Shown: one piece after another, positions 1 to 64,000 of the stretch | Numbering within the stretch: the first letter of the stretch is position 1 | How the letters are laid out: every line of letters begins with the position of its first letter | Assembly (NCBI GenBank): GCA_026129465.1 | Contig: JAHCIA010000001.1 | Span: forward strand, 1,063,964-1,127,963 | Origin: Flavobacteriales bacterium | Lineage (GTDB): Bacteria; Bacteroidota; Bacteroidia; Flavobacteriales_F; PHOS-HE28 | Reading direction: 5' to 3' | Length of the DNA stretch: 64,000 bases | Translations under genes and position numbers: made by a program | Notes under the pieces: generated by a model | Databases searched by the model: none | The model's input: only the letters and a program-made list of their open reading frames with translations | What the model was told of the DNA's origin: nothing

Positions 1-333
1 CCGCATGGCATCAGCCCCCAGCAATACAACATCCTGCGCATCCTGCGCGGGGCGAAGGACCGCATGAACATGCAGAACGTGAAGGGCAGGATGATCGACC
101 GCGCCCCGAACGCCACAAGGCTCACGGACAAGCTTATCGCCAAAGGCTTGGTACACCGTGAGCGGTGTGATGAGGACCGCCGCGTGGTGTATGTCCGCAT
201 CAGCGACAAGGGCTTGGCGTTGCTGGCTTTGCTGGACAATAAGATCCAGGTGCTGAACGAGCGCATGCTGAAGAATCTCAGCAGCAGGGACGCCTCCGAA
301 CTGAATCGCATCCTGGACACCTGCCGTGGCTGA
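1..333 (+). CDS. MarR-family transcriptional regulator (5' partial)
   Basis: The reading frame is open from the first base of the window, so the true start lies upstream and only the C-terminal 110 residues are visible. They contain the MarR winged-helix core: a recognition-helix region (PNATRLTDKLIAKGLV) followed by the beta-wing signature DEDRRVVYVRISDKG and a C-terminal dimerisation helix. MarR proteins bind palindromic operators as dimers and are usually relieved by small ligands. The next gene, a YceI-like protein, starts about 54 nt downstream on the same strand and is followed by a nitroreductase, so this regulator probably controls that small operon. The family call is firm; the ligand is unknown. 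Confidence 0.9.
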   Translation, partial: PHGISPQQYNILRILRGAKDRMNMQNVKGRMIDRAPNATRLTDKLIAKGLVHRERCDEDRRVVYVRISDKGLALLALLDNKIQVLNERMLKNLSSRDASELNRILDTCRG

Positions 334-387
334 ACGATCGCCCTGGCCCGCGTGTTCCCTTCTACGCCAGCGAACATCCATTCCGAC

Positions 388-993
388 ATGAGTTCCCTCT
401 CCTTCAGGCTGAAACATCCACTGCTGTCCGCCGCCCTTGCCATACTCCCCCTCGCATCCCTTTTCGGCCAGGAGATGCGCATGCGGCCGGAGGAAAGCAC
501 GGTGCGCTGGAAGGCCTCCAAGGTCACAGGGGCGCACGACGGCCGCGTTTCGATCAAGCGCGGCGCCGTGGTGTGGAACGACGGGTTACTGGCGCAGGCC
601 GATGTGACGATCGACATGACCACCATCGTGTGCGACGACATCCAGAACCCTTCATCCAACAACCGGCTCGTGAACCATTTGAAGTCGGCCGATTTCTTCC
701 ACGTGGAGAACCATGGCGAGGCCTCTTTCCGCACACGGTCCGTGGAGAAGGTGGCAGGAGCGGCGGACAAGTTCCGCATCACCGGCGACCTGGTGATCAA
801 AGGCGTCAGCGTGCCCAACACCTTCGAGGTCACGGCCGAGAAGACCGGCGATAGCCTGCGGGTGGAAGGCACGATGGTCTTCGACCGCAGCAAGTACGAT
901 GTGCGCTATGGATCCGGCTCCTTCTTCAGTGATCTGGGCGACCGCACGATACACGACGCGGTGACCATGACCTGGGAAGTGCTGGCACGATGA
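388..993 (+). CDS. YceI-family periplasmic lipid-binding-like protein
   Basis: A 201-residue protein. I chose the ATG at 388 because it directly precedes a signal peptide (short basic N-terminus, hydrophobic run LLSAALAILPLASLFG, then Q); an in-frame ATG at 352 would put 12 unrelated residues ahead of it. The mature part has YceI features: VRWKASKVTGAHDGRVSIKRG near the N-terminus, an internal hydrophobic barrel pattern, and a C-terminal FDRSKYDVRYGSGSFF-type motif. YceI proteins are lipocalin-like barrels that bind polyisoprenoid or amide lipids. The stop overlaps the nitroreductase start by 4 nt (ATGA), so the two are translationally coupled. Confidence 0.88.
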   Translation: MSSLSFRLKHPLLSAALAILPLASLFGQEMRMRPEESTVRWKASKVTGAHDGRVSIKRGAVVWNDGLLAQADVTIDMTTIVCDDIQNPSSNNRLVNHLKSADFFHVENHGEASFRTRSVEKVAGAADKFRITGDLVIKGVSVPNTFEVTAEKTGDSLRVEGTMVFDRSKYDVRYGSGSFFSDLGDRTIHDAVTMTWEVLAR

Positions 994-1580
994 GCACCGT
1001 GGCGACCGAAATGCGCAGCGACCTGGACATCAACCCCCTGCTGGGTGAGCGTTACAGCCCGCGCGCTTTCAGCGACCGCGAAGTGACGGACGCCGAGCTG
1101 GACCTGCTCTTCGAGGCCGCGCGCTGGGCGCCCAGCAGCCGCAACGAACAGCCGTGGCGATTTCTTGTGACCAAACGCGGCGGCGCGGGATACGACGCCC
1201 TGCTCGCCTCGATCAACGCATCGAACGCACGCTGGGCGGACAAGGCACCGGTGCTGGTGCTCTGCCTGACAACGCGCGGCTTCCAGCGCTTGGGCGTGGC
1301 CAACCACCATGCCAGGCACGATCTCGGACTGGCCGTCTCACAACTCACCCTGCAAGCGACCGCACTCGGCATTGGTCTTCATCAACTCGGGGGGTTCAAC
1401 GCCGCCGGCGCCCGCGATGCGTTCGGCATCCCCGAGGAATACGACCTGGTGAGCGTGCTGGTGGTCGGCTTTCCCGGCGACCCGAACGACCTGCCCGAGG
1501 ACCTGCGCGAGCGGGAGATCATGCACAGTGGGCGCAAGCCCCTGACGGAGATCGTGTGGAGGGGCGCATTCCCCGGATGA
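990..1580 (+). CDS. nitroreductase-family protein
   Basis: A 196-residue protein of typical nitroreductase length. The N-terminus carries the FMN-binding pattern (RYSPRAFSDREV) and then ARWAPSSRNEQPWRFL, the usual phosphate/flavin contact region; the C-terminal half has the glycine-rich VLVVGFPGDP stretch. These enzymes use FMN and NAD(P)H to reduce nitroaromatics, quinones or related electrophiles, or act as dehydrogenases. The start overlaps the YceI stop (ATGA at 990-993), placing it third in a MarR-YceI-nitroreductase operon. It ends 6 nt before the convergent PhoD gene, with no visible terminator between them. Substrate unknown. Confidence 0.88.
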   Translation: MSTVATEMRSDLDINPLLGERYSPRAFSDREVTDAELDLLFEAARWAPSSRNEQPWRFLVTKRGGAGYDALLASINASNARWADKAPVLVLCLTTRGFQRLGVANHHARHDLGLAVSQLTLQATALGIGLHQLGGFNAAGARDAFGIPEEYDLVSVLVVGFPGDPNDLPEDLREREIMHSGRKPLTEIVWRGAFPG

Positions 1581-1586
1581 GGACGA

Positions 1587-2906
1587 TCATGGCCGCTTCT
1601 CCTGCGGGATGTCGCGGTGCCACAGCAACCGGCCTTCGGGATCGTACACGGAGATGCCCATGACGCGCGCGTTGCGTGGGCCGCTGAAGGCGAGGATGGC
1701 GAAGTTGTGCTGCCGCGCCACCAGGGTGCCCGCCACACGGTTGCGGTTCTCCTCCTTCTCGTGCGGGGCGTATGTACCTGAAGTGAGCGGCGACACGGTG
1801 AGGTCCAGCAGCCGGCGGCCGTCCTTCAGTTCCACTTCGCTGAGCTCGGTGAAATGCCGGTCGCCGGTGAGGAAGACCACCCCCAGGATGCCTTCCGCCT
1901 CGATCCTTGCGAGCAGCGCGTCACGCTCGGCGGCGATGGTGGCGTAGTTCTCGAACATGGCCGCCGAGTTGAGCACCTGGCTTCCCACGGCCACCAGCTT
2001 GAAGGGCGCGCGGCTGTATTTCAGTGCCTGGATCAGCCAGTCGACCTGCGCTTGGCCGAGCATGGCGGCGGGCATGGTGCGCATCGCCGGATCGACCCGG
2101 TCCGTGCGGTTGTCGAGCAGGAAGAAGTCCACGTCGCCATGGTTGAACATGGTGGCCACCGTGTGCTGCGCCCCAGGCACGCCCGTGGTCGGGTTGGCCC
2201 AGAACAGCTCGAACATTTCCCGGGCGACCGGCGCATGCACCCAGCTGCCATCGGGGTCATTGGGGCCGAAGTCGTGGTCGTCCCAGATGGCGTAGTGCTT
2301 GGTGCCACGCAGCAACCGCTGCAACTCCGGTGCGCCGCGGGTGTGCGTGTGGCGATGCAGATAGCCGCTGCGCGATCCCCAGTCCGGGTCACGGAGGTAG
2401 ATGTTGTCGCCCAACCAGAGCATCAGGTCGGGGGTCTTGTCCGCGATGGCGTCGAAGATGCCGTAGTTGCTGCCGAAGGGTGTGCCCGGGCGATCGTAGT
2501 CCGGCTCGTTGATGTAGGTGCAACTGCCCAAGGCCACGGTGAAGTCCGGCGGATCGCCACGGTGGCGCCACAACGGCTGCGTGCGGAAGGAGAGCTGCTC
2601 ATCGAAAGGCACCGTGACCCCATTCACGCTCACCTGGTAGTGGTATTCGCGGCCCGGCTGAAGCCCATCCACCGTGAACTTCAGCACATGGCCGGTACGC
2701 GCCTGGCTGCGCAGGATGGGCAGGTGGCGCAGGCTGTCCGGCGCTTCCTTCGGCCAAATGGCCAGGCCGGCGTCACAGGGGTGATGGCATTGCATCCAGA
2801 TGGTCGCCTCCAACTGGTCGATATGGCCCGGCATGGGGCCGCTGATCTGGGCGGCCAGCGCATGTCCAAGCAGGAGGACGATGTACGCGAGGTTCGTTCG
2901 GCGCAT
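1587..2906 (-). CDS. PhoD-like alkaline phosphatase / phosphodiesterase, secreted
   Basis: A 439-residue protein. The start at 2906 gives a signal peptide (MRRTNLAYIVLLLGHALAAQ). A fibronectin-like PhoD N-terminal domain (about residues 25-130) precedes the metallophosphatase core: VALGSCTYIN, LMLWLGDNIYLRDPDW, YAIWDDHDFGPNDPDGSW and, near the C-terminus, VVFLTGDRHFTEL. These are the metal ligands of the PhoD family (calcium/iron phosphodiesterases that release phosphate outside the inner membrane). A CATCTTTG box at 2911-2918 lies only 4 nt before the ATG, one base off the Bacteroidota -7 consensus, so the mRNA may be leaderless. No T9SS sorting domain is visible, so periplasmic location is likely. 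Confidence 0.88.
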   Translation of the reverse strand: MRRTNLAYIVLLLGHALAAQISGPMPGHIDQLEATIWMQCHHPCDAGLAIWPKEAPDSLRHLPILRSQARTGHVLKFTVDGLQPGREYHYQVSVNGVTVPFDEQLSFRTQPLWRHRGDPPDFTVALGSCTYINEPDYDRPGTPFGSNYGIFDAIADKTPDLMLWLGDNIYLRDPDWGSRSGYLHRHTHTRGAPELQRLLRGTKHYAIWDDHDFGPNDPDGSWVHAPVAREMFELFWANPTTGVPGAQHTVATMFNHGDVDFFLLDNRTDRVDPAMRTMPAAMLGQAQVDWLIQALKYSRAPFKLVAVGSQVLNSAAMFENYATIAAERDALLARIEAEGILGVVFLTGDRHFTELSEVELKDGRRLLDLTVSPLTSGTYAPHEKEENRNRVAGTLVARQHNFAILAFSGPRNARVMGISVYDPEGRLLWHRDIPQEKRP

Positions 2907-2993
2907 GGTCCAAAGATGGTGTCGCCTGTGGGATCCCCAGCACCCGGGAGGATCTGCGGCCGCCACGGACGACGGGGACGCATGCGGATGGGG

Positions 2994-3001
2994 TACCTTC
3001 G
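2994..3001 (+). promoter_or_regulatory. Bacteroidota -7 box TACCTTCG
   Basis: TACCTTCG matches TAnnTTTG except for C at the seventh base, the variant that recurs across this window. It lies 31 nt before the ATG of the sterol desaturase-like gene. No clear -33 TTG is seen. Confidence 0.5.
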
Positions 3002-3032
3002 CGGCCGTTCATTCCACAACGGTAAAACACGC

Positions 3033-4031
3033 ATGGGTATCCTACTCGCCTTCGACCCGATCCAGGCCTGGCTTGACATGAAAGCCCAGCTGCCTGTGCT
3101 GGCCATCGAAGGCATCGGCATCAAATACGTGTACCCGATCTTCCTCGTGCTGATCGTGATGGAGTACATCAGCGCAAGGCATCTGTTCGACATCAAGGAG
3201 AGCCTATCGGGCTTCGCCATCGGCGCGGGCGCCACCATCATCCGGGTGATCACCAACGTCTTCGAGATCACCCTGTACATGTTCCTCTTCCACTGGGCCG
3301 CTGATCTGCGGCAGGACCTTCTCGGCTATACCTCCCTGGGCTTCGCCTGGTACATCTGGTTGATCTGCGCCGTGGCCGATGACCACAATTTCTACTGGCA
3401 CCACCGGCTCGCGCACAACGTTCGCTTGCTCTGGGCGGCGCACCTCCCCCACCACTCGGGCCGGAAATTCAACCTCACCATCAGCATCCGCAACGGCTGG
3501 TTCATCACCATGGTGAAGCCCATCTACTGGCTTTGGATGCCGCTGCTGGGCTTCGAACCGATCATGATCGCCACCTGTCTCATCATCAACGCCTTCTACC
3601 AGTTCTTCCTGCACACGCAGCTGGTGCCTTCCCTTGGCTGGTTCGAAAAAGTGTTCAACACACCCTACGTGCATGTGGTGCACCACAGCAGCAACACCGA
3701 ATACCTGGACCGGAACCATGGTGGCATCCTGGTGATCTGGGACAAGCTCTACGGCACCTGGCAGAAGCCCATTCCCGGCGTGGAGCCGAAGTATGGCATC
3801 AGCCACGATCCGGACACGAACAATCCGATCACGCACAACCTCTTCGAGTTCCAGGAGATCTGGCGCGACATGAAGAAGTCGCCCAAGCTCAAGGACAAGC
3901 TGATGTACATCTTCGGCCCACCGGGCTGGAGCCATGATGGCAGTAGCAAGACCAGCCGCCAGTTGCAGCAGGAACTCGCCGCACGACCAGCGCCCGAGGG
4001 CATTCCGCAGCCCGTCCCAGTGCGGGTCTGA
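3033..4031 (+). CDS. sterol desaturase / fatty acid hydroxylase superfamily membrane protein
   Basis: A 332-residue integral membrane protein with hydrophobic segments around residues 30-50, 65-95, 110-130 and 165-200. It has the histidine clusters of the di-iron hydroxylase superfamily: HNFYWHHRLAHN, HLPHHSGRKFN, and later YVHVVHHSSN with DRNHGGILVIWDKLYGTW. The family hydroxylates or desaturates lipid chains and sterols. The ATG at 3033 is chosen because the sequence upstream in this frame overlaps the PhoD gene and is not conserved-looking. It converges on the RNA helicase gene with 15 nt between stops. The substrate is unknown; alkylglycerol monooxygenase-like or carotenoid-hydroxylase-like roles cannot be separated here. 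Confidence 0.88.
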   Translation: MGILLAFDPIQAWLDMKAQLPVLAIEGIGIKYVYPIFLVLIVMEYISARHLFDIKESLSGFAIGAGATIIRVITNVFEITLYMFLFHWAADLRQDLLGYTSLGFAWYIWLICAVADDHNFYWHHRLAHNVRLLWAAHLPHHSGRKFNLTISIRNGWFITMVKPIYWLWMPLLGFEPIMIATCLIINAFYQFFLHTQLVPSLGWFEKVFNTPYVHVVHHSSNTEYLDRNHGGILVIWDKLYGTWQKPIPGVEPKYGISHDPDTNNPITHNLFEFQEIWRDMKKSPKLKDKLMYIFGPPGWSHDGSSKTSRQLQQELAARPAPEGIPQPVPVRV

Positions 4032-4046
4032 GCGCCGCCTTCCGGC

Positions 4047-5657
4047 CTATTTGCCGAACAAGCGGCCAAGACCGAAGCCCTTGCGCTTCTTGTCCTGCTG
4101 CTCCTTGCCGCCACTCTTTTCAACGTCTCCGAAGAGTTCCTTGGTCATGGCCGCGTAGTCGGGCCTGGCGGGGTCCTGCCGTTGGGGCTGGCGTGGCCGT
4201 TCCTCGCGCGGACGTTGGTCGTTGCGCTGGCGATCGCGGCCATCGCGCGGCTGTGATGAACGGGCCGGACGACGGTCGTCGCGCCGTTCTTCACGCGGCT
4301 TCGCGGGGCCTTGGCTCCGGGCTTGCTGCGGACGAGGCTTCTGGGCAGGGGATCCGCTGCGCCGAGCACCGTCGCGCTCACCAGCGCGCCGTTCGCCCTG
4401 TCCGCCTTCGCGCCTGCCAGCCTGGCCCTGGCGCTGCTGCTGTGGACGACTCCCCCGGCCCGGACCACGCGGTTGGCGCGGTTCGCGGACCTCGGGTTCG
4501 GCCCGCTTCGGGCCACCGGTCATCACGTAGGGGTGATCGCCCACTACGGGGATCTCGCGCTTGATCAGCTTGGTGATGTCGCGCAGGTAGGCCTTTTCCT
4601 CGTGGTCACAGAAACTCAACGCGCGGCCCTCGGCACCCGCGCGGCCCGTGCGGCCAATGCGGTGCACGTAGGTCTCCGGAATGTTCGGGATGTCGAAATT
4701 GATGACGTGCGACAAGCCGTCGATGTCGATGCCTCGCGCCGCGATATCGGTGGCCACCAGCGCGCGGATCTTCCCTTCCTTGAAATTCTTCAAGGCGTTC
4801 TGGCGGGCGGTCTGGCTCTTGTTCCCGTGGATGGCCTCAGCGCCGATGCCGGCCTGCAGGAGCACCTTGGCCACCTTGTTGGCGCCGTGCTTGGTGCGGG
4901 TGAAGATCAGCGCCTCGCGGATGGCATCGCCCTCCATGAGGTGGACCAGCAGTTTGTTCTTGTCCGTGCGGTCCACGAAGTACATGTGCTGGTCGATCGT
5001 CTCGGCGGTGGTGGCGGGGGGCGCCACTTCCACCTTGATGGGATCGGTGAGGATGCTGTTGGCCAGCTTGGCGATCTCAGGTGGCATGGTGGCGCTGAAG
5101 AACAGGGTCTGACGCTTGGCGGGCAGCTTGGCGATGACCTTCTTCACGTCGTGGATGAAGCCCATGTCCAGCATGCGGTCGGCTTCGTCCAGCACGAAGA
5201 CCTCCAGGCCGTTGAGGTGCACATAGCCCTGTTGCATCAGGTCCAGCAGGCGGCCGGGTGTGGCCACCACGATGTCCACCCCACGGTGCAGGGCGTCGGT
5301 CTGCGGCTTCTGGCCCACGCCGCCGAAGATCACCGTGTGGCGCAGCTTCAGGTGGCGGCCATAGGCGGCGAAACTCTCACCGATCTGGATGGCCAGTTCG
5401 CGTGTCGGCGTGAGGATCAGCGTGCGGATGGCGCGCTTGCTCTGTGGCGCATTGGCATGCAGTTCCTGCAGGATGGGAATGGCGAAGGCCGCCGTTTTGC
5501 CGGTGCCGGTCTGTGCACAACCCAGCAGGTCGCGCCCCTTGGCCAGGTGCGGAATGGCCTGCTCCTGTATCGGCGTGGGATGGGTGTAGCCTTCTTCTTG
5601 AAGGGCTTTCAGAATGGGCTCGATGAGCCCCAGGTCGTTGAACGTGGTACGTTCCAT
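4047..5657 (-). CDS. DEAD-box ATP-dependent RNA helicase, RhlE type
   Basis: A 536-residue protein. All core helicase motifs are visible: Q-motif region ([12 protein letters not shown]), [54 protein letters not shown] and [10 protein letters not shown]. The last 150 or so residues are a low-complexity Arg/Gly/Gln/Pro tail ending in a short FGLGRLFGK peptide, typical of RhlE-like enzymes that act on rRNA and at low temperature. The start at 5657 ([10 protein letters not shown]) is chosen over upstream in-frame ATGs because family homology begins there. A perfect TACCTTTG box at 5860-5867 implies a leader of about 195 nt, unlike most genes in this window. Confidence 0.93.
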
Positions 5658-5859
5658 GGAAATGTGCGCGGGATCCCCCGTGCGGATGTGTTGTGGGCGG
5701 GTCCAGGCCATTGTCCCTGGACACACCCGTTGAGGTGTTTCTGTGGAAGCCCCGTCGATCGGGTCCGGCGTGCAATGATCCGCTGGGGATGGCGCCTGGA
5801 CAATTGCGGTGAAGCGAAAGCTGGGCGCTTGGGGCTCGTCCTTCTCGCGTTGGACGGGA

Positions 5860-5867
5860 CAAAGGTA
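5860..5867 (-). promoter_or_regulatory. -7 box TACCTTTG upstream of the RNA helicase
   Basis: A perfect TAnnTTTG box on the minus strand, about 200 nt before the helicase start at 5657. No ORF lies between, so the region 5658-5855 would be a long 5' untranslated leader. Confidence 0.5.
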
Positions 5868-5911
5868 CGGTTATTCTCCCGGAAGGTTCGCGGAAGGGCG
5901 CATCAACGCCA

Positions 5912-6214
5912 TCAATGCGTGGCCAGCTTGCGCACCATCTCCTGCGTCATCGCGCTCGCATCCATACCATACGCGCTGATCAGAAGGCCCTTCACATCGT
6001 GCAGCTCTGAACTGATGGCGTACACGATGCTTTGGTCCTCGGGGTTGGTATCGCCCTCGAAGCGATGGAACTCATCGATGTGGAACTCGGCGGGGTCCAG
6101 GCTCCTGCCCTTCACGCCACACACCACGCAATGGCCACCAAGCTGCAGGTCATCCGTGTAGCCTCTGCGTTGCAGATCGTTCACGGCCTGGGAAAGGGTG
6201 TCGTAGGCGGGCAT
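5912..6214 (-). CDS. small conserved Bacteroidota protein with a CxxC pair
   Basis: A 100-residue soluble protein. It begins with a helix (YDTLSQAVNDLQRRGYTDD), then a CVVC pair at residues 29-32, then LDPAEFHIDEFHRFEG, TNPEDQSIVYAISS and a C-terminal KGLLISAYG stretch. I recall proteins of this pattern being widespread in Bacteroidota and often carrying the database name phosphoribosylpyrophosphate synthetase. At 100 residues, with none of that enzyme's PRPP motifs, the name is not credible. The two cysteines and nearby histidines could bind a metal. It stands alone between the RNA helicase leader and the SPFH gene. Function unknown. Confidence 0.75.
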   Translation of the reverse strand: MPAYDTLSQAVNDLQRRGYTDDLQLGGHCVVCGVKGRSLDPAEFHIDEFHRFEGDTNPEDQSIVYAISSELHDVKGLLISAYGMDASAMTQEMVRKLATH

Positions 6215-6264
6215 GGGATGAAGTTAAGGCCGATATCATCCGATCACCAGCCCGCTCCGATCGC

Positions 6265-7257
6265 TCAACTCTTCCGCGCCGCGTCCAGCATGTCCTTGAT
6301 GCCGCCCACACTGCTGAGCACACCCGTGGCTTCGAAGGGAATGTAGACCACCTTGTTGTTCTGGCCGCTGGTCATGTCGCTCAGCGTTTCCAGGTACTTC
6401 ATGGCGATGAGGTAGTTGGCGGGATCGGCCTTGGTGCCCTGGATGGCTTCCGTGACCATGCGGATGGCTTCGGCTTCACCTTGCGCCCGGCGGATCCGCG
6501 CCTGGGCGTCGCCCTCGGCTTCCAGGATCTGCGCCTGCTTCTGGCCCTCGGCCTCGTTGATCTGCTTCTGCTGCACACCCTCGGCCTGCAGGATCATGGC
6601 GCGCTTGCTGCCCTCGGCATCGATGATCTGTGCCCGGCGGTCGCGCTCGGCACGCATCTGCTTCTCCATCGCCTCGCGGATGTCGCGCGGCGGGTTGATG
6701 TCCTGCAACTCCACCCGGTTCACCTTTACGCCCCATTTGTTGCTGGCCTCGTCCAGGATGTTGCGCAGTTTGGCGTTGATGGTGTCCCGGCTGGTGAGGG
6801 TCTCGTCCAGGTCCAGTTCGCCGATCACGTTCCGCAGCGTGGTCTGGGTGAGTTTCTCGATGGCCTGCGGCAGGTTCTCGATCTCGTAGATGGCCTTCAC
6901 CGGGTCGGTGACCTGGTAGTAGAGCAGCGCGTTGATCTCCGTGCCCACATTGTCCTTGGTGATCACATTCTGCTTCGGGAAGTCGTACACCGTTTCCCGC
7001 AGGTCGATGCGCTCCTTCTTGGTGAACTGCACGAACCTGTTGCCGTCGGGCAGCTCGCGGCTCATGCGGAAGATGATCTCGCGGGGCTTGTCCACGATGG
7101 GGATGATGATGTTGATGCCCGGCAGGAGCATCTTGTGGAACTTGCCCAGGCGTTCGATGACCATCGCTTCGCTCTGCTGCACGATGCGCAGGCCCTTGGC
7201 CACGATGAAGACCACCAGGAAGGCGAGGAGGAGGAGGACGATAAAGCTGCTGTCCAT
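6265..7257 (-). CDS. SPFH/band-7 (stomatin-like) membrane protein
   Basis: A 330-residue protein. One N-terminal transmembrane segment (residues 4-22) is followed by the band-7/PHB domain (VVQQSEAMVIERLGKF-like start, LPGINIIIPIVDKPR, TKDNVGTEINALLYYQVTDP) and a long Ala/Glu/Gln-rich coiled coil (about residues 190-270) typical of slipin/paraslipin proteins. These oligomerise into membrane microdomain scaffolds. The start at 7257 (MDSSFIVLLLL) is clear because upstream sequence in frame is not protein-like. The NfeD gene lies directly upstream on the same strand, the usual stomatin/NfeD operon pairing. An 80-nt spacer rich in repeats separates the two. Confidence 0.93.
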   Translation of the reverse strand: MDSSFIVLLLLAFLVVFIVAKGLRIVQQSEAMVIERLGKFHKMLLPGINIIIPIVDKPREIIFRMSRELPDGNRFVQFTKKERIDLRETVYDFPKQNVITKDNVGTEINALLYYQVTDPVKAIYEIENLPQAIEKLTQTTLRNVIGELDLDETLTSRDTINAKLRNILDEASNKWGVKVNRVELQDINPPRDIREAMEKQMRAERDRRAQIIDAEGSKRAMILQAEGVQQKQINEAEGQKQAQILEAEGDAQARIRRAQGEAEAIRMVTEAIQGTKADPANYLIAMKYLETLSDMTSGQNNKVVYIPFEATGVLSSVGGIKDMLDAARKS

Positions 7258-7262
7258 GGTTC

Positions 7263-7305
7263 GGGAGGTTGAGGGGGTTGGAGGTTGGAGAGGTTGGAGG
7301 TTGGT
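7263..7305. repeat. G-rich GGTTGGAG-type short repeat
   Basis: The plus strand here is a run of GG and GGGGG blocks arranged as irregular GGTTGGAG units. It lies between the nfeD stop and the SPFH start. Because the operon is transcribed leftward, the G-rich strand is the template, so a quadruplex would form in DNA rather than in the mRNA. Confidence 0.6.
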
Positions 7306-7320
7306 GAGCTGATGGGTCGG

Positions 7321-7335
7321 AGCCTGCGGCAGGCT
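7321..7335. repeat. 15-bp palindrome AGCCTGC-g-GCAGGCT
   Basis: Perfect 7-bp arms around one base. It ends 3 nt before the last base of the nfeD gene on its 3' side. Its CCTGC core resembles the palindrome at 24677-24699 in the DNA-repair helicase gene. Confidence 0.6.
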
Positions 7336-7337
7336 TG

Positions 7338-7781
7338 TCAACTTCCAACAGGCCTGACGATAACGGTGTTGCTTTCCACGCGGACCACTTCCACGATATC
7401 GCCCACCAGCAGGGACTTGTCCGTGATGCACTCCGCGCGCCAGTCGTCGCCCCCAACGGCCACGCGGCCCAGGCGAAGACCCGGTTCGAAATCCTGGGTG
7501 ACCTTGCCGCGCTGGCCCACAAGGGCATCCACGTTGGTGCGCACCCCGCCCCCCTTCCACATGCGCTTCATCAGCAGCGGGCGTATGGTGACGAAGCTGA
7601 CGATGGCGAACGCGGAAAAAGCCACCAGTTGCCATTCAGCACTGAGGCCAAGCGCGGAGGCCAGGGCCCCGCCTATGCACCCGATGCCCAGGCTGACGAG
7701 CCAGAAGCCCGGAACGAAGATCTCGGCGATGAAGAGGATGATCGCCACCGCCGCCCACCAATGCCATTGGAAGAATTCCAT
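7338..7781 (-). CDS. NfeD-like membrane protein
   Basis: A 147-residue protein with two or three hydrophobic segments in the first half (WWAAVAIILFIAEIFVPGFW, IGCIGGALASALG, LVAFSAFAIVSFVTI) and a C-terminal OB-fold segment (GQRGKVTQDFEPGLRLGRVAVGGDDW ending in VVRVESNTVIVRPV). This is the short, protease-free NfeD type that partners stomatin-like proteins. The start at 7781 is chosen because the longer frame upstream runs through an inverted repeat. A TATCTTCG box at 7800-7807 lies 18 nt before it. It is the first gene of the nfeD-SPFH operon. Confidence 0.9.
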   Translation of the reverse strand: MEFFQWHWWAAVAIILFIAEIFVPGFWLVSLGIGCIGGALASALGLSAEWQLVAFSAFAIVSFVTIRPLLMKRMWKGGGVRTNVDALVGQRGKVTQDFEPGLRLGRVAVGGDDWRAECITDKSLLVGDIVEVVRVESNTVIVRPVGS

Positions 7782-7799
7782 GTTCCCTGTCGTTGGCAC

Positions 7800-7807
7800 C
7801 GAAGATA
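7800..7807 (-). promoter_or_regulatory. -7 box TATCTTCG for the nfeD-SPFH operon
   Basis: A TAnnTTCG box on the minus strand, 18 nt before the nfeD ATG. Confidence 0.45.
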
Positions 7808-7889
7808 GCGGGCGCTTCGAACCGGCCGTGGCCGGATCCGGATGAGCGGAAGCAAGGGGTGGGGAGTGGTACTGCCGGGGCATTGTGTT

Positions 7890-7944
7890 CGGTTGTCCGT
7901 TGCCAGTTCTCAGGCAAACACCGACAACTGGCAACGGACAACCG
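7890..7944. repeat. inverted repeat with 19-bp arms
   Basis: The arms at 7890-7908 (CGGTTGTCCGTTGCCAGTT) and 7926-7944 are perfect reverse complements around a 17-nt loop. The element sits between the divergent nfeD and glycosyltransferase genes. It shares CGGTTGTCCGT and GACAACTG words with the repeat upstream of dnaE (52116-52190), so both probably belong to one dispersed family. A bidirectional terminator is less likely because transcription on both sides points away from it. Confidence 0.75.
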
Positions 7945-7992
7945 ACAACCGGAACAACCCGCATCTTTGCCGGGTTCCCAAGCCGCCTCAAC

Positions 7993-9090
7993 ATGCTGAA
8001 AGGCAAGACCGTCGCCGTCGTCGTTCCCTGCTACAACGAGGAGAGCCAGATCGGCTTCGTCATCGACACCATGCCCGATTTCGTGGACCGCATCGTGGTG
8101 GTGAACGACTGCAGCCCCGACCGTACGGCTGAAGTGGTGAAGGAGCTGATCGCGAAGGACCGCGTGAAGGGAGCCGGCAAGCGGATCCCCCCGCACAAGG
8201 TGGTGCGCACGCGCTGGAACGAGGCTGAACTGGTGATGGAGGAAGAAAGTGCCCGCGAGATGGCGAAGTACGTGCCCAGTGAAGTGATCAATGACGAGCC
8301 CGAGACCGACCGCGTCATCCTCATCAACAACCTGCGGAACGGCGGCGTGGGTGCCGGCATCGCGCGCGGCTACAAGTGGTGCCAGGACCACGCCATCGAC
8401 TGCACCGCCGTGATGGCCGGCGACGGGCAGATGGACCCCGGCGAGTTGGAAAGCATCTGCCTGCCGGTGATCGACGAGGGCATCGACTACGTGAAGGGCA
8501 ACCGCCTGATACACCGCAGCGCCTGGCTGGTGATCCCCCGCGTGCGCTTCTTCGGCAACAGCATCCTAAGCATCCTCACCAAGTTGGCCAGCGGCTACTG
8601 GCGCGTGAGCGATACCCAGACCGGCTACACCGCCATCGGGCTGCGCGCCATGCAGGCCATCAAATTGCACAAGATCTACCGCAGCTACGGCATGCCCAAC
8701 GACATGCTGGTGAAGCTCAACATCGCCCAATGCACCCTGCGCGAGGTGGAGATCAAGCCCATCTACCGCGTGGGCGAGCAGAGCAAGATGAAGGTGATGA
8801 AGGTGATCCCCCGCGTGAGCCGCCTGCTCATCAAGAGCTTCTTCATCCGCCTGTGGCGCAAGTACCTCTTCAAGGACTTCCACCCGCTCTTCATCTTCTA
8901 CAACTACGCCTTCCTGGCGCTGCTCATCAGCCTGCCCTACGCGTGGAAGATCGGCAAGGCCTTCGCCACCGGCACCGTGCTGAACACCGAGCCGCTGATC
9001 GCCTTCCTCTTCCTGGCCACCAGCGGCTTCCAGGCGCTGATCTTCGCCATGTGGATGGACATGCAGGACAACGAACGGCTATACAAGTGA
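7993..9090 (+). CDS. GT2 glycosyltransferase, dolichyl-phosphate-mannose-synthase-like, membrane-attached
   Basis: A 365-residue protein. The GT-A core begins immediately (VAVVVPCYNEESQIG; RIVVVNDCSPDRT) with the nucleotide/metal-binding acidic stretch VMAGDGQMDPGELE near residue 145. Two or three C-terminal hydrophobic segments (FIFYNYAFLALLISLPYAW and IAFLFLATSGFQALIFAMW) anchor it. Such enzymes transfer a sugar from a nucleotide donor to a polyprenyl phosphate or glycan acceptor. The ATG at 7993 is chosen because upstream codons run through the inverted repeat. A CATCTTTG near-consensus box is at 7962-7969. It is the first gene of the polysaccharide operon, and its stop overlaps the next start by 1 nt. 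Confidence 0.88.
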   Translation: MLKGKTVAVVVPCYNEESQIGFVIDTMPDFVDRIVVVNDCSPDRTAEVVKELIAKDRVKGAGKRIPPHKVVRTRWNEAELVMEEESAREMAKYVPSEVINDEPETDRVILINNLRNGGVGAGIARGYKWCQDHAIDCTAVMAGDGQMDPGELESICLPVIDEGIDYVKGNRLIHRSAWLVIPRVRFFGNSILSILTKLASGYWRVSDTQTGYTAIGLRAMQAIKLHKIYRSYGMPNDMLVKLNIAQCTLREVEIKPIYRVGEQSKMKVMKVIPRVSRLLIKSFFIRLWRKYLFKDFHPLFIFYNYAFLALLISLPYAWKIGKAFATGTVLNTEPLIAFLFLATSGFQALIFAMWMDMQDNERLYK

Positions 9091-12000
9091 TGCCTTTCCC
9101 GCGCTGGTCGATGGGCGCGGCCTTGCTGGTGCTTCTGCTGGCCGGTTGCCGGCGCGAACCCGTTCCACCGCCCATCGCGGCTTATGAGGATCTGCGTGCG
9201 CGCTTCGATGTGGCGCGGCCCGGTTTCGGCGCGATCGACTACCCCGGCTTCCCGGAAGGCGATGTGTCCAAGGCCTACGCCATGGTGCTGCAAGCCGAAT
9301 TGAACCGTGTGGCATCCGAGGGCGATCCGCTTTCCGAGCTCGGGCGGAACGCCTCGGACCGGCTGCTGCGGAATGCCTCCACCGATGATCGCGGCCACCG
9401 GGGCTGGGGGCTGCCCGTGGCCTGGGATGCCTTCGGCGACGGTAGCGAGAATCCGTCCAACGCGCTGTACACCATCAGCACGGCCCTGGCGATCGAAGCG
9501 CTGCTGGACCAGGTGGATCACGACCACATCGCCCCGCTCGAAGCGATCCAAGTCCTGCTCGACACCGTGATCGCACCTTTCGCGCAAGGCCGCTTCGACA
9601 GCCCCAGTGGCATGATCGCCTACAGCGCCGAGCCAGCGGACAGCCCCTACGACTGTTTCAATCCGGCCATCGCCATGGCCGGCCAGTTGCAGCGTTATGC
9701 CATGCTCTTCCCCGATGGACCGCACGCCGCGGCCTGCCGCACCACCGCCGACCGCAACATGGCCGTGCTGCTGGAGCATGTGCAGCGCAGCAAGGCCGGC
9801 CACTGGTTCTGGCACTACTCCATCACCGAGCAGGTGCCCAACGACCTGCCGCATGCGCTCTACATCATCGCCGGGGTGCGCAACTACATCCGTTTCGGCG
9901 GCACGCATGCCTGGCGCTTCGACATGGCCTCCGTGCATGGGCACCTGAACGACTTCATCGCTCCAGGAAGGAAGGGCGGATGGCACCAGTGGCCGCTCTT
10001 CCGCGAAGACCTGAAAGAGATCCCTCCACCGCGACTGTATGATGTGGGCATCGCCCTGCGCTATTGCGTGGAAATGGGCGAAGAACGTTGGTCCACTGAG
10101 CTGGCGGAACTCTCACAGGCCTACCGCGATGAGCAGGGCCGCTACCGCAAGTGCATAGGCTGCGACCAGGTGATCAACGAGTATGAGGCCAACCTCTTGA
10201 ACGGGCTGAGCCATTTCTTCCTCCGCAAGCCCGCCGTGAGGCGGTCGCAACAAGCGGCCCCTCCCCACCCTGCGCTCTTCGATGACGCCGGCCTGCCACT
10301 CACCGATCTGCGCGCAGGGGCCATTCCGATCGCATGGGACATCGACCCCGACAGCGGTACGAACTGGGCGCGCATCGCAGGTGACAGCATCCCGCTCGGA
10401 GAACGCGTACCGGTGGGCGCGGCATGGTGGCAGGATGCACCAGTGGTGGTTACCCGACCACTGTTCGCGGAAGGTCTGGAGATGCTGCGCGTGGATGCCG
10501 GTGCGACCACACCGATGCCCCTGCCGGAGGAGCAGCGCTCCCACCTGTTCCGCCACCTCTGTGATGCCTTCGGACAACACTGGCTCGTGACGTACGACCC
10601 GGTGGTGAGGAAGAACCGGCTGGCCCGGTACGATGGCCAGGGATGGCACCTGCTTCCGGAAGCCTTGGAGATACGCGACCACCTCGGCTACGAGCAGCAA
10701 CCCCGCATGCTGCACGCCGTGAAGGGCGACACGCTCTACCTCGCCGCCGGTCGCGCGGTCTTCAAGCTGCACCGCAATGGAACGCTGCGTACGCACCGTC
10801 TGCCCGTGCATCAGCGCATCCTCGAGATGGCCGCTGATGAGCAGCACGTGCATCTGCTGGTGGAGCACCTGATGCTGCCGCCACTTCGCCCGGCGGACAC
10901 CACCGTGACCGATGCCTTGACCCATGGTTTCAGCGTGCAACGTGCGGATGCACCTGCGAACGAGATCGAGCTGACCGGATTTGTCATGCCCTATGGACTG
11001 CGGGCGCGCGGCGGTCATGTGCTGCTCTCGGATGCGAACGACGCCGGCCAATGGCTGGAGCTGCTCGCGCTGGACCTGGGCCGCATGAACGGCGCCGGGG
11101 CGATGTCCCTCGGCATGGACAACCTGGAGGGCGAAGTGGTGTGGTCGCAGAGCTACTACCTCACCGGCCTGCTGGACCTGCTGGACCTGGACGAACGCGC
11201 CGGTGGCATCTTGCCTGAACACTACCGCAAGGCTTTTCGCGAACGGCTGCGCAAAGAAGCCGCGCTCCTCGCAGCCCGCATGCCCGAGGTGCTCCGCTGC
11301 CGTGCCTTCACCGTGGACCGCAGCTCCGTGCTGCATGCCGTGCAGACCGGCAAGATGCTGCTGCTGGCCAAACGTTTGTGGACCGCTGGACTGTTGGACG
11401 ACCATGCCATGGAACGAACTGCTCTTGCCAGTCTCCGGCTGAAGGACCACATCGAGGTATTCTCCATGCTTGGGGATGAAGCGATGCCCGGAGAAGACCG
11501 GGACGCCATCTGTCTGCGCTTCCCGAAAGGCTGCGCCTTCCCTTACGATGGCGCGGGCCTGCCTTACAACCACCAGAACTGCTGGGCGGCCGGGGCGCTG
11601 TACGGGGAGGAACATGTGCAATGGGAGGTCACGCCCCATCACCGCATGGCCGCCGACGACATCGTGCGCCTCTTGATCGATCGCGAACTGGCCCCCCGAG
11701 CCGCGCATCCGGAGCGTTTTGCCCGGCCGTGGTTCTGGAATTACTGGTGGGGCACGGCCAAAGCGGGATGGAGAGCATCGGATGGCATCTCGAAGAACAC
11801 CCCCGATTGGCCTGGCGACGGCGAGACCTTCGCCCTGGCGCGCTATCGCACCTTCGATGCCATCGCCGTATTGCTGCATCACCGCGTGTTCCGAGAGGAA
11901 AGGGACACCGCCGTGGTACGCTACATCCACGAGGCCCTGCTCCACGGCGGCGTGGAACCCTTCGTACTGCCCTACCTGCCGGACCCCGTCTGGGCGAACA

Positions 12001-12119
12001 ATATCCCACCGGAGTTGCTCGTGAAATACGTCCGCTTCGATCAGCAACCCGATCTTCGCAACGCCTTCATCGCCCATGGGCTGGTGCTCCAATGGTTGCT
12101 GAAGGACCAAGGGAGTTAG
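9090..12119 (+). CDS. very large lipoprotein with all-helical sugar-enzyme-like regions
   Basis: A 1009-residue protein. The signal peptide ends in a lipobox (LLLAGC, Cys20), so it should be lipid-anchored. Residues about 95-370 are helix-rich with aromatic and Asp/Trp patterns (GWGLPVAWDAFGDGSENPSN, HWFWHYSITEQVPNDLPHAL) that resemble the alpha-barrel of D-glucuronyl C5-epimerases. The middle has beta-rich, propeller-like text. Residues about 670-1009 are again helical with many Trp, His and acidic residues (WFWNYWWGTAKAGWRASDG). I do not recognise a named family for the full length. Its place inside a glycosyltransferase/flippase operon suggests a role in modifying the exported glycan. The start is fixed by the TGATG overlap with the preceding gene. 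Confidence 0.7.
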   Translation: MPFPRWSMGAALLVLLLAGCRREPVPPPIAAYEDLRARFDVARPGFGAIDYPGFPEGDVSKAYAMVLQAELNRVASEGDPLSELGRNASDRLLRNASTDDRGHRGWGLPVAWDAFGDGSENPSNALYTISTALAIEALLDQVDHDHIAPLEAIQVLLDTVIAPFAQGRFDSPSGMIAYSAEPADSPYDCFNPAIAMAGQLQRYAMLFPDGPHAAACRTTADRNMAVLLEHVQRSKAGHWFWHYSITEQVPNDLPHALYIIAGVRNYIRFGGTHAWRFDMASVHGHLNDFIAPGRKGGWHQWPLFREDLKEIPPPRLYDVGIALRYCVEMGEERWSTELAELSQAYRDEQGRYRKCIGCDQVINEYEANLLNGLSHFFLRKPAVRRSQQAAPPHPALFDDAGLPLTDLRAGAIPIAWDIDPDSGTNWARIAGDSIPLGERVPVGAAWWQDAPVVVTRPLFAEGLEMLRVDAGATTPMPLPEEQRSHLFRHLCDAFGQHWLVTYDPVVRKNRLARYDGQGWHLLPEALEIRDHLGYEQQPRMLHAVKGDTLYLAAGRAVFKLHRNGTLRTHRLPVHQRILEMAADEQHVHLLVEHLMLPPLRPADTTVTDALTHGFSVQRADAPANEIELTGFVMPYGLRARGGHVLLSDANDAGQWLELLALDLGRMNGAGAMSLGMDNLEGEVVWSQSYYLTGLLDLLDLDERAGGILPEHYRKAFRERLRKEAALLAARMPEVLRCRAFTVDRSSVLHAVQTGKMLLLAKRLWTAGLLDDHAMERTALASLRLKDHIEVFSMLGDEAMPGEDRDAICLRFPKGCAFPYDGAGLPYNHQNCWAAGALYGEEHVQWEVTPHHRMAADDIVRLLIDRELAPRAAHPERFARPWFWNYWWGTAKAGWRASDGISKNTPDWPGDGETFALARYRTFDAIAVLLHHRVFREERDTAVVRYIHEALLHGGVEPFVLPYLPDPVWANNIPPELLVKYVRFDQQPDLRNAFIAHGLVLQWLLKDQGS

Positions 12120-12122
12120 ACC

Positions 12123-14159
12123 ATGTGCGGCATCTTCGGCATCCTCGCCAAGGCGGAAGCGGGCATTACGGAGCCCCTGGCGGAAGGCATCATCAGTGAG
12201 CTCTTCATCCTCAGCGAAACGCGCGGCAAGGAGAGCAGCGGCATCGCCATCCGCAGCGCGACCGACCGCACCATCCATGTGACCAAGGACGATGTGCCCG
12301 CCAGTGAGCTGATCCGCTCGCAGGATTACCGGAAGTATCTCGACAAGGCCCTGAAGCCCGCGTTCGCAGAAGGGCAGCGGGAGCTTGCCGTCATTGCCCA
12401 CAGCCGCCTGGTCACCAACGGCACGCAGGAGCACAACTTCAACAACCAGCCCTGCATCAAGGACGGCCTGGTGATGGTGCACAACGGCATCGTCACCAAC
12501 GTGGATGCACTGTGGGCGAAGTACGCCGGGCGCATCGAGCGCAAGTACGAGGTGGACACCGAGGTGCTGGCCGCGTTGTTCCGCTTGTTCCTCAAGGAAG
12601 GGCTCGGTCCGGTGGAAGCCATCCGACGCGTCTTCGCTGAAATGGAAGGTGCCGCCAGCGTCGCCATCCTGATCAACGACGGCCAACAGGTCCTGCTCGC
12701 CACCAACACCGGTTCGCTCTACACGATCGATGACCCTGCGGGCAGCATGGTCTTCGCCAGCGAAGCCTATATCGCCCGCACCTTCACCGGACGGGAAGGG
12801 GTGAAGAAACGCTACGCGGGCAAGGACGTGCGGTGGGTGGAGCCCTTCACCGGCAAGCTGGTCGACCTGAGCGCCTGGTCCATCACGGACTTCGGACTGA
12901 AGGAGAACACGTCCGGCCCGGCGTTGAACAACACCGAAGCCTTTGCCATCACCGATCATTCCAGGGGTGGTGCCACGGTCTCCGCTCCTGCCATCGCCAC
13001 CAGCGATGAGGGCCGTCTGCGCCAGCTGATCGAGTTCCCCGAGGAGGTGATGCGCAGCATCCGCCGCTGCACCAGGTGCCTGCTGCCGGAGACCTTCCCT
13101 TACATCGCCTACGATGCGCAGGGCGTATGCACCTACTGCCACAGCTACAAGCCCAAGGGCCTGACGGTGGACAAGCGTCCCGCCTTCGAGGAAGTGTTGA
13201 AGAAGTACCGTCGCGATGACGGGAAGCAGGACTGCATCGTGGCCTTCAGCGGCGGGCGCGACAGCAGCTACGGCCTGCACCTGCTCGTGAAGGAGTTCGG
13301 CATGAAGCCGCTCACCTTCACCTACGACTGGGGATTGGTGACCGACCTGGCGCGCCGCAACATCGCACGCATGACCGGCCATCTCGGCGTGGAGAACATC
13401 CTGGTGAGCGCCGACATCAAGATGAAGCGCCGCAACGTGCGCCTGAACATGGAGGCCTGGCTGAAAAGCCCGCGCCTGGGGATGATCCCCCTCTTCATGG
13501 CGGGCGACAAGCACTTCTTCGTGCATGTGAACAACATCCGGCGGCAGACGGGCATCCACTGCGACATCTGGATGGAGAACAAGCTGGAGAACACCGACTT
13601 CAAGGCGGGCTTCGCGGGGATCCGGCCCAACTTCGACAAGGAGCGCATCGACAAGCAGAGCACCCTCGCCAAGTTCCAGATGCCGCTGTACTACATGCGG
13701 AATTTCGTGGCGAACCCCGGCTACCTCAACGCCAGCCTGCCGGACACCTACAGCGCCTTCAAGGCCTACTACACCGAACCGCGCGAGGTGTACCTGCTGC
13801 TGTTCGACTACATCCCCTGGGACGAAAAGACGCTGGAGGACACCCTGATCGGCGAATACAATTGGGAGCTTTCGCCCGACACCACCAGCAGCTGGCGCAT
13901 CGGCGACGGCACGGCGGCCTTCTACAATTATGTCTATGGACTCGTCGCGGGCTTCACCGAGTTCGACACCTTCCGCAGCAACCAGATCCGCGAAGGCATG
14001 ATCACCCGTGAAGAGGGGCTGTCGGCCGTGCTGCGAGAGAACCGCCCCCGTTTCGAGAGCATGCAGTGGTACTTCGAGACCATCGGAGTGGACATGGAGC
14101 GTGCGCTGAAGGCGATCAACGCCATGCCGCGGCTCTACCGGAAGCCCGTCACCGCATGA
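12123..14159 (+). CDS. glutaminase / N-acetyl sugar amidotransferase fusion (WbpG/PseA-like C-terminal half)
   Basis: A 678-residue two-domain protein. Residues 1 to about 230 are a class II glutamine amidotransferase: MCGIFGIL with the catalytic Cys2, AHSRLVTNG, MVHNGIVTN. Residues about 310-678 match N-acetyl sugar amidotransferases: a CTRC/CTYC zinc-like pair (316-319 and 336-339), then the PP-loop IVAFSGGRDSSYG (Ser376) and HCDIWMENK. WbpG-type enzymes convert a nucleotide-sugar N-acetyl group to an acetamidino group using ammonia, usually supplied by separate HisH/HisF homologues; here the ammonia source appears fused on. It starts 3 nt after the lipoprotein stop and its own stop overlaps the next start, so it is fully embedded in the operon. 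Confidence 0.85.
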   Translation: MCGIFGILAKAEAGITEPLAEGIISELFILSETRGKESSGIAIRSATDRTIHVTKDDVPASELIRSQDYRKYLDKALKPAFAEGQRELAVIAHSRLVTNGTQEHNFNNQPCIKDGLVMVHNGIVTNVDALWAKYAGRIERKYEVDTEVLAALFRLFLKEGLGPVEAIRRVFAEMEGAASVAILINDGQQVLLATNTGSLYTIDDPAGSMVFASEAYIARTFTGREGVKKRYAGKDVRWVEPFTGKLVDLSAWSITDFGLKENTSGPALNNTEAFAITDHSRGGATVSAPAIATSDEGRLRQLIEFPEEVMRSIRRCTRCLLPETFPYIAYDAQGVCTYCHSYKPKGLTVDKRPAFEEVLKKYRRDDGKQDCIVAFSGGRDSSYGLHLLVKEFGMKPLTFTYDWGLVTDLARRNIARMTGHLGVENILVSADIKMKRRNVRLNMEAWLKSPRLGMIPLFMAGDKHFFVHVNNIRRQTGIHCDIWMENKLENTDFKAGFAGIRPNFDKERIDKQSTLAKFQMPLYYMRNFVANPGYLNASLPDTYSAFKAYYTEPREVYLLLFDYIPWDEKTLEDTLIGEYNWELSPDTTSSWRIGDGTAAFYNYVYGLVAGFTEFDTFRSNQIREGMITREEGLSAVLRENRPRFESMQWYFETIGVDMERALKAINAMPRLYRKPVTA

Positions 14160-15211
14160 TGGAGCTGCTCCATTTCATCGGGCTCTTCCTCGAAACGAAC
14201 ATCGTCTTCGGCGCCATCGTGGCCGCATTTCTCCTGGGCCGCAACGATCGCCTCCAACTCCCGGCGTGGCCTCTGGCGATCACGGGCTTCGCGCTCGGGC
14301 CCCTCATCACCACGTTGGTCCTCTACTACACACTCGCACTGTGGCATGGCGTGCCCGCCATGGTGGCACAGTCCCTGCCCGTGCTCGGCTTCGCGGCGTT
14401 GGCCTTCCTGGCGGGCGATGGCTGGGGCAGACTCTGGGACATGATCCGCGTGCTTCCCGCCCAATTGTTCCACGACCGGAGCCTGTGGCCTTTCCTCCTG
14501 GGCAGCGCCTTCCTGCTCTTCGTCACGGTGGTCTTCCTGGTGAACAAGCCGTTGATCGATCACGATGTGCTGGAGTATGCGCTGCAAGGCCGGGTGTTCC
14601 TGCGCGACATGGCGATCGTCTACCAGCACCACCCCTTCGATACCGCCACGGGCTTCTACTACGTGGGCCTGCATGGCCACTCCTTTCCCTTGCTCTTCAC
14701 CTGGGAAGGCTTGCAGGCGCAGGCGATGGAGATACGCAGCGACCTCTGGGGCCGGAGCATCACCATGTGGTACGGCTGGCTGCTCATCACCTTCGTGTGG
14801 GCGGTGCTGCGGCGCCTGGGCCATTGGGTGGCGGTAGCCGGCGGCATCGCGCTCACCGCGGCCATGGGCTTCCTCTTCCTCCTCACCATCTACCACCTGG
14901 ACAGCTACAGGATCTTCTTCTTCTGCACGTCCGTGGCCGCCTTCGTGATGATGCTCCGCGCTCCTTCTCCCCATCGCCTCGCCCTCTTCGCGGCCCTGTG
15001 TGGCGCGCACGCCTTCATCCACAGCATCGGAGCCATCCTCAGTGGTGCCCTGTGGCTGGTGATGCTGGTCTTTGTGCAAGTGCCGCTGCCCGTGCGCCTG
15101 CGCTGGGGCTTGCGTGCTGCGGGCATCATGCTCGCCTTCGGCGCCATCCATTATGTGGCCGACATCCTCTTCGGTACGGGCTGGATCTTCCAGGACATCC
15201 GCTGGTTCTGA
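14156..15211 (+). CDS. GT-C-like polytopic membrane protein, N-terminal part
   Basis: A 351-residue protein with roughly eight to nine hydrophobic segments. After the third segment comes an acidic loop (NKPLIDHDVLEYALQGR) and then HHPFDTATGFYYVGLHGHS, the layout of lipid-phosphate-sugar-dependent GT-C glycosyltransferases, whose first periplasmic loop carries the catalytic acidic residue. Two start codons are possible (14156 and 14159); the first gives an ATGA overlap with the preceding stop. The frame ends at a single TGA (15209-15211), and the same frame reopens immediately into the next gene. The two may be halves of one protein of about 660 residues, a common GT-C length. Confidence 0.65.
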   Translation: MMELLHFIGLFLETNIVFGAIVAAFLLGRNDRLQLPAWPLAITGFALGPLITTLVLYYTLALWHGVPAMVAQSLPVLGFAALAFLAGDGWGRLWDMIRVLPAQLFHDRSLWPFLLGSAFLLFVTVVFLVNKPLIDHDVLEYALQGRVFLRDMAIVYQHHPFDTATGFYYVGLHGHSFPLLFTWEGLQAQAMEIRSDLWGRSITMWYGWLLITFVWAVLRRLGHWVAVAGGIALTAAMGFLFLLTIYHLDSYRIFFFCTSVAAFVMMLRAPSPHRLALFAALCGAHAFIHSIGAILSGALWLVMLVFVQVPLPVRLRWGLRAAGIMLAFGAIHYVADILFGTGWIFQDIRWF

Positions 15212-15214
15212 AGC

Positions 15215-16138
15215 ATGACACGCCGCTGGCATACCGCCCTGTTCTGGTCGCTCTTCGTGGTGGCCGTGCTGCTGGCCTGGCTGTACCACCGCAATTGGAT
15301 GCCCGTGGCGCGCGGCGACCTGGACCCCGCGCTCTTCTCGCGCGGCATCGCCACCCCGCTGCTGCTCTGGCTGAATGGCTACCTCGGCGTGTTCTTCAAC
15401 CTGCAGTTCCTCGGCACCATGGGCATCTTCGCCCTGCCGTTGATCGTGCTCGCCATCCTTTGTTGGCAGCGGCTCGAAACCTGGCAGCGCGGCCTGCTGG
15501 TCTTCACCCTGCTCGCCGTGGTGGTCATCGGCGCCTTTGGTGGATTCAACTACCGCTACGCGCTCACCTTGCAGCCGCTCTTCACCGTGGCGGTGCTCGC
15601 CGTGGTGTGGCGGGCCCTGCCTGCAGGCCAGCGCGCATGGGCCGTGGCGGGCCTGGCGGCGCTTTCGGTCCTCAACACCGGGCTGTCGTTGGAGCATCGC
15701 CAGCGCACGTGGCATGCGGAGCCGACCTTCTCCTCACCCGATACCAGACCCGGCACGATGAAGGAGCGCCTGGACAGCAGCCCGCGCGATCTCGAAGGCT
15801 GGCTTTCCCACCATGGCGTGGCCCCCACCGATACCGTGCTGGTGAACAACCTGCCCGTGTGGTACTATGTCACCGACCGGCCGGGCATCTACTACTGGTG
15901 CGGCAGCGATCAACTGTTCCTCGCCGATGGCAAGCCCCTGCTGATGCATGGCCGCAGCGACGAGGAGGTGGTCCGCTACCTGCTGGATTCGCTGCATTGC
16001 CGGCACATCTTCTCCACGGTGGAATACAACGGCTATGCCCCGCGCTGGGTGGACCTGCTGGAACGGCACGCGGTGTTGCTGGCCGAGGATGACCGGGGCC
16101 ATACGCTGCACCGGCTGAAGGATACATTTGGCCGTTGA
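15215..16138 (+). CDS. GT-C-like membrane protein, C-terminal part
   Basis: A 307-residue protein in the same reading frame as the preceding gene, separated by one TGA and one AGC codon. It has about five hydrophobic segments in the first 170 residues (ALFWSLFVVAVLLAWLYH, LLLWLNGYLGVFFNLQFL, LPLIVLAILC, LLVFTLLAVVVIGAF, LFTVAVLAVVW). A soluble C-terminal domain of about 130 residues follows, with TDTVLVNNLPVWYYVTDRPG, the kind of distal domain found at the end of ArnT/PMT-like enzymes. Without the N-terminal acidic-loop half it would not be a complete GT-C enzyme. Either it is a separate subunit or the gene is broken at 15209. Confidence 0.6.
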   Translation: MTRRWHTALFWSLFVVAVLLAWLYHRNWMPVARGDLDPALFSRGIATPLLLWLNGYLGVFFNLQFLGTMGIFALPLIVLAILCWQRLETWQRGLLVFTLLAVVVIGAFGGFNYRYALTLQPLFTVAVLAVVWRALPAGQRAWAVAGLAALSVLNTGLSLEHRQRTWHAEPTFSSPDTRPGTMKERLDSSPRDLEGWLSHHGVAPTDTVLVNNLPVWYYVTDRPGIYYWCGSDQLFLADGKPLLMHGRSDEEVVRYLLDSLHCRHIFSTVEYNGYAPRWVDLLERHAVLLAEDDRGHTLHRLKDTFGR

Positions 16139-16140
16139 CC

Positions 16141-17409
16141 ATGCGGCCGCCGAAGGGCAAGTTCACCACGGACCTGATCTGGAATGCCGGGGCCTTCGGC
16201 TTGAGCGCCTTGTTCGGCGTGCTGGTCAACCTGCTCATCGTGCAGGCCTACGACGCTGCCGCGCTGGGCGTCTTCAACCTGGTCTATGCGGTCCACATCC
16301 TGCTGAGCCAGCTCGCCGTGGGTGGAACGCATCTCGCCGTGCAGGCCTTCGTGCCGCGCGAACTCGCCGCCGGGCGCCGCGCCGATGCCCAGGTGAGCGC
16401 CTCGCTGATCCTGGCCACCGCCACCTCATTCGCCGTGATGGGCATCGCCTGGCTCGGACAAGGACTTCCAGGCCGGTGGTTCAGCAGCGATGATGTGCTG
16501 CGCGCCTTCCCCTTGGTGGTGCCCGGCCTGCTCTTCTTCTCCTGGAACAAGATCATGCTGAGCTTCCACAATGGCGCCCGCCGCATGCGGCTGTTCGCGG
16601 TGTTCCAGCTGCTCCGCTTCACCTTGATCTTCGCCGGTGTGCTCTATCTCGCGGCGCTCGACGCACCGGCGTGGCGGCTGCCGGTGACGCTCTTCTGGAC
16701 GGAGGCGATCCTGACGCTGGTGCTGCTGCCCATCACCCTGCGTTTCTGGCGCCCTTGGAACGGCAGCGGTCTGCGCCTGGCGCTGCGCGAGAACTTCCGC
16801 TTCGGCAACCGGGCACTCGCCGGCAACCTCCTGCTGGACGTCAACACCCGGGTGGACGTCTTCATGCTCGGTATCTTCATGAGCGATGCCGCCGTGGGCC
16901 TGTACAGCTTCGCCGCCACCGTGGCCGAGGGCGTGTTGCAACTGCCGGTGCTCTTCCGCAACAACATCAACCCCGTGCTCACGCGTGCCTGGCATAAGGG
17001 CGGCGCGGCCTTGCTGGGCAAGGTGATACGCCGCAACCGCAAGGCCTTCTTCCGCCTGCTCGCGCCGCTGGTGCTGCTGACCATACCGCTCTTCCCGCTC
17101 GCCCTGTGGGTGCTGGGCATGCGGGAGCAGCCCATGACCGTCTGGGCCGTGTACGCCATCCTCGCGCTGGGCATCGCGCTCAGCAGCGGCCACCAGGCCT
17201 TCCTCATGCTTTTCGGGCAATTGGGGAGGCCCGGCACCCAAACGCTCTTCATCACGGGCTTCTTCCTGAGCAACGTGTTGCTGAACCTGGCATTGATCCC
17301 CCTGCTCGGCATCCATGGCGCCGCGCTGGCCACGGCCCTCTCCTTCCTGGTGATGGCGCTGCTGCAACGCATGCTCGCCACACGCGTGCTCCACATCACC
17401 GATCTGTAA
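16141..17409 (+). CDS. oligosaccharide flippase (Wzx/MATE-like), first copy
   Basis: A 422-residue protein of 12 or so hydrophobic segments, with the N-terminal pattern of polysaccharide exporters (DLIWNAGAFGLSALFGVLVN; AYDAAALGVFNLVYA) and a conserved central NTRVDVFMLGIFMSDAAVGLYS stretch. Flippases of this family move lipid-linked oligosaccharides across the inner membrane. The ATG at 16141 is used; an in-frame TTG two codons upstream would overlap the previous stop. The next gene starts at the base after its stop codon. It shares little direct sequence with the second flippase, so they are not a recent duplication. Confidence 0.85.
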   Translation: MRPPKGKFTTDLIWNAGAFGLSALFGVLVNLLIVQAYDAAALGVFNLVYAVHILLSQLAVGGTHLAVQAFVPRELAAGRRADAQVSASLILATATSFAVMGIAWLGQGLPGRWFSSDDVLRAFPLVVPGLLFFSWNKIMLSFHNGARRMRLFAVFQLLRFTLIFAGVLYLAALDAPAWRLPVTLFWTEAILTLVLLPITLRFWRPWNGSGLRLALRENFRFGNRALAGNLLLDVNTRVDVFMLGIFMSDAAVGLYSFAATVAEGVLQLPVLFRNNINPVLTRAWHKGGAALLGKVIRRNRKAFFRLLAPLVLLTIPLFPLALWVLGMREQPMTVWAVYAILALGIALSSGHQAFLMLFGQLGRPGTQTLFITGFFLSNVLLNLALIPLLGIHGAALATALSFLVMALLQRMLATRVLHITDL

Positions 17410-18678
17410 ATGGCCAACGGCGGGGTCTCCTTCAAGCGCGGCATGGCCACCCTGTTGGGCGGTACCGCGCTCGCGCAGGTCATCCCCTTGCTCGCCGCGC
17501 CGCTGCTCACACGCCTCTACACCCCTGAGCAGTTCGGCGCCCTGGCCATCCTGCTGGCCGTGGCCAACCCCTTCAGCCTGCTGATCTGTGGCCGCTACGA
17601 ACTCACCGTGGTGCTGCCCCGCGAGGACACCCGCGCCAACACCCTCGCACACCTGGCGCTCGTGCTCGCGGTGATCGTATCGACCGTACTGGCCGTCGCC
17701 CTGCGAATGTTCCGCGAACCGCTCGCCGCATGGCTCGGCGGTGGGGTCGCGCTGGTCCCGATCGCCCTGGCCCCGGTGCTCATCCTCTTGATGGGCGCCT
17801 TCCAGCCACTCAACAACTGGCTGATCCGCAAGCAGGCCTTCGGCGCCATGAGCGTGAACAAGATGACGCAGACCACGGGCATCACGCTGGTATCGCTGGC
17901 GCTGGGCTGGTGGGCGCATGCGCATGGCCTGATGATCGGCTACATCGCGGGCTGGGCGGCCTACTTCGCCGTAGGCGCGATGCAGGCGCGGTGGAAGGGT
18001 TTCCACTTCCGGCCCATGGCCATGGGCGATATGCGCGCCGCAGCGGCCGAATACCGGAGCTTCCCGCTTTACAACGCGCTGCCCGCCGTGCTCCACACCG
18101 CCACGCTCAGCATTCCGGTCTTCTTCCTGAGCCGCGTTTTCGATGAAGAGGTCACCGGCCAGTTCAACCTTTGCCGGCAGACGATCTTCCTACCCGTCAC
18201 CTTCATCGCCACGAGCTTCATGCAGGTGTACATGCAACGCGCCAGTGGCACCGTGGCCCAAGGCCTTGCCGTGATGCCCACCCTGCTGAAAGGCTTGCGT
18301 GCCCTCGCCTGGCCCGCGATCGCGCTGGTGGTGGTTCTCGTGGCCGGCGGGCCATGGCTCTTCACGCTGGTCTTCGGCGGACCCTGGGCCGAAGCCGGGA
18401 CGTACGCGCGCATCCTGGCGCTGCCGATCGCCCTCCAATTCGTGGTGATGCCGCTCACGCCCCTGCTGCCCGCGCTCCACCGGATCGGTGGATACAGCGC
18501 GTGGCAGGTCGCGTATTTCCTCGCTGTGCTCGCGCTGGGCGTGGCGGCCTATGCGCTGCCCATGCATTACCTCATCGCATTGGCGGCGGTCGAGTCGCTC
18601 TGCTTCATCGTCCTCGGGGCGTTCATCCTGAGATCCGCCATGCGCCACGACGCGGCGTTGCATGCCCATGGAGTCTGA
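17410..18678 (+). CDS. polysaccharide biosynthesis flippase (Wzx-like), second copy
   Basis: A 422-residue polytopic protein. The N-terminus (GMATLLGGTALAQVIPLLAA followed by LLTRLYTPEQFGALAI) is the signature of the other common Bacteroidota flippase type. A mid-protein YRSFPLYNALPAVLHT and FFLSRVFDEEVTGQFNL segment is also characteristic. It abuts the first flippase with no intergenic base and overlaps the following ligase/GT4 gene by 17 nt. Having two dissimilar flippases in one operon suggests two lipid-linked substrates or one exporter that has been repurposed. Confidence 0.87.
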   Translation: MANGGVSFKRGMATLLGGTALAQVIPLLAAPLLTRLYTPEQFGALAILLAVANPFSLLICGRYELTVVLPREDTRANTLAHLALVLAVIVSTVLAVALRMFREPLAAWLGGGVALVPIALAPVLILLMGAFQPLNNWLIRKQAFGAMSVNKMTQTTGITLVSLALGWWAHAHGLMIGYIAGWAAYFAVGAMQARWKGFHFRPMAMGDMRAAAAEYRSFPLYNALPAVLHTATLSIPVFFLSRVFDEEVTGQFNLCRQTIFLPVTFIATSFMQVYMQRASGTVAQGLAVMPTLLKGLRALAWPAIALVVVLVAGGPWLFTLVFGGPWAEAGTYARILALPIALQFVVMPLTPLLPALHRIGGYSAWQVAYFLAVLALGVAAYALPMHYLIALAAVESLCFIVLGAFILRSAMRHDAALHAHGV

Positions 18679-21154
18679 CACCAAGCCGATGATCGACCGC
18701 TTGCGACGCGTCCTGTGGATCGCCGTGCTGACCGCGATGCCGTTGTGGCCCGATGCGCTGCCGGCACTGGTCGCAGCGCTCTTGCTGGCCATGGCGCCCT
18801 GGGAGAAGCCACGCGGGACCTGGTCATGGCCCTCCTGGCGCGGAGCGCTGCCCTGGCTCGCGGTCTACTACCTGTGGCATGTGGCGGGCATGCTGTGGAG
18901 CGAGGACCATGCGCATGGACTTTTCGATCTGGAGGTGAAGGCGCTGATGCTGCTTGTGCCGCTGATCTTCGCCTGGGGATCCGGTGCATGGCAGCGCCAC
19001 ACGGTCTTCGCCGGACGCGTGTTCGTGCATACGGTCGCGATCACTTTCCTCGCCTTGTTGCTGCGTTCCTCGTGGCTCTTCATCACCGAATTGCGACTGC
19101 GGGACGAAGGCATCTACCTCGAAGGACTTCCCTACACGAACATCTTCTTCACCAGCTACTACTCGCCCTGGCTCCATCCCAGTTATCTGGCCATGTACGG
19201 TGTATTCGCCCTGGCGCTGCTGACGTGGACGGATCGCGAAGGAACCTGGCCCAAGCCCCTGCGTTGGCTTGAGCGGTACTTGTGGCCGGCGATGCTCGTG
19301 CTGGGCGTGGTCCTCACCGCGAGCAAGACCGGTTGGTCCGCGCTGTTGCTTCTGCTGCTGCATGTGCTCATCGCTCGCCGCAAGGACCACCGGCTCCGCC
19401 GGGCCGCGCTGGGCATCGCGCTCGGAGCGGCCATCGTGCTCGGTTCACTCATCGCCTCCTTCAGCACCGTGCGTGGCAAGATCACCGAGACCTGGGCGGC
19501 GCTCCGGCAGACCGATCCCGACGCGGATGACAGCAGTTCCGCGCGGAGGCTGGTATGGCGTGCTGGAGCATCCCTCGTAGCCGAACATCCCTGGTGTGGC
19601 ACCGGCACCGGCGATGTGAAGAATGAACTGGTGCGCTTGTACGCGGAGCGCGGATACCGCCACCCGCTGGAGAAACGGCTCAACGCCCATTCGCAATTCC
19701 TGCAGACCGCCGTGGCATTGGGGCTGCCTGCGGCGCTATGGTCGCTGTCGCTCCTCTTGGTACCGCTGTACCACGCCCGGCGGGACGGGCGCCACATCGC
19801 GGTGTTCCTCCTCCTGCTCGCGGCGCTCAACTGGAGTGTGGAGTCCATGCTGGAAGTGCAGGCAGGCGTGGTGTTCTTCACCTTGTTCGCCGCGCTGTTC
19901 GCCAGCCCATCGTCGCAGCGAAGTGGGCCGTTGCGCATCATCCTCCTCACCCAGTACTTCCCGCCCGAAACAGGCGCGCCGCAGAACCGGCTCCTCGCCA
20001 TGGCGAAGGGCCTGCGGGACAGAGGCGCCGAGATCACCGTGCTCACAGCCATGCCAAACTACCCGGACATGCGCGTCCACCAAGGCTACCGCGGCCGTTT
20101 CACCCTGCGGGAGCACATCGATGGCCTGGACGTGCGGCGCGTGTGGCTCTTCGTTTCGCGGGGACGCGGACTCTTCGCCCGCCTGTTGAACTACTTCTCG
20201 TTCGTGGGCACCTCGATCGTCTACGGCCTGCTCAAACTTCGTCGTGCCGACATCCTGCTGGTGGAATCCCCGCCGCTTTTTCTGGGGATCGCGGCCATCT
20301 GCCTGGCCCGCGTGAAAGGCGCCCGGCTGGTCTTCAACGTCAGCGACCTATGGCCCGAAAGCGCCGTGAAGCTGGGCCTCGTGAAGAACCGTCTCGCCAT
20401 CGCCGTGAGCACCTGGCTGGAGATGCGTTGCTACCGCGCCGCGGCGCTCATCACCGGGCAAACGCAGGGCATCGTGGCCGATATCCAGCGACGCTGTCCG
20501 GGCAAGGACGTCTTGTGGATCCCCAATGGGGTCGATCTGGACCAGATCGAGGGCGTCGATCCCGCAGGCGCGCGTGAGCGCCATGGCATCGCATCGGACG
20601 CCTACGTGGTGGCTTACACGGGCATCATCGGCCACGCGCAAGGGCTGGAGGTGGTGCTCCGCGCGGCGGAACGACTGAGGGACGCACCACGCGTACAATT
20701 CCTCCTGGTCGGAGATGGACCCGAACGTGTTTCCTTGAGCAGGCTGGCCGGATCGATGGGGCTGGACAATGTGCGCTTCATCGCCCCCCTGCCCCGCACG
20801 GACGCCCTGACCCTGGTGGCCGCGAGTGATGCCGCCGTGATACCCTTGCGCAAGGAGAAGCTCTTCGAGGGCGCCATACCGTCCAAGATCTTCGAGGCCC
20901 TGGCGCTGGGCAAGCCCATCCTGCTGGGCGTGGAAGGCGAGGCGAAGGACCTGTTCATCGATCAGGGACATGGCGGGCTGGCCTTTGTGCCGGAGGACGA
21001 TGCCGCGTTGGCGGATGCCGTTCGACGGCTCCTTGAAGAGCCGACGCTTGGCGCGCGCCTGGGCTCCCAGGGAGCCTCCTTTGTGCGTGAACGGTTCGAC
21101 AGAAGCAGGATCACGGACATCCTATGGGAACGTGTACGGGTGATGCCGCGATGA
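18662..21154 (+). CDS. O-antigen ligase/polymerase fused to a GT4 glycosyltransferase
   Basis: An 830-residue fusion. Residues 1 to about 420 are polytopic (about ten hydrophobic segments) and carry WaaL/Wzy-type features: a large loop, VLTASKTGWSALLLLLLH, then a periplasmic stretch with WRAGASLVAEHPWCGTGTGD and NAHSQFLQTAVALGLPAALW. Residues 424-830 are a complete GT-B family 4 enzyme: LRIILLTQYFPPETGAPQNR, VFNVSDLWPESAVKLG, WIPNGVDLDQIE, YTGIIGHAQGLEVVL, and the donor-site FEGAIPSKIFEALALGKPI. This resembles WcaI-like transferases joined to a ligase. No internal stop or frameshift is seen between the parts. The start overlaps the flippase by 17 nt. It is the last gene of the operon; a new promoter follows before the DNA ligase. 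Confidence 0.87.
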   Translation: MPMESDTKPMIDRLRRVLWIAVLTAMPLWPDALPALVAALLLAMAPWEKPRGTWSWPSWRGALPWLAVYYLWHVAGMLWSEDHAHGLFDLEVKALMLLVPLIFAWGSGAWQRHTVFAGRVFVHTVAITFLALLLRSSWLFITELRLRDEGIYLEGLPYTNIFFTSYYSPWLHPSYLAMYGVFALALLTWTDREGTWPKPLRWLERYLWPAMLVLGVVLTASKTGWSALLLLLLHVLIARRKDHRLRRAALGIALGAAIVLGSLIASFSTVRGKITETWAALRQTDPDADDSSSARRLVWRAGASLVAEHPWCGTGTGDVKNELVRLYAERGYRHPLEKRLNAHSQFLQTAVALGLPAALWSLSLLLVPLYHARRDGRHIAVFLLLLAALNWSVESMLEVQAGVVFFTLFAALFASPSSQRSGPLRIILLTQYFPPETGAPQNRLLAMAKGLRDRGAEITVLTAMPNYPDMRVHQGYRGRFTLREHIDGLDVRRVWLFVSRGRGLFARLLNYFSFVGTSIVYGLLKLRRADILLVESPPLFLGIAAICLARVKGARLVFNVSDLWPESAVKLGLVKNRLAIAVSTWLEMRCYRAAALITGQTQGIVADIQRRCPGKDVLWIPNGVDLDQIEGVDPAGARERHGIASDAYVVAYTGIIGHAQGLEVVLRAAERLRDAPRVQFLLVGDGPERVSLSRLAGSMGLDNVRFIAPLPRTDALTLVAASDAAVIPLRKEKLFEGAIPSKIFEALALGKPILLGVEGEAKDLFIDQGHGGLAFVPEDDAALADAVRRLLEEPTLGARLGSQGASFVRERFDRSRITDILWERVRVMPR

Positions 21155-21176
21155 GCCGTCCGCGGACCATCGACCT

Positions 21177-21208
21177 TTGAACTTCGTACCGGCCCACTTG
21201 TATTTTGT
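21177..21208 (+). promoter_or_regulatory. candidate promoter of the DNA ligase gene
   Basis: A TTG (21177-21179) is followed after 21 nt by TATTTTG, one base shorter than TAnnTTTG, 8 nt before the ATG at 21216. The spacing fits the Bacteroidota -33/-7 layout, one of the few places here where a plausible -33 is seen. Confidence 0.4.
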
Positions 21209-21215
21209 ATGAACG

Positions 21216-22832
21216 ATGCGACGCGAAGCAGCACTCTTCGACACGCTCGACGCCACCACCAGCACCAACGCCAAGGTGGACGCGTTGGCGGACTATTTCC
21301 GCGCAGCTGACGACACCGACAAGCTGTGGGCGGTGGCGCTGCTCAGCGGGCGAAGGCCCAAAAGACCTGTGACCAGTGCACAGTTGCGCCAATGGGCGGC
21401 CGAATCGAGCGGCATACCGGACTGGCTCTTCGAGGCCAGCTACCACGTGGTGGGCGACTTCGCCGAGACGGTGACGCACGTCGCGCCGCGCGGCCAAGCC
21501 ATGGAGAAAAGCCTGTCGGAATGGGTGCGTTACGTGGAAACGCTGAAGGACCTTGCCGAGGAGGAGAAGTCCCACCGCATCAAGCAGGCCTGGTCGGGCT
21601 TGGAGGGCATGTCGCTCTTCGTCTTCAACAAGATCCTCACCGGCGGCTTCCGGATCGGGGTGGACCAGAAGGTGATGGTGAAGGGCCTGAGCAGGGCCAC
21701 CGGCGTGGCGGAGGAGGTGATCGCACACCGCCTGATGGGCGACTGGGACCCGCACCGCACCAGCTTCCATGATCTGGTGCTGGGCACGCGCGCCGATGAC
21801 GACCTGGGGCGCCCCTACCCCTTCCACCTGGCGCATGGTATCGAAGGTGTCGCGGGCACGGCGTCCGGAGCGGGTCTCGCGCGGCTTGAAGCGTTGGGCG
21901 ACCCACACGCCTGGCAGGCCGAACACAAGTGGGACGGCATACGCGGCCAGATGATCGTGCGCGGTGGAAGACAGTACCTCTGGAGCCGCGGAGAAGAACT
22001 CGTCACGGACAAGTACCCCGAACTGGCCTCCCTGGCCGAAACACTGCCACCGGGCACCGTGATCGATGGGGAATTGCTCGCGTGGCGTGATGGTGCGCCA
22101 TTGCCCTTCGGGGAAATGCAGAGGCGGATCGGCCGCAAGACCCCCGGAAAGAAGTTGCTGGCTGAAGTGCCCGTGGTGCTGATGGCCTACGACCTCCTGG
22201 AATTCGAAGGCCGCGACATTCGCCGATCGCCCTTGGATGAACGCCGCAGCTTGTTGGAGCGCGTGGTGGAACTGGCCGGAACGCCCGCCTTGTCGCTTTC
22301 CCCAGCGCTGCGGTGCTCGGGTTGGGAAGAGGTCCTGGCCCATCGGGAGACCGCCCGCCAGGTGGGCAGCGAGGGTATCATGCTGAAGCGGTTGGACAGC
22401 GCCTACGAGGTCGGTCGAAAACGCGGTGCGTGGTGGAAGTGGAAGCTGGAGCCGCTCACCATCGACGCGGTGCTCACCTACAGCATGCAGGGGCATGGCC
22501 GGCGCGCAGGTCTGTACACCGACCACACCTTCGGCCTGTGGCACGAGGGCCGGTTGGTCACCTTCGCCAAAGCCTACAGCGGACTGACCGACAAAGAGAT
22601 GAAGGAGGTGGACGCCTTTGTGAAGAAGAACACTTTGGAGCGCTTCGGTCCCGTGCGGCAGGTGAAGCCCGAACTGGTGTTCGAGATCGCCTTCGAGGGG
22701 ATCAGCGCGAGTACACGACACAAAAGCGGGGTGGCCGTGCGGTTCCCGCGCATCGCACGATGGAGGCACGACAAACCGTCGGAGGAGGCGAACACCCTGG
22801 AAGACCTGCGCCGGCTCGGCAATATCTCTTGA
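21216..22832 (+). CDS. ATP-dependent DNA ligase of the ligase-associated damage-response set
   Basis: A 538-residue protein. An N-terminal helical domain (to about residue 200) precedes the nucleotidyltransferase core: EHKWDGIRGQ with the adenylated lysine K238, SRGEELVTDKYPE, IDGELLAW, MAYDLLEFEGRD, EGIMLKRLDSAYEVGR and KWKLEPLTIDAVL; an OB-fold follows. This is the bacterial ATP-dependent ligase type encoded beside an Lhr-like helicase, a PdeM phosphoesterase and an MBL-fold exonuclease. In other bacteria the group is linked to crosslink and oxidative damage response. The helicase follows about 640 nt downstream. No exonuclease is adjacent here; the upstream neighbour is the polysaccharide operon. 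Confidence 0.92.
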   Translation: MRREAALFDTLDATTSTNAKVDALADYFRAADDTDKLWAVALLSGRRPKRPVTSAQLRQWAAESSGIPDWLFEASYHVVGDFAETVTHVAPRGQAMEKSLSEWVRYVETLKDLAEEEKSHRIKQAWSGLEGMSLFVFNKILTGGFRIGVDQKVMVKGLSRATGVAEEVIAHRLMGDWDPHRTSFHDLVLGTRADDDLGRPYPFHLAHGIEGVAGTASGAGLARLEALGDPHAWQAEHKWDGIRGQMIVRGGRQYLWSRGEELVTDKYPELASLAETLPPGTVIDGELLAWRDGAPLPFGEMQRRIGRKTPGKKLLAEVPVVLMAYDLLEFEGRDIRRSPLDERRSLLERVVELAGTPALSLSPALRCSGWEEVLAHRETARQVGSEGIMLKRLDSAYEVGRKRGAWWKWKLEPLTIDAVLTYSMQGHGRRAGLYTDHTFGLWHEGRLVTFAKAYSGLTDKEMKEVDAFVKKNTLERFGPVRQVKPELVFEIAFEGISASTRHKSGVAVRFPRIARWRHDKPSEEANTLEDLRRLGNIS

Positions 22833-22843
22833 GCATCGACCAC

Positions 22844-23479
22844 ATGCCAGAAGAGAAAGACCCCACCAGTTATCACGATCTGGTCATCAAGGACGGCCGT
22901 TTCATCGGTCGCTTCGAGGAGATGTACCAGCTGTTCGACCAGCCCTGGATGCAGGACCAGCAACCCAATCCCTATTCCCGGGCCAGCGGTATCCTGCACA
23001 TGCAGCGGTTCGGCATCCGTTCCGTGGTGGAGGTGGGTTGCGGCCTCGGCTACTATGCCGATCGCATCCAACAGGCCACCGGCGTTCGCTACTTGGGCTT
23101 CGATGTGGCACCCACGGCGGTGGCCAAGGCCAAGGCCAACTTCCCGCACCTGGACTTCCGCGTGGATGAGGTGAAGAACCTTGCGCATTACAAGGACTTC
23201 GCACCCGATGCCATCCTCTTCGCGGAGGTCACTTGGTATGTGCTGGACCAGTTGGACGAACTGTTCGAGCTCATGCTTACGCACTTTCCCGGCAAGTACT
23301 TCATCCACAACCTCGTCTTCTACAAGGGCACGCAGCGTTATGGCACCGAGCACTTCACCGACCTGAAGGAGTTCATGGCCCGGGTGCCCTTCGTACCGGT
23401 AGGCTGGATGGAGGCGAGCACCGAGACGGACAGCACGATCGAGACCAGCAGCATCTTCCGCATCGAGCGGAGAAGATGA
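22844..23479 (+). CDS. class I SAM-dependent methyltransferase
   Basis: A 211-residue protein. The SAM-binding motif I is clear (SVVEVGCGLGYYADRIQ), followed by the acidic end of strand 2 (YLGFDVAPTAVAKAK) and FAPDAILFAEVTWYVLDQLDEL at motif II. The start 11 nt after the ligase stop and the 4-nt ATGA overlap with the helicase put it in an operon between two DNA-repair genes. It is not a usual member of the ligase-associated set. The substrate cannot be read from the sequence; a small molecule, a glycan or a DNA/protein target are all possible. The N-terminal 60 residues resemble those of some sugar-modifying methyltransferases. Confidence 0.82.
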   Translation: MPEEKDPTSYHDLVIKDGRFIGRFEEMYQLFDQPWMQDQQPNPYSRASGILHMQRFGIRSVVEVGCGLGYYADRIQQATGVRYLGFDVAPTAVAKAKANFPHLDFRVDEVKNLAHYKDFAPDAILFAEVTWYVLDQLDELFELMLTHFPGKYFIHNLVFYKGTQRYGTEHFTDLKEFMARVPFVPVGWMEASTETDSTIETSSIFRIERRR

Positions 23480-25977
23480 ACATGGATGCGCACCTGCTCG
23501 ACTGGTTCGCCGCACAAGGTTGGAGCCCTCAGGACTTTCAGCGCGAGGTGTGGGCGCAGATGGCCGAAGAACGCAGCGGTTTGCTGAACGCGCCGACCGG
23601 CACAGGGAAGACCTATGCGGTGTGGGGCGGCGTGGTGAACCACGCACTTGTCACTCCGGGTCAAGCCCGGAGTCGCGACAAGCAAGGCCTTCGTGCCCTC
23701 TGGATAACACCCCTTCGTGCCCTGGCCGGCGAGATCGCGGATAGCGCGCAGCGCCTATGCGATGGCATTGGCCTGCCATGGACCGTGGGCGTGCGCACCG
23801 GCGATACCAGCACCAAAGAACGCGCTGCACAGAAGAAGACCCTGCCGCATTTGCTGGTCACCACGCCCGAGAGCCTGCATGTGCTGCTGGCCACCAAGGG
23901 CTACGCGGATCTCTTCAAGCACCTGGACTGGTTCATCGCCGATGAGTGGCACGAGCTGCTGGGCAGCAAGCGCGGCGTGCAGGTGGAGCTGGCCCTGAGC
24001 CGGCTGAAGGCCCTGCGGCCAAGACTGGGCATCTGGGGCATCAGCGCCACCATCGGGAATTTGGAGGAGGCGATGATGGTGCTGCATGGCACGGATCATC
24101 ATCTGGTCCCCGGCACCGTCGACCCTCCGGGTCGACCTACCGGTGCCGGCGCACCCGTACTCGTGCGATCCACCATCCGCAAACCCATCGAGGTCCGTAG
24201 CATCATCCCCGAGGAGGTGAAGCGCTACCCTTGGGCGGGGCACCTGGGCCTGAAGCTGGCGCACCGGCTGCTGCCCATCATCGAGCACAGCACCAGCACG
24301 CTCATCTTCACCAACACCCGCGCACAGAGCGAGATCTGGTACCACCACCTGCTGAACATCGCGCCCGAGCTGGCCGGCACCATCGCGCTGCACCACGGCA
24401 GCCTGGACCGCGATGTGCGCGAATGGGTGGAACAGGCGCTGGACAAAGGCCGATTGAAGGCCGTGGTGTGCACCAGCAGCCTCGACCTGGGCGTGGACTT
24501 CCGCCCCGTGGAGACCGTGGTGCAGGTGGGCGGTCCAAAGGGCGTGGCGCGCTTCGTGCAACGCGCAGGCCGCAGCGGCCACCGCCCCGATGCCACCAGC
24601 CGCATCTGGTTCCTGCCTACCCATGCGCTGGAACTGGTGGAAGCCGCCGCGCTCCGCCAGGCCGCCGAAGAAGGCAGCCTGCCTGCCGGACAGGCAGGCA
24701 TCGAAGCCCGCCAACCACTGTTCCGCTGCTTCGATGTGCTGGCGCAATACCTGATGACGCTCGCGGTGAGCGATGGCTTCTCCCCGGCCACGCTCTATGA
24801 CGAGGTGCGCACCACCTGGTGTTTCCAGGACATCACCCCGGAGGAGTGGGACTGGCTGCTAACCTTCATCACCACTGGCGGCAAGAGCCTCACGGCCTAT
24901 GAGGAGTTCCGCAAGTGCGTGGTGGATGCGGACGGCATGGTCCGCGTGCACGACAGGCGCGTGGCGCTGCGGCATAAGCTGAGCATCGGCACCATCGTGG
25001 GCAGCGAGAGCTACGCCGTGAAGCTCATCGGTGGTGGGCGCATCGGCACGGTGGAGGAATGGTTCATCAACCAATTGAAGCCGGGTGACGTGTTCTGGTT
25101 CGCGGGGCGCAGCCTGGAGTTCGTGCGCGTGCAGGGGCTGGTGGCCCAGGTGCGCAAGAGCCGCGAGCAGAAGGGCAGGATACCCAGCTGGCAGGGCGGA
25201 AGGATGCCGCTGAGCAGCTACATGGCGAAGGTGCTGCGGGCGCAGCTCACCGCCCCGGAGGGCAATGCCGAGATGTCCGCCGTGGAGCCCATCCTGGAAC
25301 GGCAGCGCGAAACGAGCATCGTGCCCACGGAGGATGAGCTGCTGATAGAGCGCTTCACCAGCCGCGAGGGGCACCACGTGGTGATCTACCCCTTCGAAGG
25401 TCGCTTGGTGCACGAGGCCATGGGCGCGCTCCTCGCCTTCCGCATGAGTTTGCTGAAGCCCATCACCTTCAGCATCGCCATGAACGACCACGGCTTCGAG
25501 CTGCTCAGCGACCAACCGATCCCCATCGAGGAGGCGCTGGACAACGACCTGTTCAGCCCGCAGGATCTCCTGGCCGACCTGCAGCGCAGCCTGAACGCCA
25601 CCGAGATGGCCAGGCGCAAGTTCCGGGACATCGCGAGCATCGCCGGGCTGGTGTTCAAGGGCATGCCCGGGCGCCCGCTGAAGGAGCGCCACATGCGGGC
25701 CAACAGCGGGCTCTTCTTCGACGTGTTCCGCGAACATGAACCCGACCACCTGCTGCTGCGCCAGGCCTACGACGAGGCCTTCGATATCCAGATGGAAATG
25801 CCGCGCATGCGCGAGGCCCTGGAGCGCATCGGCCGGCAAAGCAAGGTGCTGAAGGATCCCGGGCGCTTCACGCCCTTCGCCTTCCCGATCCTGGTGGACC
25901 GGCTGCGCGAAAAGCTGACCAGCGAGCAGTTGGAGGACAGGATACGGAAGATGACGGAGCGGTTGGAGAAGGCGTGA
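23476..25977 (+). CDS. ligase-associated DExH-box helicase (Lhr-like)
   Basis: An 833-residue protein. Motif I is NAPTGTGKT (Lys45), motif II is DEWH (156-159), followed by GISATIGN, VVCTSSLDLGVDF and FVQRAGRSGHRPD. A winged-helix and Lhr-type C-terminal region fills the last 400 residues. It should unwind DNA or RNA:DNA with ATP in the ligase-associated repair pathway. Three in-frame palindromes lie in loops between core motifs (residues about 58-69, 212-225 and 401-408). Each adds 8-14 residues rich in Pro, Gly, Gln and Arg and breaks no motif. The start overlaps the methyltransferase stop by ATGA. Confidence 0.92.
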   Translation: MNMDAHLLDWFAAQGWSPQDFQREVWAQMAEERSGLLNAPTGTGKTYAVWGGVVNHALVTPGQARSRDKQGLRALWITPLRALAGEIADSAQRLCDGIGLPWTVGVRTGDTSTKERAAQKKTLPHLLVTTPESLHVLLATKGYADLFKHLDWFIADEWHELLGSKRGVQVELALSRLKALRPRLGIWGISATIGNLEEAMMVLHGTDHHLVPGTVDPPGRPTGAGAPVLVRSTIRKPIEVRSIIPEEVKRYPWAGHLGLKLAHRLLPIIEHSTSTLIFTNTRAQSEIWYHHLLNIAPELAGTIALHHGSLDRDVREWVEQALDKGRLKAVVCTSSLDLGVDFRPVETVVQVGGPKGVARFVQRAGRSGHRPDATSRIWFLPTHALELVEAAALRQAAEEGSLPAGQAGIEARQPLFRCFDVLAQYLMTLAVSDGFSPATLYDEVRTTWCFQDITPEEWDWLLTFITTGGKSLTAYEEFRKCVVDADGMVRVHDRRVALRHKLSIGTIVGSESYAVKLIGGGRIGTVEEWFINQLKPGDVFWFAGRSLEFVRVQGLVAQVRKSREQKGRIPSWQGGRMPLSSYMAKVLRAQLTAPEGNAEMSAVEPILERQRETSIVPTEDELLIERFTSREGHHVVIYPFEGRLVHEAMGALLAFRMSLLKPITFSIAMNDHGFELLSDQPIPIEEALDNDLFSPQDLLADLQRSLNATEMARRKFRDIASIAGLVFKGMPGRPLKERHMRANSGLFFDVFREHEPDHLLLRQAYDEAFDIQMEMPRMREALERIGRQSKVLKDPGRFTPFAFPILVDRLREKLTSEQLEDRIRKMTERLEKA
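23647..23682. repeat. palindromic repeat 1 inside the helicase gene
   Basis: A 36-nt imperfect palindrome with outer arms CTTGTC / GACAAG and inner arms ACTCCGGG / CCCGGAGT around TCAAG. It begins exactly on a codon boundary and adds 12 codons (LVTPGQARSRDK) between motif I and the conserved LWITPLRALAG segment. Confidence 0.75.
24110..24149. repeat. palindromic repeat 2 inside the helicase gene
   Basis: A two-part palindrome: outer 9-bp arms CCGGCACCG (24110-24118) / CGGTGCCGG (24141-24149) and inner 7-bp arms TCGACCC / GGGTCGA around TCC, with a 5-nt bulge on the right side. It encodes GTVDPPGRPTGAG without disturbing the frame. Confidence 0.75.
24677..24699. repeat. palindromic repeat 3 inside the helicase gene
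   Basis: Perfect 9-bp arms GCCTGCCTG / CAGGCAGGC around CCGGA. It encodes SLPAGQAG in a loop after the QRAGRSGH motif. It is similar to the palindrome at 7321-7335. Confidence 0.75.
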
Positions 25978-26049
25978 GCGCTCACTCAAGCTGCCCTCAG
26001 CCGACCAAGGTTCTGCGAAGGCTGCCTCTTCCGATCAGCCGTGTTCCAG

Positions 26050-26057
26050 CATCTTCG
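26050..26057 (+). promoter_or_regulatory. near-consensus -7 box CATCTTCG upstream of the GH18 gene
   Basis: CATCTTCG lies 16 nt before the ATG at 26074. It deviates from TAnnTTTG at two positions, so it is weak. Confidence 0.3.
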
Positions 26058-26073
26058 GGCTGAAACGATCGCC

Positions 26074-27387
26074 ATGCGCCCACATTTGCGAACCATTCTC
26101 CCTGCCTTCACCATCCTCTCCACCTTCGCCTCCCTCCACGCCCAAGGCCCCGATCTCATCGGCTACTGGCACAACTGGAACGACGGCAGTGCCCCCTACC
26201 TGGAGCTGGCCGAGGTGGATGAGCTCTACACGGTGGTGTGCGTGAGCTTCGCCCTGCCCGCGCCCGGCACCACGTACGATATGGTCTTCGCCCCGCAGGA
26301 GACCACGCCCGCCACCTTCCTCGCCGATGTAGCGGCCCTCCAAGCGCAGGGCCGGAAAGTGCTCATCAGCATCGGCGGTGCCACGGGCACCATCCACTTG
26401 GACAGCGATGCGGAGCGCGACCAGTTCGTGGCCAGCCTGCTGGGCATCATCGCCACTTACGGTTTCGATGGCATGGACATCGACCTGGAGGGTGCCTCGG
26501 TGGCCATCAGCGGCGGCACCATCGCCAACCCTGTCGATGCGCGCATCATCCGCCTGATCGACGCGGTATACTCCATCGCCGACCAGTTCGAGAGCACCTA
26601 CGGCGTGCCCATGATGCTCACTGCAGCACCGGAAACAGCCTACGTGCAAGGTGGCATGAGCGGCTACGGCGGCATCTGGGGCGCGTACCTGCCACTGCTG
26701 GACGCCTTGCGCGACCGGCTGGACATCCTGCAGGTGCAGCTGTACAACAGCGGCAGCATGTATGGCATCGATGGTGGCATCTACGAGCAGGGCACCGCCG
26801 ACTTCATCGTGAGCCAGACCGAAGCGCTGCTGCAGGGCTTCCAGACCAGTGGCGGCTTCTTCGCACCATGGCCACCGGAGAAGGTGGCGATCGGCCTGCC
26901 CGCTTGTCCGCTGGCCGCTGGGGGGGGGTACGTGCCACCCACCGTGGTGGAGCATGCCGTGGCATACCTGCGTGGCACGGGGCCGCAGCCGGGAAGTTAC
27001 CAGCGCGTGGCCACCTACCCCACCCTGCGTGGCCTGATGACCTGGAGCATCAACTGGGACGCGGTGGAAAGTTGCGGCGTGGCCGATGAGTTCGCACAGG
27101 TGTACGAGGACCTTTTCGGGGACATCAGCACTGGCGTTCCAGCAACAGCATCGAATGATCCGCGCATCTGGCCGGTGCCGGCCATGGCCGGTGCCGCACT
27201 GCGGATCGAGGGTATGCCGGCAGGACAGGCGCTCGAACTGCATGACATGGGCGGCAGGTCGATCGTGCGGACACAAGTGACCATGGACGGCACCTTCGTC
27301 ACGCCCCATGACCTGCCGGCCGGCATATATGTGCTTCGCGCCAAGGATGGGAAGCACCGCTGGACGCTGCCCATGGTCCAGCCTTGA
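26074..27387 (+). CDS. secreted GH18-family (chitinase-like) protein with T9SS sorting domain
   Basis: A 437-residue protein. The ATG at 26074 gives a signal peptide ending SLHAQ. The GH18 barrel runs from about residue 27 to 345, with strand-3 KVLISIGGA and the catalytic FDGMDIDLEG signature (Asp132, Asp135, Asp137, Glu139); LQVQLYNSG and GLMTWSINWD are later strands. After a Ser/Asn linker the last 80 residues form a beta-sandwich sorting domain ending DLPAGIYVLRAKDGKHRW, as in T9SS type A cargo. It should cleave chitin-like or peptidoglycan-derived beta-1,4 N-acetylglucosamine chains at the cell surface. It sits between the helicase and PdeM genes, which are normally neighbours. A run of nine G lies at 26920-26928. 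Confidence 0.9.
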   Translation: MRPHLRTILPAFTILSTFASLHAQGPDLIGYWHNWNDGSAPYLELAEVDELYTVVCVSFALPAPGTTYDMVFAPQETTPATFLADVAALQAQGRKVLISIGGATGTIHLDSDAERDQFVASLLGIIATYGFDGMDIDLEGASVAISGGTIANPVDARIIRLIDAVYSIADQFESTYGVPMMLTAAPETAYVQGGMSGYGGIWGAYLPLLDALRDRLDILQVQLYNSGSMYGIDGGIYEQGTADFIVSQTEALLQGFQTSGGFFAPWPPEKVAIGLPACPLAAGGGYVPPTVVEHAVAYLRGTGPQPGSYQRVATYPTLRGLMTWSINWDAVESCGVADEFAQVYEDLFGDISTGVPATASNDPRIWPVPAMAGAALRIEGMPAGQALELHDMGGRSIVRTQVTMDGTFVTPHDLPAGIYVLRAKDGKHRWTLPMVQP

Positions 27388-27398
27388 CAGGAGGCATC

Positions 27399-27406
27399 TA
27401 CCTTCG
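27399..27406 (+). promoter_or_regulatory. -7 box TACCTTCG four bases before the PdeM start
   Basis: The box is followed by GCCC and then the ATG at 27411. With initiation about 5-7 nt after the box, the transcript would begin at or next to the start codon. Confidence 0.5.
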
Positions 27407-27410
27407 GCCC

Positions 27411-28085
27411 ATGCTCACGGCCGAGATCGACGTCGCTGGCGAGAGATTGTTGCTCCACCCCCACCGCGCGCTGTTCTGGCCAAGGCTGCGCTGGCTGGTG
27501 CTGAGCGACCTGCACCTGGGCAAGGCGGCGCACCTGCGCAAGGGTGGACTACCGCTTCCCGAAGGCCAGGACGAGCGCACCATCGCACGGCTGCAGGAAC
27601 TGGTGGAGACCTTCATGCCCGAGCGGATCGTCTTCCTCGGCGATATCTTCCACAGCAGCCACAACAGCGCCTGGGACCGTTTCGCGGCCTGGTGCACCGA
27701 TCAGCGGGCAGCGCTCCATCTGGTGCCCGGCAACCATGACGTGCTGGCCGACAAGCGCTATGCGGAAGCGGGCATCCAGGTGGCCGACGATACGCTGGAG
27801 GAAGGACCCTTCGTCTTCGCGCACGAGCCGGCCGAACAACCGGGCGTGTACCGCCTGTGCGGACATCTCCATCCCGGTGTGGTGCTCAAAGGGCGCGGCC
27901 GCCAGCGCATGATGCTGCCCTGTTTCGTGTTCAGCGAACGCGTGGCCATCCTGCCGGCCTTCGGACTCAGCACCGGTCTGCTGGGCATGGCGCCTTCGGC
28001 CAGCGAGCGCGTCCATGCGATCACCGAGCGTGCCGTGATCGACGTGAGCACAATGACGGCCGGACATGCCTTGGTGCAGCCCTGA
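27411..28085 (+). CDS. pdeM: ligase-associated metallophosphoesterase, PdeM-like
   Basis: A 224-residue calcineurin-like phosphoesterase. Metal-binding motifs are LVLSDLHLGK (Asp33, His35), IVFLGDIFH, LVPGNHD and, near the C-terminus, LCGHLHPG. The start LTAEIDVAGERLLLHPHRALFWP and the spacing match the PdeM family encoded with an ATP-dependent ligase and DExH helicase, described as a DNA damage response endonuclease or phosphodiesterase. It has its own box (27399-27406), so it may be transcribed independently of the GH18 gene before it. The longer in-frame ATG at 27384 is rejected because it overlaps the promoter and is not family-like. Confidence 0.9.
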   Translation: MLTAEIDVAGERLLLHPHRALFWPRLRWLVLSDLHLGKAAHLRKGGLPLPEGQDERTIARLQELVETFMPERIVFLGDIFHSSHNSAWDRFAAWCTDQRAALHLVPGNHDVLADKRYAEAGIQVADDTLEEGPFVFAHEPAEQPGVYRLCGHLHPGVVLKGRGRQRMMLPCFVFSERVAILPAFGLSTGLLGMAPSASERVHAITERAVIDVSTMTAGHALVQP

Positions 28086-28089
28086 GCCC

Positions 28090-28629
28090 ATGCGGATGAG
28101 CACTTCGCTGAAAGCCCTGCTGATCATGGCCGCCACGCTGGTGCTGCTCTTTGTGCTGGGCGACAGGTTGGGGCTGCGAACCGGCACACGCGATCCCCGC
28201 ACGCATGTGCTGCTGTTGGACACCGCGGCGGTGACGTCCATCCACTTCGAGGACCGCGGCGCTGCACGCCATGACCTGTTGTTGCGGCGCACACCACAAG
28301 GTTGGGAACGTATCGCCACCCACGAGCAGGACCGCTCCCCCGATCAACAGGCACGCGAACTGTTGGGTCGTTTCCAGGAGTTGAAGGTGAAGCGCACCAT
28401 GGGCATGATCCTGCTGCTTGGTGAACGCTACCGGCTGACCGAGGAAACGCGCTGCCGGATCACCTTCACCCTCGCCGATGGCCGCGAAGAGGCGTTGAAC
28501 CTCGGCAGCGACACTTTCGCCCCCGGCACGGCACGCGCCTGGACCTACGTGAACGTACCCGGCGAGAAGGAGGTGTACGCCGTGGAAGGGCTGCTGGCAC
28601 TGGGGCTGCGCTGGCCGGAGCAGGAATGA
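28090..28629 (+). CDS. DUF4340-like membrane-anchored protein
   Basis: A 179-residue protein with one N-terminal hydrophobic anchor (LLIMAATLVLLFVLGD) and a short beta-rich soluble domain: AVTSIHFEDRG, LLLRRTPQGWERIA, CRITFTLADGREEALNLG and WTYVNVPGEKEVYAVEGLL. This is the strand order of DUF4340 proteins, which often accompany gliding-type ABC transporters, though none is adjacent here. It starts 5 nt after the PdeM stop and is followed 40 nt later by a ligase with its own box. Its role is unknown; MSTSLKALL at 28096 is an alternative start. Confidence 0.55.
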   Translation: MRMSTSLKALLIMAATLVLLFVLGDRLGLRTGTRDPRTHVLLLDTAAVTSIHFEDRGAARHDLLLRRTPQGWERIATHEQDRSPDQQARELLGRFQELKVKRTMGMILLLGERYRLTEETRCRITFTLADGREEALNLGSDTFAPGTARAWTYVNVPGEKEVYAVEGLLALGLRWPEQE

Positions 28630-28668
28630 GCCGGTCGGCTCGGGCACAAGCACGACCTTTGGCCTTCC

Positions 28669-29907
28669 ATGCACACGCGTCAACGTCCATACCGTCTGTT
28701 CGAGGCCCACGGGATCGAACTGGAGTACATGGTGGTGGACCGCGACACGCTGGACGTGCGTCCCCTGGTGGCGCAGCTCTTCACGGATGTGGTGGGATCG
28801 CCGGTGGCCGACGTGCCGCGCGGCACCATGGAATGGAGCAACGAACTCACCGACCATGTGGTGGAGGTGCGCAATGCGAAACCCGCCCGGCGCATCGCAC
28901 CGTTGCGCAAACGTTTCGCCGCCGAGGTGAAGGCGCTGGACAAGGCCCTGGCGAAACACAACGCCATGTTGCTCCCCGGTGGCGCGCACCCCTGGATGGA
29001 TCCCAAGCGTGAAACGGTGCTTTGGGCGCATGAGCACAGCGACGTCTACCGCACCTTCGACCGGCTCTTCGGCTGCCAGACCCATGGCTGGGCCAATACG
29101 CAGAGCACGCACCTGAACCTCTCCTTCGCCGGCGACCCTGAATTCACGCGCCTGCATGCCGCCGTGCGCCTGTTGCTGCCGATCATCCCGGCCATCGCGG
29201 CCTCATCGCCGATCCTCGACGGCCGCCCCACCGGCTTCCTCGACGCGCGCATGGAAGCCTACCTGCACGCCCAGGAGCGCATGCCCGAGATGATGGGCTC
29301 GCTCATCCCCGAAGCCGTCTTCAACGAGGAGGAGTACTACCGCGAGATCTACAGCCCCATCGCCCAGGTACTGGCCCGGCACGACGCGGTGGTGCAATTG
29401 CAGCACGAATTCGCCAATACGCGCGGTGCCGTGGCACGCTTCGACCGCGGAAGTGTGGAGATCCGCGTGATCGATGCGCAGGAATGCCCCGCCGCCGACC
29501 TCGCCATCGCGGAGTTCATCACCGTGGTGCTGAAAGCGCTCGCCAGCGGCCGCTGGGTGAGCACCTACCTGCAACGCGCCTGGCCCGAGAGCGATCTGCT
29601 CGCCATCTTCCTGCAGGTGATCAAGGACGCGGGCACCACCATGATCGCCAACCGGGACTACCTGCTCATGTTCGGGCTGATGAAGGAGGAACGCATGAGC
29701 GCCGCCAAGCTGTGGCAGCACCTCTTCGTGGAACTCTACGAGGAACTCTCGGAGGATGCCCGCCAGCACATCGGCTCCATCCTGGAACACGGCTGTCTGG
29801 CATCCCGCATCCTGAAGCACACGGGTCGCTCGCCCAGCCGGGAGAAGTTGCGCACCGTGTACCGCGAACTGGGCTCCTGCCTCCTGGAGGACCGGCTCTT
29901 CCTGTAG
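28669..29907 (+). CDS. GCS2-type glutamate-cysteine ligase / carboxylate-amine ligase family
   Basis: A 412-residue protein. The N-terminus has the GCS2 glutamate-binding signature (HGIELEYMVVDRDTLDVRPL). It continues with TMEWSNELTDHVVEVRN, then GGAHPWMD and HGWANTQSTHLNLSF in the ATP/metal-binding region, and GSVEIRVIDAQECPAADLA near the C-terminus. Family members link glutamate, or another carboxylate, to an amine with ATP. Whether cysteine is the acceptor cannot be told from motifs, and no glutathione synthetase is nearby. GACCTTTG at 28654-28661, one base off consensus, lies 7 nt before the ATG, so the mRNA may be leaderless. Confidence 0.85.
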   Translation: MHTRQRPYRLFEAHGIELEYMVVDRDTLDVRPLVAQLFTDVVGSPVADVPRGTMEWSNELTDHVVEVRNAKPARRIAPLRKRFAAEVKALDKALAKHNAMLLPGGAHPWMDPKRETVLWAHEHSDVYRTFDRLFGCQTHGWANTQSTHLNLSFAGDPEFTRLHAAVRLLLPIIPAIAASSPILDGRPTGFLDARMEAYLHAQERMPEMMGSLIPEAVFNEEEYYREIYSPIAQVLARHDAVVQLQHEFANTRGAVARFDRGSVEIRVIDAQECPAADLAIAEFITVVLKALASGRWVSTYLQRAWPESDLLAIFLQVIKDAGTTMIANRDYLLMFGLMKEERMSAAKLWQHLFVELYEELSEDARQHIGSILEHGCLASRILKHTGRSPSREKLRTVYRELGSCLLEDRLFL

Positions 29908-30012
29908 CCGTTCAGCGATCGCCCTCCTGGCTTGGTGCGCATGGGCGCGGTGCCCGTCGATGGCGGACAACCCGCCTCACCGCAGCGCGTATCCTGCGCA
30001 AAGCGCTGTGCC

Positions 30013-30942
30013 ATGGAACGGCTGTTGCTCCCCGCCCTGATCGTCCTGACCAACCTGGCCGCACATGCCCAAGTCGGACCCGTGTACCACTGGTTGCTGG
30101 ACGAAGATGCCGGTGCCGTAGCGCACGAGTGGGTGGGCGGTTCGCATGGCACCCTGACCGATGGTGCCTTGTGGGACCCCGCCGGCGGCAGGCACGGCGG
30201 CGCGGTCCGCTTCGATGGCGTGGACGACCGCATCCTGGCAGGACCCTGTGACCTCACCAACGGCGGCACGGGCATTACGCTGGCCCTGTGGGTGAAGCCC
30301 GACTTCGTCACCGGCATGGACCGCACCATCCTCGCCAAGGCACATGGCCCGCAAGTCAACGACGCCATCTGGTCCATCACCTTCGTCAACGCCAGTTCCA
30401 TCCGCTTCCGCCTCCGCACCGGCGGTACCGTAGCGGAACTGAACACGGGCCCATCCTCGATCTTCAATGGTGTTTGGTACCATGTGGTGGCCAGCTACGA
30501 CGGGGCCCATATGCGCGTGCATGTGAACGGCGCCCTCATGGGCTCCCTGGCGCGCAGCGGATCCATCGGGTTCCACCCCACGGCCGGCGTATCCATGGCC
30601 GCGCTGGGCAATGGCACACAACCTTTCTCCGGCTGGCTGGACGATGTGCGGATCTATGACCGTGGTCTCACCGAGATGGAGATCATCGACCTGCTCTTCG
30701 CCAATGTGCCTACGCACGTGGAGACCGCCTCCCCAACGCCGAGACAAGCCGGGCTCCTCGGCTGCCCCTCAGGAGCGTGGGAGCAAGTGACGGTGCTCGA
30801 CGCCACGGGCAGGGTCACCTACGAGGCAGTCACGCTGACCGGTGATGCGCCCATGCCGCTGGCCAACCTGCCCAGCGGCATGCACCTGTTGCGGCTGCGC
30901 ACCGGTGATCGAAAGTGCGTGCGGAAAGTGCATATACCCTGA
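30013..30942 (+). CDS. secreted LamG-domain protein with T9SS-like C-terminus
   Basis: A 309-residue protein. Signal peptide MERLLLPALIVLTNLAAHAQ, then one concanavalin-like LamG domain (about residues 25-225): VRFDGVDDRI, ITLALWVKPDF, WYHVVASYDGAHMRVHVNGAL, and FSGWLDDVRIYDRGLTEMEI. The last 75 residues are a short beta-rich sorting domain ending LPSGMHLLRLRTGDRKCVRKV. LamG domains bind carbohydrate or serve as structural modules; no catalytic domain is present. The longer in-frame ATG at 29932 is rejected because the signal peptide begins at 30013. A bidirectional hairpin follows the stop. Confidence 0.85.
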   Translation: MERLLLPALIVLTNLAAHAQVGPVYHWLLDEDAGAVAHEWVGGSHGTLTDGALWDPAGGRHGGAVRFDGVDDRILAGPCDLTNGGTGITLALWVKPDFVTGMDRTILAKAHGPQVNDAIWSITFVNASSIRFRLRTGGTVAELNTGPSSIFNGVWYHVVASYDGAHMRVHVNGALMGSLARSGSIGFHPTAGVSMAALGNGTQPFSGWLDDVRIYDRGLTEMEIIDLLFANVPTHVETASPTPRQAGLLGCPSGAWEQVTVLDATGRVTYEAVTLTGDAPMPLANLPSGMHLLRLRTGDRKCVRKVHIP

Positions 30943-30946
30943 AAAG

Positions 30947-30979
30947 CGAAGCCCCGCACGGCGACCGCACGGGGCTTCG
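30947..30979. terminator. bidirectional hairpin terminator
   Basis: Perfect 10-bp arms CGAAGCCCCG / CGGGGCTTCG with a 13-nt loop lie between two convergent genes (stops at 30942 and 30997). A short A run precedes it on the left, giving a U tract for leftward transcripts; the rightward side lacks one. Confidence 0.7.
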
Positions 30980-30996
30980 ATGGCGGAGCAAGGCGA

Positions 30997-33984
30997 TCAG
31001 CGCACCACGCTGAAGCGGTGTTCGGCGCGGCCACTGTCCAGCACCAGCCGCAATACATAATGTCCATCCGCGAGGCGCGATACATCGATGCGGTGGCGGT
31101 CGGCATGCGGGCCACTGGATGGCGGCGACAGCACGATGCGGCCGGTCATGTCCACCACCTCGAAGCCCAGCAGGCGTGATCCGTTCAAGGTCACCAGCAC
31201 GTTCAGTTCATCCACGGCCGGGTCCGGATAGACCGAGGTGACGCTTGGTGGTGGCAACTCGAACTGGCTCTGCGTGTTGATCACCTCATCCCAGAGTTGT
31301 ACATCGTCCACAGCCGCTTCCACCAGACTGCCTCCATCCAGGTTCTGTCCCGGCCGGATGCTGTCGCTGGCATGGAACTTCAGCCGCACCTGCGCAGTGG
31401 GCGTCACATAGTCCTTCACCCGGAAGGCGTGGCGCCGCCAGCTGCGGTCGCTGGTCTTGGTATCCTCAATGGGCACCCAGGTGCTGCCACCGTTGTTGCT
31501 GATGTAGACCTGCCACCAGTCGGCGTTGGGGTTGGCCCCGTTGGGCGGGTTGTTGATGTACCAGCGGTAGTAGGTGAAAGTGGGATTGGTGTAGCCGGTG
31601 AGGTTGATGTTCGAGCTGATGAGCGTGGTGGTGCCGCCATCCACATCGGCTTCGCCCATACCGGCATTCGGACCTGACGCATTCTGCGTAACCCAGCAGA
31701 ACTCTCCACCAGGCGTGTTCTGGAAGCCGGGCTGCACCATCACCGATCCGCTGAAGGATGGAACTGGTAAGGTGGCTTCCCACTGGCCCGTGGTGGCGTT
31801 GTCCGAAGGCAGGCCGGCGGTCCAGTTGCCGAGCTGATGGAGCATGTCCACGTCCTCGGTGGCGTGCAGCTCATAGCCCACCAGTATGTTGTAGGGGAGG
31901 TTCGGATCGGCCTGTGCGGCACCGATGGGCAGCACGCTGCTCAACTGGCCGAAGACGTCCTCCACCGCCAGGTAGTAGTAGATCACCGTGCCTTCCGGCT
32001 GCCCCGGGATATCGGCCGTGTAGATGTTGCCACCGGCGTTGGTCATCAGCACGCTGTTCCAGGTGGCCTCGTTGTTCACACGATAGAAGGCGCGCACGCC
32101 GGCCAGGTAAAGGCTGCCCGGGAAGGTGACCGTGACGTTGGCCGAGATGGGGATGGTGGTCTCGTACGGTGCCGTCTCCACGGACGTGTGGGTCATGTTC
32201 ACATTGCTGAGCAGCGTGATGCCGTGGATGGCGAAACCCTCCACAATGGCGCCGCCGTTGGGCGTGCCGTTGGCGATGTTCCCGTCGTCATCGTCGGCCT
32301 GGAGCGCATCGATCAACACATCCCGGTAGGCCACGCCCTCCTGGCCATTGGCCATGGTGGCCTGCAGGCCGTTGTAGGCTTCCCGGAAGAGTTCCAGCGT
32401 AAGGCCCATGTTCCCGAGGAGCTGATAGGTGTCCCACCAGGCACCGGCGATGATCTCCCCATCAGCATGCACCTGGCCCACCAGGTCCACCGGGTAGACC
32501 TTGGGATCGATATCGTAGCGGCGGATGAAGGAGTTGTTGCTGTTCAGCTGCCAGCCCTGCGCCAGGATGGGGTAGTCCGTCAGGGTGAGCGCCCACACAT
32601 CGGCGTAGCCCTCGTTCATGGCGCCGTTGTTGAAGCTGGCGCCGAGGCTCTGGTAGTACTTGTCGTTGATGCCATGTCCGTACTCATGGTACACCACGTC
32701 GCCCATGGTGGCCAGGGACCGGCAACCGCCACCCTGCGCGTAGAAATTGATCGAGGACCCGTCGTAATAGGCGTTGCAGGTGCCGGTGGTGAGGTCCACG
32801 CGCGTAGGCAGCACGATGTCCAGGCCGGTGAACTGCGGCAACTGCTGCTTCATGTGGTCATGGATGCGCTGCACGAACCAGTACGCGCTGCGTTCCTGGA
32901 TGGTGGCGCTGTTGTCGAAGTTCACCGCATTGGCGCCCTCCTGCAGTGTCACATTGAAGGATGGTGTTGTGCCGTTGGTGGTCACATTGGCCCAGCGGCC
33001 GCGCAACTGCACGGTGGCCTGCACCGGACCCGGAATGCCCGTGGCGACCGAGCCATCCAACCCGGTGAAGAAGAAGTCCCCGTTGATGGTGAGCCGCAAC
33101 TCGGGCAGCCCTTCCACGCTGGCGGGATGGAGGGCGCTGATGGTGTACGTGGTGGCGTCGACCTGGGCATCCGCGCCGCTGCCCCCGCCGCCATCGCCAT
33201 GGTCATGCCCCTCATGGGTGCAGGAACGGTGGTCCACCACCTGGTTCCAGCGGTACCACAGCATGCCGGTGTGGGCGTCCACCCAGCACTGATAGCGACC
33301 GGGGTGGCCGGCGTCATCCGTATGCACGATCACCTCCTGCACCAGGCGATGCTCCATGGTGCGATCGCCCGGCACGGGCAGGATCCGCAGGCCGTTGTGC
33401 TCGATCTGCGTCACGTTGGGCAGGCCCCCGGAAGCGATCGCGGCCGCCTGCGCCGCACCCACGGTGGCCGTCAGGTCCAGGACGATCCCATCATGCACCT
33501 CGGTGCCGAAGGACACCACACGCCCTTGCGCATCAAGCTTCACCAGCAGGTGACTGTGCAGCACGGGCAATCCGGCATGCACCTGCTTGAAATGGACCCA
33601 GGTGTGTTTCGCGGTGGGCAGGGTGGCCATGTGGACCAGATCGTCCACCGGAATGCCGAAGGGCGCCAGCTTGTGCTGGATGAACCACCAGGCGCGGGCA
33701 TCGGCATCGGCACCCACGGTGGGAATGGCCGGCCCGTAGGCGCGGTGCGGCTTCCAGGAAGCTTCGTTGAACTCCACGGCCCATTGGGGATGGGCATTCA
33801 CGAAGTTCTTCCAGGCGGGCATGGTGCGCAGGTCGGCCTGCCACTGCACATCGGGCAGGACCTGTGGCCGGGTATGGACACGATTCACCTGATGGGGGTC
33901 ATGGCCACCGGTGGCCGCTGAAACATTGAAGAAATGGAGGAACAGGGCGGCCGTCAGGAGGCCAACGTACTGATATCGCGACAT
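30997..33984 (-). CDS. secreted zinc metallopeptidase (thermolysin/M36-like) with T9SS domain
   Basis: A 995-residue protein. After a signal peptide (ending NVSA) comes an FTP-like propeptide (about residues 60-250), then the peptidase core with the zinc motif HEYGH (433-437) and the downstream NEGYADVWALTL glutamate. The C-terminal half holds beta-sandwich modules (FRVKDYVTPTAQVRLKFHASD) and a sorting domain ending SRLADGHYVLRLVLDSG. Such proteases are secreted as zymogens and mature outside the cell, probably feeding on proteins or processing surface proteins. The internal His/Gly/Asp cluster (HEGHDHGDGGGG) before the core may bind metal. A GAACTTCG box (34007-34014, minus) is weak support for its promoter. 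Confidence 0.9.
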   Translation of the reverse strand: MSRYQYVGLLTAALFLHFFNVSAATGGHDPHQVNRVHTRPQVLPDVQWQADLRTMPAWKNFVNAHPQWAVEFNEASWKPHRAYGPAIPTVGADADARAWWFIQHKLAPFGIPVDDLVHMATLPTAKHTWVHFKQVHAGLPVLHSHLLVKLDAQGRVVSFGTEVHDGIVLDLTATVGAAQAAAIASGGLPNVTQIEHNGLRILPVPGDRTMEHRLVQEVIVHTDDAGHPGRYQCWVDAHTGMLWYRWNQVVDHRSCTHEGHDHGDGGGGSGADAQVDATTYTISALHPASVEGLPELRLTINGDFFFTGLDGSVATGIPGPVQATVQLRGRWANVTTNGTTPSFNVTLQEGANAVNFDNSATIQERSAYWFVQRIHDHMKQQLPQFTGLDIVLPTRVDLTTGTCNAYYDGSSINFYAQGGGCRSLATMGDVVYHEYGHGINDKYYQSLGASFNNGAMNEGYADVWALTLTDYPILAQGWQLNSNNSFIRRYDIDPKVYPVDLVGQVHADGEIIAGAWWDTYQLLGNMGLTLELFREAYNGLQATMANGQEGVAYRDVLIDALQADDDDGNIANGTPNGGAIVEGFAIHGITLLSNVNMTHTSVETAPYETTIPISANVTVTFPGSLYLAGVRAFYRVNNEATWNSVLMTNAGGNIYTADIPGQPEGTVIYYYLAVEDVFGQLSSVLPIGAAQADPNLPYNILVGYELHATEDVDMLHQLGNWTAGLPSDNATTGQWEATLPVPSFSGSVMVQPGFQNTPGGEFCWVTQNASGPNAGMGEADVDGGTTTLISSNINLTGYTNPTFTYYRWYINNPPNGANPNADWWQVYISNNGGSTWVPIEDTKTSDRSWRRHAFRVKDYVTPTAQVRLKFHASDSIRPGQNLDGGSLVEAAVDDVQLWDEVINTQSQFELPPPSVTSVYPDPAVDELNVLVTLNGSRLLGFEVVDMTGRIVLSPPSSGPHADRHRIDVSRLADGHYVLRLVLDSGRAEHRFSVVR

Positions 33985-34079
33985 GGGGTTCGGGTGTTGG
34001 GCAGGCCGAAGTTCGTCAACCGATCGGCCATTGGCAAACGCGGGGGCGCGGCCTTCCCCGGATGGTGGTGGATGTGGCT

Positions 34080-34856
34080 TCAGCCCAGCTCCACCACGAG
34101 TCCATCGTGGGCCAGGGCCATGCCCTCGGGGATCAGACGTTCCACCTCGGCATGGCGGCCCATGAGGTGGCTGATGTGGGTGAAATAGGTGCGGCGCGCG
34201 GACAATTCCCTGGCCAGGCCGATCGCGGCATCGAGATCCAGATGCGAGATGTGCTCCTTGCGGCGCAAGGCGTTCAGCACCAGCACATCGGCGCCGCGCA
34301 GTTTGTCCTTCTCTTCCGGGGCGATGGTCTTCGCGTCGGTCACATAGGCCAGCCCGCCGATGCGGAAGGCCATCACGGGCATGCGGTAGTGCATCACCTG
34401 CACCGGGGTCACGCGCACGCCTGCCGCGTCGATCTCCCGGCCGGGTGTGATCTCGTGAAGGTTGAACTCCGGCACGCCTGGATAGCGATCATGGGAGAAG
34501 GCGTAATGGTAGACACGGCGCACGGCCTCCAGCGTGGCGGCATCGCCGTGGATGTCCATGGCGCGGCGCTGGCTGAAGTTGAAGGCCCGCAGATCGTCCA
34601 TGCCGGCGATGTGGTCCATGTGCTCGTGGGTGAGCAGCACGGCGTCCAGGGTGTGCACCCGGGCTCGGAGCATCTGCTGACGCAGGTCGGGCCCGGCATC
34701 GATCAGGACCGTGGTGCCCTCCACACGCACCAGGGCCGAGGTGCGCAGGCGCCTGTCGCGCGGATCGTCGCTCCGGCACACGGCGCAATCGCAGGCCACC
34801 ACCGGCACGCCCTGGCTGGTGCCCGTGCCGAGGAACTCGATGCTGATGCGTGGCAT
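34080..34856 (-). CDS. MBL-fold metallohydrolase, PhnP-like
   Basis: A 258-residue metallo-beta-lactamase-fold protein. The start IEFLGTGTSQGVPVVACDC, with CDCAVCRSDDPRD, is typical of PhnP/phosphodiesterase relatives that bind an extra metal. The active site is LTHEHMDHIAGMDDL, with later metal ligands in VQVMHYRMPV, YVTDAKTI and FTHISHLMGRHAE. PhnP cleaves cyclic phosphodiesters; related proteins have tRNA-processing or nucleotide-hydrolysing roles. GATATTTG (34864-34871) ends 7 nt before the ATG, one base off the -7 consensus. It is transcribed divergently from tRNA-Ser. Confidence 0.88.
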   Translation of the reverse strand: MPRISIEFLGTGTSQGVPVVACDCAVCRSDDPRDRRLRTSALVRVEGTTVLIDAGPDLRQQMLRARVHTLDAVLLTHEHMDHIAGMDDLRAFNFSQRRAMDIHGDAATLEAVRRVYHYAFSHDRYPGVPEFNLHEITPGREIDAAGVRVTPVQVMHYRMPVMAFRIGGLAYVTDAKTIAPEEKDKLRGADVLVLNALRRKEHISHLDLDAAIGLARELSARRTYFTHISHLMGRHAEVERLIPEGMALAHDGLVVELG

Positions 34857-34893
34857 GGCGCGTCAAATATCGCCGTACGCGGTGTTGGCGGCT

Positions 34894-34901
34894 TACTTTC
34901 G
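34894..34901 (+). promoter_or_regulatory. -7 box TACTTTCG for tRNA-Ser
   Basis: The box lies 10 nt before the mature tRNA-Ser 5' end. A stable-RNA gene is an independent sign that this motif is a promoter element here, and the C variant supports the TAnnTTCG form. Confidence 0.55.
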
Positions 34902-34911
34902 CCGCGCCTTC

Positions 34912-34996
34912 GGAGAGGTGGCAGAGTGGTCGATCGCGGCGGTCTTGAAAACCGCTTTACCTTCGGGTAACGGGGGTTCGAATCCCTCCCTCTCCG
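34912..34996 (+). tRNA. tRNA-Ser (anticodon TGA)
   Basis: Acceptor arm GGAGAGG pairs with CCTCTCC, with discriminator G at 34996 and no encoded CCA. The anticodon arm is GCGGT-CTTGAAA-ACCGC with anticodon TGA at 34946-34948. A long variable arm (TTTACCTTCGGGTAA region) and a T-arm containing GTTCGAATC complete a class II tRNA. It should decode UCA and, through wobble, other UCN codons. Confidence 0.97.
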
Positions 34997-35010
34997 CCGA
35001 CCGCCGATCC

Positions 35011-35037
35011 GCCCGCCGCCAGGCGGGCGATCTTTTT
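35011..35037 (+). terminator. hairpin terminator after tRNA-Ser
   Basis: GCCCGCC / GGCGGGC arms around GCCA are followed by GATCTTTTT. This is a standard intrinsic terminator 15 nt after the tRNA. Confidence 0.8.
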
Positions 35038-35039
35038 CC

Positions 35040-35081
35040 AAGCCCCGCATGCCGAGCGTGCTCGGGCCAGCGGGGCTTTCT
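35040..35081 (+). terminator. second hairpin after tRNA-Ser
   Basis: AAGCCCCGC / GCGGGGCTT arms enclose an inner CCGAG-CGTG-CTCGG stem, followed by TTTC. It could be a backup terminator or part of a dispersed repeat. Confidence 0.5.
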
Positions 35082-35141
35082 ACCAGCCGGCCACCGGCCG
35101 TTCCTGTCCAACCACCGGCCTGCATCCCCTCGTGGGGGGAT

Positions 35142-35149
35142 TACCTTTG
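35142..35149 (+). promoter_or_regulatory. perfect -7 box TACCTTTG five bases before the GWxTD start
   Basis: A perfect consensus box with only GGGT-type spacing (5 nt) before the ATG at 35155, so a leaderless transcript is expected. Confidence 0.55.
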
Positions 35150-35154
35150 TGGGT

Positions 35155-36615
35155 ATGCGTATCCCGGCCACCTTCCTTGCCCTGTTCTTCGCCCAACTCC
35201 TGGCCATGCCCACCCAGGCCGCCGTGGAAGTGGTGGTGGAGACCAAGATCTTCCACATTCCCGGCAAGGGGCCGCGCGTGGAGGTGAACATGGCCATGAT
35301 CGGCGGCACCATGGCGATGGCCATCAACGAGCGCGGATTCCGCAGCGCGCGCGTGGAGGCGATCACCATCGTGGAGCGTGATGGCGCCATCATCGATTTC
35401 GCCAAGACCATCGTGGAGGGCATGGAGCGCACGGACAGCCTGGAGATGGACCTCCTGCACCAGGAGTTCTTCGACCTGGCCCCGGGCGACTACGAACTCA
35501 CCGTGGAACTGCGCGACCTGCATGGCGACATGGAGGATGTGACCCGCTACCGTTCGCCGCTGGCGGTGGGCGCACTGCCGGAAGGGATCCACATCTCCGA
35601 CGTGCTCTTCGCGGAACGCATCGAACCGGCTGGCGAAGGGGAGATGGCCAAGTATGGATACCGGGTGGTGCCCCTGATCAGCGACTACTACCCGCGCACC
35701 ATCTCGACCCTTGATCTCTACGCGGAGATCTACGGCACCGACAAGGTCTTCGGCGAGGAGAACCTCTACCTGCTCACCTACCAACTGGAGAACATGGAGA
35801 AGGGTGCGGTGGTGGGCGCATACAAGCGGAACGTGCGCGCCAAGGCCCGCAGCGTGGAACCGGTGATCGCCTCTTTCGACATCGCTTCGCTCCCTTCGGG
35901 GAACTACCTGGTGGCGATCGAAGTGCGCGACCAGCAGGGCCAGCTCATCGCGCGGCGCGATCGCATGCTGCAGCGCAACAACCCGGTGCGTTTCGACTAC
36001 GACCTGCAGGCCATGGAAGGGGTGGACCTCGCGAACACCTTCACCGGTGGCTTCACCAACGCCGACACCCTGGCGGAATTCGTCCGCTGCCTGCGCCCCA
36101 TCGCCGATCCCTTGGAGCGCAAGATCATCGACGACCGCTGGAAGGACCGTGACCTGGAACTGATGCAGCGCTTCTTCTACAGCTTCTGGGCCAACCGCGA
36201 CCACGACCCCGAGCGTGCCTGGCGCGAATACCGCGAGCAGGTGGTGAAGGTGAACCGGCTGTTCGGCTGCCGCGTGCTGCAGGGCCACGAGACCGATCGC
36301 GGCCGGGTCTATCTGAAGTATGGCGCGCCCAACTCCATGATGGACCGCTTGAACGAAATGGACGCCCTGCCCTACTCCATCTGGCACTACTACCGCGCCG
36401 GGCGCTACACCAACCGCCGGTTCGTGTTCTACCAGCCTTCCCTGGCCAGCAACTGCATGGAACTCATCCACAGCGAGGTGCCCGGCGAATTGAACAACCC
36501 GCGCTGGAACCAGATCATCCACAGCCGGAACAACGCCTTCCAGAACGTGGATCCCATGCCCGTGCAGCAGATCAGTGGCGATCGGGCACGGGAGTTCTTC
36601 GAGCTGCCGCGATGA
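35155..36615 (+). CDS. GWxTD-domain secreted protein
   Basis: A 486-residue protein with a signal peptide (ending MPTQA). Beta-rich repeats fill residues 25-300 and the GWxTD domain fills the C-terminal 170 residues: FFYSFWANRDHDPERAWREYR then DRGRVYLKYGAPNSMMDRLN and a terminal PYSIWHYYRAGR-to-NRRFVFY segment. GWxTD proteins are periplasmic or surface proteins of unknown biochemical function in Bacteroidota. The start at 35155 is fixed by the signal peptide and by the box 5 nt upstream. A small GAAA-loop hairpin (36622-36637) follows the stop and overlaps the next gene's promoter region. Confidence 0.9.
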   Translation: MRIPATFLALFFAQLLAMPTQAAVEVVVETKIFHIPGKGPRVEVNMAMIGGTMAMAINERGFRSARVEAITIVERDGAIIDFAKTIVEGMERTDSLEMDLLHQEFFDLAPGDYELTVELRDLHGDMEDVTRYRSPLAVGALPEGIHISDVLFAERIEPAGEGEMAKYGYRVVPLISDYYPRTISTLDLYAEIYGTDKVFGEENLYLLTYQLENMEKGAVVGAYKRNVRAKARSVEPVIASFDIASLPSGNYLVAIEVRDQQGQLIARRDRMLQRNNPVRFDYDLQAMEGVDLANTFTGGFTNADTLAEFVRCLRPIADPLERKIIDDRWKDRDLELMQRFFYSFWANRDHDPERAWREYREQVVKVNRLFGCRVLQGHETDRGRVYLKYGAPNSMMDRLNEMDALPYSIWHYYRAGRYTNRRFVFYQPSLASNCMELIHSEVPGELNNPRWNQIIHSRNNAFQNVDPMPVQQISGDRAREFFELPR

Positions 36616-36621
36616 CGGGCC

Positions 36622-36637
36622 TGCGGTGAAAACCGCA
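36622..36637 (+). other. small hairpin with a GAAA loop
   Basis: TGCGGT / ACCGCA arms close a GAAA loop 6 nt after the GWxTD stop. It overlaps the CAACTTCG box (36636-36643) of the next gene by two bases. There is no U tract, so it is a weak terminator candidate. Confidence 0.35.
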
Positions 36638-36651
36638 ACTTCGCCACCGGC

Positions 36652-37695
36652 ATGCGCACGGCCATCGTGATCCTCAACTGGAATGGCCGCCACTGGCTGG
36701 AAAGGACCCTGCCCTTGGTGCTGGCCCACAGCCACGGTGCGGAGGTGGTCGTCGCCGACAACGGCTCCACCGACGATACGCTCGCCTGGTTGAGCGCGGC
36801 GCATCCCACGGTGCGCCAAGTGCCGCTCGCCACCAACCTGGGCTTCGCGGGCGGATACAACGCCGCCCTGGCCCAAGTGGAAGCCGACCGTTACGTGCTG
36901 CTCAATTCCGACGTGGAGGCCACCCCGGGCTGGCTCGATCCGCTGCACGCCTTGCTGGACCGCGAACCACGGATGGCCGCCTGCCAACCCAAGGTGCTCG
37001 CCTTGCACGCGCGCGGCCGTTTCGAACACGCCGGTGCCGCTGGCGGCTTCATCGATCGCAACGGCTACCCCTTCTGCCGGGGCCGCATCTTCGACCTCAC
37101 CGAAGAGGACCACGGCCAGTACGACGACGAGCGCCACGTTTTCTGGGCCACCGGGGCCTGCATGATGATCCGCGCCGATGCCTTCCATGCCACCGGCGGC
37201 TTCCATGCCGAGCTCTTCGCGCACATGGAGGAGATCGACCTGTGCTGGCGGTTGCGGCGGACCGGTCACACCATCGGCTACACGAGCGCTTCCACGGTGT
37301 ACCACGCCGGAGGGGGCACGCTGGGCTATGGCAGTCCGCGCAAGACCTACCTCAATTTTCGCAACAGCCTCATCGTGCTTGTGCGCAACCTGCGGCGCTC
37401 TTCACCATGGCTGTTCATCCCCCGGCGCCTGGTGCTCGACCTGTGCGCCGCGCTGAAATTCCTGTTGGAAGGCCACAGCGCCCACGCCTGGCAGGTGCTG
37501 CGGGCCCATGCGCATTTTCTCGCCAGCCTGCCACAGGCCATGCACCAACGCCGGGAACTCCAGGCCCAAGAGCACGAACCGGACCTCACCGGCATGTACC
37601 TGCGCAGCATCGCCTATGATCGCTTCATCCTTGGATGGAAGCGCTTCAGCGATCTGGACCTGGCCGCCTTCGTTCAAGGCCGGCGCAACAGGTGA
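36652..37695 (+). CDS. GT2 glycosyltransferase, rhamnosyl-transferase-like
   Basis: A 347-residue GT-A enzyme: TAIVILNWNGRHWLERTLP at the N-terminus, VVVADNGSTDDT, ATNLGFAGGYNAAL, LLNSDVEATPGWL (the DxD-like site), and a later FAHMEEIDLCWRLRRTGHT with the catalytic acidic pair. The C-terminal 90 residues are basic and amphipathic (YLNFRNSLIVLVRNLRRSS), suggesting membrane association. It transfers a sugar to a growing glycan. A CAACTTCG box (36636-36643) lies 8 nt before the ATG. The 3' end overlaps the convergent aroQ gene by 22 nt. Confidence 0.9.
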   Translation: MRTAIVILNWNGRHWLERTLPLVLAHSHGAEVVVADNGSTDDTLAWLSAAHPTVRQVPLATNLGFAGGYNAALAQVEADRYVLLNSDVEATPGWLDPLHALLDREPRMAACQPKVLALHARGRFEHAGAAGGFIDRNGYPFCRGRIFDLTEEDHGQYDDERHVFWATGACMMIRADAFHATGGFHAELFAHMEEIDLCWRLRRTGHTIGYTSASTVYHAGGGTLGYGSPRKTYLNFRNSLIVLVRNLRRSSPWLFIPRRLVLDLCAALKFLLEGHSAHAWQVLRAHAHFLASLPQAMHQRRELQAQEHEPDLTGMYLRSIAYDRFILGWKRFSDLDLAAFVQGRRNR

Positions 37696-38099
37696 TCCAC
37701 CGCCAGCCGGTAGCCGTCCACGCCCAGACCCATCACGCCGCCCACGCACACGGCGCCCACCAGGGACACGTGCCGGAAGGGCTCGCGCGCCAGCAGGTTG
37801 CTGACATGCACCTCCACCACCGGTACCGGACAGGCCGCCACCGCATCGCGCAAGGCCACCGAGGTGTGCGCATAGCCACCGGCGTTCAGCACCACGCCCT
37901 TGCAGCGGCCCGCCGCCCCGTGGATCGCCCTTACCAACTCGCCTTCCAGTTCGCTCTGGAGGTGCTCGATCTCCACCTGGGGGAACTCGGACCGCAGCAG
38001 ATGGACCACCTCTTCCAGCGTGGTGCTGCCATAGATCGCCGGTTCGCGCGTGCCCAATAGACCGAGGTTGGGACCGTTGATGACCAGGATGCGGGACAT
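37674..38099 (-). CDS. aroQ: type II 3-dehydroquinate dehydratase
   Basis: A 141-residue enzyme of standard length. It catalyses the third step of the shikimate pathway (3-dehydroquinate to 3-dehydroshikimate) in the cytoplasm. Signatures are ILVINGPNLGLLGTREPAIYG with the catalytic Tyr, VLNAGGYAHTSVALRDAV, and VVEVHVSNLLAREPFR. The start at 38099 is the only one that begins with the family N-terminus. It is divergent from xerD, an arrangement seen often in Bacteroidota. Confidence 0.97.
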   Translation of the reverse strand: MSRILVINGPNLGLLGTREPAIYGSTTLEEVVHLLRSEFPQVEIEHLQSELEGELVRAIHGAAGRCKGVVLNAGGYAHTSVALRDAVAACPVPVVEVHVSNLLAREPFRHVSLVGAVCVGGVMGLGVDGYRLAVDHLLRRP

Positions 38100-38214
38100 G
38101 GGCGGGCGTGTTCGTGGCCGTGAAGTTGGGCGATCGCCGCGATCCACAGTGCGGCGTGGGGAATATCGCGACCAGCACCGGCCCGCAACGAAACGACACG
38201 GGGAACTTCGTGGC

Positions 38215-39135
38215 ATGGAACGTGATCCCGCGCTGGCGCGCTTCCGCATGCACCTGAAGCTGGAGCGTGGCCTCAGCGACCGCACGGTGGAGGCCTACCT
38301 GCGCGATGTGGGCAAGCTCTTCGCCTGGTGCGCTGATAGAAAGCCCGCCGTGGCCCCGGCCGCCGCGCAACTTGACGACCTGCAGGACTTCATCGCCGAC
38401 GTGGGCCGTTCGGGACTGCGTGCCACCAGCCAGGCGCGCCTGCTCAGCGCCGTGCGCGGGTTCTACCGCATGCTGCGGATCGAGCGCACCGTCACCGAGG
38501 ATCCATCCGAATTGCTGCAAAGCCCGCGCACCGGCCGGAAGCTGCCCGTCTTCCTCAGCACCCAGGAGATCGATGCCATGGTGAAGGCCATCGACATGAG
38601 CGCACCGCTCGCCCACCGCGACCGCGCGATCCTGGAAACGCTATACGGCTGTGGCCTGCGTGTGAGCGAATTGTGCGGGCTGCGCATCTCACGCCTGCAT
38701 TTCCACGAGGGCTTCGTGCGCGTGGTGGGCAAGGGCGACAAGGAGCGGCTGGTTCCCATAGGGCCGGAAGCGATGCGACAGATCACGGTGTGGTCGGAGC
38801 AGGAACGCGTGAAGCTCCGGGTGCGCAAGAACAGTGAGGACCTCGTCTTCCTCAACGCGCGCGGTGGCGGTCTTTCGCGCGTGGCGGTCTTCGGCCTGGT
38901 GAAGAAGCTGGCGGCGTTGGCGGGGGTCCGCAAGACGATCAGCCCACACACTTTCCGGCACTCCTTCGCCACGCACCTGGTGGAGGGCGGCGCCGACCTG
39001 CGCGCCGTGCAGGAGATGCTGGGCCATGCGAGTATCACCACCACGGAGATCTACACGCACCTGGACCGCGACTACCTCCGCAGCAACATCATGCGCTTCC
39101 ACCCCCGCGCGGGCCGTAAGGCGGCGGCGGGCTGA
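38215..39135 (+). CDS. xerD: tyrosine recombinase XerD
   Basis: A 306-residue recombinase that resolves chromosome dimers at dif with XerC and FtsK. The N-terminal SAM-like core-binding domain spans residues 1-100. The catalytic domain has the full tetrad: GCGLRVSEL (Arg149), HTFRHSF (His245, Arg248), MLGHASI (His271) and IYTHL (Tyr280). The ATG at 38215 is preferred; longer in-frame sequence overlaps aroQ. A GAACTTCG element (38203-38210) stands 4 nt before the ATG, the same spacing as at PdeM and OsmC. Confidence 0.95.
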   Translation: MERDPALARFRMHLKLERGLSDRTVEAYLRDVGKLFAWCADRKPAVAPAAAQLDDLQDFIADVGRSGLRATSQARLLSAVRGFYRMLRIERTVTEDPSELLQSPRTGRKLPVFLSTQEIDAMVKAIDMSAPLAHRDRAILETLYGCGLRVSELCGLRISRLHFHEGFVRVVGKGDKERLVPIGPEAMRQITVWSEQERVKLRVRKNSEDLVFLNARGGGLSRVAVFGLVKKLAALAGVRKTISPHTFRHSFATHLVEGGADLRAVQEMLGHASITTTEIYTHLDRDYLRSNIMRFHPRAGRKAAAG

Positions 39136-39144
39136 GGGTCGGCT

Positions 39145-40176
39145 TCAGGACAGGGAGCGCAGGCAGAGGTCCAGATGCCGTTTCAGGATGCCACCCATGC
39201 TCGCGGCCTTCTGGAACGCGGGTTCGCCATGATGATGGGCCAGTTCTTCCGCGAGTTGGCGCACATGCTCCGCTGATGACACCACATCGCGGTCCAGCAC
39301 ATCCAGCAGCCGGTCCACCTCCTCGTGGGCCAGCGCGTAGCGGCGACGCAGCAGGGCGCGCTCCTCGTTGCGGTACTGCAGGGCGGTCTCCGCGCCGATG
39401 ACGCGTTCGGCCATGCGCACGTAGGGCAGGTTCTCCTTGTAGAACTGCGGCAGGTAGATGCGCAGCCGGCCCTCGTAGCACTGCTGGTCGAAATCGATAC
39501 AGCGCAGCCGGTACTGCACCTGGTCCAGATCGTGGATCACGTCCACCACGAAGTTGTAAGCGCGCATGTCGCCCAGCAGCCGTGCGCAGCAACGCTCGTT
39601 GAACTTGACGAACTCCTTGCTCAGGCGCACCTCGTTCAAGGCACCGCCGTACCGCTGTGGTTCGGCGATGAAAGCGTCGCCCGGCACGCCGATGATGTGC
39701 TCCTCAACCAGCGTGTCCCCATCGCGCAGGTACTGGATGCGGTTGGGCGAGAGGTAGTGCTCCAACTCCAGCCCGTAGATGCGGCTCGCGTCGGTGCGCT
39801 TCACATAGAAATAGTCGTGGTTGTCGTTGATGAGGTTGATGATCTTGACACGGAAGGGCTGCGAGTTGCCGAAGGGACAGAAATCGACGCTGGCCACCGC
39901 GAGGTGCGAAATGCGGCGTCCACCGGCGATCAGCGCCTGGTAGGTCTCCACCAAGCGGCGGTGCGTGTCCTGCATCTCATCGGGCCGCAGCAGCACGGTG
40001 TTCCACAGCGTGGCGCGGCCCTGCGCGTCGGTGGTGGGCAGCAGGCTGTCGTAGCGCAGCAGGTCGCGGTAGGCGATCGGCAGGCCGGTCTCTCGGCCAT
40101 GGTCCTCCAGGAAACGCCGCAACTCCTCGCCCACCGGGTACAGGGGCTTGCGCTGGGCGATCTGGTTGTACTCCAT
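39145..40176 (-). CDS. conserved protein with kinase-like motifs, unknown function
   Basis: A 343-residue soluble protein I cannot assign to a named family. Motif reading suggests a kinase-like (HipA/APH-type) fold. YFYVKRTDASRIYGLELEH gives a candidate ATP lysine (Lys126) and Glu, and DTLVEEHIIGVPGD looks like a hinge segment. LLGDMRAYNFVV (Asp203, Asn208) parallels the catalytic GDLHxxN loop, and CIDFDQQ (Asp228) parallels the metal-binding DFG/DFE. The C-terminus is charged and helical. It begins 7 nt after the M1 peptidase stop on the same strand, so the two form an operon; xerD is convergent 9 nt away. The kinase assignment is inference only. Confidence 0.6.
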   Translation of the reverse strand: MEYNQIAQRKPLYPVGEELRRFLEDHGRETGLPIAYRDLLRYDSLLPTTDAQGRATLWNTVLLRPDEMQDTHRRLVETYQALIAGGRRISHLAVASVDFCPFGNSQPFRVKIINLINDNHDYFYVKRTDASRIYGLELEHYLSPNRIQYLRDGDTLVEEHIIGVPGDAFIAEPQRYGGALNEVRLSKEFVKFNERCCARLLGDMRAYNFVVDVIHDLDQVQYRLRCIDFDQQCYEGRLRIYLPQFYKENLPYVRMAERVIGAETALQYRNEERALLRRRYALAHEEVDRLLDVLDRDVVSSAEHVRQLAEELAHHHGEPAFQKAASMGGILKRHLDLCLRSLS

Positions 40177-40183
40177 GCGGCGG

Positions 40184-42619
40184 TCAGCGCAACACCTCGA
40201 AGCGCGCCGCACCCACGATGATGCCGTCGGTGGTGTTCACGCGCAGCACGTGCGCCCCGGCGGGAATGCCCTGCAGGTCGAGCGGCAGGCTGAAGGGCCC
40301 TTGGGCGGGTGCCGTTTCGCGGCGCAGGATGCGGCCGTCCAGACCAACCACATCGATCACCAGCGTGGCGGGCGCGTCCAGATGGCCACGCACCGTGATG
40401 CGATCGCGGGCCGGCACGGGGAAGACCTCCATCGGCCTGTACTCCGGTCCATCAGGACCGCTCACGGACACGATCTCCGTGGCCTTGCCGAAGGCGTACT
40501 GGCCCTTCTTCAGGTCCAGAAGCTGGATGTAGCCCGTGCCGTTGGTGAGGCTGCCCGCCACCACTTCCTGGCCGTTGTACACTTCCCAGGCGTGGCCGGG
40601 GCCGCTGCGGTAAAGCACGCAGATGCCCTCCTCGTTCCCGGCGATCAGCTCATGGTCCAGCTGGTTGGCGTTCGCGCCGTAGTAATAGAGGCGGCTGCGC
40701 AACACGGTGCCTGCGGGCCAGCGGCCGTCCACGGTCCAGTAGTGCGTGTTAGAGCGCGCGATCACATGGTCGCCGAGACCGTCATCATCGGGCCGAACCC
40801 AATAGTGCTCCACGCGGGTGAAGGTGCTGTCCACCAGGTTGTCCGCGTAAAGTCGGAAGTCCACGTAAGGCAGGATGGGGTCCAGCACCTGGCCCGGCGC
40901 CACGGTGATCTCATGGTCCAGGCGTGCCTGGTTCAAGCGCGCGTAGCGGTTCAGGGCCACCACAGCGGGCTCGAAGGGAAGCAGGGTGGCCACCGCGGTC
41001 ATGGCGCCACCCAATGTCACAAGCGTATCGTATACCTGCCCTGTGGCGGAGATGAAGCTCAGGTCCACCGGAACCTGCTGGTGGAATTCTTCAGCGGCGA
41101 GCAGCTTCTGCTGGATCTCCAGCCCCACCAGGTATTGGGCTCCCGTGGGAACGACCCACTTGTTGCGCACCTCGAAGACCCCGTAGCCCGGCGCGAAGAC
41201 CCAGGCATCGAAGAAGGGGTTGAGGTCCTGTCCGGTGACGGCCTCCAGCCGGTCGCGGAATTCATCGGCGTCCATGGTGGTGTAGGCGTACTGCTCCTGG
41301 ATGTCGCTCATGGCCTGGCGGAAGACCTCATCGCCGAGATAGCCGCGCAGGTTGTGCATCACCGCCGCGCCCTTGTAGTAGGTGTGCGTGCCGTAGATGT
41401 ACTGGTCGGGCATGGGCGAAAGGGCCTGGTAGCCACCGTCGTTCACATGGGCCTGGCGCAGGATGAAGACCAGGTTGTTCTTCACCGCGCGGCGAAGCCC
41501 CTCGGCGCCAGCCTGCCATTCCTCGATCAGATGGGCGCTGTACTCCGCCGGGCCTTCCTTCAGCCACATGTGGTTGTGCACATAGGGCGTCACGATGTTG
41601 CCCCACCAGTGGTGGCCCAACTCGTGGGTGAGCAGGCGGCGGTTGCTGGAGAGCGGCTGGCCGGTCATGAATTGCGGGTAGGCCACGTTGGTGGGGATCT
41701 CCAGCGCGCCGTCGGTGGTGAGCACGTAGCCCACACGATCGAAACCATAGGGTCCGAACCAGTGTTCGCAGGCATCGATCGCGTCGTCCAGGTCCACGAA
41801 GCGGGAGATCATGCCGTTCATGTTCGCGGGCTTGGCGTTCAGCGTCACCGGGATGTCGCCATTGAGGCCCTGGTGCGTCCAGGAATGCGTCTGGTAGTCG
41901 GCCACGGCGATGGCGCTCAGGTGCGTGGGGATGGGCTGCGGAATGTGGTAGGCGCGGATCACCGTGTCGCCACCGAGTTGTGTTTCGCCCAGGAAGGTGC
42001 CCTGCCCATGCAGACGGTAGGTGCCCGCGCTCTTCACGTGGTAGGTGTAGGTGGCGCGCTCAACGAAGCTGTCGAAGCAGGGGTACCACACCTTGCCGAA
42101 GTTGGGCGGTATGGTGCTGATGCCGATGCCCAGGTTGTAGATGTAGTTGCTTGCGAAGTAGAAGCCGCCCCATTGCGTGTCGCGCAGGGGGCTGCCCTGG
42201 TAGTGCACGGTGATGTCCAGCTCCTCGCCCACGGCCAGCGGCGGGTCCAGCGGAATGATGAGGAATTCGCCGTCGTGGTCGAAGTCCATAGGACCGCCCG
42301 GCCCGGTCACCGAATCCACCGTCAGGGCCAACAGGTCGAAGGTGATGCTCGTGCCTTCCTCCTGCAGGGCCTTGAAGCTCACGGTGGTGTGGCCCTTGAT
42401 CCACTGCCCGTTGTAGTCCGTCACATCCAGGTGGATGTCGTAGTGCAAAATGTCATGGATCTCGCTGCGCGCGATGGTCTCCTCGATCTGGCTGCGCTGC
42501 GCATCGGTCATGGGCGCGGGTTGAAAGCGCTGTCCGTGGAAATAGTGGCAACCGAAGGGTTCGGGTTGGGCGAACACGGCGGCGGGCAGCAACAGAAAGG
42601 GCAGGATGAGATGGCGCAT
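40184..42619 (-). CDS. secreted M1-family (aminopeptidase N-like) metallopeptidase with T9SS domain
   Basis: An 811-residue protein. Signal peptide (ending AVFAQ), M1 N-terminal beta-domain (about residues 40-240), and the zinc site HELGHHWWG (332-340) with the third ligand in WLKEGPAEY (Glu355, the canonical 18-residue spacing). The usual GAMEN exopeptidase motif reads GALEIPTN, so the substrate-recognition Glu is kept but the motif is changed. The last 80 residues form a sorting domain ending GIPAGAHVLRVNTTDG. A TAGCTTCG box (42646-42653) lies 26 nt upstream. It should trim peptides outside the cell. The kinase-like gene follows in the same operon. Confidence 0.9.
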   Translation of the reverse strand: MRHLILPFLLLPAAVFAQPEPFGCHYFHGQRFQPAPMTDAQRSQIEETIARSEIHDILHYDIHLDVTDYNGQWIKGHTTVSFKALQEEGTSITFDLLALTVDSVTGPGGPMDFDHDGEFLIIPLDPPLAVGEELDITVHYQGSPLRDTQWGGFYFASNYIYNLGIGISTIPPNFGKVWYPCFDSFVERATYTYHVKSAGTYRLHGQGTFLGETQLGGDTVIRAYHIPQPIPTHLSAIAVADYQTHSWTHQGLNGDIPVTLNAKPANMNGMISRFVDLDDAIDACEHWFGPYGFDRVGYVLTTDGALEIPTNVAYPQFMTGQPLSSNRRLLTHELGHHWWGNIVTPYVHNHMWLKEGPAEYSAHLIEEWQAGAEGLRRAVKNNLVFILRQAHVNDGGYQALSPMPDQYIYGTHTYYKGAAVMHNLRGYLGDEVFRQAMSDIQEQYAYTTMDADEFRDRLEAVTGQDLNPFFDAWVFAPGYGVFEVRNKWVVPTGAQYLVGLEIQQKLLAAEEFHQQVPVDLSFISATGQVYDTLVTLGGAMTAVATLLPFEPAVVALNRYARLNQARLDHEITVAPGQVLDPILPYVDFRLYADNLVDSTFTRVEHYWVRPDDDGLGDHVIARSNTHYWTVDGRWPAGTVLRSRLYYYGANANQLDHELIAGNEEGICVLYRSGPGHAWEVYNGQEVVAGSLTNGTGYIQLLDLKKGQYAFGKATEIVSVSGPDGPEYRPMEVFPVPARDRITVRGHLDAPATLVIDVVGLDGRILRRETAPAQGPFSLPLDLQGIPAGAHVLRVNTTDGIIVGAARFEVLR

Positions 42620-42645
42620 GGGTGGAATGGCTTCAGAGCGGAGCC

Positions 42646-42653
42646 CGAAGCTA
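42646..42653 (-). promoter_or_regulatory. -7 box TAGCTTCG for the M1 peptidase gene
   Basis: A TAnnTTCG box on the minus strand, 26 nt before the start at 42619. Confidence 0.45.
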
Positions 42654-42770
42654 CAACGGCGGGCGATCACACCATGGCCGGGCCGCCATGCGTTGAGGTC
42701 TCCCCAACTTCGCAGGCCGCCATTCGTAGGAACGGCCGTCCGTAGGAAGAAGGACCATCACCCGGCATAC

Positions 42771-45236
42771 ATGAGCACCACCCCCTACCTGAAATGGCTC
42801 CACGAGGTGGAGCTCTCCGACATCGACACCGTGGGCGGCAAGAACGCCAGCCTGGGAGAGATGATCCAGCACCTCGGCAAGCTCGGGGTTTCCGTGCCCG
42901 GCGGCTTCGTGGTCACCGTGGCCAGCTACCACGCCTTCATCGAGGCCAACGAGCTGGACCAGAAGATCCGCGACATCGTGGCGGGGCTGGACGCGGACGA
43001 TGTGGAGAACATCCGGCGCACCGGTCTGGCCGTGCGCACCCTGATCAAGAACGGCAAGTTCCCCGAGCCCATCTGGAAGGGCATCCTGGCGCATTATGCC
43101 GAGATGAGCCAGCGATACGGCCAGGAGCAGACCGATGTGGCCGTGCGCAGCAGCGCCACCGCCGAGGACCTGCCCGATGCCAGTTTCGCCGGGCAGCAGG
43201 AGACCTTCCTCAACATCCGCGGCCCGCAGGACCTGATCAGCGCCGTGCGCAACTGCTTCGCCTCCCTGTGGACCGACCGCGCCATCGTGTACCGCCAGAC
43301 CCGGAACTACGATCACTTCGAAGTGGGCCTCAGCGTGGGGGTGCAGAAGATGGTGCGCTCCGACCTGGGCAGCAGCGGCGTGGCCTTCAGCCTCGATACC
43401 GAAAGCGGTTTCAAGGAGGTCGTCCTCATCAACGGCAGCTATGGCCTGGGCGAGATGGTGGTGCAGGGCGCGGTGAGCCCGGACGAGTTCCTGGTGTTCA
43501 AGCCCACGCTGGCGCAAGGCTATAGCGCCATCATCGAGAAGAAGATCGGCCACAAGGACCGCAAGATGATCTACGGCGTGGAGCCCGGGAAGCCCACGCT
43601 TGTCATTCCCACCGAGCGCAGCCAGCGCAACCGCTTCTGCATCACCGACGAGCAGGCGCTGGAGATCGCGCGCAGCGTCACCGCCATCGAGAAGTACTAT
43701 TCCGAGAAGAAGGGCCACTGGTGCCCCATGGATGTGGAGTGGGCGGTGGACGGCCTCACCGGCGGCCTCTTCATCGTGCAGGCGCGGCCCGAGACCATAC
43801 ACAGCCAGAAAGACGATGACCGCGTGGTGGAGTACAAACTCGACCACGATGCCGCTCCAGGAGCTTCACAACCCAAGGTCATCACCAAGGGCATCGCCAT
43901 CGGCGACCGTGTGGGGGCCGGCAAGGTGCGCATCCTCTTCAGCCTCGACGGGCGTGGCGGCGGCACCGACGGCAAGGACTTCCAACAGGGCGACGTGCTG
44001 GTGACCGACATGACCGACCCCGACTGGGAGCCGATCATGAAGAAGGCCAGCGCCATCATCACCAACAAGGGCGGCCGCACCTGCCACGCGGCGATCGTGG
44101 CGCGCGAAATGGGCGTGCCCGCCATCGTGGGCTGCGGCAACGCCACCGAACTGCTGGACACCGGCATGGAGGTGACCGCCAGCTGCTGCGAAGGCGACAA
44201 CGGTGTGATCTACCAGGGCATCATCCCCTTCCGCAAGGAAGAGACGATGCTGAACGACCTGCCCGCGGTGCGCACCCCCATCATGCTCAACGTGGCCAGC
44301 CCGGACCTCGCCTTCAAGTTCGCCGCGCTGCCCAACGCCGGCGTGGGCCTGGCCCGCGAGGAGTTCATCATCAACAACTACATCCAGGCGCACCCGCTGG
44401 CCCTGCTCCAGCACAAGGAACTCGGCGATGTCACCCTCAGCGGCAAGATCAGCTACCTCATCCACGGCTACGAGGACGAGGAGACCTACTTCGTGAAGCG
44501 CCTCAGCTACGGCATCGCCAAGATCGCCGCGGCCTTCCACCCCAACAAGGTGATCGTGCGCTTCAGCGATTTCAAGAGCAACGAGTACCGCAATCTGCTT
44601 GGTGGCGAACACTTCGAGCCGCACGAGGAGAACCCCATGATCGGCTGGCGCGGCGCCTCGCGGTACTACAGCGAAACGTACAAGGAGGCCTTCGGCATGG
44701 AGTGCAAGGCCATCCGCCGGGTGCGCGAGAAGATGGGCCTGAAGAACGTGGTGGTGATGATCCCCTTCTGCCGCACCGTGGAGGAACTGCACGCGGTGAC
44801 CACCGTGATGAAGGAATACGGCCTGGAGCGCGGCAGGGAGGGACTCGAACTGTTCCTGATGGCCGAGCTGCCCAGCAACATCATGATGGCCGAGGAGTTC
44901 GCCCAGCACATCGACGGGTTCTCCATCGGCAGCAACGACCTGACCCAGCTCACACTCGGTCTCGACCGTGACAGCGCCTTGGTGAGCCACCTCTACGACG
45001 AGCGCAACCCCGCCGTGAAGCGTATGCTGACGATGCTGATCGAAAGCGCCAAACGCACAGGCACCAAGGTGGGCATCTGCGGGCAAGGACCTTCGGACTT
45101 CCCGGACTTCGCGCAATTCCTGGTGGAACTCGGCATCGACAGCATCAGCGTGACACCGGACAGCCTGCTGAAGACGCGAAGAGCGATCGCGGAGGTGGAA
45201 CAGGCGATCGCCGGGAACGGGGTGGCGGCGCGCTGA
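42771..45236 (+). CDS. ppsA: phosphoenolpyruvate synthase
   Basis: An 821-residue enzyme that makes PEP from pyruvate and ATP with AMP and phosphate as products, the entry to gluconeogenesis. The N-terminal ATP-grasp region shows VGGKNASLGEMI, AVRSSATAEDLPDASFAGQQ and VRSDLGSSGVAFSLDT. The swivelling phosphohistidine domain has GGRTCHAAIVAREMG (His439). The C-terminal TIM barrel ends in GICGQGPSDFPDFAQFLVE. The length and WLHEVELSDIDTVGGK start fit PpsA rather than pyruvate phosphate dikinase. The ATG at 42771 is chosen because upstream in-frame codons overlap the divergent M1 gene. A CAACTTCG box lies at 42705-42712. Confidence 0.95.
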   Translation: MSTTPYLKWLHEVELSDIDTVGGKNASLGEMIQHLGKLGVSVPGGFVVTVASYHAFIEANELDQKIRDIVAGLDADDVENIRRTGLAVRTLIKNGKFPEPIWKGILAHYAEMSQRYGQEQTDVAVRSSATAEDLPDASFAGQQETFLNIRGPQDLISAVRNCFASLWTDRAIVYRQTRNYDHFEVGLSVGVQKMVRSDLGSSGVAFSLDTESGFKEVVLINGSYGLGEMVVQGAVSPDEFLVFKPTLAQGYSAIIEKKIGHKDRKMIYGVEPGKPTLVIPTERSQRNRFCITDEQALEIARSVTAIEKYYSEKKGHWCPMDVEWAVDGLTGGLFIVQARPETIHSQKDDDRVVEYKLDHDAAPGASQPKVITKGIAIGDRVGAGKVRILFSLDGRGGGTDGKDFQQGDVLVTDMTDPDWEPIMKKASAIITNKGGRTCHAAIVAREMGVPAIVGCGNATELLDTGMEVTASCCEGDNGVIYQGIIPFRKEETMLNDLPAVRTPIMLNVASPDLAFKFAALPNAGVGLAREEFIINNYIQAHPLALLQHKELGDVTLSGKISYLIHGYEDEETYFVKRLSYGIAKIAAAFHPNKVIVRFSDFKSNEYRNLLGGEHFEPHEENPMIGWRGASRYYSETYKEAFGMECKAIRRVREKMGLKNVVVMIPFCRTVEELHAVTTVMKEYGLERGREGLELFLMAELPSNIMMAEEFAQHIDGFSIGSNDLTQLTLGLDRDSALVSHLYDERNPAVKRMLTMLIESAKRTGTKVGICGQGPSDFPDFAQFLVELGIDSISVTPDSLLKTRRAIAEVEQAIAGNGVAAR

Positions 45237-45256
45237 GCGCCACGATGGCAACCGGG

Positions 45257-45264
45257 TACTTTTG
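45257..45264 (+). promoter_or_regulatory. perfect -7 box TACTTTTG for the secreted paralogue pair
   Basis: It lies 28 nt before the ATG at 45293. Confidence 0.5.
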
Positions 45265-45292
45265 TCGGCGTCTGTCCTACGATCGCCGATCG

Positions 45293-46363
45293 ATGCGACC
45301 ACTCGCCCTTCTTCCTCTCTGCCTTGCTTCAGCGTCAGCGCACACGCAGGTCCCTGTCGAGATCCAGTGGTCGGCGTTGAACGCCTTCGGCAGCGAGGCC
45401 CTGGCCGCGATCGCGCCTCCGCGCCTTTGTGCCGACAACGGACGCACAGCTTGGATGCTTTACGATCTGGCCCTCCAATGGACCACGAGCGACGGGATCA
45501 TCCGGCGTTTCGACCAGCATGGTGTACCGCTCACCGGTTCTTGGCCCGAGGTCGGTTACATCGGCTGCGGTTCGTTGGATCGTCCGATCGACTTCGTCGT
45601 GCGCAACGATTCCCTATGGGGGATCTCCTACCGGCAGTTCCTCTCTGGCGACCAGGACATCCTGTATTGCGCCCAGGCTCCGGGCGGCAGCTACGAACCG
45701 GACCACGCGGCGAACGGCCCTGCCTTGGCCGATGTTGTGTTCGATCTTTTCGTGTCGGGCAGCGGCTGGTACCTCTGCTCCGGAAGCATGGTGTCCTTCA
45801 ATGAAATGGAAGGCCGCATCCTCAAGCTGGACCACAGTGCCAATGTGCTCTGGGAAACGCCGATGGGCCCCGCCACTTTCGGGAACCTGACCCGTTTGGC
45901 CCGCAAAGGCGACTCCCTCGCCCTGGCCGCCTTCCCCCTTCTGTTCTGGCTGGATACGAGCAATGGTGCGGTGATCGGGAGCGCCGTGCTCTACGAGGCG
46001 GAGGAAGGCAGCGGACGCATCACCGTACACGATGGCCAATTGAGCTGGGCGGTATCCACCGGCGGTGCGTTGCGCTTCGGCCGACTCGGTGCTGATGGCG
46101 AACCCTTGTGGAGTGGCAGTACATCGGCGCATTCCGTGGCCGGCATCGGTGTGGACGATCAAGGCCGTCTTTGGATCGGTGGGTCCGTCCCCGGCAGCGG
46201 CATGATCACATGCATCAGCCCCGACGGCATGCCGATGGGGACATGGCCTTACGCCGCATCGATCTCCGACCTGCGATTCGCCGATGGCCGCCTCCTATGG
46301 ACCGGCAAGTTCGAGCAGGGGTCCGATGCGTCCTACCTCATCTCCACCATCCCGCAACCATGA
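45293..46363 (+). CDS. secreted beta-propeller-like protein without sorting domain
   Basis: A 356-residue protein. Signal peptide MRPLALLPLCLASASAHTQ precedes a repeated strand pattern (DLALQWTTSDGIIRRFDQHG, GRLGADGEPLWSG, GVDDQGRLWIGGS) suggestive of a beta-propeller. Its end (GTWPYAASISDLRFADGRLL, then SYLISTIPQP) lines up with the region just before the sorting domain of the next gene. It therefore looks like a paralogue that has lost, or never had, a T9SS signal. The stop overlaps the next start by ATGA. Catalytic residues are not recognisable. Confidence 0.7.
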   Translation: MRPLALLPLCLASASAHTQVPVEIQWSALNAFGSEALAAIAPPRLCADNGRTAWMLYDLALQWTTSDGIIRRFDQHGVPLTGSWPEVGYIGCGSLDRPIDFVVRNDSLWGISYRQFLSGDQDILYCAQAPGGSYEPDHAANGPALADVVFDLFVSGSGWYLCSGSMVSFNEMEGRILKLDHSANVLWETPMGPATFGNLTRLARKGDSLALAAFPLLFWLDTSNGAVIGSAVLYEAEEGSGRITVHDGQLSWAVSTGGALRFGRLGADGEPLWSGSTSAHSVAGIGVDDQGRLWIGGSVPGSGMITCISPDGMPMGTWPYAASISDLRFADGRLLWTGKFEQGSDASYLISTIPQP

Positions 46364-47808
46364 GCGCCCGGGCTGGAGTTTTCCACTGCATGCTCTTGCT
46401 GGGATCGGTGAACTGCTGCGCACCCATGCTTCTGGCACAAACGCCGCTGGTACCGGACTGGATCCGGTTGTGGCCTTTCGGTCAGGATCCCCAGTATTTG
46501 GACGCCTTCAGCCCGCCATGGCAGGACAACCATGTGGCGGTGGATGCCGTGACCGGCCATGTGCATGTGTGCATCAGTGATGAAACGATGATGGCATCGC
46601 CGCGCGCCGAACTCCTTTACACCTTCACCAACGACGGATCCGAACTCACCCCTTCGCCCACCCCGCTGTTGAATCCCGTGAGTGGCGCGGAGTATGCCGA
46701 ATTGTATGACATCCCCTTCAACCTGCTGGGTACACGGGACCTGTCAGCGCACGATGGGCGCGTTTCCGCCGCGCACCATGTGTTGCTCATCGCCAACCGC
46801 GCGCATTGGTTCTCCAGCCTTGATGCGAACGGTGCGCGCTGGAACGCCACGCAAGGTTGGTTCCACCCGGGGGGGCCATTGTTCATGCATGTGGCGGCGA
46901 ACACGGAGGGCGTCTTCATGGCCAACAGCCATATGCTGCCTTGGGATGGAACACCATGGTTTCCGGGCTTCCCTTCAAGTGTCTTCCATTATTCCTCCGA
47001 TGGCTGGCCGCTCTGGAAGCGCCCACTCACAGACCTTCCGCACGACATGGTCGTGTCGGATGGCATCGTGTACGTGTTGACCGGCTTGATCGCCGGTTCG
47101 CTCATCGAGTGCTTCTCCGTGTCGGATGGCTCACCGCTTCCGTCCATCACCTTGGGCGTTGGCGTGCAACGCATGTTGATCATCGACGGTCAGATCCACA
47201 CCGCCGCCGAGGGGACCAGCATCACGCTGCGCAGGCACGCCGCCAGTGGCGCCGTGGTATGGTCCACGGCTTTTCCCATGGGTGGTTTCGCGGTTCTCTC
47301 CGGGCTGGAGGCTGATGCGCTGGGCCGTGTTTGGGCATCCGCCAGCAAGGCGGACCCCGGCTGGACGGAATTCCAAGGCGGCCGGCTGGTGGGTGCGGAC
47401 GGATCGGGTGTTGCGCTGGGCACCTGGTCCTATGGCGCCTCCATGAGTGGCCTGGCCACCGATGGGGACAACGTCTACCTCACTGGCGCGGTATCCAGTA
47501 CGGGAACGGGTACCTACCTCATCGCGAAGAGCATCGCGTTGATCACAGGCGCAGAAGCGACCCGGACCAATAACCATCCCGCCGTGTGGCCCATACCGGC
47601 GAACGACATGCTGCACGTGGCGTTCGATAGTGCTCCCACCAAGCTGGCGATCGAGGACGCCCTGGGACGGCGCGTGGCGGAACATGTCGCACGCGGAGAA
47701 GGAGGACGCGTCACTTTGGATGTATCCAACATCCCTTCGGGACACTACCTGCTGCGCTCGCTGGACCTCGCCAGACCTTGGGCCGCACCGCTCATCATCG
47801 CGCGGTGA
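46360..47808 (+). CDS. secreted beta-propeller-like protein with T9SS sorting domain
   Basis: A 482-residue paralogue of the preceding gene. After a signal peptide (ending MLLAQ) it carries the same strand repeats (VSDGIVYVLTGLIAG, ADALGRVWASASKAD, GTWSYGASMSGLATDGDNVY). It adds an 80-residue C-terminal sorting domain (AVWPIPANDMLHVAF to NIPSGHYLLRSLDL). It is probably displayed on, or released from, the cell surface by T9SS, while its upstream partner would stay periplasmic. A run of seven G lies at 46869-46875. No enzymatic motif is visible. Confidence 0.75.
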   Translation: MSARAGVFHCMLLLGSVNCCAPMLLAQTPLVPDWIRLWPFGQDPQYLDAFSPPWQDNHVAVDAVTGHVHVCISDETMMASPRAELLYTFTNDGSELTPSPTPLLNPVSGAEYAELYDIPFNLLGTRDLSAHDGRVSAAHHVLLIANRAHWFSSLDANGARWNATQGWFHPGGPLFMHVAANTEGVFMANSHMLPWDGTPWFPGFPSSVFHYSSDGWPLWKRPLTDLPHDMVVSDGIVYVLTGLIAGSLIECFSVSDGSPLPSITLGVGVQRMLIIDGQIHTAAEGTSITLRRHAASGAVVWSTAFPMGGFAVLSGLEADALGRVWASASKADPGWTEFQGGRLVGADGSGVALGTWSYGASMSGLATDGDNVYLTGAVSSTGTGTYLIAKSIALITGAEATRTNNHPAVWPIPANDMLHVAFDSAPTKLAIEDALGRRVAEHVARGEGGRVTLDVSNIPSGHYLLRSLDLARPWAAPLIIAR

Positions 47809-47828
47809 TCACCACCTGATGCGACCGC

Positions 47829-47836
47829 TACATTCG
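47829..47836 (+). promoter_or_regulatory. -7 box TACATTCG four bases before the OsmC start
   Basis: The box is followed by GCGC and the ATG at 47841, again the 4-nt leaderless-type spacing. Confidence 0.5.
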
Positions 47837-47840
47837 GCGC

Positions 47841-48302
47841 ATGTCCGACGAACATCGCTACGCCCTGGATCTGCTGTGGCAGGGCGGCCACACCCGCACC
47901 TACGATAGCTACACCCGCGAGCACCACATCCGCATCGCCGGCAAACCGGACCTGATCGGCACGGCCGACCCCATGTTCCGCGGCGCCGCGCACCAGCACA
48001 ACCCGGAGGACCTGCTGCTGGCGGCGTTGAGCGGATGCCACCTGCTCACCTACCTCGCCCTTTGCGCCAGGGCACGCATCAATGTGCTCAGCTACCGCGA
48101 CCAAGCGGAAGGCACGCTATTGCTCACCAAGGACGGTGGTGGGCATTTCACCGAAGTGGTGCTGCGCCCCGAGGTGACCGTGGAAGCGGAACACATGCTG
48201 GAGAAGGCGCGCTTCTTCCATGGGGAGGTACACAAGTACTGCTTCATCGCCCGCAGCGTGAATTTCCCGGTGCGGTGCGAGGCGCAGGTATCGGTGAAGT
48301 GA
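47841..48302 (+). CDS. OsmC-family protein
   Basis: A 153-residue protein. The OsmC signature NPEDLLLAALSGCHLLTYLALCA contains the first reactive cysteine. A second cysteine in HKYCFIARS near the C-terminus completes the peroxidatic pair of OsmC/Ohr-like proteins, which reduce organic hydroperoxides. The start is fixed by the box 4 nt upstream. It stands alone on the plus strand between the secreted pair and the spermidine-synthase-like gene. Confidence 0.9.
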   Translation: MSDEHRYALDLLWQGGHTRTYDSYTREHHIRIAGKPDLIGTADPMFRGAAHQHNPEDLLLAALSGCHLLTYLALCARARINVLSYRDQAEGTLLLTKDGGGHFTEVVLRPEVTVEAEHMLEKARFFHGEVHKYCFIARSVNFPVRCEAQVSVK

Positions 48303-48374
48303 TCTTCCCGGACCGCGTTGCCCTGGGATCGGCCACCTTTGATCCCACCACCTCAGAAGCAACATCCTCGATCC

Positions 48375-49049
48375 ATGCTCAAACGTGAACTGCTCGCCAC
48401 GGCGACCATACCCGGCGAGAAGCGCGCACTGCAATTGTTCCGGCGTGGCGATGAATACCTGATCGAGATCGAAGGCTACGGTGGCTTGATGAGCAGTGCC
48501 GCGCATGGCTCCGAAGAAGAGCTGGCCTCACTTTCCGCCGAGCGCATCGGTCCACGCCCCAAGGCTCGCGTACTGATCGGCGGGTTGGGCATGGGCTTCA
48601 CGCTGGCGGCGGCGCAGAAGTGCTTCCCGCAAGATGCCACCCTGGTGGTGGCCGAATTGGTGCCGGAGCTGGAGGAGTGGAACAAGGGGCCGATGGGCGT
48701 CAGCGCTGGGCATCCCCTGCTGGACCCGCGTACCGAAGTGCATGTGGGCGATGTAGCTGACCTGCTGCGCCAAGGGAACAGCAGCTATGACGCCATCCTC
48801 CTGGACGTGGACAATGGTCCGGAAGGCCTCACCAAAGCGGGCAACAGCTGGCTCTACACCGCACCCGGCCTTCGGGCGGCCCATCGCGCTTTGCGTCCTA
48901 TGGGTGTGCTGGCCGTGTGGTCCGCCGGGCCGGACAGGCACTTCACCAACCGCTTGATCAAAGCCGGTTACCGCGTGGACGAACGACAGGTGCGGACACA
49001 TGGGCGCAAGGGCTGGCGCCAAGTTGTGTGGTTGGCGCAGCGGAGGTGA
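48375..49049 (+). CDS. spermidine synthase-like Rossmann methyltransferase-fold protein
   Basis: A 224-residue protein. ARVLIGGLGMGFTLAAA is the SAM/decarboxylated-SAM glycine motif, followed by VVAELVPELEEWNKG, the acidic motif VGDVADLL, and YDAILLDVDNGPEGL where polyamine synthases hold the substrate aspartates. A short N-terminal beta-domain precedes it. The family includes spermidine synthases and related methyltransferases; the polyamine role is plausible but not proved. A CACCTTTG element (48334-48341) lies 33 nt upstream. Confidence 0.82.
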   Translation: MLKRELLATATIPGEKRALQLFRRGDEYLIEIEGYGGLMSSAAHGSEEELASLSAERIGPRPKARVLIGGLGMGFTLAAAQKCFPQDATLVVAELVPELEEWNKGPMGVSAGHPLLDPRTEVHVGDVADLLRQGNSSYDAILLDVDNGPEGLTKAGNSWLYTAPGLRAAHRALRPMGVLAVWSAGPDRHFTNRLIKAGYRVDERQVRTHGRKGWRQVVWLAQRR

Positions 49050-49057
49050 TGCGCCTT

Positions 49058-49072
49058 CCTTCGCACCGAAGG
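49058..49072. terminator. weak hairpin between convergent genes
   Basis: CCTTCG / CGAAGG arms around CAC lie between stops at 49049 and 49081. There is no U tract, so termination is uncertain. Confidence 0.35.
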
Positions 49073-49080
49073 GTCCCGAC

Positions 49081-49578
49081 CTATTCCGGCTTGGGCATCT
49101 TCGTCACATGCGGCCTGAAGTTGATCGCCGTGCCGGGCAGGGCATCGGTGAGCACGAAAGCGATGGGCAGACCGGGTTCGATCTCCTCCACCACCTGCGC
49201 GCTGAAACCACGCTGTTGCAGGAATGCAGCGGCCGACTTGGCACTGGCCAGGGGATCATCGGCCACCAGACCGATGCAGGAGTACATGTGCCCCACCTTG
49301 GCCAACACCTCTTCGGACGCCTGGTTGATGATGGTGCCATCGTAGAAGATGGAACGTAATACCCCGCCGGAGTTGGCTTGGAAGCGCTCATGCACGCCAT
49401 ATTGCTCCAGCAGTTCCACCACGGCCTGTTTGGCTTCGGGCGTGGCCGCCGAGAAAATGCGCGAGCCATGGTCCGGGAAGGGCAGCGGGTTGCGGCCCTG
49501 CATGATGAGGGTGAGCACGGCGAACTGGGCGATGAACAGGAAGGCGAGGAGGGCAACGAGCCACTTGGGGAGGTGCAT
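49081..49578 (-). CDS. membrane-anchored protein of unknown function
   Basis: A 165-residue protein with one N-terminal hydrophobic segment (WLVALLAFLFIAQFAVLTLI) and a soluble domain of about 135 residues. I do not recognise the family. The soluble part has alternating helices and strands (SRIFSAATPEAKQAVVELLEQ; ASAKSAAAFLQQRGFSAQVVE), somewhat like small nucleotide- or peptide-binding folds. The start at 49578 is chosen because the longer in-frame sequence upstream crosses the toxin-antitoxin promoter region and one 28-bp repeat. A TACGTTCG box (49602-49609) lies 23 nt before the ATG. Confidence 0.6.
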   Translation of the reverse strand: MHLPKWLVALLAFLFIAQFAVLTLIMQGRNPLPFPDHGSRIFSAATPEAKQAVVELLEQYGVHERFQANSGGVLRSIFYDGTIINQASEEVLAKVGHMYSCIGLVADDPLASAKSAAAFLQQRGFSAQVVEEIEPGLPIAFVLTDALPGTAINFRPHVTKMPKPE

Positions 49579-49601
49579 GATGCGAGGGTGTTGGTGCAAG
49601 G

Positions 49602-49609
49602 CGAACGTA
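49602..49609 (-). promoter_or_regulatory. -7 box TACGTTCG
   Basis: A TAnnTTCG box 23 nt before the start at 49578, on the minus strand. Confidence 0.4.
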
Positions 49610-49646
49610 GGCATCACAAGGCGAAGACCAACAACGGGCCGAGTGA

Positions 49647-49674
49647 GTGGCCGGGGATCCGAGGGAATGGTGCA
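49647..49674. repeat. 28-bp direct repeat, left copy, flanking the toxin-antitoxin pair
   Basis: Identical over 28 bases to 50365-50392, starting GTGGCCGGGGATCCGAGG. It lies 70 nt before the antitoxin start. Weaker similarity extends a few bases further left in both copies. Confidence 0.8.
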
Positions 49675-49729
49675 GGCAGTGGAGGCCGTATGCTCAGAAT
49701 GCGTCACAGGGGGCACACTCTTGCCGTTG

Positions 49730-49737
49730 TATCTTTG
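49730..49737 (+). promoter_or_regulatory. perfect -7 box TATCTTTG for the toxin-antitoxin operon
   Basis: It lies 7 nt before the antitoxin ATG (49745), so the message is expected to be leaderless or nearly so. Confidence 0.55.
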
Positions 49738-49744
49738 AACAGCC

Positions 49745-49951
49745 ATGAAGGTCCTGTTGGAGATCAAGGAGAGCAAGGTGGAGTTCGTGATGGAACTGCT
49801 GCGCGGCCTGCGCTATGTCAAGGCCACCCCCTTGACGGATACCAAGGCCAGGGCGCTTGCGGAACTCCAGGAAGCGGTGGAAGAGATGAAGCTCATCAAA
49901 GCCGGCAAGAAGCATGGCCGCCCCGCGCGTGAGCTCCTCGAAGAGCTTTGA
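49745..49951 (+). CDS. antitoxin of a type II toxin-antitoxin pair
   Basis: A 68-residue protein. The N-terminal half (VLLEIKESKVEFVMELLRGL) forms a beta-alpha start, and the C-terminal half is a charged helix (LAELQEAVEEMKLIKAGKKH) ending in a basic then acidic tail (GRPARELLEEL). That is the layout of small Bacteroidota antitoxins paired with RelE-type toxins. The stop lies inside the toxin gene (38-nt overlap), typical of coupled translation. The family is inferred mainly from size, charge pattern and partner. Confidence 0.8.
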   Translation: MKVLLEIKESKVEFVMELLRGLRYVKATPLTDTKARALAELQEAVEEMKLIKAGKKHGRPARELLEEL

Positions 49952-50267
49952 GGTCAGGACCATCGCCACCTTCGATCGTCAACTGAAGGCCCTGGCGAAG
50001 AAGCACTCCTCACTCAAGCATGACTATTCCAAGCTGCTGGACGAACTGGAACGCGACCCGTTCCAAGGCGCCGCGTTGGGCAATGCCTGCTACAAACGGC
50101 GCATGGCCATCGCTTCCAAAGGGAAGGGCAAGTCTGGTGGTGCGCGAGTGATCCTGCACATCGTCTTGCGTGACCATTTGGTCTGGCTGCTGGCCATCTA
50201 CGACAAGGCGGAGATCGACAGCATTCCCGCAGCGGAGATCAAGCGCTTGCTGAAGGAGATCCCATAG
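49914..50267 (+). CDS. RelE/YafQ-family toxin
   Basis: A 117-residue protein. The core pattern FDRQLKALAKKHSSLKHDY, LERDPFQGAALGN and RMAIASKGKGKSGGARVI, then VWLLAIYDKAEID, is characteristic of RelE-superfamily mRNA interferases, which cut mRNA on the ribosome. It overlaps the antitoxin by 38 nt; an in-frame GTG at 49929 is an alternative start that would trim five residues. The pair sits between two 28-bp direct repeats, suggesting it arrived or duplicated as a unit. Confidence 0.88.
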   Translation: MAAPRVSSSKSFEVRTIATFDRQLKALAKKHSSLKHDYSKLLDELERDPFQGAALGNACYKRRMAIASKGKGKSGGARVILHIVLRDHLVWLLAIYDKAEIDSIPAAEIKRLLKEIP

Positions 50268-50364
50268 GGACCTTATCGAGCATGGAGCCCGTAGCGGTGC
50301 GCGGATGCTCGAGTATGTCAGAGCGCAGTGTCCCGAGGACGGGGTCCGTGCGTGGGACGAGCGG

Positions 50365-50392
50365 GTGGCCGGGGATCCGAGGGAATGGTGCA
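50365..50392. repeat. 28-bp direct repeat, right copy
   Basis: Identical to 49647-49674. It lies 98 nt after the toxin stop and about 95 nt before the S10 peptidase start. The copies are 718 bp apart, start to start. Confidence 0.8.
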
Positions 50393-50487
50393 AGGCCACA
50401 AGGCAGGGGCGTCACTTCGCAACGGCGGGGTTGAAAGTCCCTTCCACCGGTTTGCACGCCGCCCGGGCGATCCCTAGCATTGCGCCC

Positions 50488-52014
50488 ATGCGGACCACGT
50501 ACCACCTCGTCACCATGTTGCTCCTGATCGTGCCGGCCATCGGATACGCCCAGGAGAAGGAGAAGAAGGAGGCCAAGCCGATCGTCTACCGGTACCCGGA
50601 GCCGAGCGTCACACGCCACCAGGCGACCGTGAATGGGGAACGCATCGCCTACACCGCCACGACCGGCCACCTGGTGATGCTGGACGAGAAGGGCGCCAAA
50701 CGATCGCACAACTTCTACATCGCCTACACCAAGGACCAGCCCAAGGACAAGGCGGCCGATCCGTCCAAGCGGCCGGTCACCTTCGTGTTCAACGGCGGTC
50801 CGGGCTCCAGTTCGGTGTGGCTGCACATGGGTGCGCTGGGTCCGAAGCGGGTGACGATGGAGGATGACGGCACCAGCACGCCACCACCCTATTCGGTGGT
50901 CGACAACAACTATTCCTGGTTGGACAAGACCGATCTCGTCTTCATCGACCCCATCGAAACCGGCTACAGCCGCCCGGCCGAGGAGGTGGACAAGAAAGAG
51001 TTCACCGGCTACGCCGAGGATCTCAAGAGCGTGGGCGACTTCATCCACAAGTACGTTTCGCAGAACGGCCGCTGGGCCTCGCCCAAGTTCCTCGCTGGTG
51101 AGAGCTACGGCACCACGCGCGCGGCGGGGCTTTCAGGCTATCTGCAGGACCGCCACGGCATGTACCTCAATGGCATCGTGCTCATCAGCGCGGTGATGAA
51201 CTTCCAAACGCTGCGCGACACCGAAGGCAATGACCTGCCCTACGCGCTATATCTGCCCAGCTTCGCCGCCACCGCCTACCACCACGGCAAGATCGACAAG
51301 GCCCGCTTCCCGGTGGAACAGGAATTCCTTCGCGAGGTGGAACGTTTCGCGATCACCGATTACACGCTCTTCCTAATGAAAGGCACACGCACCAACAAGG
51401 AGGAACGAGATGCCATGGCGGAACGGCTCAGCGCCTACATGGGCATCGGCCCGGACGTCATTGCGCGGAACCATCACCGGATCAATACCCGGGCCTTCAC
51501 CAAGGAGCTGCTGCGCGAGGAGGGCCGCACCATCGGGCGCTTCGATGGCACGGTAAAAGGCATCGACCGCAGCGACGCCGGCGACGGCTTCGACTTCGAC
51601 CCCAGCTACAACCTCACCATCTACGGGCCATACACCATGGCCATCAACGACCATCTGCGCAACACGCTGCGCTACGAGAACAGCGACATGGTCTACGAGA
51701 TCCTCACGGGCAAGGTGCGGCCCTGGAACTGGGGCTGCGAGGAGAACCACTTCCTGAACAACGCCGAAACGCTCCGTTCGGCCATCCACAAGAACCCGCG
51801 GCTGAAGGTGCTCATCTGCAACGGCTACTACGACCTGGCCACACCCTACTTCGCCACGGAATACACCGTGGACCATCTCTTCCTGCATGAGGAGTACCGG
51901 GACAACGTCACCATGGCCTACTACAACGCCGGGCACATGATGTACAGCATCCGCACGGAGTTGGAGAAATTCACGGCGGATGCCAGGGCCTTCTACAAGG
52001 CGTGCGGGTATTGA
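50488..52014 (+). CDS. secreted serine carboxypeptidase (S10 family)
   Basis: A 508-residue protein with a signal peptide (ending IGYAQ). The S10 motifs are clear: VFNGGPGSSSVWLHMGALGP oxyanion region, LAGESYGTTRAAGLS with the nucleophile Ser206, NGYYDLATPY (Asp) and YNAGHMMY (His). These enzymes remove C-terminal residues at low pH. No T9SS sorting domain is present, so periplasmic or directly exported location is likely. TAGCATTG 5 nt before the ATG is a degenerate -7 box. Confidence 0.92.
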   Translation: MRTTYHLVTMLLLIVPAIGYAQEKEKKEAKPIVYRYPEPSVTRHQATVNGERIAYTATTGHLVMLDEKGAKRSHNFYIAYTKDQPKDKAADPSKRPVTFVFNGGPGSSSVWLHMGALGPKRVTMEDDGTSTPPPYSVVDNNYSWLDKTDLVFIDPIETGYSRPAEEVDKKEFTGYAEDLKSVGDFIHKYVSQNGRWASPKFLAGESYGTTRAAGLSGYLQDRHGMYLNGIVLISAVMNFQTLRDTEGNDLPYALYLPSFAATAYHHGKIDKARFPVEQEFLREVERFAITDYTLFLMKGTRTNKEERDAMAERLSAYMGIGPDVIARNHHRINTRAFTKELLREEGRTIGRFDGTVKGIDRSDAGDGFDFDPSYNLTIYGPYTMAINDHLRNTLRYENSDMVYEILTGKVRPWNWGCEENHFLNNAETLRSAIHKNPRLKVLICNGYYDLATPYFATEYTVDHLFLHEEYRDNVTMAYYNAGHMMYSIRTELEKFTADARAFYKACGY

Positions 52015-52092
52015 GATGATGCCTGCTGTCCACGACACCTTCGCGAAGCGGGTTGTGGAAAACTGATCCCCTCCCCTCCCACCCCCGCCGGG

Positions 52093-52100
52093 TAACTTCG
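52093..52100 (+). promoter_or_regulatory. -7 box TAACTTCG far upstream of dnaE
   Basis: It is 138 nt before the dnaE ATG; the intervening leader is filled by a GTTGTC-type repeat (52116-52190). Confidence 0.4.
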
Positions 52101-52115
52101 GCCACCCAAGGCGCG

Positions 52116-52190
52116 GTTGTCAGGGTGCAGTTGTCGGTTGTCCGTGCGTAGTCGCGACGAGGCCCTTGCCAGCGCGGGTCCTGACAACTG
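52116..52190. repeat. GTTGTC-type repeat with inverted arms in the dnaE leader
   Basis: GTTGTCAGG (52116-52124) pairs with CCTGACAAC (52180-52188), with further nested CAGTTGTC / GACAACTG words. CGGTTGTCCGT (52135-52145) is identical to bases 7890-7900, linking it to the inverted repeat there. Confidence 0.65.
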
Positions 52191-52238
52191 ACAACCAGCA
52201 ACTGACGATCCGGTAGTGCCCCCTGCACGAAGCACATC

Positions 52239-55200
52239 ATGCAATTCTCCCATCTCCACGTCCACACCCAGTTCAGCCTCCTCGACGGCGCCGCCGCCAT
52301 CCCCAACCTGTACAAGAAGGCCATCGCCGACGGCCAACCCGCCCTGGCCATCACCGACCACGGCAACATGTTCGGGGTGTTCAAGTTCGTGGCCGAAGCG
52401 GGCAAGCACAAGAACGAGGACGGCAGCCTGAAGGTGAAGCCCATCGTGGGCTGCGAGTTCTACCTGGTGGAGGACCGCCACAAGAAGCAGTTCACCCGCG
52501 AGGAGAAGGACCGTCGCTACCACCAGCTGCTGCTGGCCAAGAACGCCGAGGGCTACGCCAACCTGAGCAAGCTCTGCAGCCTGGGCTACATCGAGGGCTT
52601 CTACAGCAAGTACCCGCGCATCGACAAGGAACTGGTGCTGCGGTACCACAAGGGCCTGATCGCCACCACCTGCTGCCTGGCCGCCAGCGTGCCGCGCACC
52701 ATCCTGCGCAAGGGCGAGGAAGCCGGTGAGCAGGAGTTCCGCTGGTGGCTGGACCTCTTCGGCGAGGATTACTACATCGAACTGCAGCGCCACGGCATCG
52801 GCGACCAGGACAAAGTGAACGCCGTGCTGCTGAAATGGGCAGCCAAGTACAACGTGCCCGTGATCGCCAGCAACGACAGCCACTACGTGGAGCGCGAGGA
52901 CGCCAACGCGCACGACATCCTGCTGTGCATCAACACCGGCGAGAAGCAGAGCACGCCCAGCGCCAAGGACTTCGATGATGAGGAAAGCAAGCCCAAGGGC
53001 ACCCGCTTCGCCTTCGCCAACGACGAGTTCTTCTTCAAGACAAGGGACGAGATGGCGCGCGTGTTCCACGACATCCCCGAGGCGCTGGACAACACGCAAC
53101 GCATCGTCGACAAGATCGAACCGCTGAAGCTGAAGCAGGACATCCTCCTCCCCAACTTCCAGATCCCTGCGGGCTTCACCGACCAGGATGAGTACCTGCG
53201 GCACCTGACGTACGAGGGGGCGGTGCGGCGGTGGCTGGCCAGCGGCCAGGGGCCAGCGGCCAGCAGCAGCGCGGAGGCCGGGCTCGTGGGCGGCATAGAT
53301 TCCCTCGACCCCAAGATCAAGGAGCGCCTCGACTTCGAGCTGTTCACGATCAAGACCATGGGCTTCGCGGGCTATTTCCTCATCACGCAGGACTTCATCA
53401 ACGCGGGCCGCGGCATGGGCGTGTTCGTGGGGCCGGGGCGTGGCAGCGCGGCGGGCAGCGCGGTGGCCTATTGCATCGGCATCACCAACATCGACCCCAT
53501 CAAGTACGACCTGCTGTTCGAGCGATTCCTCAATCCGGAGCGCAAGAGCATGCCCGATATCGACACCGACTTCGACGACGAAGGCCGGCAGAAAGTGCTG
53601 GACTACGTGGTGGAGAAGTACGGCAAGGACCAGGTGGCGCACATCGTCACCTACAGCAGCATGGCCGCCAAGCTGAGCATCCGCGACGTGGCGCGTGTGC
53701 TGGACCTGCCGCTGGCCGAGGCGGACCGTCTGGCCAAGCTGGTACCCGAGCGGCCCGGGATCGAACTGGGGCGTGTGCTGCGCGCCCCCTTGGAAGGCCC
53801 CAAGAGCCTGAAGGAAAAGGAGAACCTCGGCGCTGATGAAATGGCCGGGGTGAAGCAGTTGCGCGAGATCCTCGAGAGCGGCGAACTCACCGCCGATGTG
53901 CTGCGCGAGGCCGAAAAGCTCGAGGGCAGCGTGCGCGGTACGGGCATCCACGCGGCCGGCATCATCATCGCTCCCAAGGACCTGAAGGAGATCCTGCCGG
54001 TGTGCACCGCCAAGGACGCCAAGCTGCTGGTGACGCAGTACGAGGGCAAGGTGGTGGAGGACGCCGGAGTGATCAAAATGGACTTCCTGGGCCTGAAGAC
54101 CCTCACCATCATCCGCGATGCGCTGCGCATGGTCCAGGCCAATACGGGGCGGTGGATCGAGATCGACGAGATCCCGCTGGACGACCCCAAGACCTACGCG
54201 CTCTACCAGCGCGCCGAGACCAACGGCACCTTCCAGTTCGAGAGCCCCCCCATGCAGAAGTGGCTCCGCCTGCTGAAGGCCGACCAGTTCGGCGACCTCA
54301 TCGCCATGAACGCCCTGTACCGCCCGGGGCCCATGGAATACATCCCCAACTTCATCAAGCGCAAGCACGGCCAGGAAAAGATCCTGTACGATCTGCCCGA
54401 GATGGAGGAATACCTCGGGGAGACCTACGGCATCACCGTGTACCAGGAGCAGGTGATGCTGCTCAGCCAGAAGCTCGCCGGCTTCAGCAAGGGCGATGCG
54501 GACGTGCTGCGCAAGGCCATGGGCAAGAAGGACCGCGCCACGCTGGACAAGATGAAGGGCAGGTTCCTGGAGGGTACCAAGGAGCGCGGCTTCGACCCCA
54601 AGGTGTGCGAGAAGATCTGGACCGACTGGGAGGCCTTCGCGCAGTACGCCTTCAACAAATCACACAGCACCTGCTACGCCTTCGTGGCCTACCAGACCGC
54701 CTGGCTGAAGGCCAACTACCCGGCGGAGTATATGGCCAGCGTGCTCACGCACAACCAGAGCAGCATCGACAAGGTCACCTTCTTCATGGAGGAGTGCCGC
54801 CGCATGGGGATCCCGGTGCTGGGTCCCGACGTGAACGAGAGCGGTTACCAGTTCAGCGTGAACAAGAAGGGTGAGATCCGCTTCGGCCTGGGCGCCGTGA
54901 AGGGCGTGGGTGAAGGCGCCGTGGAGGCCATCGTGCAGGAACGCGGGAAGAACGGTCCCTTCAACAGCGTGTTCGACATGGTGCGCCGCACGGACCTGCG
55001 CGCCGCCAACCGCAAAGCCCTGGAAAGCCTGGCCTACGCGGGTGCCTTCGACGGACTCGGCGTGCCTCGCGCCTGCTTCTTCCACAGCGCCGGTGAAGGC
55101 AAGCCCACCTGGATCGAGACCCTCGTGCGCTACGGCCAGCAGTGCCAGAGCGATGCCGAGGCCGCCCAGGTGAGCATGTTCGGCGACGACGTGGAGGGCG

Positions 55201-55895
55201 CCAACATCCCCGAACCGGCCGTGCCGCAGATCGAGGGCTGGAGCGCGCTGGAACAGCTGCATTACGAGAAGGACGTGATCGGCTTCTACCTCAGCGGCCA
55301 TCCCATGGACGACCACCGGCTGGAGATCCAGCACCTGTGCAATTGCACCCTGCCGGAGTTGAAGGACCTTGCCACCCTCAACGGCCGCGACATCGCCTTC
55401 GCCGGCATCGTCACCAAGGCCGAACACCGCATCGCCAAGAGCGGCAAGCCCTTCGGGAGCATGGCCCTGGAAGACCACCACGGCAACCACGAGTTCATGT
55501 TCTTCAGCGAGGACTACCTGAAGTTCAAGCACTTCCTGCAGAGCGGCGCGCTGCTCTTCATCAAGGGCCGGGTAAGCCTGCGCACCTGGGGCCGCGATGA
55601 AGGCCAGCCCGAGTTCAAGATCCTGAGTGTGGACCTGCTCAGCGACGTCCGCGAGAAGTACATCACCAAACTGAACCTGGTGGTGGACGCCGATCAAGTG
55701 ACCGATGATGCGGCACGCGAGCTGGGGCAGTTGCTCAAAGCCAGCCCCGGCAATTGCAAGGTGAACGTGAAGCTCTCCAGCCAACTGGAGAAAGTGGGCG
55801 TGGAAGCACCCAGCAAACTGCAAGGCGTGGCGGTGACGGAAGAGTTGATCAGAGGCCTGGACGGTCTTGCTGAGGTGAAGTGGTCGTTGAATTGA
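52239..55895 (+). CDS. dnaE: DNA polymerase III alpha subunit
   Basis: A 1218-residue replicative polymerase. It begins with the PHP domain ([29 protein letters not shown]). The polymerase core has the catalytic motifs [18 protein letters not shown] and [16 protein letters not shown], then [12 protein letters not shown] and [18 protein letters not shown] helix-hairpin-helix, a C-terminal OB-fold ([18 protein letters not shown]) and a tau-binding tail follow. Unusually, a low-complexity insert of about 20 residues (residues 332-351, [20 protein letters not shown]) encoded by GGCCAGC-type repeats interrupts the stretch before the conserved [12 protein letters not shown] segment. It heads the dnaE-trx-DUF58 neighbourhood. 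Confidence 0.97.
53237..53270. repeat. GGCCAGC-type short repeats inside dnaE
   Basis: Imperfect repeats of GGCCAGC / GGCCAG encode the Ala/Ser/Gly insert of DnaE. The frame is preserved, so the insertion is tolerated in a loop. Confidence 0.6.
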
Positions 55896-55963
55896 CGCCC
55901 CCCTTGGAACCCTGCCTTTCCGTCAGGTTGCTTTCCATGGCAAGGACTTCGCGGGGCGAGCGG

Positions 55964-55971
55964 TACCTTTG
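55964..55971 (+). promoter_or_regulatory. perfect -7 box TACCTTTG for thioredoxin
   Basis: It lies 58 nt before the trx ATG at 56030. Confidence 0.5.
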
Positions 55972-56029
55972 CATCCGCAAGGAAGGACCGTACATCAACC
56001 CTCAAGCGCTTCGGCGCACCAGCAAGCAC

Positions 56030-56353
56030 ATGGCACTCGAATTCACCGACAGCAACTTCGAAGAACTCGTCCTCAAGAGCGACAAGCCCGTACTCGTGGA
56101 CTTCTGGGCCGAATGGTGCGGCCCCTGCCGCATGGTGGGTCCCGTGGTGGAGGAATTGGCCAAGGAATACGATGGCAAGGCCGTCATCGGCAAGCTCAAC
56201 GTGGACCACAACGCCGCCATCAGCATGAAGTACGGCATCCGCAGCATCCCCACGCTGCTGGTGTTCAAGAATGGCGAGGTGGTGGACCGTGCCGTGGGCG
56301 CCGTGCCCAAGAGCGCGCTGGTGCAGAAGCTGGATGGGCAGCTGGCCCAGTGA
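56030..56353 (+). CDS. trxA: thioredoxin
   Basis: A 107-residue protein of standard length with the active site WCGPC (Trp29-Cys33), then [20 protein letters not shown] (cis-Pro region) and [11 protein letters not shown]. It is the general disulfide reductant of the cytoplasm. The ATG at 56030 is chosen because the family N-terminus ([14 protein letters not shown]) begins there; in-frame ATGs upstream overlap the promoter. A strong terminator follows at 56414-56439. Confidence 0.97.
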
Positions 56354-56413
56354 ATGTGAAGAAGCGAGCATGGTGATGGTGGCGATGAAGTAGCCACCCC
56401 TGCCAAAGCGACC

Positions 56414-56439
56414 GAAAGCCCGGGCCATCCCGGGCTTTC
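56414..56439 (+). terminator. hairpin terminator after thioredoxin
   Basis: Perfect 11-bp arms GAAAGCCCGGG / CCCGGGCTTTC around a CCAT loop. The left-side A run gives poly-U on the other strand only, but the stem is strong. Confidence 0.75.
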
Positions 56440-56476
56440 CAGTTCCTCACCATTCTCTCCCGACCTTTGCTTCCGC

Positions 56477-57400
56477 ATGCCCATCGAACAGCGACACATC
56501 CAAGCCCTCAGCGCCCTTGAATTCAAGGCGCGGCAGGTGGTGGAAGGCTTCCTGGCCGGGTTGCACAAGAGCCCCTTCCACGGCTTCAGCGTGGAGTTCG
56601 CCGAGCACCGCGCATACAACAGCGGTGAGAGCACGCGCCACATCGACTGGAAGCTGTATGCCCGCACCGACAAGCTTTTCGTGAAGCGCTACGAGGAGGA
56701 GACCAACCTGCGCTGCGAGCTGGTGGTGGACGCCTCCTCCTCCATGTACTTCCCGGCGAAGGAAGAGGCCGGCGAGTTCAACAAGATGGAATTCGCCGTG
56801 CATGCCGCGGCGGCCTTCATCCAATTGCTGCGCAAGCAGCGCGATGCCGTGGGGCTCACGGTCTTCAGGGACCAGGTGGAACTCACCGAGCGCACCCGCA
56901 GCAACGCCGTTCACCTGCGCCAGTTGATGGTACATCTCGAAGGGCTGTTGGCCGAGGAAGCTCCGGCGCGTGGGCAGGTCACCGGTGTGGTAGAGGCCCT
57001 GCACGATATCGCACGGCGTGCCCACCGCCGCAGTTTGGTGGTGGTGCTGAGCGACATGCTGGACAGTGCCGACCGCGAGGCGGAGGTCTTCGAGGCCCTG
57101 CAACACCTGCGCTTCAACAAGCACGACATCATCCTCTTCCACGTGGTGGACCGCAAGCATGAACTGGAGTTGGACCTGCAGGACCGCCCCTACACCTTCG
57201 TGGACGTGGAAAGCGGCGAGCAGGTGAAGGCCCACCCCAGCGAGGTGCGTGAGGCATACAAGGCCGCCATGTCCGAGCGCTGGCACCGCCTCAAGCTCAA
57301 GTGCGGCCAGTACCGCATCGATCTGGTGGAGGCCGACATCAACAAGGGCTTCGAACCGGTGCTGCTGGAATTCCTCACCAAGCGCGGCAGGCTCTACTGA
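56477..57400 (+). CDS. DUF58 (VWA-like) protein
   Basis: A 307-residue protein. GFSVEFAEHRAYNSGESTRHIDWKLYART is the DUF58 signature, followed by the MIDAS-like ELVVDASSSMYF and SLVVVLSDMLD of its VWA-type fold. DUF58 proteins commonly accompany MoxR-type AAA ATPases, whose gene is not in this window. GACCTTTG (56462-56469), one base off consensus, stands 7 nt before the ATG. Its cellular role is unproven; a chaperone or membrane-assembly function is the usual suggestion. Confidence 0.9.
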   Translation: MPIEQRHIQALSALEFKARQVVEGFLAGLHKSPFHGFSVEFAEHRAYNSGESTRHIDWKLYARTDKLFVKRYEEETNLRCELVVDASSSMYFPAKEEAGEFNKMEFAVHAAAAFIQLLRKQRDAVGLTVFRDQVELTERTRSNAVHLRQLMVHLEGLLAEEAPARGQVTGVVEALHDIARRAHRRSLVVVLSDMLDSADREAEVFEALQHLRFNKHDIILFHVVDRKHELELDLQDRPYTFVDVESGEQVKAHPSEVREAYKAAMSERWHRLKLKCGQYRIDLVEADINKGFEPVLLEFLTKRGRLY

Positions 57401-57455
57401 ACCCCGGCCCGGGCGCCTGGCGAACGCCGAACATCCCAACTTCCGATCAGAACTT

Positions 57456-57463
57456 TACATTTG
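57456..57463 (+). promoter_or_regulatory. perfect -7 box TACATTTG for tRNA-Asp
   Basis: It lies 30 nt before the mature tRNA-Asp 5' end, a second stable-RNA example of this motif. Confidence 0.55.
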
Positions 57464-57493
57464 CACCCGCCTCGCGGAAATGCGGGGCTGAAC

Positions 57494-57567
57494 GGACCGG
57501 TAGTTCAGCTGGTTAGAATGCCGCCCTGTCACGGCGGAGGTCGCGGGTTCGAGTCCCGTCCGGTCCG
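57494..57567 (+). tRNA. tRNA-Asp (anticodon GTC)
   Basis: Acceptor GGACCGG pairs with CCGGTCC, with discriminator G at 57567 and no encoded CCA. The D-arm contains AGCTGGTTAGAATG. The anticodon arm is CCGCC-CTGTCAC-GGCGG with anticodon GTC, and the T-arm has GGTTCGAGTCC. A complete, canonical tRNA-Asp. Confidence 0.98.
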
Positions 57568-57571
57568 CAAG

Positions 57572-57595
57572 AAGCCCCTGGCCCAGGGGCTTTTT
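57572..57595 (+). terminator. intrinsic terminator after tRNA-Asp
   Basis: AAGCCCCTGG / CCAGGGGCTT arms are followed directly by TTTTT, 4 nt after the tRNA. Confidence 0.88.
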
Positions 57596-57652
57596 CATTT
57601 GTAGCCAACATCCCGCACGCAGCATGGCGAAGATGCGGGCAGGCCCGTCCGG

Positions 57653-58504
57653 TCACAGGGTGAACGGCAGCCGGTGCACCCCGGCATCCTGCTGGGTCCA
57701 GGCATGGATGGCATAGGGGCCCGGTGGCCAGTCCAACACAGGCACCTCGAACACCAGCCGGTGGACGCCCCGGTCCAGCATCGTATCCCGGTGAAGCACG
57801 TGCATCACCCTGCCCCGCCGGTCCAGGACGATGGCATGGAAACGCACGCCTGCCGGCGCATCCACCACAAGGGCCCGTTGGATCGCTTCCGGAACGCCGC
57901 TGCACATGCGGTCCTCCTCGGCCCTGAACCGCATGCTGTAACGCGGTGGCGGCTGGCCACTCAGGCGGCTCACCACCAGGCGCAGCGTGTCCGTGGCGCT
58001 GCTGTCCAGGGAGCCCATGCCGGCGATGCTGTAGCCATCGCTCATTACCCAAACGGCCGACTGGGCCAGGTCGTCCGGGTAGTCGCCCGCCGCTATGGCC
58101 GTCGCCACAGCCACGAGTCCAGGGGCGGCCCATTGGCCCGGCCGATAGGGTTCGCCTTCCTGCGGCCCACGCAAGGGTCCTTGGGTGCACAGGGCGCGGC
58201 AGACCACCGTGCGTGACGCGCCAGCTGAAAGGTCCAGCACCTCCTCCCGCACCACCAGCAGGTCCTGCACGCCTTCGTCGATGCTGGTGAAGACCCAGCC
58301 CGCCGGAATGGTGGTGCGCACCGTGGCACCGGAGGTGTTCCGCACCACGGCCTTCACGTCGCCGCCGGTCGCTTCGTCGGCGGCCGTCACCTGTAGCGAG
58401 ATGGCACCACGACGCAGGACCTCATCCAGCGGGATCCGGTCCATGGCGGGTAGGACTTGTGCCACGGAAATGACCAGCACGGCGATCAGGTTGGAACGAA
58501 GCAT
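57653..58504 (-). CDS. secreted protein of unknown function
   Basis: A 283-residue protein with a signal-peptide-like N-terminus (IAVLVISVAQVLPAM). The body is beta-rich with few cysteines: VTAADEATGGDVKAVVRNTSG, TIPAGWVFTSIDEGVQDLLVV, and a final HRLVFEVPVLDWPPGPYAIHAW strand pair. I do not recognise the family. The central SAVWVMSDGYSIAGMGSLD segment has a mixed helix-strand pattern. It ends 85 nt from tRNA-Asp on the opposite strand. No T9SS domain is visible. Confidence 0.7.
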   Translation of the reverse strand: MLRSNLIAVLVISVAQVLPAMDRIPLDEVLRRGAISLQVTAADEATGGDVKAVVRNTSGATVRTTIPAGWVFTSIDEGVQDLLVVREEVLDLSAGASRTVVCRALCTQGPLRGPQEGEPYRPGQWAAPGLVAVATAIAAGDYPDDLAQSAVWVMSDGYSIAGMGSLDSSATDTLRLVVSRLSGQPPPRYSMRFRAEEDRMCSGVPEAIQRALVVDAPAGVRFHAIVLDRRGRVMHVLHRDTMLDRGVHRLVFEVPVLDWPPGPYAIHAWTQQDAGVHRLPFTL

Positions 58505-58652
58505 GGTGGAGAGCTTTCAGTTGGAACGCGCGCTGGGTGGGCGATCATTGCGGAAGCCGGTGTGTATCGCGAACCGGGCTGATCGGTGTCATGGGCTCCC
58601 GAGCGGCCTGTTTCCACCTTCGTTGCCCAAGCCACACCAACTGGATACCTCC

Positions 58653-60095
58653 ATGCGAAAGGCATCGCTTCTCCTGGTCCTGTCCTACACCGGCCACGCC
58701 CTCTTCGCCCAGGTCACCGTGGACTGGAACCAACCAGTCCAAGGGCTCTCCATCGCGCTGGACCAGGACAACAGCGTCTTCACCGTCAACTACGACGCCA
58801 ACCTCGGCGGCGATATCACGCTGATCAAGCGGAACAGCGATGGTGCGGAGCTTTGGCAGGCCGCCTACGACCAAACGAGCAGCACGCGCTTCGACCGCGC
58901 CACCTGGGTGGCCACCGACCAAGCGGGCAACGCCATCGTGGCCGGCACGGTGATGAGCGGCTTCAGCAACCCGGTGAACGCGAACGCCCTGGTGATGAAG
59001 TTCGGCCCCGAGGGGCAGTTCCTGTGGCGGGTGGAGTACGAGAGCGACTTCGATGGCTCCTCCACGCGCAAATGCCTGGTGGATATGGCCAACAACATCT
59101 ATGTGGTCGGGCTGGGCATGGGGCCCAACGGCATGGTGACCCAAGTGAAGAAGCTCGGGCCTGACGGCGCACCGGTCTGGTCCTGGTTCGATCCGGTGGG
59201 GATCGGAGCCCCGGTGAACATCAAGTTCACACCGGATAGCAACCTGGTGATCAGCGCACGCAGCATCACCGGGATCCTCAATGGTTACGCCAAGATCGAC
59301 CGCGACGGCAACAGCATCTGGAGCCTGCCCGGTGTGACCAGCCAGACGATCGGCGATGCGGCCGGTGATGGGGCCGGCAACACCTATTGCGTGCATGGTA
59401 CGCAAGGCGGAAGCGTGATCCGCAAACTGTCACCCACCGGAGCCGAGTTGTGGCAGAACACCTATGCCATCACCGCCTACCGCGTGGAGGTGGCGAGCGA
59501 TGGCGGCCCGGTGGTGAGTGGCTTCCCGGCCGGTGGCGGTGGTGGCGCGGCCTTCCTCAAAGCCGATGTGAGCGGTACCCAGTTGTGGTCCAACCCGGAT
59601 GCCGATGGGCCGAACATCTTCCTGCTGCACGCCCAGATGCTGCTCGATGCCGACGACAACGCCTACCTGTGCGCCGGCATCCTCTTCAATATGGGCGTCT
59701 GCAAAGTGAACAGCGATGGCAGCGGGGCATGGTACATCACGGCGGGCAGCGGCAACGCGCAGGGTTTCGCGCTGGGCACGGACAACAATGTCTACGTCAC
59801 CGGGGGTTCCACCTTGCGTTTGGGGCAGGGACTTCCCACCGCGATCACGGACTTCCCTCTGCGTGGTCCAGCCATCCGGGTATTCCCGGTTCCGACCCAT
59901 GATCGGATCCAGGTGGAATGGCACGGTCACATCCCGGTGCGCTGGCGCATCCGGTCGGTCTCCGGAGCAGCCATGGCGGAAGGCCACCTGCACGGATCGT
60001 TCGTGGATGTATCGTCCTTGCCGGCCGGCGTCTTCATCTTGGAAGTGACCGATGCATGGGGCGGCGCGGACAATGTGAGGTTGGTGAAGGAGTAG
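58653..60095 (+). CDS. secreted beta-propeller-like protein with T9SS sorting domain
   Basis: A 480-residue protein with a signal peptide (ending ALFAQ). Repeated YxxNLxGDITLIKRNSDGAELW-like blades (GNAIVAGTVMSGFSNPV, NNIYVVGLGMGPNG, GNTYCVHGTQGGSVIRKLSPTG) suggest a six- or seven-bladed propeller over residues 25-400. The last 75 residues (VFPVPTHDRIQVEW to LPAGVFILEVTDAWG) are a sorting domain. It is one of six T9SS-type proteins in this window. Ligand unknown. Confidence 0.85.
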   Translation: MRKASLLLVLSYTGHALFAQVTVDWNQPVQGLSIALDQDNSVFTVNYDANLGGDITLIKRNSDGAELWQAAYDQTSSTRFDRATWVATDQAGNAIVAGTVMSGFSNPVNANALVMKFGPEGQFLWRVEYESDFDGSSTRKCLVDMANNIYVVGLGMGPNGMVTQVKKLGPDGAPVWSWFDPVGIGAPVNIKFTPDSNLVISARSITGILNGYAKIDRDGNSIWSLPGVTSQTIGDAAGDGAGNTYCVHGTQGGSVIRKLSPTGAELWQNTYAITAYRVEVASDGGPVVSGFPAGGGGGAAFLKADVSGTQLWSNPDADGPNIFLLHAQMLLDADDNAYLCAGILFNMGVCKVNSDGSGAWYITAGSGNAQGFALGTDNNVYVTGGSTLRLGQGLPTAITDFPLRGPAIRVFPVPTHDRIQVEWHGHIPVRWRIRSVSGAAMAEGHLHGSFVDVSSLPAGVFILEVTDAWGGADNVRLVKE

Positions 60096-60122
60096 ACCAC
60101 CAGAGGCTGCGAGCCGACCATT

Positions 60123-60851
60123 CTATCGCCGTGCCTCCAATTCCCGGTCGATCATCTCCATCAGCTTCGTGATGCGCTTCTCGGTGGTGCCATACATCTT
60201 CACCATCCATTCCCGTATGAACAGGTTGGTGCGCAGCGCTCCCTGGAAGGTCCGGTCATCCATCAAGGCGACCGCGTCATAGGGTTGGCCGCTCACCCAC
60301 ATGGTATCCACCAGCACCTTGGCGTGTACTTGCGGAAGAATATGGTCCATCTGGATCCTTCCATCCGCCTCGAACTCAAGGTTCTTCAAGTAGTCGTAGC
60401 GCTCCGAGTAGAGTGCGGTCATCTTGCGGCGCAGGCTATCGTTGCGGATCAGGTCGATCCCGATGCTCTTCAGATTGTCGTATGCCGAGGTGTTGGCCGT
60501 GAGCGTGGTGCTCCCGAACAGGTTGGCGTAGTGCACACGCAGGGAATCGTGGAAAGGCGTGCGCTCGGTCAGGTGCTTCAACACGGCGCGGTTGCCGCGT
60601 TCATAGCGCTGGTTCGCCTCGATGTTGTAGCGACAGTCCTTCAGGTCCATCGCCAGGTTCTCCCGCATCTCGGCCAATAGCCCCAGCTCCTGCTGATCGC
60701 GCTTGCGTTCCGCGTTCCAGTTGTTCAGCTGCAGGGCCAGGAAGATCCCGATCACCACCAGCAGGATCTCGCCCACGGCGTAGGTGAGGTAGCGTGTGAT
60801 GCGGCCTTGGGCCAGCAGGCTTTGGCGGATGGAGCGGAAGAAGCGGATCAT
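60123..60851 (-). CDS. DUF6090 membrane protein, copy 1 (subfamily A)
   Basis: A 242-residue protein. Basic N-terminus (FFRSIRQSLLAQGRITRYLTY), then a single transmembrane helix with the conserved GEILLVVIGIFLALQLNNWN motif (about residues 27-46), then an ectodomain of about 195 residues. The ectodomain is helix-rich, with LLAEMRENLAMDLKDCRYNI, TSAYDNLKSIGIDLIRNDSLR and LYSERYDYLKNLE. The family's function is unknown. Its start overlaps the stop of copy 2 by 4 nt (ATGA), so the array is cotranscribed leftward. Copies 1, 2 and 4 share the ectodomain type. Confidence 0.87.
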   Translation of the reverse strand: MIRFFRSIRQSLLAQGRITRYLTYAVGEILLVVIGIFLALQLNNWNAERKRDQQELGLLAEMRENLAMDLKDCRYNIEANQRYERGNRAVLKHLTERTPFHDSLRVHYANLFGSTTLTANTSAYDNLKSIGIDLIRNDSLRRKMTALYSERYDYLKNLEFEADGRIQMDHILPQVHAKVLVDTMWVSGQPYDAVALMDDRTFQGALRTNLFIREWMVKMYGTTEKRITKLMEMIDRELEARR

Positions 60852-61579
60852 TTGCGGCGCTGTTCAAGTTCCTTGTCGATCTGTGCGATGAGCTCCTGGA
60901 CCTGTTGCTCGACGCCTTCATATATCGTTACCATGAAGCCCTTGTTGAACTTGTTCATGCGCAGCACGCCCTTGAACTTGTTGTCGTTCATCAAGGCGTC
61001 CACATCGACCGGATACGCGTTCTTCCACATGGTATCCATCACCACCTTCTCATAAAGCTGCGACCCCATGTCCACCTTTTGGAGGTGGAAGTCCTGTTCG
61101 ATCTCGATCATCGCCACGAACCGGTAGCGTTCGGAGTACAGGCGTGTGATGGCACTGCGCAGGCTGTCGTTGCGGATCAGGTCGAAGCCGATGCTCTTCA
61201 GGTTGTCGTAGGCCGACGTATTCATGGTGAGCATGGTGGAACCCATCAGGTTGCCATAGTGGATACGCAACGAATCGTGAAAGGGAGTACGCTCCTCCAG
61301 GTGTTTCAGGACCACCTCTTGTGCTCGTCCCAATCGCATCTGCGTGATGATGTTGTCGCGGCAATCCTCCAGGTCTCGTAGCAGGTTCTCCCGCATCTCG
61401 ATCAGCAGCGCCAGCTCCTGCTCGCTGCGCTTCCGCTCGGCGTTCCAGTTGTTCAGCTGCAGGGCCAGGAAGATACCGATCACCACCAGCAGGATCTCGC
61501 CCACGGCGTAGGTGAGGTAACGCGTAAAGCGCCCCTGGGCCAGCAGGCTTTGGCGGATGGAGCGGAAGAATTTGATCAT
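60848..61579 (-). CDS. DUF6090 membrane protein, copy 2 (subfamily A)
   Basis: A 243-residue protein, the closest relative of copy 1: the first 46 residues differ at only a few positions, and the ectodomain keeps LLIEMRENLLRDLEDCRDNI, TSAYDNLKSIGFDLIRNDSLR and LYSERYRFVAMIE. The divergence is concentrated after residue 120. It overlaps copy 3 by ATGA at 61576-61579. A single transmembrane helix with an N-in/C-out topology is expected from the basic N-terminus. Confidence 0.87.
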   Translation of the reverse strand: MIKFFRSIRQSLLAQGRFTRYLTYAVGEILLVVIGIFLALQLNNWNAERKRSEQELALLIEMRENLLRDLEDCRDNIITQMRLGRAQEVVLKHLEERTPFHDSLRIHYGNLMGSTMLTMNTSAYDNLKSIGFDLIRNDSLRSAITRLYSERYRFVAMIEIEQDFHLQKVDMGSQLYEKVVMDTMWKNAYPVDVDALMNDNKFKGVLRMNKFNKGFMVTIYEGVEQQVQELIAQIDKELEQRRK

Positions 61580-62367
61580 GGCGCTTCGTGGATCTCCTTA
61601 TCGATGAGGGCGATGGTCCCTTCGATCTCGCGGACCATCTCCATGCAGTCCTGAAGCATCGCATTGTTGTTCAGGATCGCGAGCTTCAATCCGTTCTGGT
61701 AGGCCATGTCCTGCAGCAAGGTGGCCCATTGTTGACCCAGCGTGGCCAGTCGCGCTTCACTGTCCTCCACCTTCAAGGCCAACTTGTTGGTGGCGAGCGT
61801 ACGCTCCCAATCCAGAAATGGGACCTGTTCCACAAGTAACATCGCGCGGTCATAGAGGTACATGTCGTACTCCCGGCGCATGTGCGCGGTATGCACGGCC
61901 AGGCCCTCGTATCGCTGCGCCAGGTCGAGGACCCTGGTCTTGATGGAGTCGTTGGTGATGAAGCTGAGGTTGCCCGATCCGATCAACTCGTTCAGGGTCT
62001 TGGTGCTGGGCACGAAGGTCTTCCAGACGAACACGTTCCAGGACAGGGAGTCCACATAGCGGATCTCCGCCGCGCTTGTGGGTGGTGCCTGCTTGAGCAG
62101 GAGTGATCCGGAGGATGTCTTCCGCTCCTTGTCCGTGATGAACTCGGCCAGTTTGCCCAGATCCATCGCCAGGTCGGCCTTCAGTCCGTTGAGGTATTTC
62201 ACCTCGCGCGCCCGGTTGCCCCGTTCGTTGTTCCAGTTGTTGATCTGCAAGGCGATCAAGATCCCGATCACCACCAGCAGGATCTCGCCCACGGCATAGA
62301 GCAGGTAACGCGTGAGGCGGTTCTCCTTCAGGAGCCGCTGGCGGATGGCGTTGAAGATGCGGGGCAT
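61576..62367 (-). CDS. DUF6090 membrane protein, copy 3 (subfamily B)
   Basis: A 263-residue protein. The N-terminal segment (FNAIRQRLLKENRLTRYLLYAVGEILL) is of the same constant type as copies 4 and 5. The ectodomain differs from copies 1 and 2: NGLKADLAMDLGKLAEFITD, LNELIGSGNLSFITNDSIKTRVL and LAQRYEGLAVHTAHM. It is 12 nt after copy 4 and overlaps copy 2. The central segment GNLSFITNDSIK still aligns with SIGIDLIRNDSLR of subfamily A. Confidence 0.87.
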   Translation of the reverse strand: MPRIFNAIRQRLLKENRLTRYLLYAVGEILLVVIGILIALQINNWNNERGNRAREVKYLNGLKADLAMDLGKLAEFITDKERKTSSGSLLLKQAPPTSAAEIRYVDSLSWNVFVWKTFVPSTKTLNELIGSGNLSFITNDSIKTRVLDLAQRYEGLAVHTAHMRREYDMYLYDRAMLLVEQVPFLDWERTLATNKLALKVEDSEARLATLGQQWATLLQDMAYQNGLKLAILNNNAMLQDCMEMVREIEGTIALIDKEIHEAP

Positions 62368-62379
62368 GGTGTGGTTCGT

Positions 62380-63117
62380 TCACATTCGGTCTTCAAGGCG
62401 CTTCACGTGCGCGTCGAGCATTTCCAGGATGGACGTGATCTCGCCCTCGATCATCTCGTACTGCCCTTGCATGTATCGGCGGATGAAGAGGTTCATCTTT
62501 AGCACCTCTTGGAACTTCCGGTCATCCATGAGCCGCTCATGGTCCACAGGCATGGCCGCCTTCCACAAGGCTTCCATGTTCAGGTGTTCCAATACTTGCG
62601 GATAGACATGGTCCCATTGATAGCCATCATCCAATCCTTTCTCGACATTCTCCACGTAAGCGTACTTCGTGGAGTACAGAGCTGATATGGCATTGCGGAG
62701 GCTGTCATCGGAGATCAGGTCGATGCCCACGGACTTCAGGTTCTCCCAAGCGGCGGTATTCTCGCTGATCTGGTAGTTGCCCAGGATGTTCCCGAAGTGA
62801 TGTTTCAGACTGTCGTCCAGTGCAGCCCTGTCCTGAAGGGCTTTCAGGACGGATTCGTTGGCGCGGATCCGTTCCTTGTTCCCAGTGACATTGTAACGCA
62901 CATCCTGCAGGTCGGTCGTCAGGTTCTTCTGCATTTCCTGGAGCAGCGCCAGCTCCTTGCCGCGGGTTTTCTTCTCCGCACTGGCGTTGTTGATGCTCAA
63001 CGCGATGAGGATGCCGATCACCACCAGCAGGATCTCGCCCACGGCATAGACCAGGTAACGCGTGAGGCGGTTCTCCTTCAGGAGCCGCTGGCGGATGGCG
63101 TTGAAGATGCGAGGCAT
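62380..63117 (-). CDS. DUF6090 membrane protein, copy 4 (subfamily A ectodomain)
   Basis: A 245-residue protein whose N-terminus is nearly identical to copy 3 (FNAIRQRLLKENRLTRYLVYAVGEILL) but whose ectodomain belongs to the copy 1/2 type: LLQEMQKNLTTDLQDVRYNV, NTAAWENLKSVGIDLISDDSLR and LYSTKYAYVENVE. This is a chimeric combination, constant region of one group with the ectodomain of the other. A GTCCCGTAGGGAC palindrome begins 13 nt upstream of its start, in the spacer to copy 5. Confidence 0.87.
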   Translation of the reverse strand: MPRIFNAIRQRLLKENRLTRYLVYAVGEILLVVIGILIALSINNASAEKKTRGKELALLQEMQKNLTTDLQDVRYNVTGNKERIRANESVLKALQDRAALDDSLKHHFGNILGNYQISENTAAWENLKSVGIDLISDDSLRNAISALYSTKYAYVENVEKGLDDGYQWDHVYPQVLEHLNMEALWKAAMPVDHERLMDDRKFQEVLKMNLFIRRYMQGQYEMIEGEITSILEMLDAHVKRLEDRM

Positions 63118-63130
63118 GGAGGTGTTCTAA

Positions 63131-63143
63131 GTCCCGTAGGGAC
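63131..63143. repeat. GTCCCGTAGGGAC palindrome, copy 1
   Basis: A 13-bp palindrome (GTCCC-GTA-GGGAC) in the spacer between DUF6090 copies 4 and 5. It recurs at 63182-63194 and is followed each time by GACATG or GGCATG. Confidence 0.65.
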
Positions 63144-63181
63144 GACATGTGGTTAGAGCTTCAGAACTGACCGTCCGATCG

Positions 63182-63194
63182 GTCCCGTAGGGAC
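63182..63194. repeat. GTCCCGTAGGGAC palindrome, copy 2
   Basis: The same 13-bp palindrome 51 nt further right, with the same flanking CATG. No gene is present between the two. Confidence 0.65.
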
Positions 63195-63252
63195 GGCATG
63201 GGGGTGGCATCAGCATTCGGTGGAGGATGGTGGTGAAGATGCATGCCATGGG

Positions 63253-64000
63253 TCATCTGTTCAATTGCGCATCGATCCGGGCCAACGCTTGTTCAGTTGA
63301 AAGTACCATGTCCTGCAAAAGCGCGATGATGCCTTGTCCGTTGATCACGCAGAGGGAGAAGCCGTTCTTGTAGGCCCGGTCCGATAGCAGCAGCGCGATC
63401 ACTTCCGGTGCCATGGGCGTCGTGCCGGTTCGATCGCCCGCTGTTGCCATGGCGAGATAGGTCTTGAAGGTCTGTCCGATATCACCGATGCGGAAGAATG
63501 TGCTGTAGAGATATTCCTCATAGTCGTGGCGGATGTGATCCTGGAAGAAATCGATGCGGTCGTACCCGAGTTCCATACGCAGCAGCTCGTTCTTGAGGCT
63601 GTCATCCGCAAGAAGTCCCAAGTTGCCCGAGCTGATCAGTTCCTTCATCGTGCTGTTGTTGCGATGGAAGGGTTCCCTGTAGAGGACATTTATCGTATGG
63701 TAGCTGAACGAATCCGGGGAGAGCTCGTGCCTCCTCTCGAAACAGTCGATCATGATCGACGCTGAACGGACGGCGGTACTGTACATGTCGATGCTCCGCT
63801 CCAGTTCCGTGATGTTCAGACGCAGGTCCGAACGGAGACCGTGCAAGAAGACCTTTTCCCGTGCCTTCGTATGCTGCGACTCACGGTAGTTGTTCACCTG
63901 CAAGGCGATCAGGATCCCGATCACCACCAGCAGGATCTCGCCCACGGCATAGACGAGGTAGCGGGTAAGGCGGTTCTCCTTCAGGAGCCGCTGGCGGATG
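63253..64000 (-). CDS. DUF6090 membrane protein, copy 5 (subfamily B), 5' partial
   Basis: The frame runs past the right edge of the window, so the start is missing; about 248 residues are visible. The N-terminal part reads RLLKENRLTRYLVYAVGEILLVVIGILIALQVNNY, the same constant segment in the same frame. The ectodomain is subfamily B-like (MKELISSGNLGLLADDSLKNELLRME) with a distinctive FLHGLRSDLRLNITELERSID helix. It is 135 nt from copy 4, with the palindrome pair between them. More copies may continue beyond the window. Confidence 0.85.
   Translation of the reverse strand, partial: IRQRLLKENRLTRYLVYAVGEILLVVIGILIALQVNNYRESQHTKAREKVFLHGLRSDLRLNITELERSIDMYSTAVRSASIMIDCFERRHELSPDSFSYHTINVLYREPFHRNNSTMKELISSGNLGLLADDSLKNELLRMELGYDRIDFFQDHIRHDYEEYLYSTFFRIGDIGQTFKTYLAMATAGDRTGTTPMAPEVIALLLSDRAYKNGFSLCVINGQGIIALLQDMVLSTEQALARIDAQLNR

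Follow-up and report, generated by a model that had tools for sequence, protein, structure and literature searches.

A conserved Bacteroidota protein of unnamed family with a predicted PI3K/PIKK-like kinase fold

The window analysed here, a 64,000-nucleotide stretch of a Flavobacteriales genome, encodes on its minus strand a 343-residue protein whose gene follows that of an M1 peptidase. The locus raises the question of what kind of protein this is, how widely it occurs, and on what it may act. The first-pass annotation, made without database searches, had described an orphan with HipA/APH-like kinase motifs, possibly an undescribed kinase or phosphotransferase, in an operon with the peptidase. 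Its observation of a 343-residue reading frame with these motifs, placed 7 nt after the peptidase gene, is confirmed, while its interpretation as a whole is partly supported.

The reading frame opens with an ATG at 40176 and its stop lies at 39145; no signal peptide is apparent in it by eye. An alternative GTG start at 40212 would add 12 residues; since homologues align from about residue 1-7, the ATG is favoured. The TGA of the peptidase ORF ends 7 nt before this ATG. Downstream, a plus-strand ORF (38050-39135), tyrosine recombinase-like by its motif, converges on the kinase gene. Rfam gave no match in positions 36000-46000 of the window. The features of the locus are as follows.

39145..40176, minus strand: kinase-fold protein, 343 aa (ORF translation, AlphaFold, homologues)
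40184..42670, minus strand: M1-like secreted peptidase, 828 aa, 7 nt upstream (Peptidase_M1, E 1.7e-22)
39856..39858, minus strand: Pro107, putative P-loop linking N-lobe strands 1 and 2 (129/129 rows; position in the AlphaFold model)
39781..39801, minus strand: Lys126-x2-Asp129-x2-Arg132, end of beta3 and start of alphaC, putative ATP lysine (K126, D129 and R132 in 129/129 rows)
39703..39705, minus strand: Glu158, hinge (129/129 rows; beta5 is residues 155-159)
39553..39573, minus strand: catalytic loop G202-D203-M-R-x-x-N208 (G202, M204 and N208 in 129/129 rows, D203 in 128/129)
39487..39495, minus strand: putative metal-binding D228-F-D230 (both Asp in 129/129 rows)
39424..39486, minus strand: activation-loop segment, residues 231-251 (QQ..EG....LPQF.KEN.P; conserved in 129 rows)

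The four motifs read in the first pass are all present, namely YFYVKR with K126, VEEHIIGVPGD with E158, LLGDMRAYNFVV with D203 and N208, and CIDFDQQ with D228. Conservation was counted over 129 distinct rows from 142, with an earlier count on 110 fetched rows. K126, D129, R132, E139, E158, G163, G202, M204, N208, D228, D230, Q231, P243 and N249 are invariant in all 129 distinct rows, and D203 and E137 are each found in 128. The 110-row set gave the same picture, with K126, E158, G163, N208, D228 and D230 in 110/110 and D203 in 109/110. Conservation of the motifs in homologues, set beforehand as a test, is borne out by K126, N208 and D228 (129/129) and D203 (128/129). As K126, E158, N208, D228 and D230 are kept in every row, and D203 in all but one, the motifs are not due to chance. 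The sole row with Tyr at D203 is L013 (G022:C164), from a fragmented genome, and reflects either a sequencing error or an inactive copy.

The segment that follows the putative metal-binding motif is also strongly conserved. Besides Q231, P243 and N249, which are found in all 129 rows, Q232 is kept in 128, K247 in 120, and E235 and G236 in 118 each. The loop after D228 thus varies hardly more than the catalytic residues do, and this suggests a single conserved target. In the N-lobe, the putative P-loop at Pro107 has no GxGxxG, and may be the equivalent of the PI3K P-loop.

To examine the fold, we modelled the window protein with AlphaFold from 61 sequences. The model (pLDDT 94.3, pTM 0.91) shows a two-lobed kinase fold. 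The core comprises beta strands 92-99, 108-114 and 120-127, the last carrying K126, and a helix at 130-142, followed by strands 149-152 and 155-159, with the hinge residue E158, and a helix at 182-198. The catalytic loop falls near residues 200-208, and two more strands, 209-215 and 220-226, then lead to D228 and the C-lobe helices. Ahead of the kinase core, an N-terminal piece contains strands 44-49 and 55-62 and a helix at 65-84. A second model, of a homologue 46% identical to the window protein (L084), reached a pLDDT of 90.9.

Structural searches with both models returned kinases. For the window protein, the top Foldseek match in the PDB was Drosophila VPS34 (2x6h, E 1.8e-5); 58 matches had E <= 0.001, the best 50 of which were all kinase-type, at low TM-scores of mostly 0.2-0.4. 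For L084, Foldseek gave 22 matches at E <= 0.001, those listed being kinase-type, in a ranking led by protein kinases and pseudokinases, again with low TM-scores. VIA-align, which took in 983 alignable chains from Foldseek's top 1000, gave a more specific result. Its best 50 of 983 for the window protein were all PI3K, PI4K or PIKK structures (Z 13.4 to 11.7), headed by ATM (8oxo, Z 13.4, rmsd 4.8, 276 aligned residues). The best 50 for L084 were again only PI3K, PI4K or PIKK (Z 13.4 to 11.1), headed by VPS34 (7rsv, Z 13.4, rmsd 4.6, 274 aligned). Against predicted viral proteins, the structure matches were mostly Ser/Thr kinases of giant viruses. That two proteins 46% identical both model as two-lobed kinases, with kinase-type matches from Foldseek and VIA-align, upholds the kinase fold proposed in the first pass, and the prediction of a two-lobe fold of the protein-kinase-like (PKL) superfamily is well supported. 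The likeness to HipA and APH proposed there fared differently: neither was among the best 50 VIA rows for either protein, although these families may lie further down, and the nearest folds in those rows were PI3K/PI4K/PIKK, which we regard with moderate support as the nearest subgroup by predicted fold.

Sequence comparison gave no such assignment. The window protein had no match in Pfam or NCBIfam even at E 10, including PF00454, HipA_C, APH (PF01636) and PF00069. PHROGs returned one match at E 0.38, PADLOC none, and a PDB sequence search gave no convincing match, so that the earlier statement that no named family is apparent stands. PF00454 was absent among the best 25 of 31 families for the 61 members of the family alignment (A1), and its profile matched 0/118 genomes of the phylum. 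Profile-profile comparison with hhalign gave a probability of 0.3 and a meaningless alignment between the family alignment and four PDB-verified PI3K/PIKK domains, with shallow profiles; against 19 HipA rows from relatives and six protein-kinase rows it gave 0.3 and 0.1. The family HMM scored the four PI3K/PIKK domains no better than shuffled sequences. With no convincing database match and null profile comparisons, the protein appears to represent a separate family of the protein-kinase-like fold.

One stretch of the sequence did discriminate. A catalytic-loop window anchored at the catalytic Asp gave z 3.10-3.55 (mean 3.34) against the four PI3K/PIKK domains, compared with means of 1.55 for 19 HipA rows and 1.59 for five protein-kinase rows. 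No separation was seen with the windows set on Lys126 (means 1.71, 1.65 and 1.51 for PI3K/PIKK, HipA and protein kinases) and on D228 (1.72, 1.08 and 1.47), leaving the catalytic loop as the only window that set PI3K/PIKK apart from the other two. The likeness to a PI3K-type core would therefore be structural, with a few motif details. Membership of PF00454 was rejected, as a profile match was absent and profile-profile comparison negative, and membership of HipA or APH was rejected for want of a Pfam profile match.

These motif details can be set beside known kinases. With PI3K/PI4K/PIKK enzymes (PF00454, such as VPS34, PI4K-beta, ATM and mTOR), the family has in common the two-lobe fold (about 245-283 residues at Z 11-13), a K-x2-D-x2-R motif following beta3, a G-D-x4-N catalytic loop and an I-D-F metal motif. 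PI3K/PIKK sequences read K-x2-[DE]-D-L-R where the window protein has K126-x2-D129-x2-R132, and the residue after I-D-F is Asp in the family and Gly in PI3K/PI4K/PIKK. The protein has only 343 residues, without helical, FAT or other accessory domains, and sequence homology to these enzymes is not detectable. HipA (PF07804), a bacterial kinase that falls in the same broad class of folds, shares the D-x4-N catalytic loop, but its rows carry AYD where the family has IDFD, and its profile does not match. Phosphotransferases of the APH and choline kinase type are small-molecule kinases on a kinase fold; they gave no Pfam match to the window protein and do not occur among the best 50 VIA rows.

Newly described bacterial kinase-like families offer a further comparison. 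In PMC9758233, a catalogue of such families, two widespread ones, Lani_1194 and Lcin_0519, are fused to methyltransferases, with a methyltransferase domain in 94-96% of these kinase-methyltransferase families; Lani_1194 homologues are present in Flavobacteriales, and Arg replaces the ATP Lys in Lani_1194. By that account, the window family differs in having Lys in 129/129 rows and no recognised second domain. In open-licence PMC literature, which is not searchable by sequence, we found no account of the present family.

Could the protein be a pseudokinase, or an ATP-using enzyme with other chemistry, such as AMPylation, on a kinase fold? Kinase folds with other chemistry have precedents in SelO and SidJ. 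Against this, the family keeps its Lys, catalytic Asp, Asn and metal Asp, residues that the known other-chemistry kinase folds usually alter or rearrange, and we consider such a function unlikely. It is instead likely that the protein works in the cytosol as a catalytically competent kinase, and that it belongs to an uncharacterised family having the protein-kinase-like fold, nearest in predicted shape to PI3K/PI4K/PIKK. From the conservation and the predicted fold we infer ATP binding and catalysis. Mg-ATP would bind between the two lobes, its phosphates held by K126, for which E137 or E139 of alphaC is the probable partner; D203 would act as the catalytic base, and N208 and D228 would hold the metal. 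The near-invariant activation loop would bind one conserved target, to which the gamma-phosphate would be passed.

The word "orphan" used in the first pass does not describe the family. Among 58 relatives, the kinase was found in 33, comprising 25/35 genomes of the same genus (window genome included) and 8/23 others. Its profile matched 81/296 sampled genomes of the phylum. Two were dropped, G087 as marginal and G303 as a broken remnant with stops, which leaves 79 full-length carriers, every one of them at E below 1e-116; 56 belong to the same class as the window and 23 to other classes. Presence of the kinase is all or nothing, and the gene is single copy in every carrier except G145, which has two. 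The second, diverged copy in that genome (G145:C3:105227-106219; L188) lies beside clpP and clpX. The remnant in G303 (G303:C1:3158145-3158407) is broken by in-frame stops, showing that the gene can be lost. As the kinase is missing or fragmentary in 217/296 genomes, the gene is dispensable within the phylum.

A scan of named genomes recovered at least 579 relatives among at least 590 pattern matches, from which 80 loci were kept. These include Pontibacter, Hymenobacter, Rufibacter, Algoriphagus and Fulvivirga, which we take to be Cytophagales, and Pedobacter, presumably Sphingobacteriales; by the same assumption, the set also spans Flavobacteriales and Chitinophagales. Outside Bacteroidota, homologues were seen on contigs of two MAGs, L058 from Nannocystaceae and L087 from Verrucomicrobia. 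A quick tree places both on long branches amid rows from Bacteroidota, and they may reflect transfer or binning error. A plasmid search gave no kinase match, and 39 pattern stretches on viral contigs included no relative of the kinase.

We then considered the neighbouring genes. The pairing with the peptidase, offered in the first pass as a clue, stands as a 7-nt gap but not as a guide to function, as the adjacency is local to the genus. The M1 gene adjoins the kinase in 9/33 carriers, all of the same genus (9/25); for the remaining 16 carriers of the genus, the best M1 match lies on a different contig from the kinase, and outside the genus it lies on other contigs in the seven carriers with listed M1 positions (that of G047 is unlisted). 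M1 orthologues also occur in same-genus genomes without the kinase (G008, G010, G013, G019 and G023). The peptidase operon was therefore rejected as a functional clue, being lineage-specific, with the M1 gene present also where the kinase is absent. The short gap and the nine adjacent pairs notwithstanding, we consider it highly improbable that the kinase serves as a functional partner of the peptidase, which is probably a neighbour only.

A survey of the 80 loci found no neighbour that recurs beyond near relatives. Sporadic neighbours, several named by eye, include a TroA-like binding protein, a LytTR regulator, an aldolase, topoisomerase IV and PPDK. In the window, a PPDK-like ORF (42606-45236, by eye) falls in one cluster with the gene that immediately precedes the kinase in L039 and L040, perhaps a trace of an older gene order.

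Elsewhere in the phylum, a different gene pair was observed. At 20 further loci, a GT4 glycosyltransferase gene lies just upstream of the kinase in 4, and all four match the BshA equivalog at 552-581 bits (cut-off 273.7). BshA was placed in every one of the 79 carriers. In 15/23 carriers of other classes, from 6/8 families, bshA is directly upstream on the same strand; these are all five f34 genomes, all six f50 genomes and the single f46, f60, f62 and f64 genomes. The pair occurs in 0/8 genomes of f39 and f58 and in 0/56 carriers of the window's class. Loci with the kinase directly downstream of bshA include L176, L179, L180, L181, L187 and L189 (genomes G060, G233, G086, G139, G285 and G237), and at L181 there is a 4-nt overlap between the two ORFs. 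Six kinases from lineages with the pair are 57-70% identical to one another and 41-46% identical to the window protein. Conservation extends in part to the surroundings of the pair, where neighbouring genes are partly shared.

The first gene of bacillithiol synthesis is bshA. It is near-universal in the sample (288/296), so its co-occurrence with the kinase is uninformative, and only gene order supports a link. Bacillithiol or its N-methyl form is reported from across Bacteroidetes in PMC6282198, in whose text the word "kinase" was not found. Replacement of BshC by the kinase was considered and rejected, as BshC is present in 291/296 genomes and none of the five without it carries the kinase. 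The bacillithiol link, taken from gene order with bshA, is an unproven lead, and the best functional one that we have. The fuller proposal, in which a Bacteroidota-wide, PI3K/PIKK-shaped kinase on a branch near the root of that fold acts in bacillithiol metabolism or thiol-redox signalling, in an operon with bshA in several lineages, is tentative and on balance doubtful.

Two other substrate classes were weighed. A strict lipid kinase, acting on phosphoinositides or other lipids as a bacterial relative of VPS34/PI4K, would accord with VPS34 and PI4K-beta among the best VIA matches and with the conserved activation loop. Inositol-1-phosphate synthase (PF01658), however, is absent from the window genome, is found in 4/58 relatives, and among the 33 carriers occurs only in G005 and G021. 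Since the synthase is mostly absent, phosphatidylinositol is an unlikely substrate, and was set aside as a candidate; imported inositol is possible, and other lipids are unaffected by this argument. Taken with the lack of PF00454 in all 118 phylum genomes, this makes a lipid kinase quite unlikely in our view.

A Ser/Thr protein kinase that works as HipA or a PIKK does, with one conserved protein as its target, is a real possibility, although we lean against it. It fits the presence of PIKKs (ATM, mTOR, Tel1, SMG1 and ATR) among the VIA matches, the near-invariant activation loop and the single copy per genome outside G145. The window genome, which has one separate HipA_C gene, gave no PF00069 match. 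Arguing the other way, the protein itself has no HipA_C match, and no recurrent partner gene adjoins it in the 80 loci. Judged on the models and the conserved motifs, the protein is most likely active as an ATP phosphotransferase on a single conserved target, slightly more likely a small metabolite than a protein. Given the bshA gene pair in other lineages, bacillithiol metabolism or its control is the first place to look.

Overall, the protein is real and conserved, and is probably an active kinase; it belongs to a family without a name, and its predicted fold is like that of PI3K/PIKK. A large phylum thus appears to carry a conserved kinase family missed by Pfam and NCBIfam. The protein's compact size, and its single copy in every sampled carrier but one, make it well suited to test. 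It would provide a minimal stand-alone PI3K-like catalytic core to set against the eukaryotic lipid and DNA-damage kinases, and possibly a first kinase with a tie to bacillithiol. Even with a mundane target, the finding would give a name to a hypothetical protein carried by about a quarter of the sampled Bacteroidota.

Follow-up and report, generated by a model that had tools for sequence, protein, structure and literature searches.

The anchor and the ectodomain of the DUF6090 membrane proteins have separate histories. This is the main new result of the analysis of a tandem gene array at the end of a 64,000-nt stretch of Flavobacteriales DNA (the window). That these proteins evolve as two modules we consider highly probable. 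The best explanation overall, to which we assign a probability of roughly 0.5, is a repertoire of type II inner-membrane proteins in which the anchor recombines among the copies and the ectodomains are cassettes. The Pfam entry of the family (PF19578, DUF6090) states no function, and in the open-access literature we found no paper naming DUF6090 and none on similar arrays in Bacteroidota, on anchor exchange or on ectodomain cassettes.

The array comprises six DUF6090 genes on the same strand, five between 60123 and 64020 and the sixth 144 nt further. The first-pass annotation had recorded at least five; its five open reading frames are where it placed them, and extension of the contig, which it had proposed as a check, added one more copy, after which the array stops. 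On the minus strand a1 (60123..60851, 242 aa) and a2 (60848..61579, 243 aa; AlphaFold model m316f117c5865) have ectodomains of type A and a3 (61576..62367, 263 aa; AlphaFold model m888c6d1263a7) has one of type B; a4 (62380..63117, 245 aa) is a mosaic of a type A ectodomain and an anchor of the a3/a5/a6 type, and a5 (63253..64000, 255 aa), again type B, continues to 64020 beyond the window end. The copy found by extension, a6, lies on the same strand at the window-equivalent positions 64164-64904 (L009:6128-6868) and has a third ectodomain type. Genes a1 and a2 overlap by 4 nt (ATGA), as do a2 and a3, and 12 nt separate a3 from a4, in agreement with the earlier coordinates. The cotranscription of at least four genes that had been deduced from this spacing is likely: among the DUF6090 genes of 43 genomes all 178 close neighbor pairs are on one strand, with overlaps solely of -1, -4 or -8 nt. 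Inverted silent copies, which an invertible shufflon or a phase-variable cassette system would have, were absent from these 178 pairs. Promoter and terminator scans of the array gave no excess over chance and no terminator inside it. The same genome harbors a second array of three DUF6090 genes (L010), the first two of which are 100% identical, and one lone copy (L011).

All six proteins exceed the gathering cut-off of PF19578 (23.5 bits) with scores of 26.6-50.2 bits (E 3.6e-13 to 6e-6), and in all six the match begins at the Gly-Glu pair that is conserved in the transmembrane helix. The helix has the core GEIxLVxxGIxxA; G27, E28, G35, I36, A39 and N43 are near-invariant in 115 proteins. The anchor segment, codons 1-44, consists of the basic leader and the transmembrane helix and is found, always on the minus strand, at 60720..60851 in a1, at 61448..61579 in a2 (92% nt identity to a1), at 62236..62367 in a3 (92-93% to a4, a5 and a6, the identity beginning at the ATG and stopping near codon 44), at 62986..63117 in a4 (93% to a3, including a 60-nt identical run) and at 63889..64000 in a5, where it extends to 64020. 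The ectodomains of a1, a2 and a4 are 41-57% identical to each other and those of a3 and a5 26%, with 14-19% identity between the types, which bears out the division into A and B made at first reading. An hhalign comparison shows types A and B to be homologous (probability 96%, E 1.4e-9, 189 columns); they are diverged versions of one fold, two among many subtypes. The array proteins had zero matches in NCBIfam, and a sequence search against solved structures gave nothing significant for them.

In the 115 proteins the mean pair identity of residues 21-40 was 0.81 vs 0.08-0.23 in 20-residue blocks of the ectodomain. This contrast is far above chance, and the per-site diversity of the two parts is unequal, so that the idea of a constant anchor and outer parts that diverge was well founded. 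It has to be amended, however. The outer part is not hypervariable, because purifying selection acts on the ectodomains (dN/dS 0.14-0.60 where it could be measured, silent sites often being saturated) and 26 groups of them have clear relatives in other genera; positive selection, considered as a candidate, was unsupported, dN/dS being below 1. Nor is the anchor simply constrained: silent-site and decoupling tests indicate that it recombines among copies independently of the ectodomain.

The decoupling was seen in 26 independent cross-genus ectodomain groups with a mean ectodomain identity of 55%. The anchors paired with these ectodomains had an identity of 0.667, as compared with 0.664 for random anchors from the same two genomes (Wilcoxon p 1.0) and with 0.740 for the anchors within their own genomes (p 5e-4). 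In the same-genus control there was an anchor identity excess of +0.166 (p 6e-4). In 12 of 14 genomes silent anchor sites were more similar between adjacent copies than across all pairs (Stouffer p 7e-10, related ectodomains removed), and 4 of the 14 were significant by themselves; regional codon usage as the cause was rejected by a codon-usage test. The excess silent-site identity resides in the anchor, not in the ectodomain, and is greatest among neighbors. Direct cases were also found. In G293/G586 an ectodomain is ~0.92 identical at the nucleotide level across two families, with anchor windows at 0.50-0.58; G483/G436 show the same pattern, and in G427/G436 there is a short tract. Two distant loci of G394 (L064 and L063) share 93% identity restricted to the region from the ATG to codon 48, and within the window the mosaic a4 joins its type A ectodomain to an a3-type anchor. 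A DNA tree of the 132-nt anchor with AU tests rejected neither grouping, the segment being too short. From the decoupling, the adjacency effect and the ~92% identical cross-family ectodomains together we conclude that the anchor recombines among copies and that the conserved ectodomains are transferred as cassettes.

The constancy of the anchor cannot be due to gene conversion alone, because silent sites are nearly saturated in most pairs in G321; most of the distant anchor pairs there are saturated, and purifying selection, not conversion, therefore accounts for most of the deep anchor conservation. The near-saturation in most G321 copies would also be expected from ordinary tandem duplication with relaxed ectodomains, in which the anchor is the sole constrained part and nothing is exchanged, as would a transmembrane segment equally conserved within and between genera (0.81-0.87) and the b1/b2 pair, which is one exact recent duplication. 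We disfavor this explanation as very improbable, since the ectodomain dN/dS values, the decoupling and adjacency tests and the cross-family ectodomains on different anchors all go against it, and since 99 of 158 genes have their nearest ectodomain in another genus and 53 have it in the same genome.

Residues 1-26 have a mean net charge of +5.5, and not one of 200 proteins has a second transmembrane helix. The charge bias suggests a type II inner-membrane protein with a basic leader in the cytoplasm, a single transmembrane helix and an ectodomain in the periplasm. The AlphaFold models of a3 and a2 (pLDDT 83 and 86) have a long membrane-crossing helix and a four-helix bundle; the ectodomain is predicted to be an up-and-down bundle with a conserved membrane-proximal base and a variable distal half. 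Residue conservation drops with bundle height (Spearman -0.38, p 7e-8; still -0.38 when helix 1 is omitted). In Foldseek neither model had a match at E <= 0.001. The top natural structural matches include ligand-binding domains of chemoreceptors and sensor kinases (Tar, Tsr, PcaY, MCP2201, NarQ, QseE) with middling Z scores of 8-9.5, which for a four-helix bundle are within the range of a common arrangement, Z < 13 not being diagnostic for helical bundles.

As in the 4HB domains of Tar/Tsr, NarQ and PcaY, an N-terminal transmembrane helix is predicted to lead into a four-helix bundle in the periplasm, and the bundles are comparable in size. The proteins could be truncated chemoreceptor-like sensors, in which a ligand bound in the bundle shifts the long first helix and the leader relays the signal to a partner in the cytoplasm or membrane. 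The single helix running continuously from membrane into bundle in the models, the structural matches and the strongly conserved leader are in line with this. Unlike 4HB chemoreceptors and sensor kinases, however, the array proteins lack both a second transmembrane helix and a cytoplasmic output domain (HAMP, kinase and MCP domains are absent by Pfam) and show no detectable sequence relation to them, and the leader has just ~25 residues, which makes a sensor of this kind improbable.

In the recombining-anchor, cassette-ectodomain repertoire that we prefer, the ~130-nt leader and transmembrane segment is preserved in two ways, as protein by purifying selection and as DNA by recombination. The selection would most plausibly stem from every copy engaging the same membrane partner or oligomerizing through the anchor; recombination, mainly between neighbors, homogenizes the anchor DNA, the leader above all. 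Ectodomains are conserved cassettes that are exchanged horizontally and would take up the resident anchor on arrival, and different ectodomains would bind different ligands in the envelope or periplasm, as receptors or adaptors. We infer a membrane partner common to all copies. Of the roles named by the first-pass annotation (ligand binding, immunity or adhesion), surface adhesion or an antigen fits poorly because of the type II inner-membrane anchor, and the other two are both still candidates. The likeliest function, at somewhat less than even odds, is a periplasmic ligand-binding or receptor repertoire sharing one membrane partner. More tentatively, the anchor may be both the docking part for this partner and the homology handle that captures incoming cassettes, letting a single Bacteroidota genome display dozens of specificities through one interface. 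The C-terminal ankyrin, TPR or DUF3471 modules that some family members have in addition suit a display or binding scaffold. Apparent fusions in ~1000-aa proteins of G048 and G052 proved spurious, the matches lying in peptidase-like genes.

Of 396 genomes of the class, 46 carry DUF6090, which is found in other Bacteroidota classes as well. Contrary to a picture of mostly single, scattered copies, arrays are habitual, although 23 of the 46 carriers have a single copy; since many genomes are single-copy, the repertoire is not obligatory. The largest set, 84 copies in the genome of one relative, has 36 of them within ~32 kb. Among 39 mostly same-genus relatives only 6 have the family. This patchiness, the large lineage-specific arrays, the transfer of cassettes between families, the stable ectodomain specificities under purifying selection and an anchor that would face the ectodomain to the periplasm are also what an immunity or exclusion repertoire would lead one to expect. 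Each ectodomain would neutralize one periplasm-acting antibacterial toxin or block the DNA entry of one phage, the shared anchor would hold it at the inner membrane, and cassettes would spread since each guards against a particular competitor or phage. We regard this as rather unlikely: there was no match in NCBIfam and no credible one in PADLOC (a weak PtuB match, E 0.0019, to part of a1 alone and none for four other array proteins), phage and plasmid records had no DUF6090 match, no toxin gene was recognized beside the arrays inspected, the adjoining genes encoding such things as ordinary enzymes, FeoB and hydrolases, and the ankyrin, TPR and DUF3471 add-ons are atypical for immunity proteins.

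Polymorphic toxins and orphan immunity arrays exchange C-terminal cassettes. The DUF6090 arrays resemble them in the constant N-terminal part, the C-terminal cassettes gained by recombination and the tandem arrangement, and differ from them in that toxin domain, secretion apparatus and toxin-immunity pairing were not recognized in the loci inspected. The bab/hop genes of Helicobacter and the opa genes of Neisseria encode paralogous surface proteins whose ends are conserved and whose middles vary, and these families undergo gene conversion. Here, too, a conserved segment is homogenized by recombination among paralogues and the functional domain is variable. Unlike in bab/hop and opa, the anchor is putatively of the inner-membrane type II rather than part of an outer-membrane protein, the conserved part is N-terminal alone, and the ectodomains are ancient and conserved, not antigenically varying.

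If our reading is right, a widespread Bacteroidota family of unknown function becomes a decodable modular display system, in which the invariant anchor could be used as bait for the partner common to all copies, and each of the 26 cross-genus groups of ectodomains would be a stable specificity that can be tested individually. With this family one could also tell apart, at single sites and in a clean natural setting, the effects of protein-level constraint and of recombination among paralogues; it would further exemplify horizontal transfer at the level of the domain rather than the gene. The 84-copy genome devotes ~2% of its coding capacity to DUF6090 (84 genes x ~0.75 kb, 4.1 Mb), which suggests a strong, previously undescribed selective benefit.

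The spacer between a5 and a4 contains a degenerate truncated anchor start of ~13 codons (63210..63251, minus strand; 76% match to the anchor start), and a remnant homologous to this fragment is also present in the a6/a5 spacer. Rfam had zero matches in the array region, and the predicted RNA fold of the spacer was not more stable than that of shuffled sequences. The a5/a4 spacer also has a pair of REP-like GTCCCTACGGGAC palindromes (63131..63194, minus strand; members 63131-63143 and 63182-63194), the nearer 13 nt from the start codon of a4; the genome holds only one further such pair, upstream of a5.

The right edge of the window falls within a tandem array of DUF6090 (PF19578) genes of a Flavobacteriales MAG. 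At least five tandem same-strand copies had been annotated; six were counted once the contig was extended rightward. All are on the minus strand and are transcribed in the order a6 (64164-64904 in window-equivalent positions, beyond the window end), a5 (63253-64020), a4 (62380-63117), a3 (61576-62367), a2 (60848-61579) and a1 (60123-60851). Among the downstream genes, neighbors either share an ATGA overlap or are separated by 12 nt, spacers of about 140 nt precede a5 and a4, and all six proteins pass the Pfam cut-off. The genome also harbors a single copy elsewhere and, at 2.08 Mb, a second locus with three tandem copies, two of which, adjoining at L010:4424-5913, are 100% identical, the product of a very recent tandem duplication.

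The proteins begin with a basic leader (mean net charge of residues 1-26, +5.5) and a single transmembrane helix, together the anchor; the remaining about 200 residues, the ectodomain, are acidic and cysteine-poor. A second transmembrane stretch was found in no protein examined, and the positive-inside rule predicts a periplasmic C-terminal part. Structure prediction with AlphaFold, suggested in the first-pass annotation for both ectodomain types, yielded the same architecture for a2 (type A) and a3 (type B): a very long helix across the membrane, followed by an up-and-down four-helix bundle. Profile comparison shows the two types to be homologous and so to be subtypes of a single fold. The best natural structural matches include the ligand-binding domains of chemoreceptors and sensor kinases (Z 8-9.5); between helical bundles, scores of this size may reflect no more than a shared arrangement. 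A truncated sensor is a possibility, against which speaks that DUF6090 proteins have neither a second transmembrane helix nor any output domain.

Conservation is highest at the base of the ectodomain (0.24) and about half as high farther from the membrane (0.12; Spearman −0.38, p 7e-8), a trend that holds without helix 1; heights above the membrane, assigned from helix topology, and per-site values are approximate because highly divergent ectodomains align poorly. Some proteins carry extra C-terminal modules, namely ankyrin repeats (two genomes), TPR (one) or DUF3471 (one) (L154:4512-5687, L155:3931-5100, L156:3582-4613 and L065:3975-5102), or a weak SusE/F-like match (two). Distant families with one transmembrane helix, another anchor (e.g., GIIASILVAFAIENWDEE) and a similar helical ectodomain (L157:4240-5031, L159:4068-4913, L060:8579-9346), some of whose genes sit within DUF6090 arrays, may belong with DUF6090 to a larger superfamily.

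A profile built from the first 60 residues detected the family in 46 of the 396 genomes surveyed from the same class. It was also seen outside the class among 296 genomes of the phylum, with up to at least 21 copies per genome in family f88. Occurrence is patchy even inside the window's own genus. An array habit of DUF6090 genes is supported: large arrays recur, with up to 84 copies in the 4.1-Mb single-contig genome G321 (36 of them on one strand in about 32 kb with only three other genes between), although 23 of the 46 carriers have one gene, the other 23 being multi-copy. In 43 genomes all 178 neighbor pairs less than 1 kb apart are on the same strand, and such overlaps as occur span only 1, 4 or 8 nt.

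The constancy of the anchor has two separable causes, purifying selection on the protein and recombination. Selection is seen in the transmembrane core, whose identity is 0.81-0.87 inside genomes and 0.81-0.85 across genera, although most G321 anchors are near saturation at silent sites (0.45 versus 0.42 expected). Recombination is seen in the window's genome, where the anchors of a3-a6 match at 80-93% of silent sites versus about 50% expected, whereas their ectodomains do not; relative to the L049 species the silent-site value is 0.80 for the a3 anchor versus 0.51 for syntenic neighbor genes. The DNA identity starts at the start codon and ends near codon 44. Gene a4 combines an ectodomain of type A with an anchor of the a3 type; its grouping with a3, a5 and a6 is strongly rejected by the ectodomain data, the anchor alone being too short to decide. 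The contrast of a constant anchor with a variable outer part, as first annotated, is real, but the anchor also recombines and the ectodomains are not hypervariable. Against hypervariability stand dN/dS ratios of 0.14-0.60 (where silent sites allow) and the finding, in eight genomes with several copies, that 99 of 158 genes have their nearest ectodomain relative in another genus. Each type of ectodomain seems to represent a conserved specificity, and an array a collection of specificities.

Anchors and ectodomains were compared more generally in 319 genes from 43 genomes (G321 nearly fully sampled, several others in part). Adjacent genes with unrelated ectodomains have more silent anchor sites in common than do the remaining pairs in their genome (14 genomes; Stouffer z 6.05, p 7e-10), most strongly in G439 and G321 and significantly alone in 4 of the 14; per-gene codon usage does not account for the excess. 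In G321 ectodomain similarity hardly differs between adjacent (0.253) and random pairs (0.233). In 26 independent ectodomain groups related across genera (mean identity 55%), the anchors have an identity of 0.667, equal to the 0.664 averaged over every anchor of the two genomes concerned, and are less similar than anchors of their own genomes (0.740, p 5e-4). Within a genus, by contrast, anchors track the ectodomain (0.90 versus 0.74). Genomes G293 and G586, of different families, share an ectodomain of about 92% DNA identity, but the first 72 nt are only 0.50-0.58 identical, and the anchor in G586 matches that of the immediate neighbor gene at 90%. Draft genomes may contain assembly chimeras, although G293 and G586 are estimated to be 99-100% complete with 0% contamination. 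G483 and G436 show the same pattern (G436 anchor 92% identical to its neighbor's), G427 and G436 share a gene near-identical apart from a single short tract, and one G394 anchor matches that of a gene on another contig at 93%, over exactly the anchor. Adjacency, decoupling and individual events thus show that resident copies, mostly neighbors, exchange anchors, and that ectodomains move between genomes.

A repertoire conferring immunity or exclusion would explain patchiness and transfer equally well, but no toxin, phage or defence association was seen among the loci inspected and the phage and plasmid records. Best supported is a putative repertoire of binding or adaptor proteins that face the periplasm and share one membrane interface, because the common anchor is under strong protein constraint, the base is conserved and the distal half variable, ectodomain types are conserved, and some members have optional binding modules; the fold match, of middling strength, makes this reading less certain. 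Conserved segments homogenized by recombination next to a variable functional domain are known in principle; we know of no inner-membrane, Bacteroidota-wide example. In the open-access papers searched, none naming DUF6090 was found.

The 3.9-Mb genome contains exactly four copies of the 13-nt palindrome GTCCCTACGGGAC. They form two pairs with members 51-52 nt apart (window 63131-63194 and, in the contig extension, L009:5997-6062), and each pair precedes the start codon of a DUF6090 gene, a4 or a5, by 13 nt. G010, G648 and G019 have exact copies nowhere but at the DUF6090 locus, where one copy precedes the start codon by 12-14 nt. The palindromes resemble the REP elements of an IS200-like (Y1) transposase (L066:4208-4821; L191:2408-3021; L187:1768-2963), and such an element might help to move the anchor head. 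Immediately upstream of DUF6090 in G010 and G648, two copies flank a Y1 transposase gene with a broken frame; G183, without DUF6090, has 22 copies in clusters, one adjoining an intact Y1 gene beside feoB, a gene that G010, G648 and the L049 MAG likewise have close to DUF6090.

Truncated anchor starts lie in spacers (window 63210-63251; L009:6079-6120; L068 upstream of 8090). Ahead of unrelated ectodomains, a5 and the G019 gene have in common a block, about 300 nt long, that comprises remnant, REP pair and anchor and marks the spread of head modules between species. In G137 the anchors of two array copies (L058:14990-15100 and L058:10974-11080) contain an in-frame palindromic insert (CCTGCCTGCCGGCAAGGCAGG and a diverged copy of it) that adds LPAGKAG or LPTGKVG.
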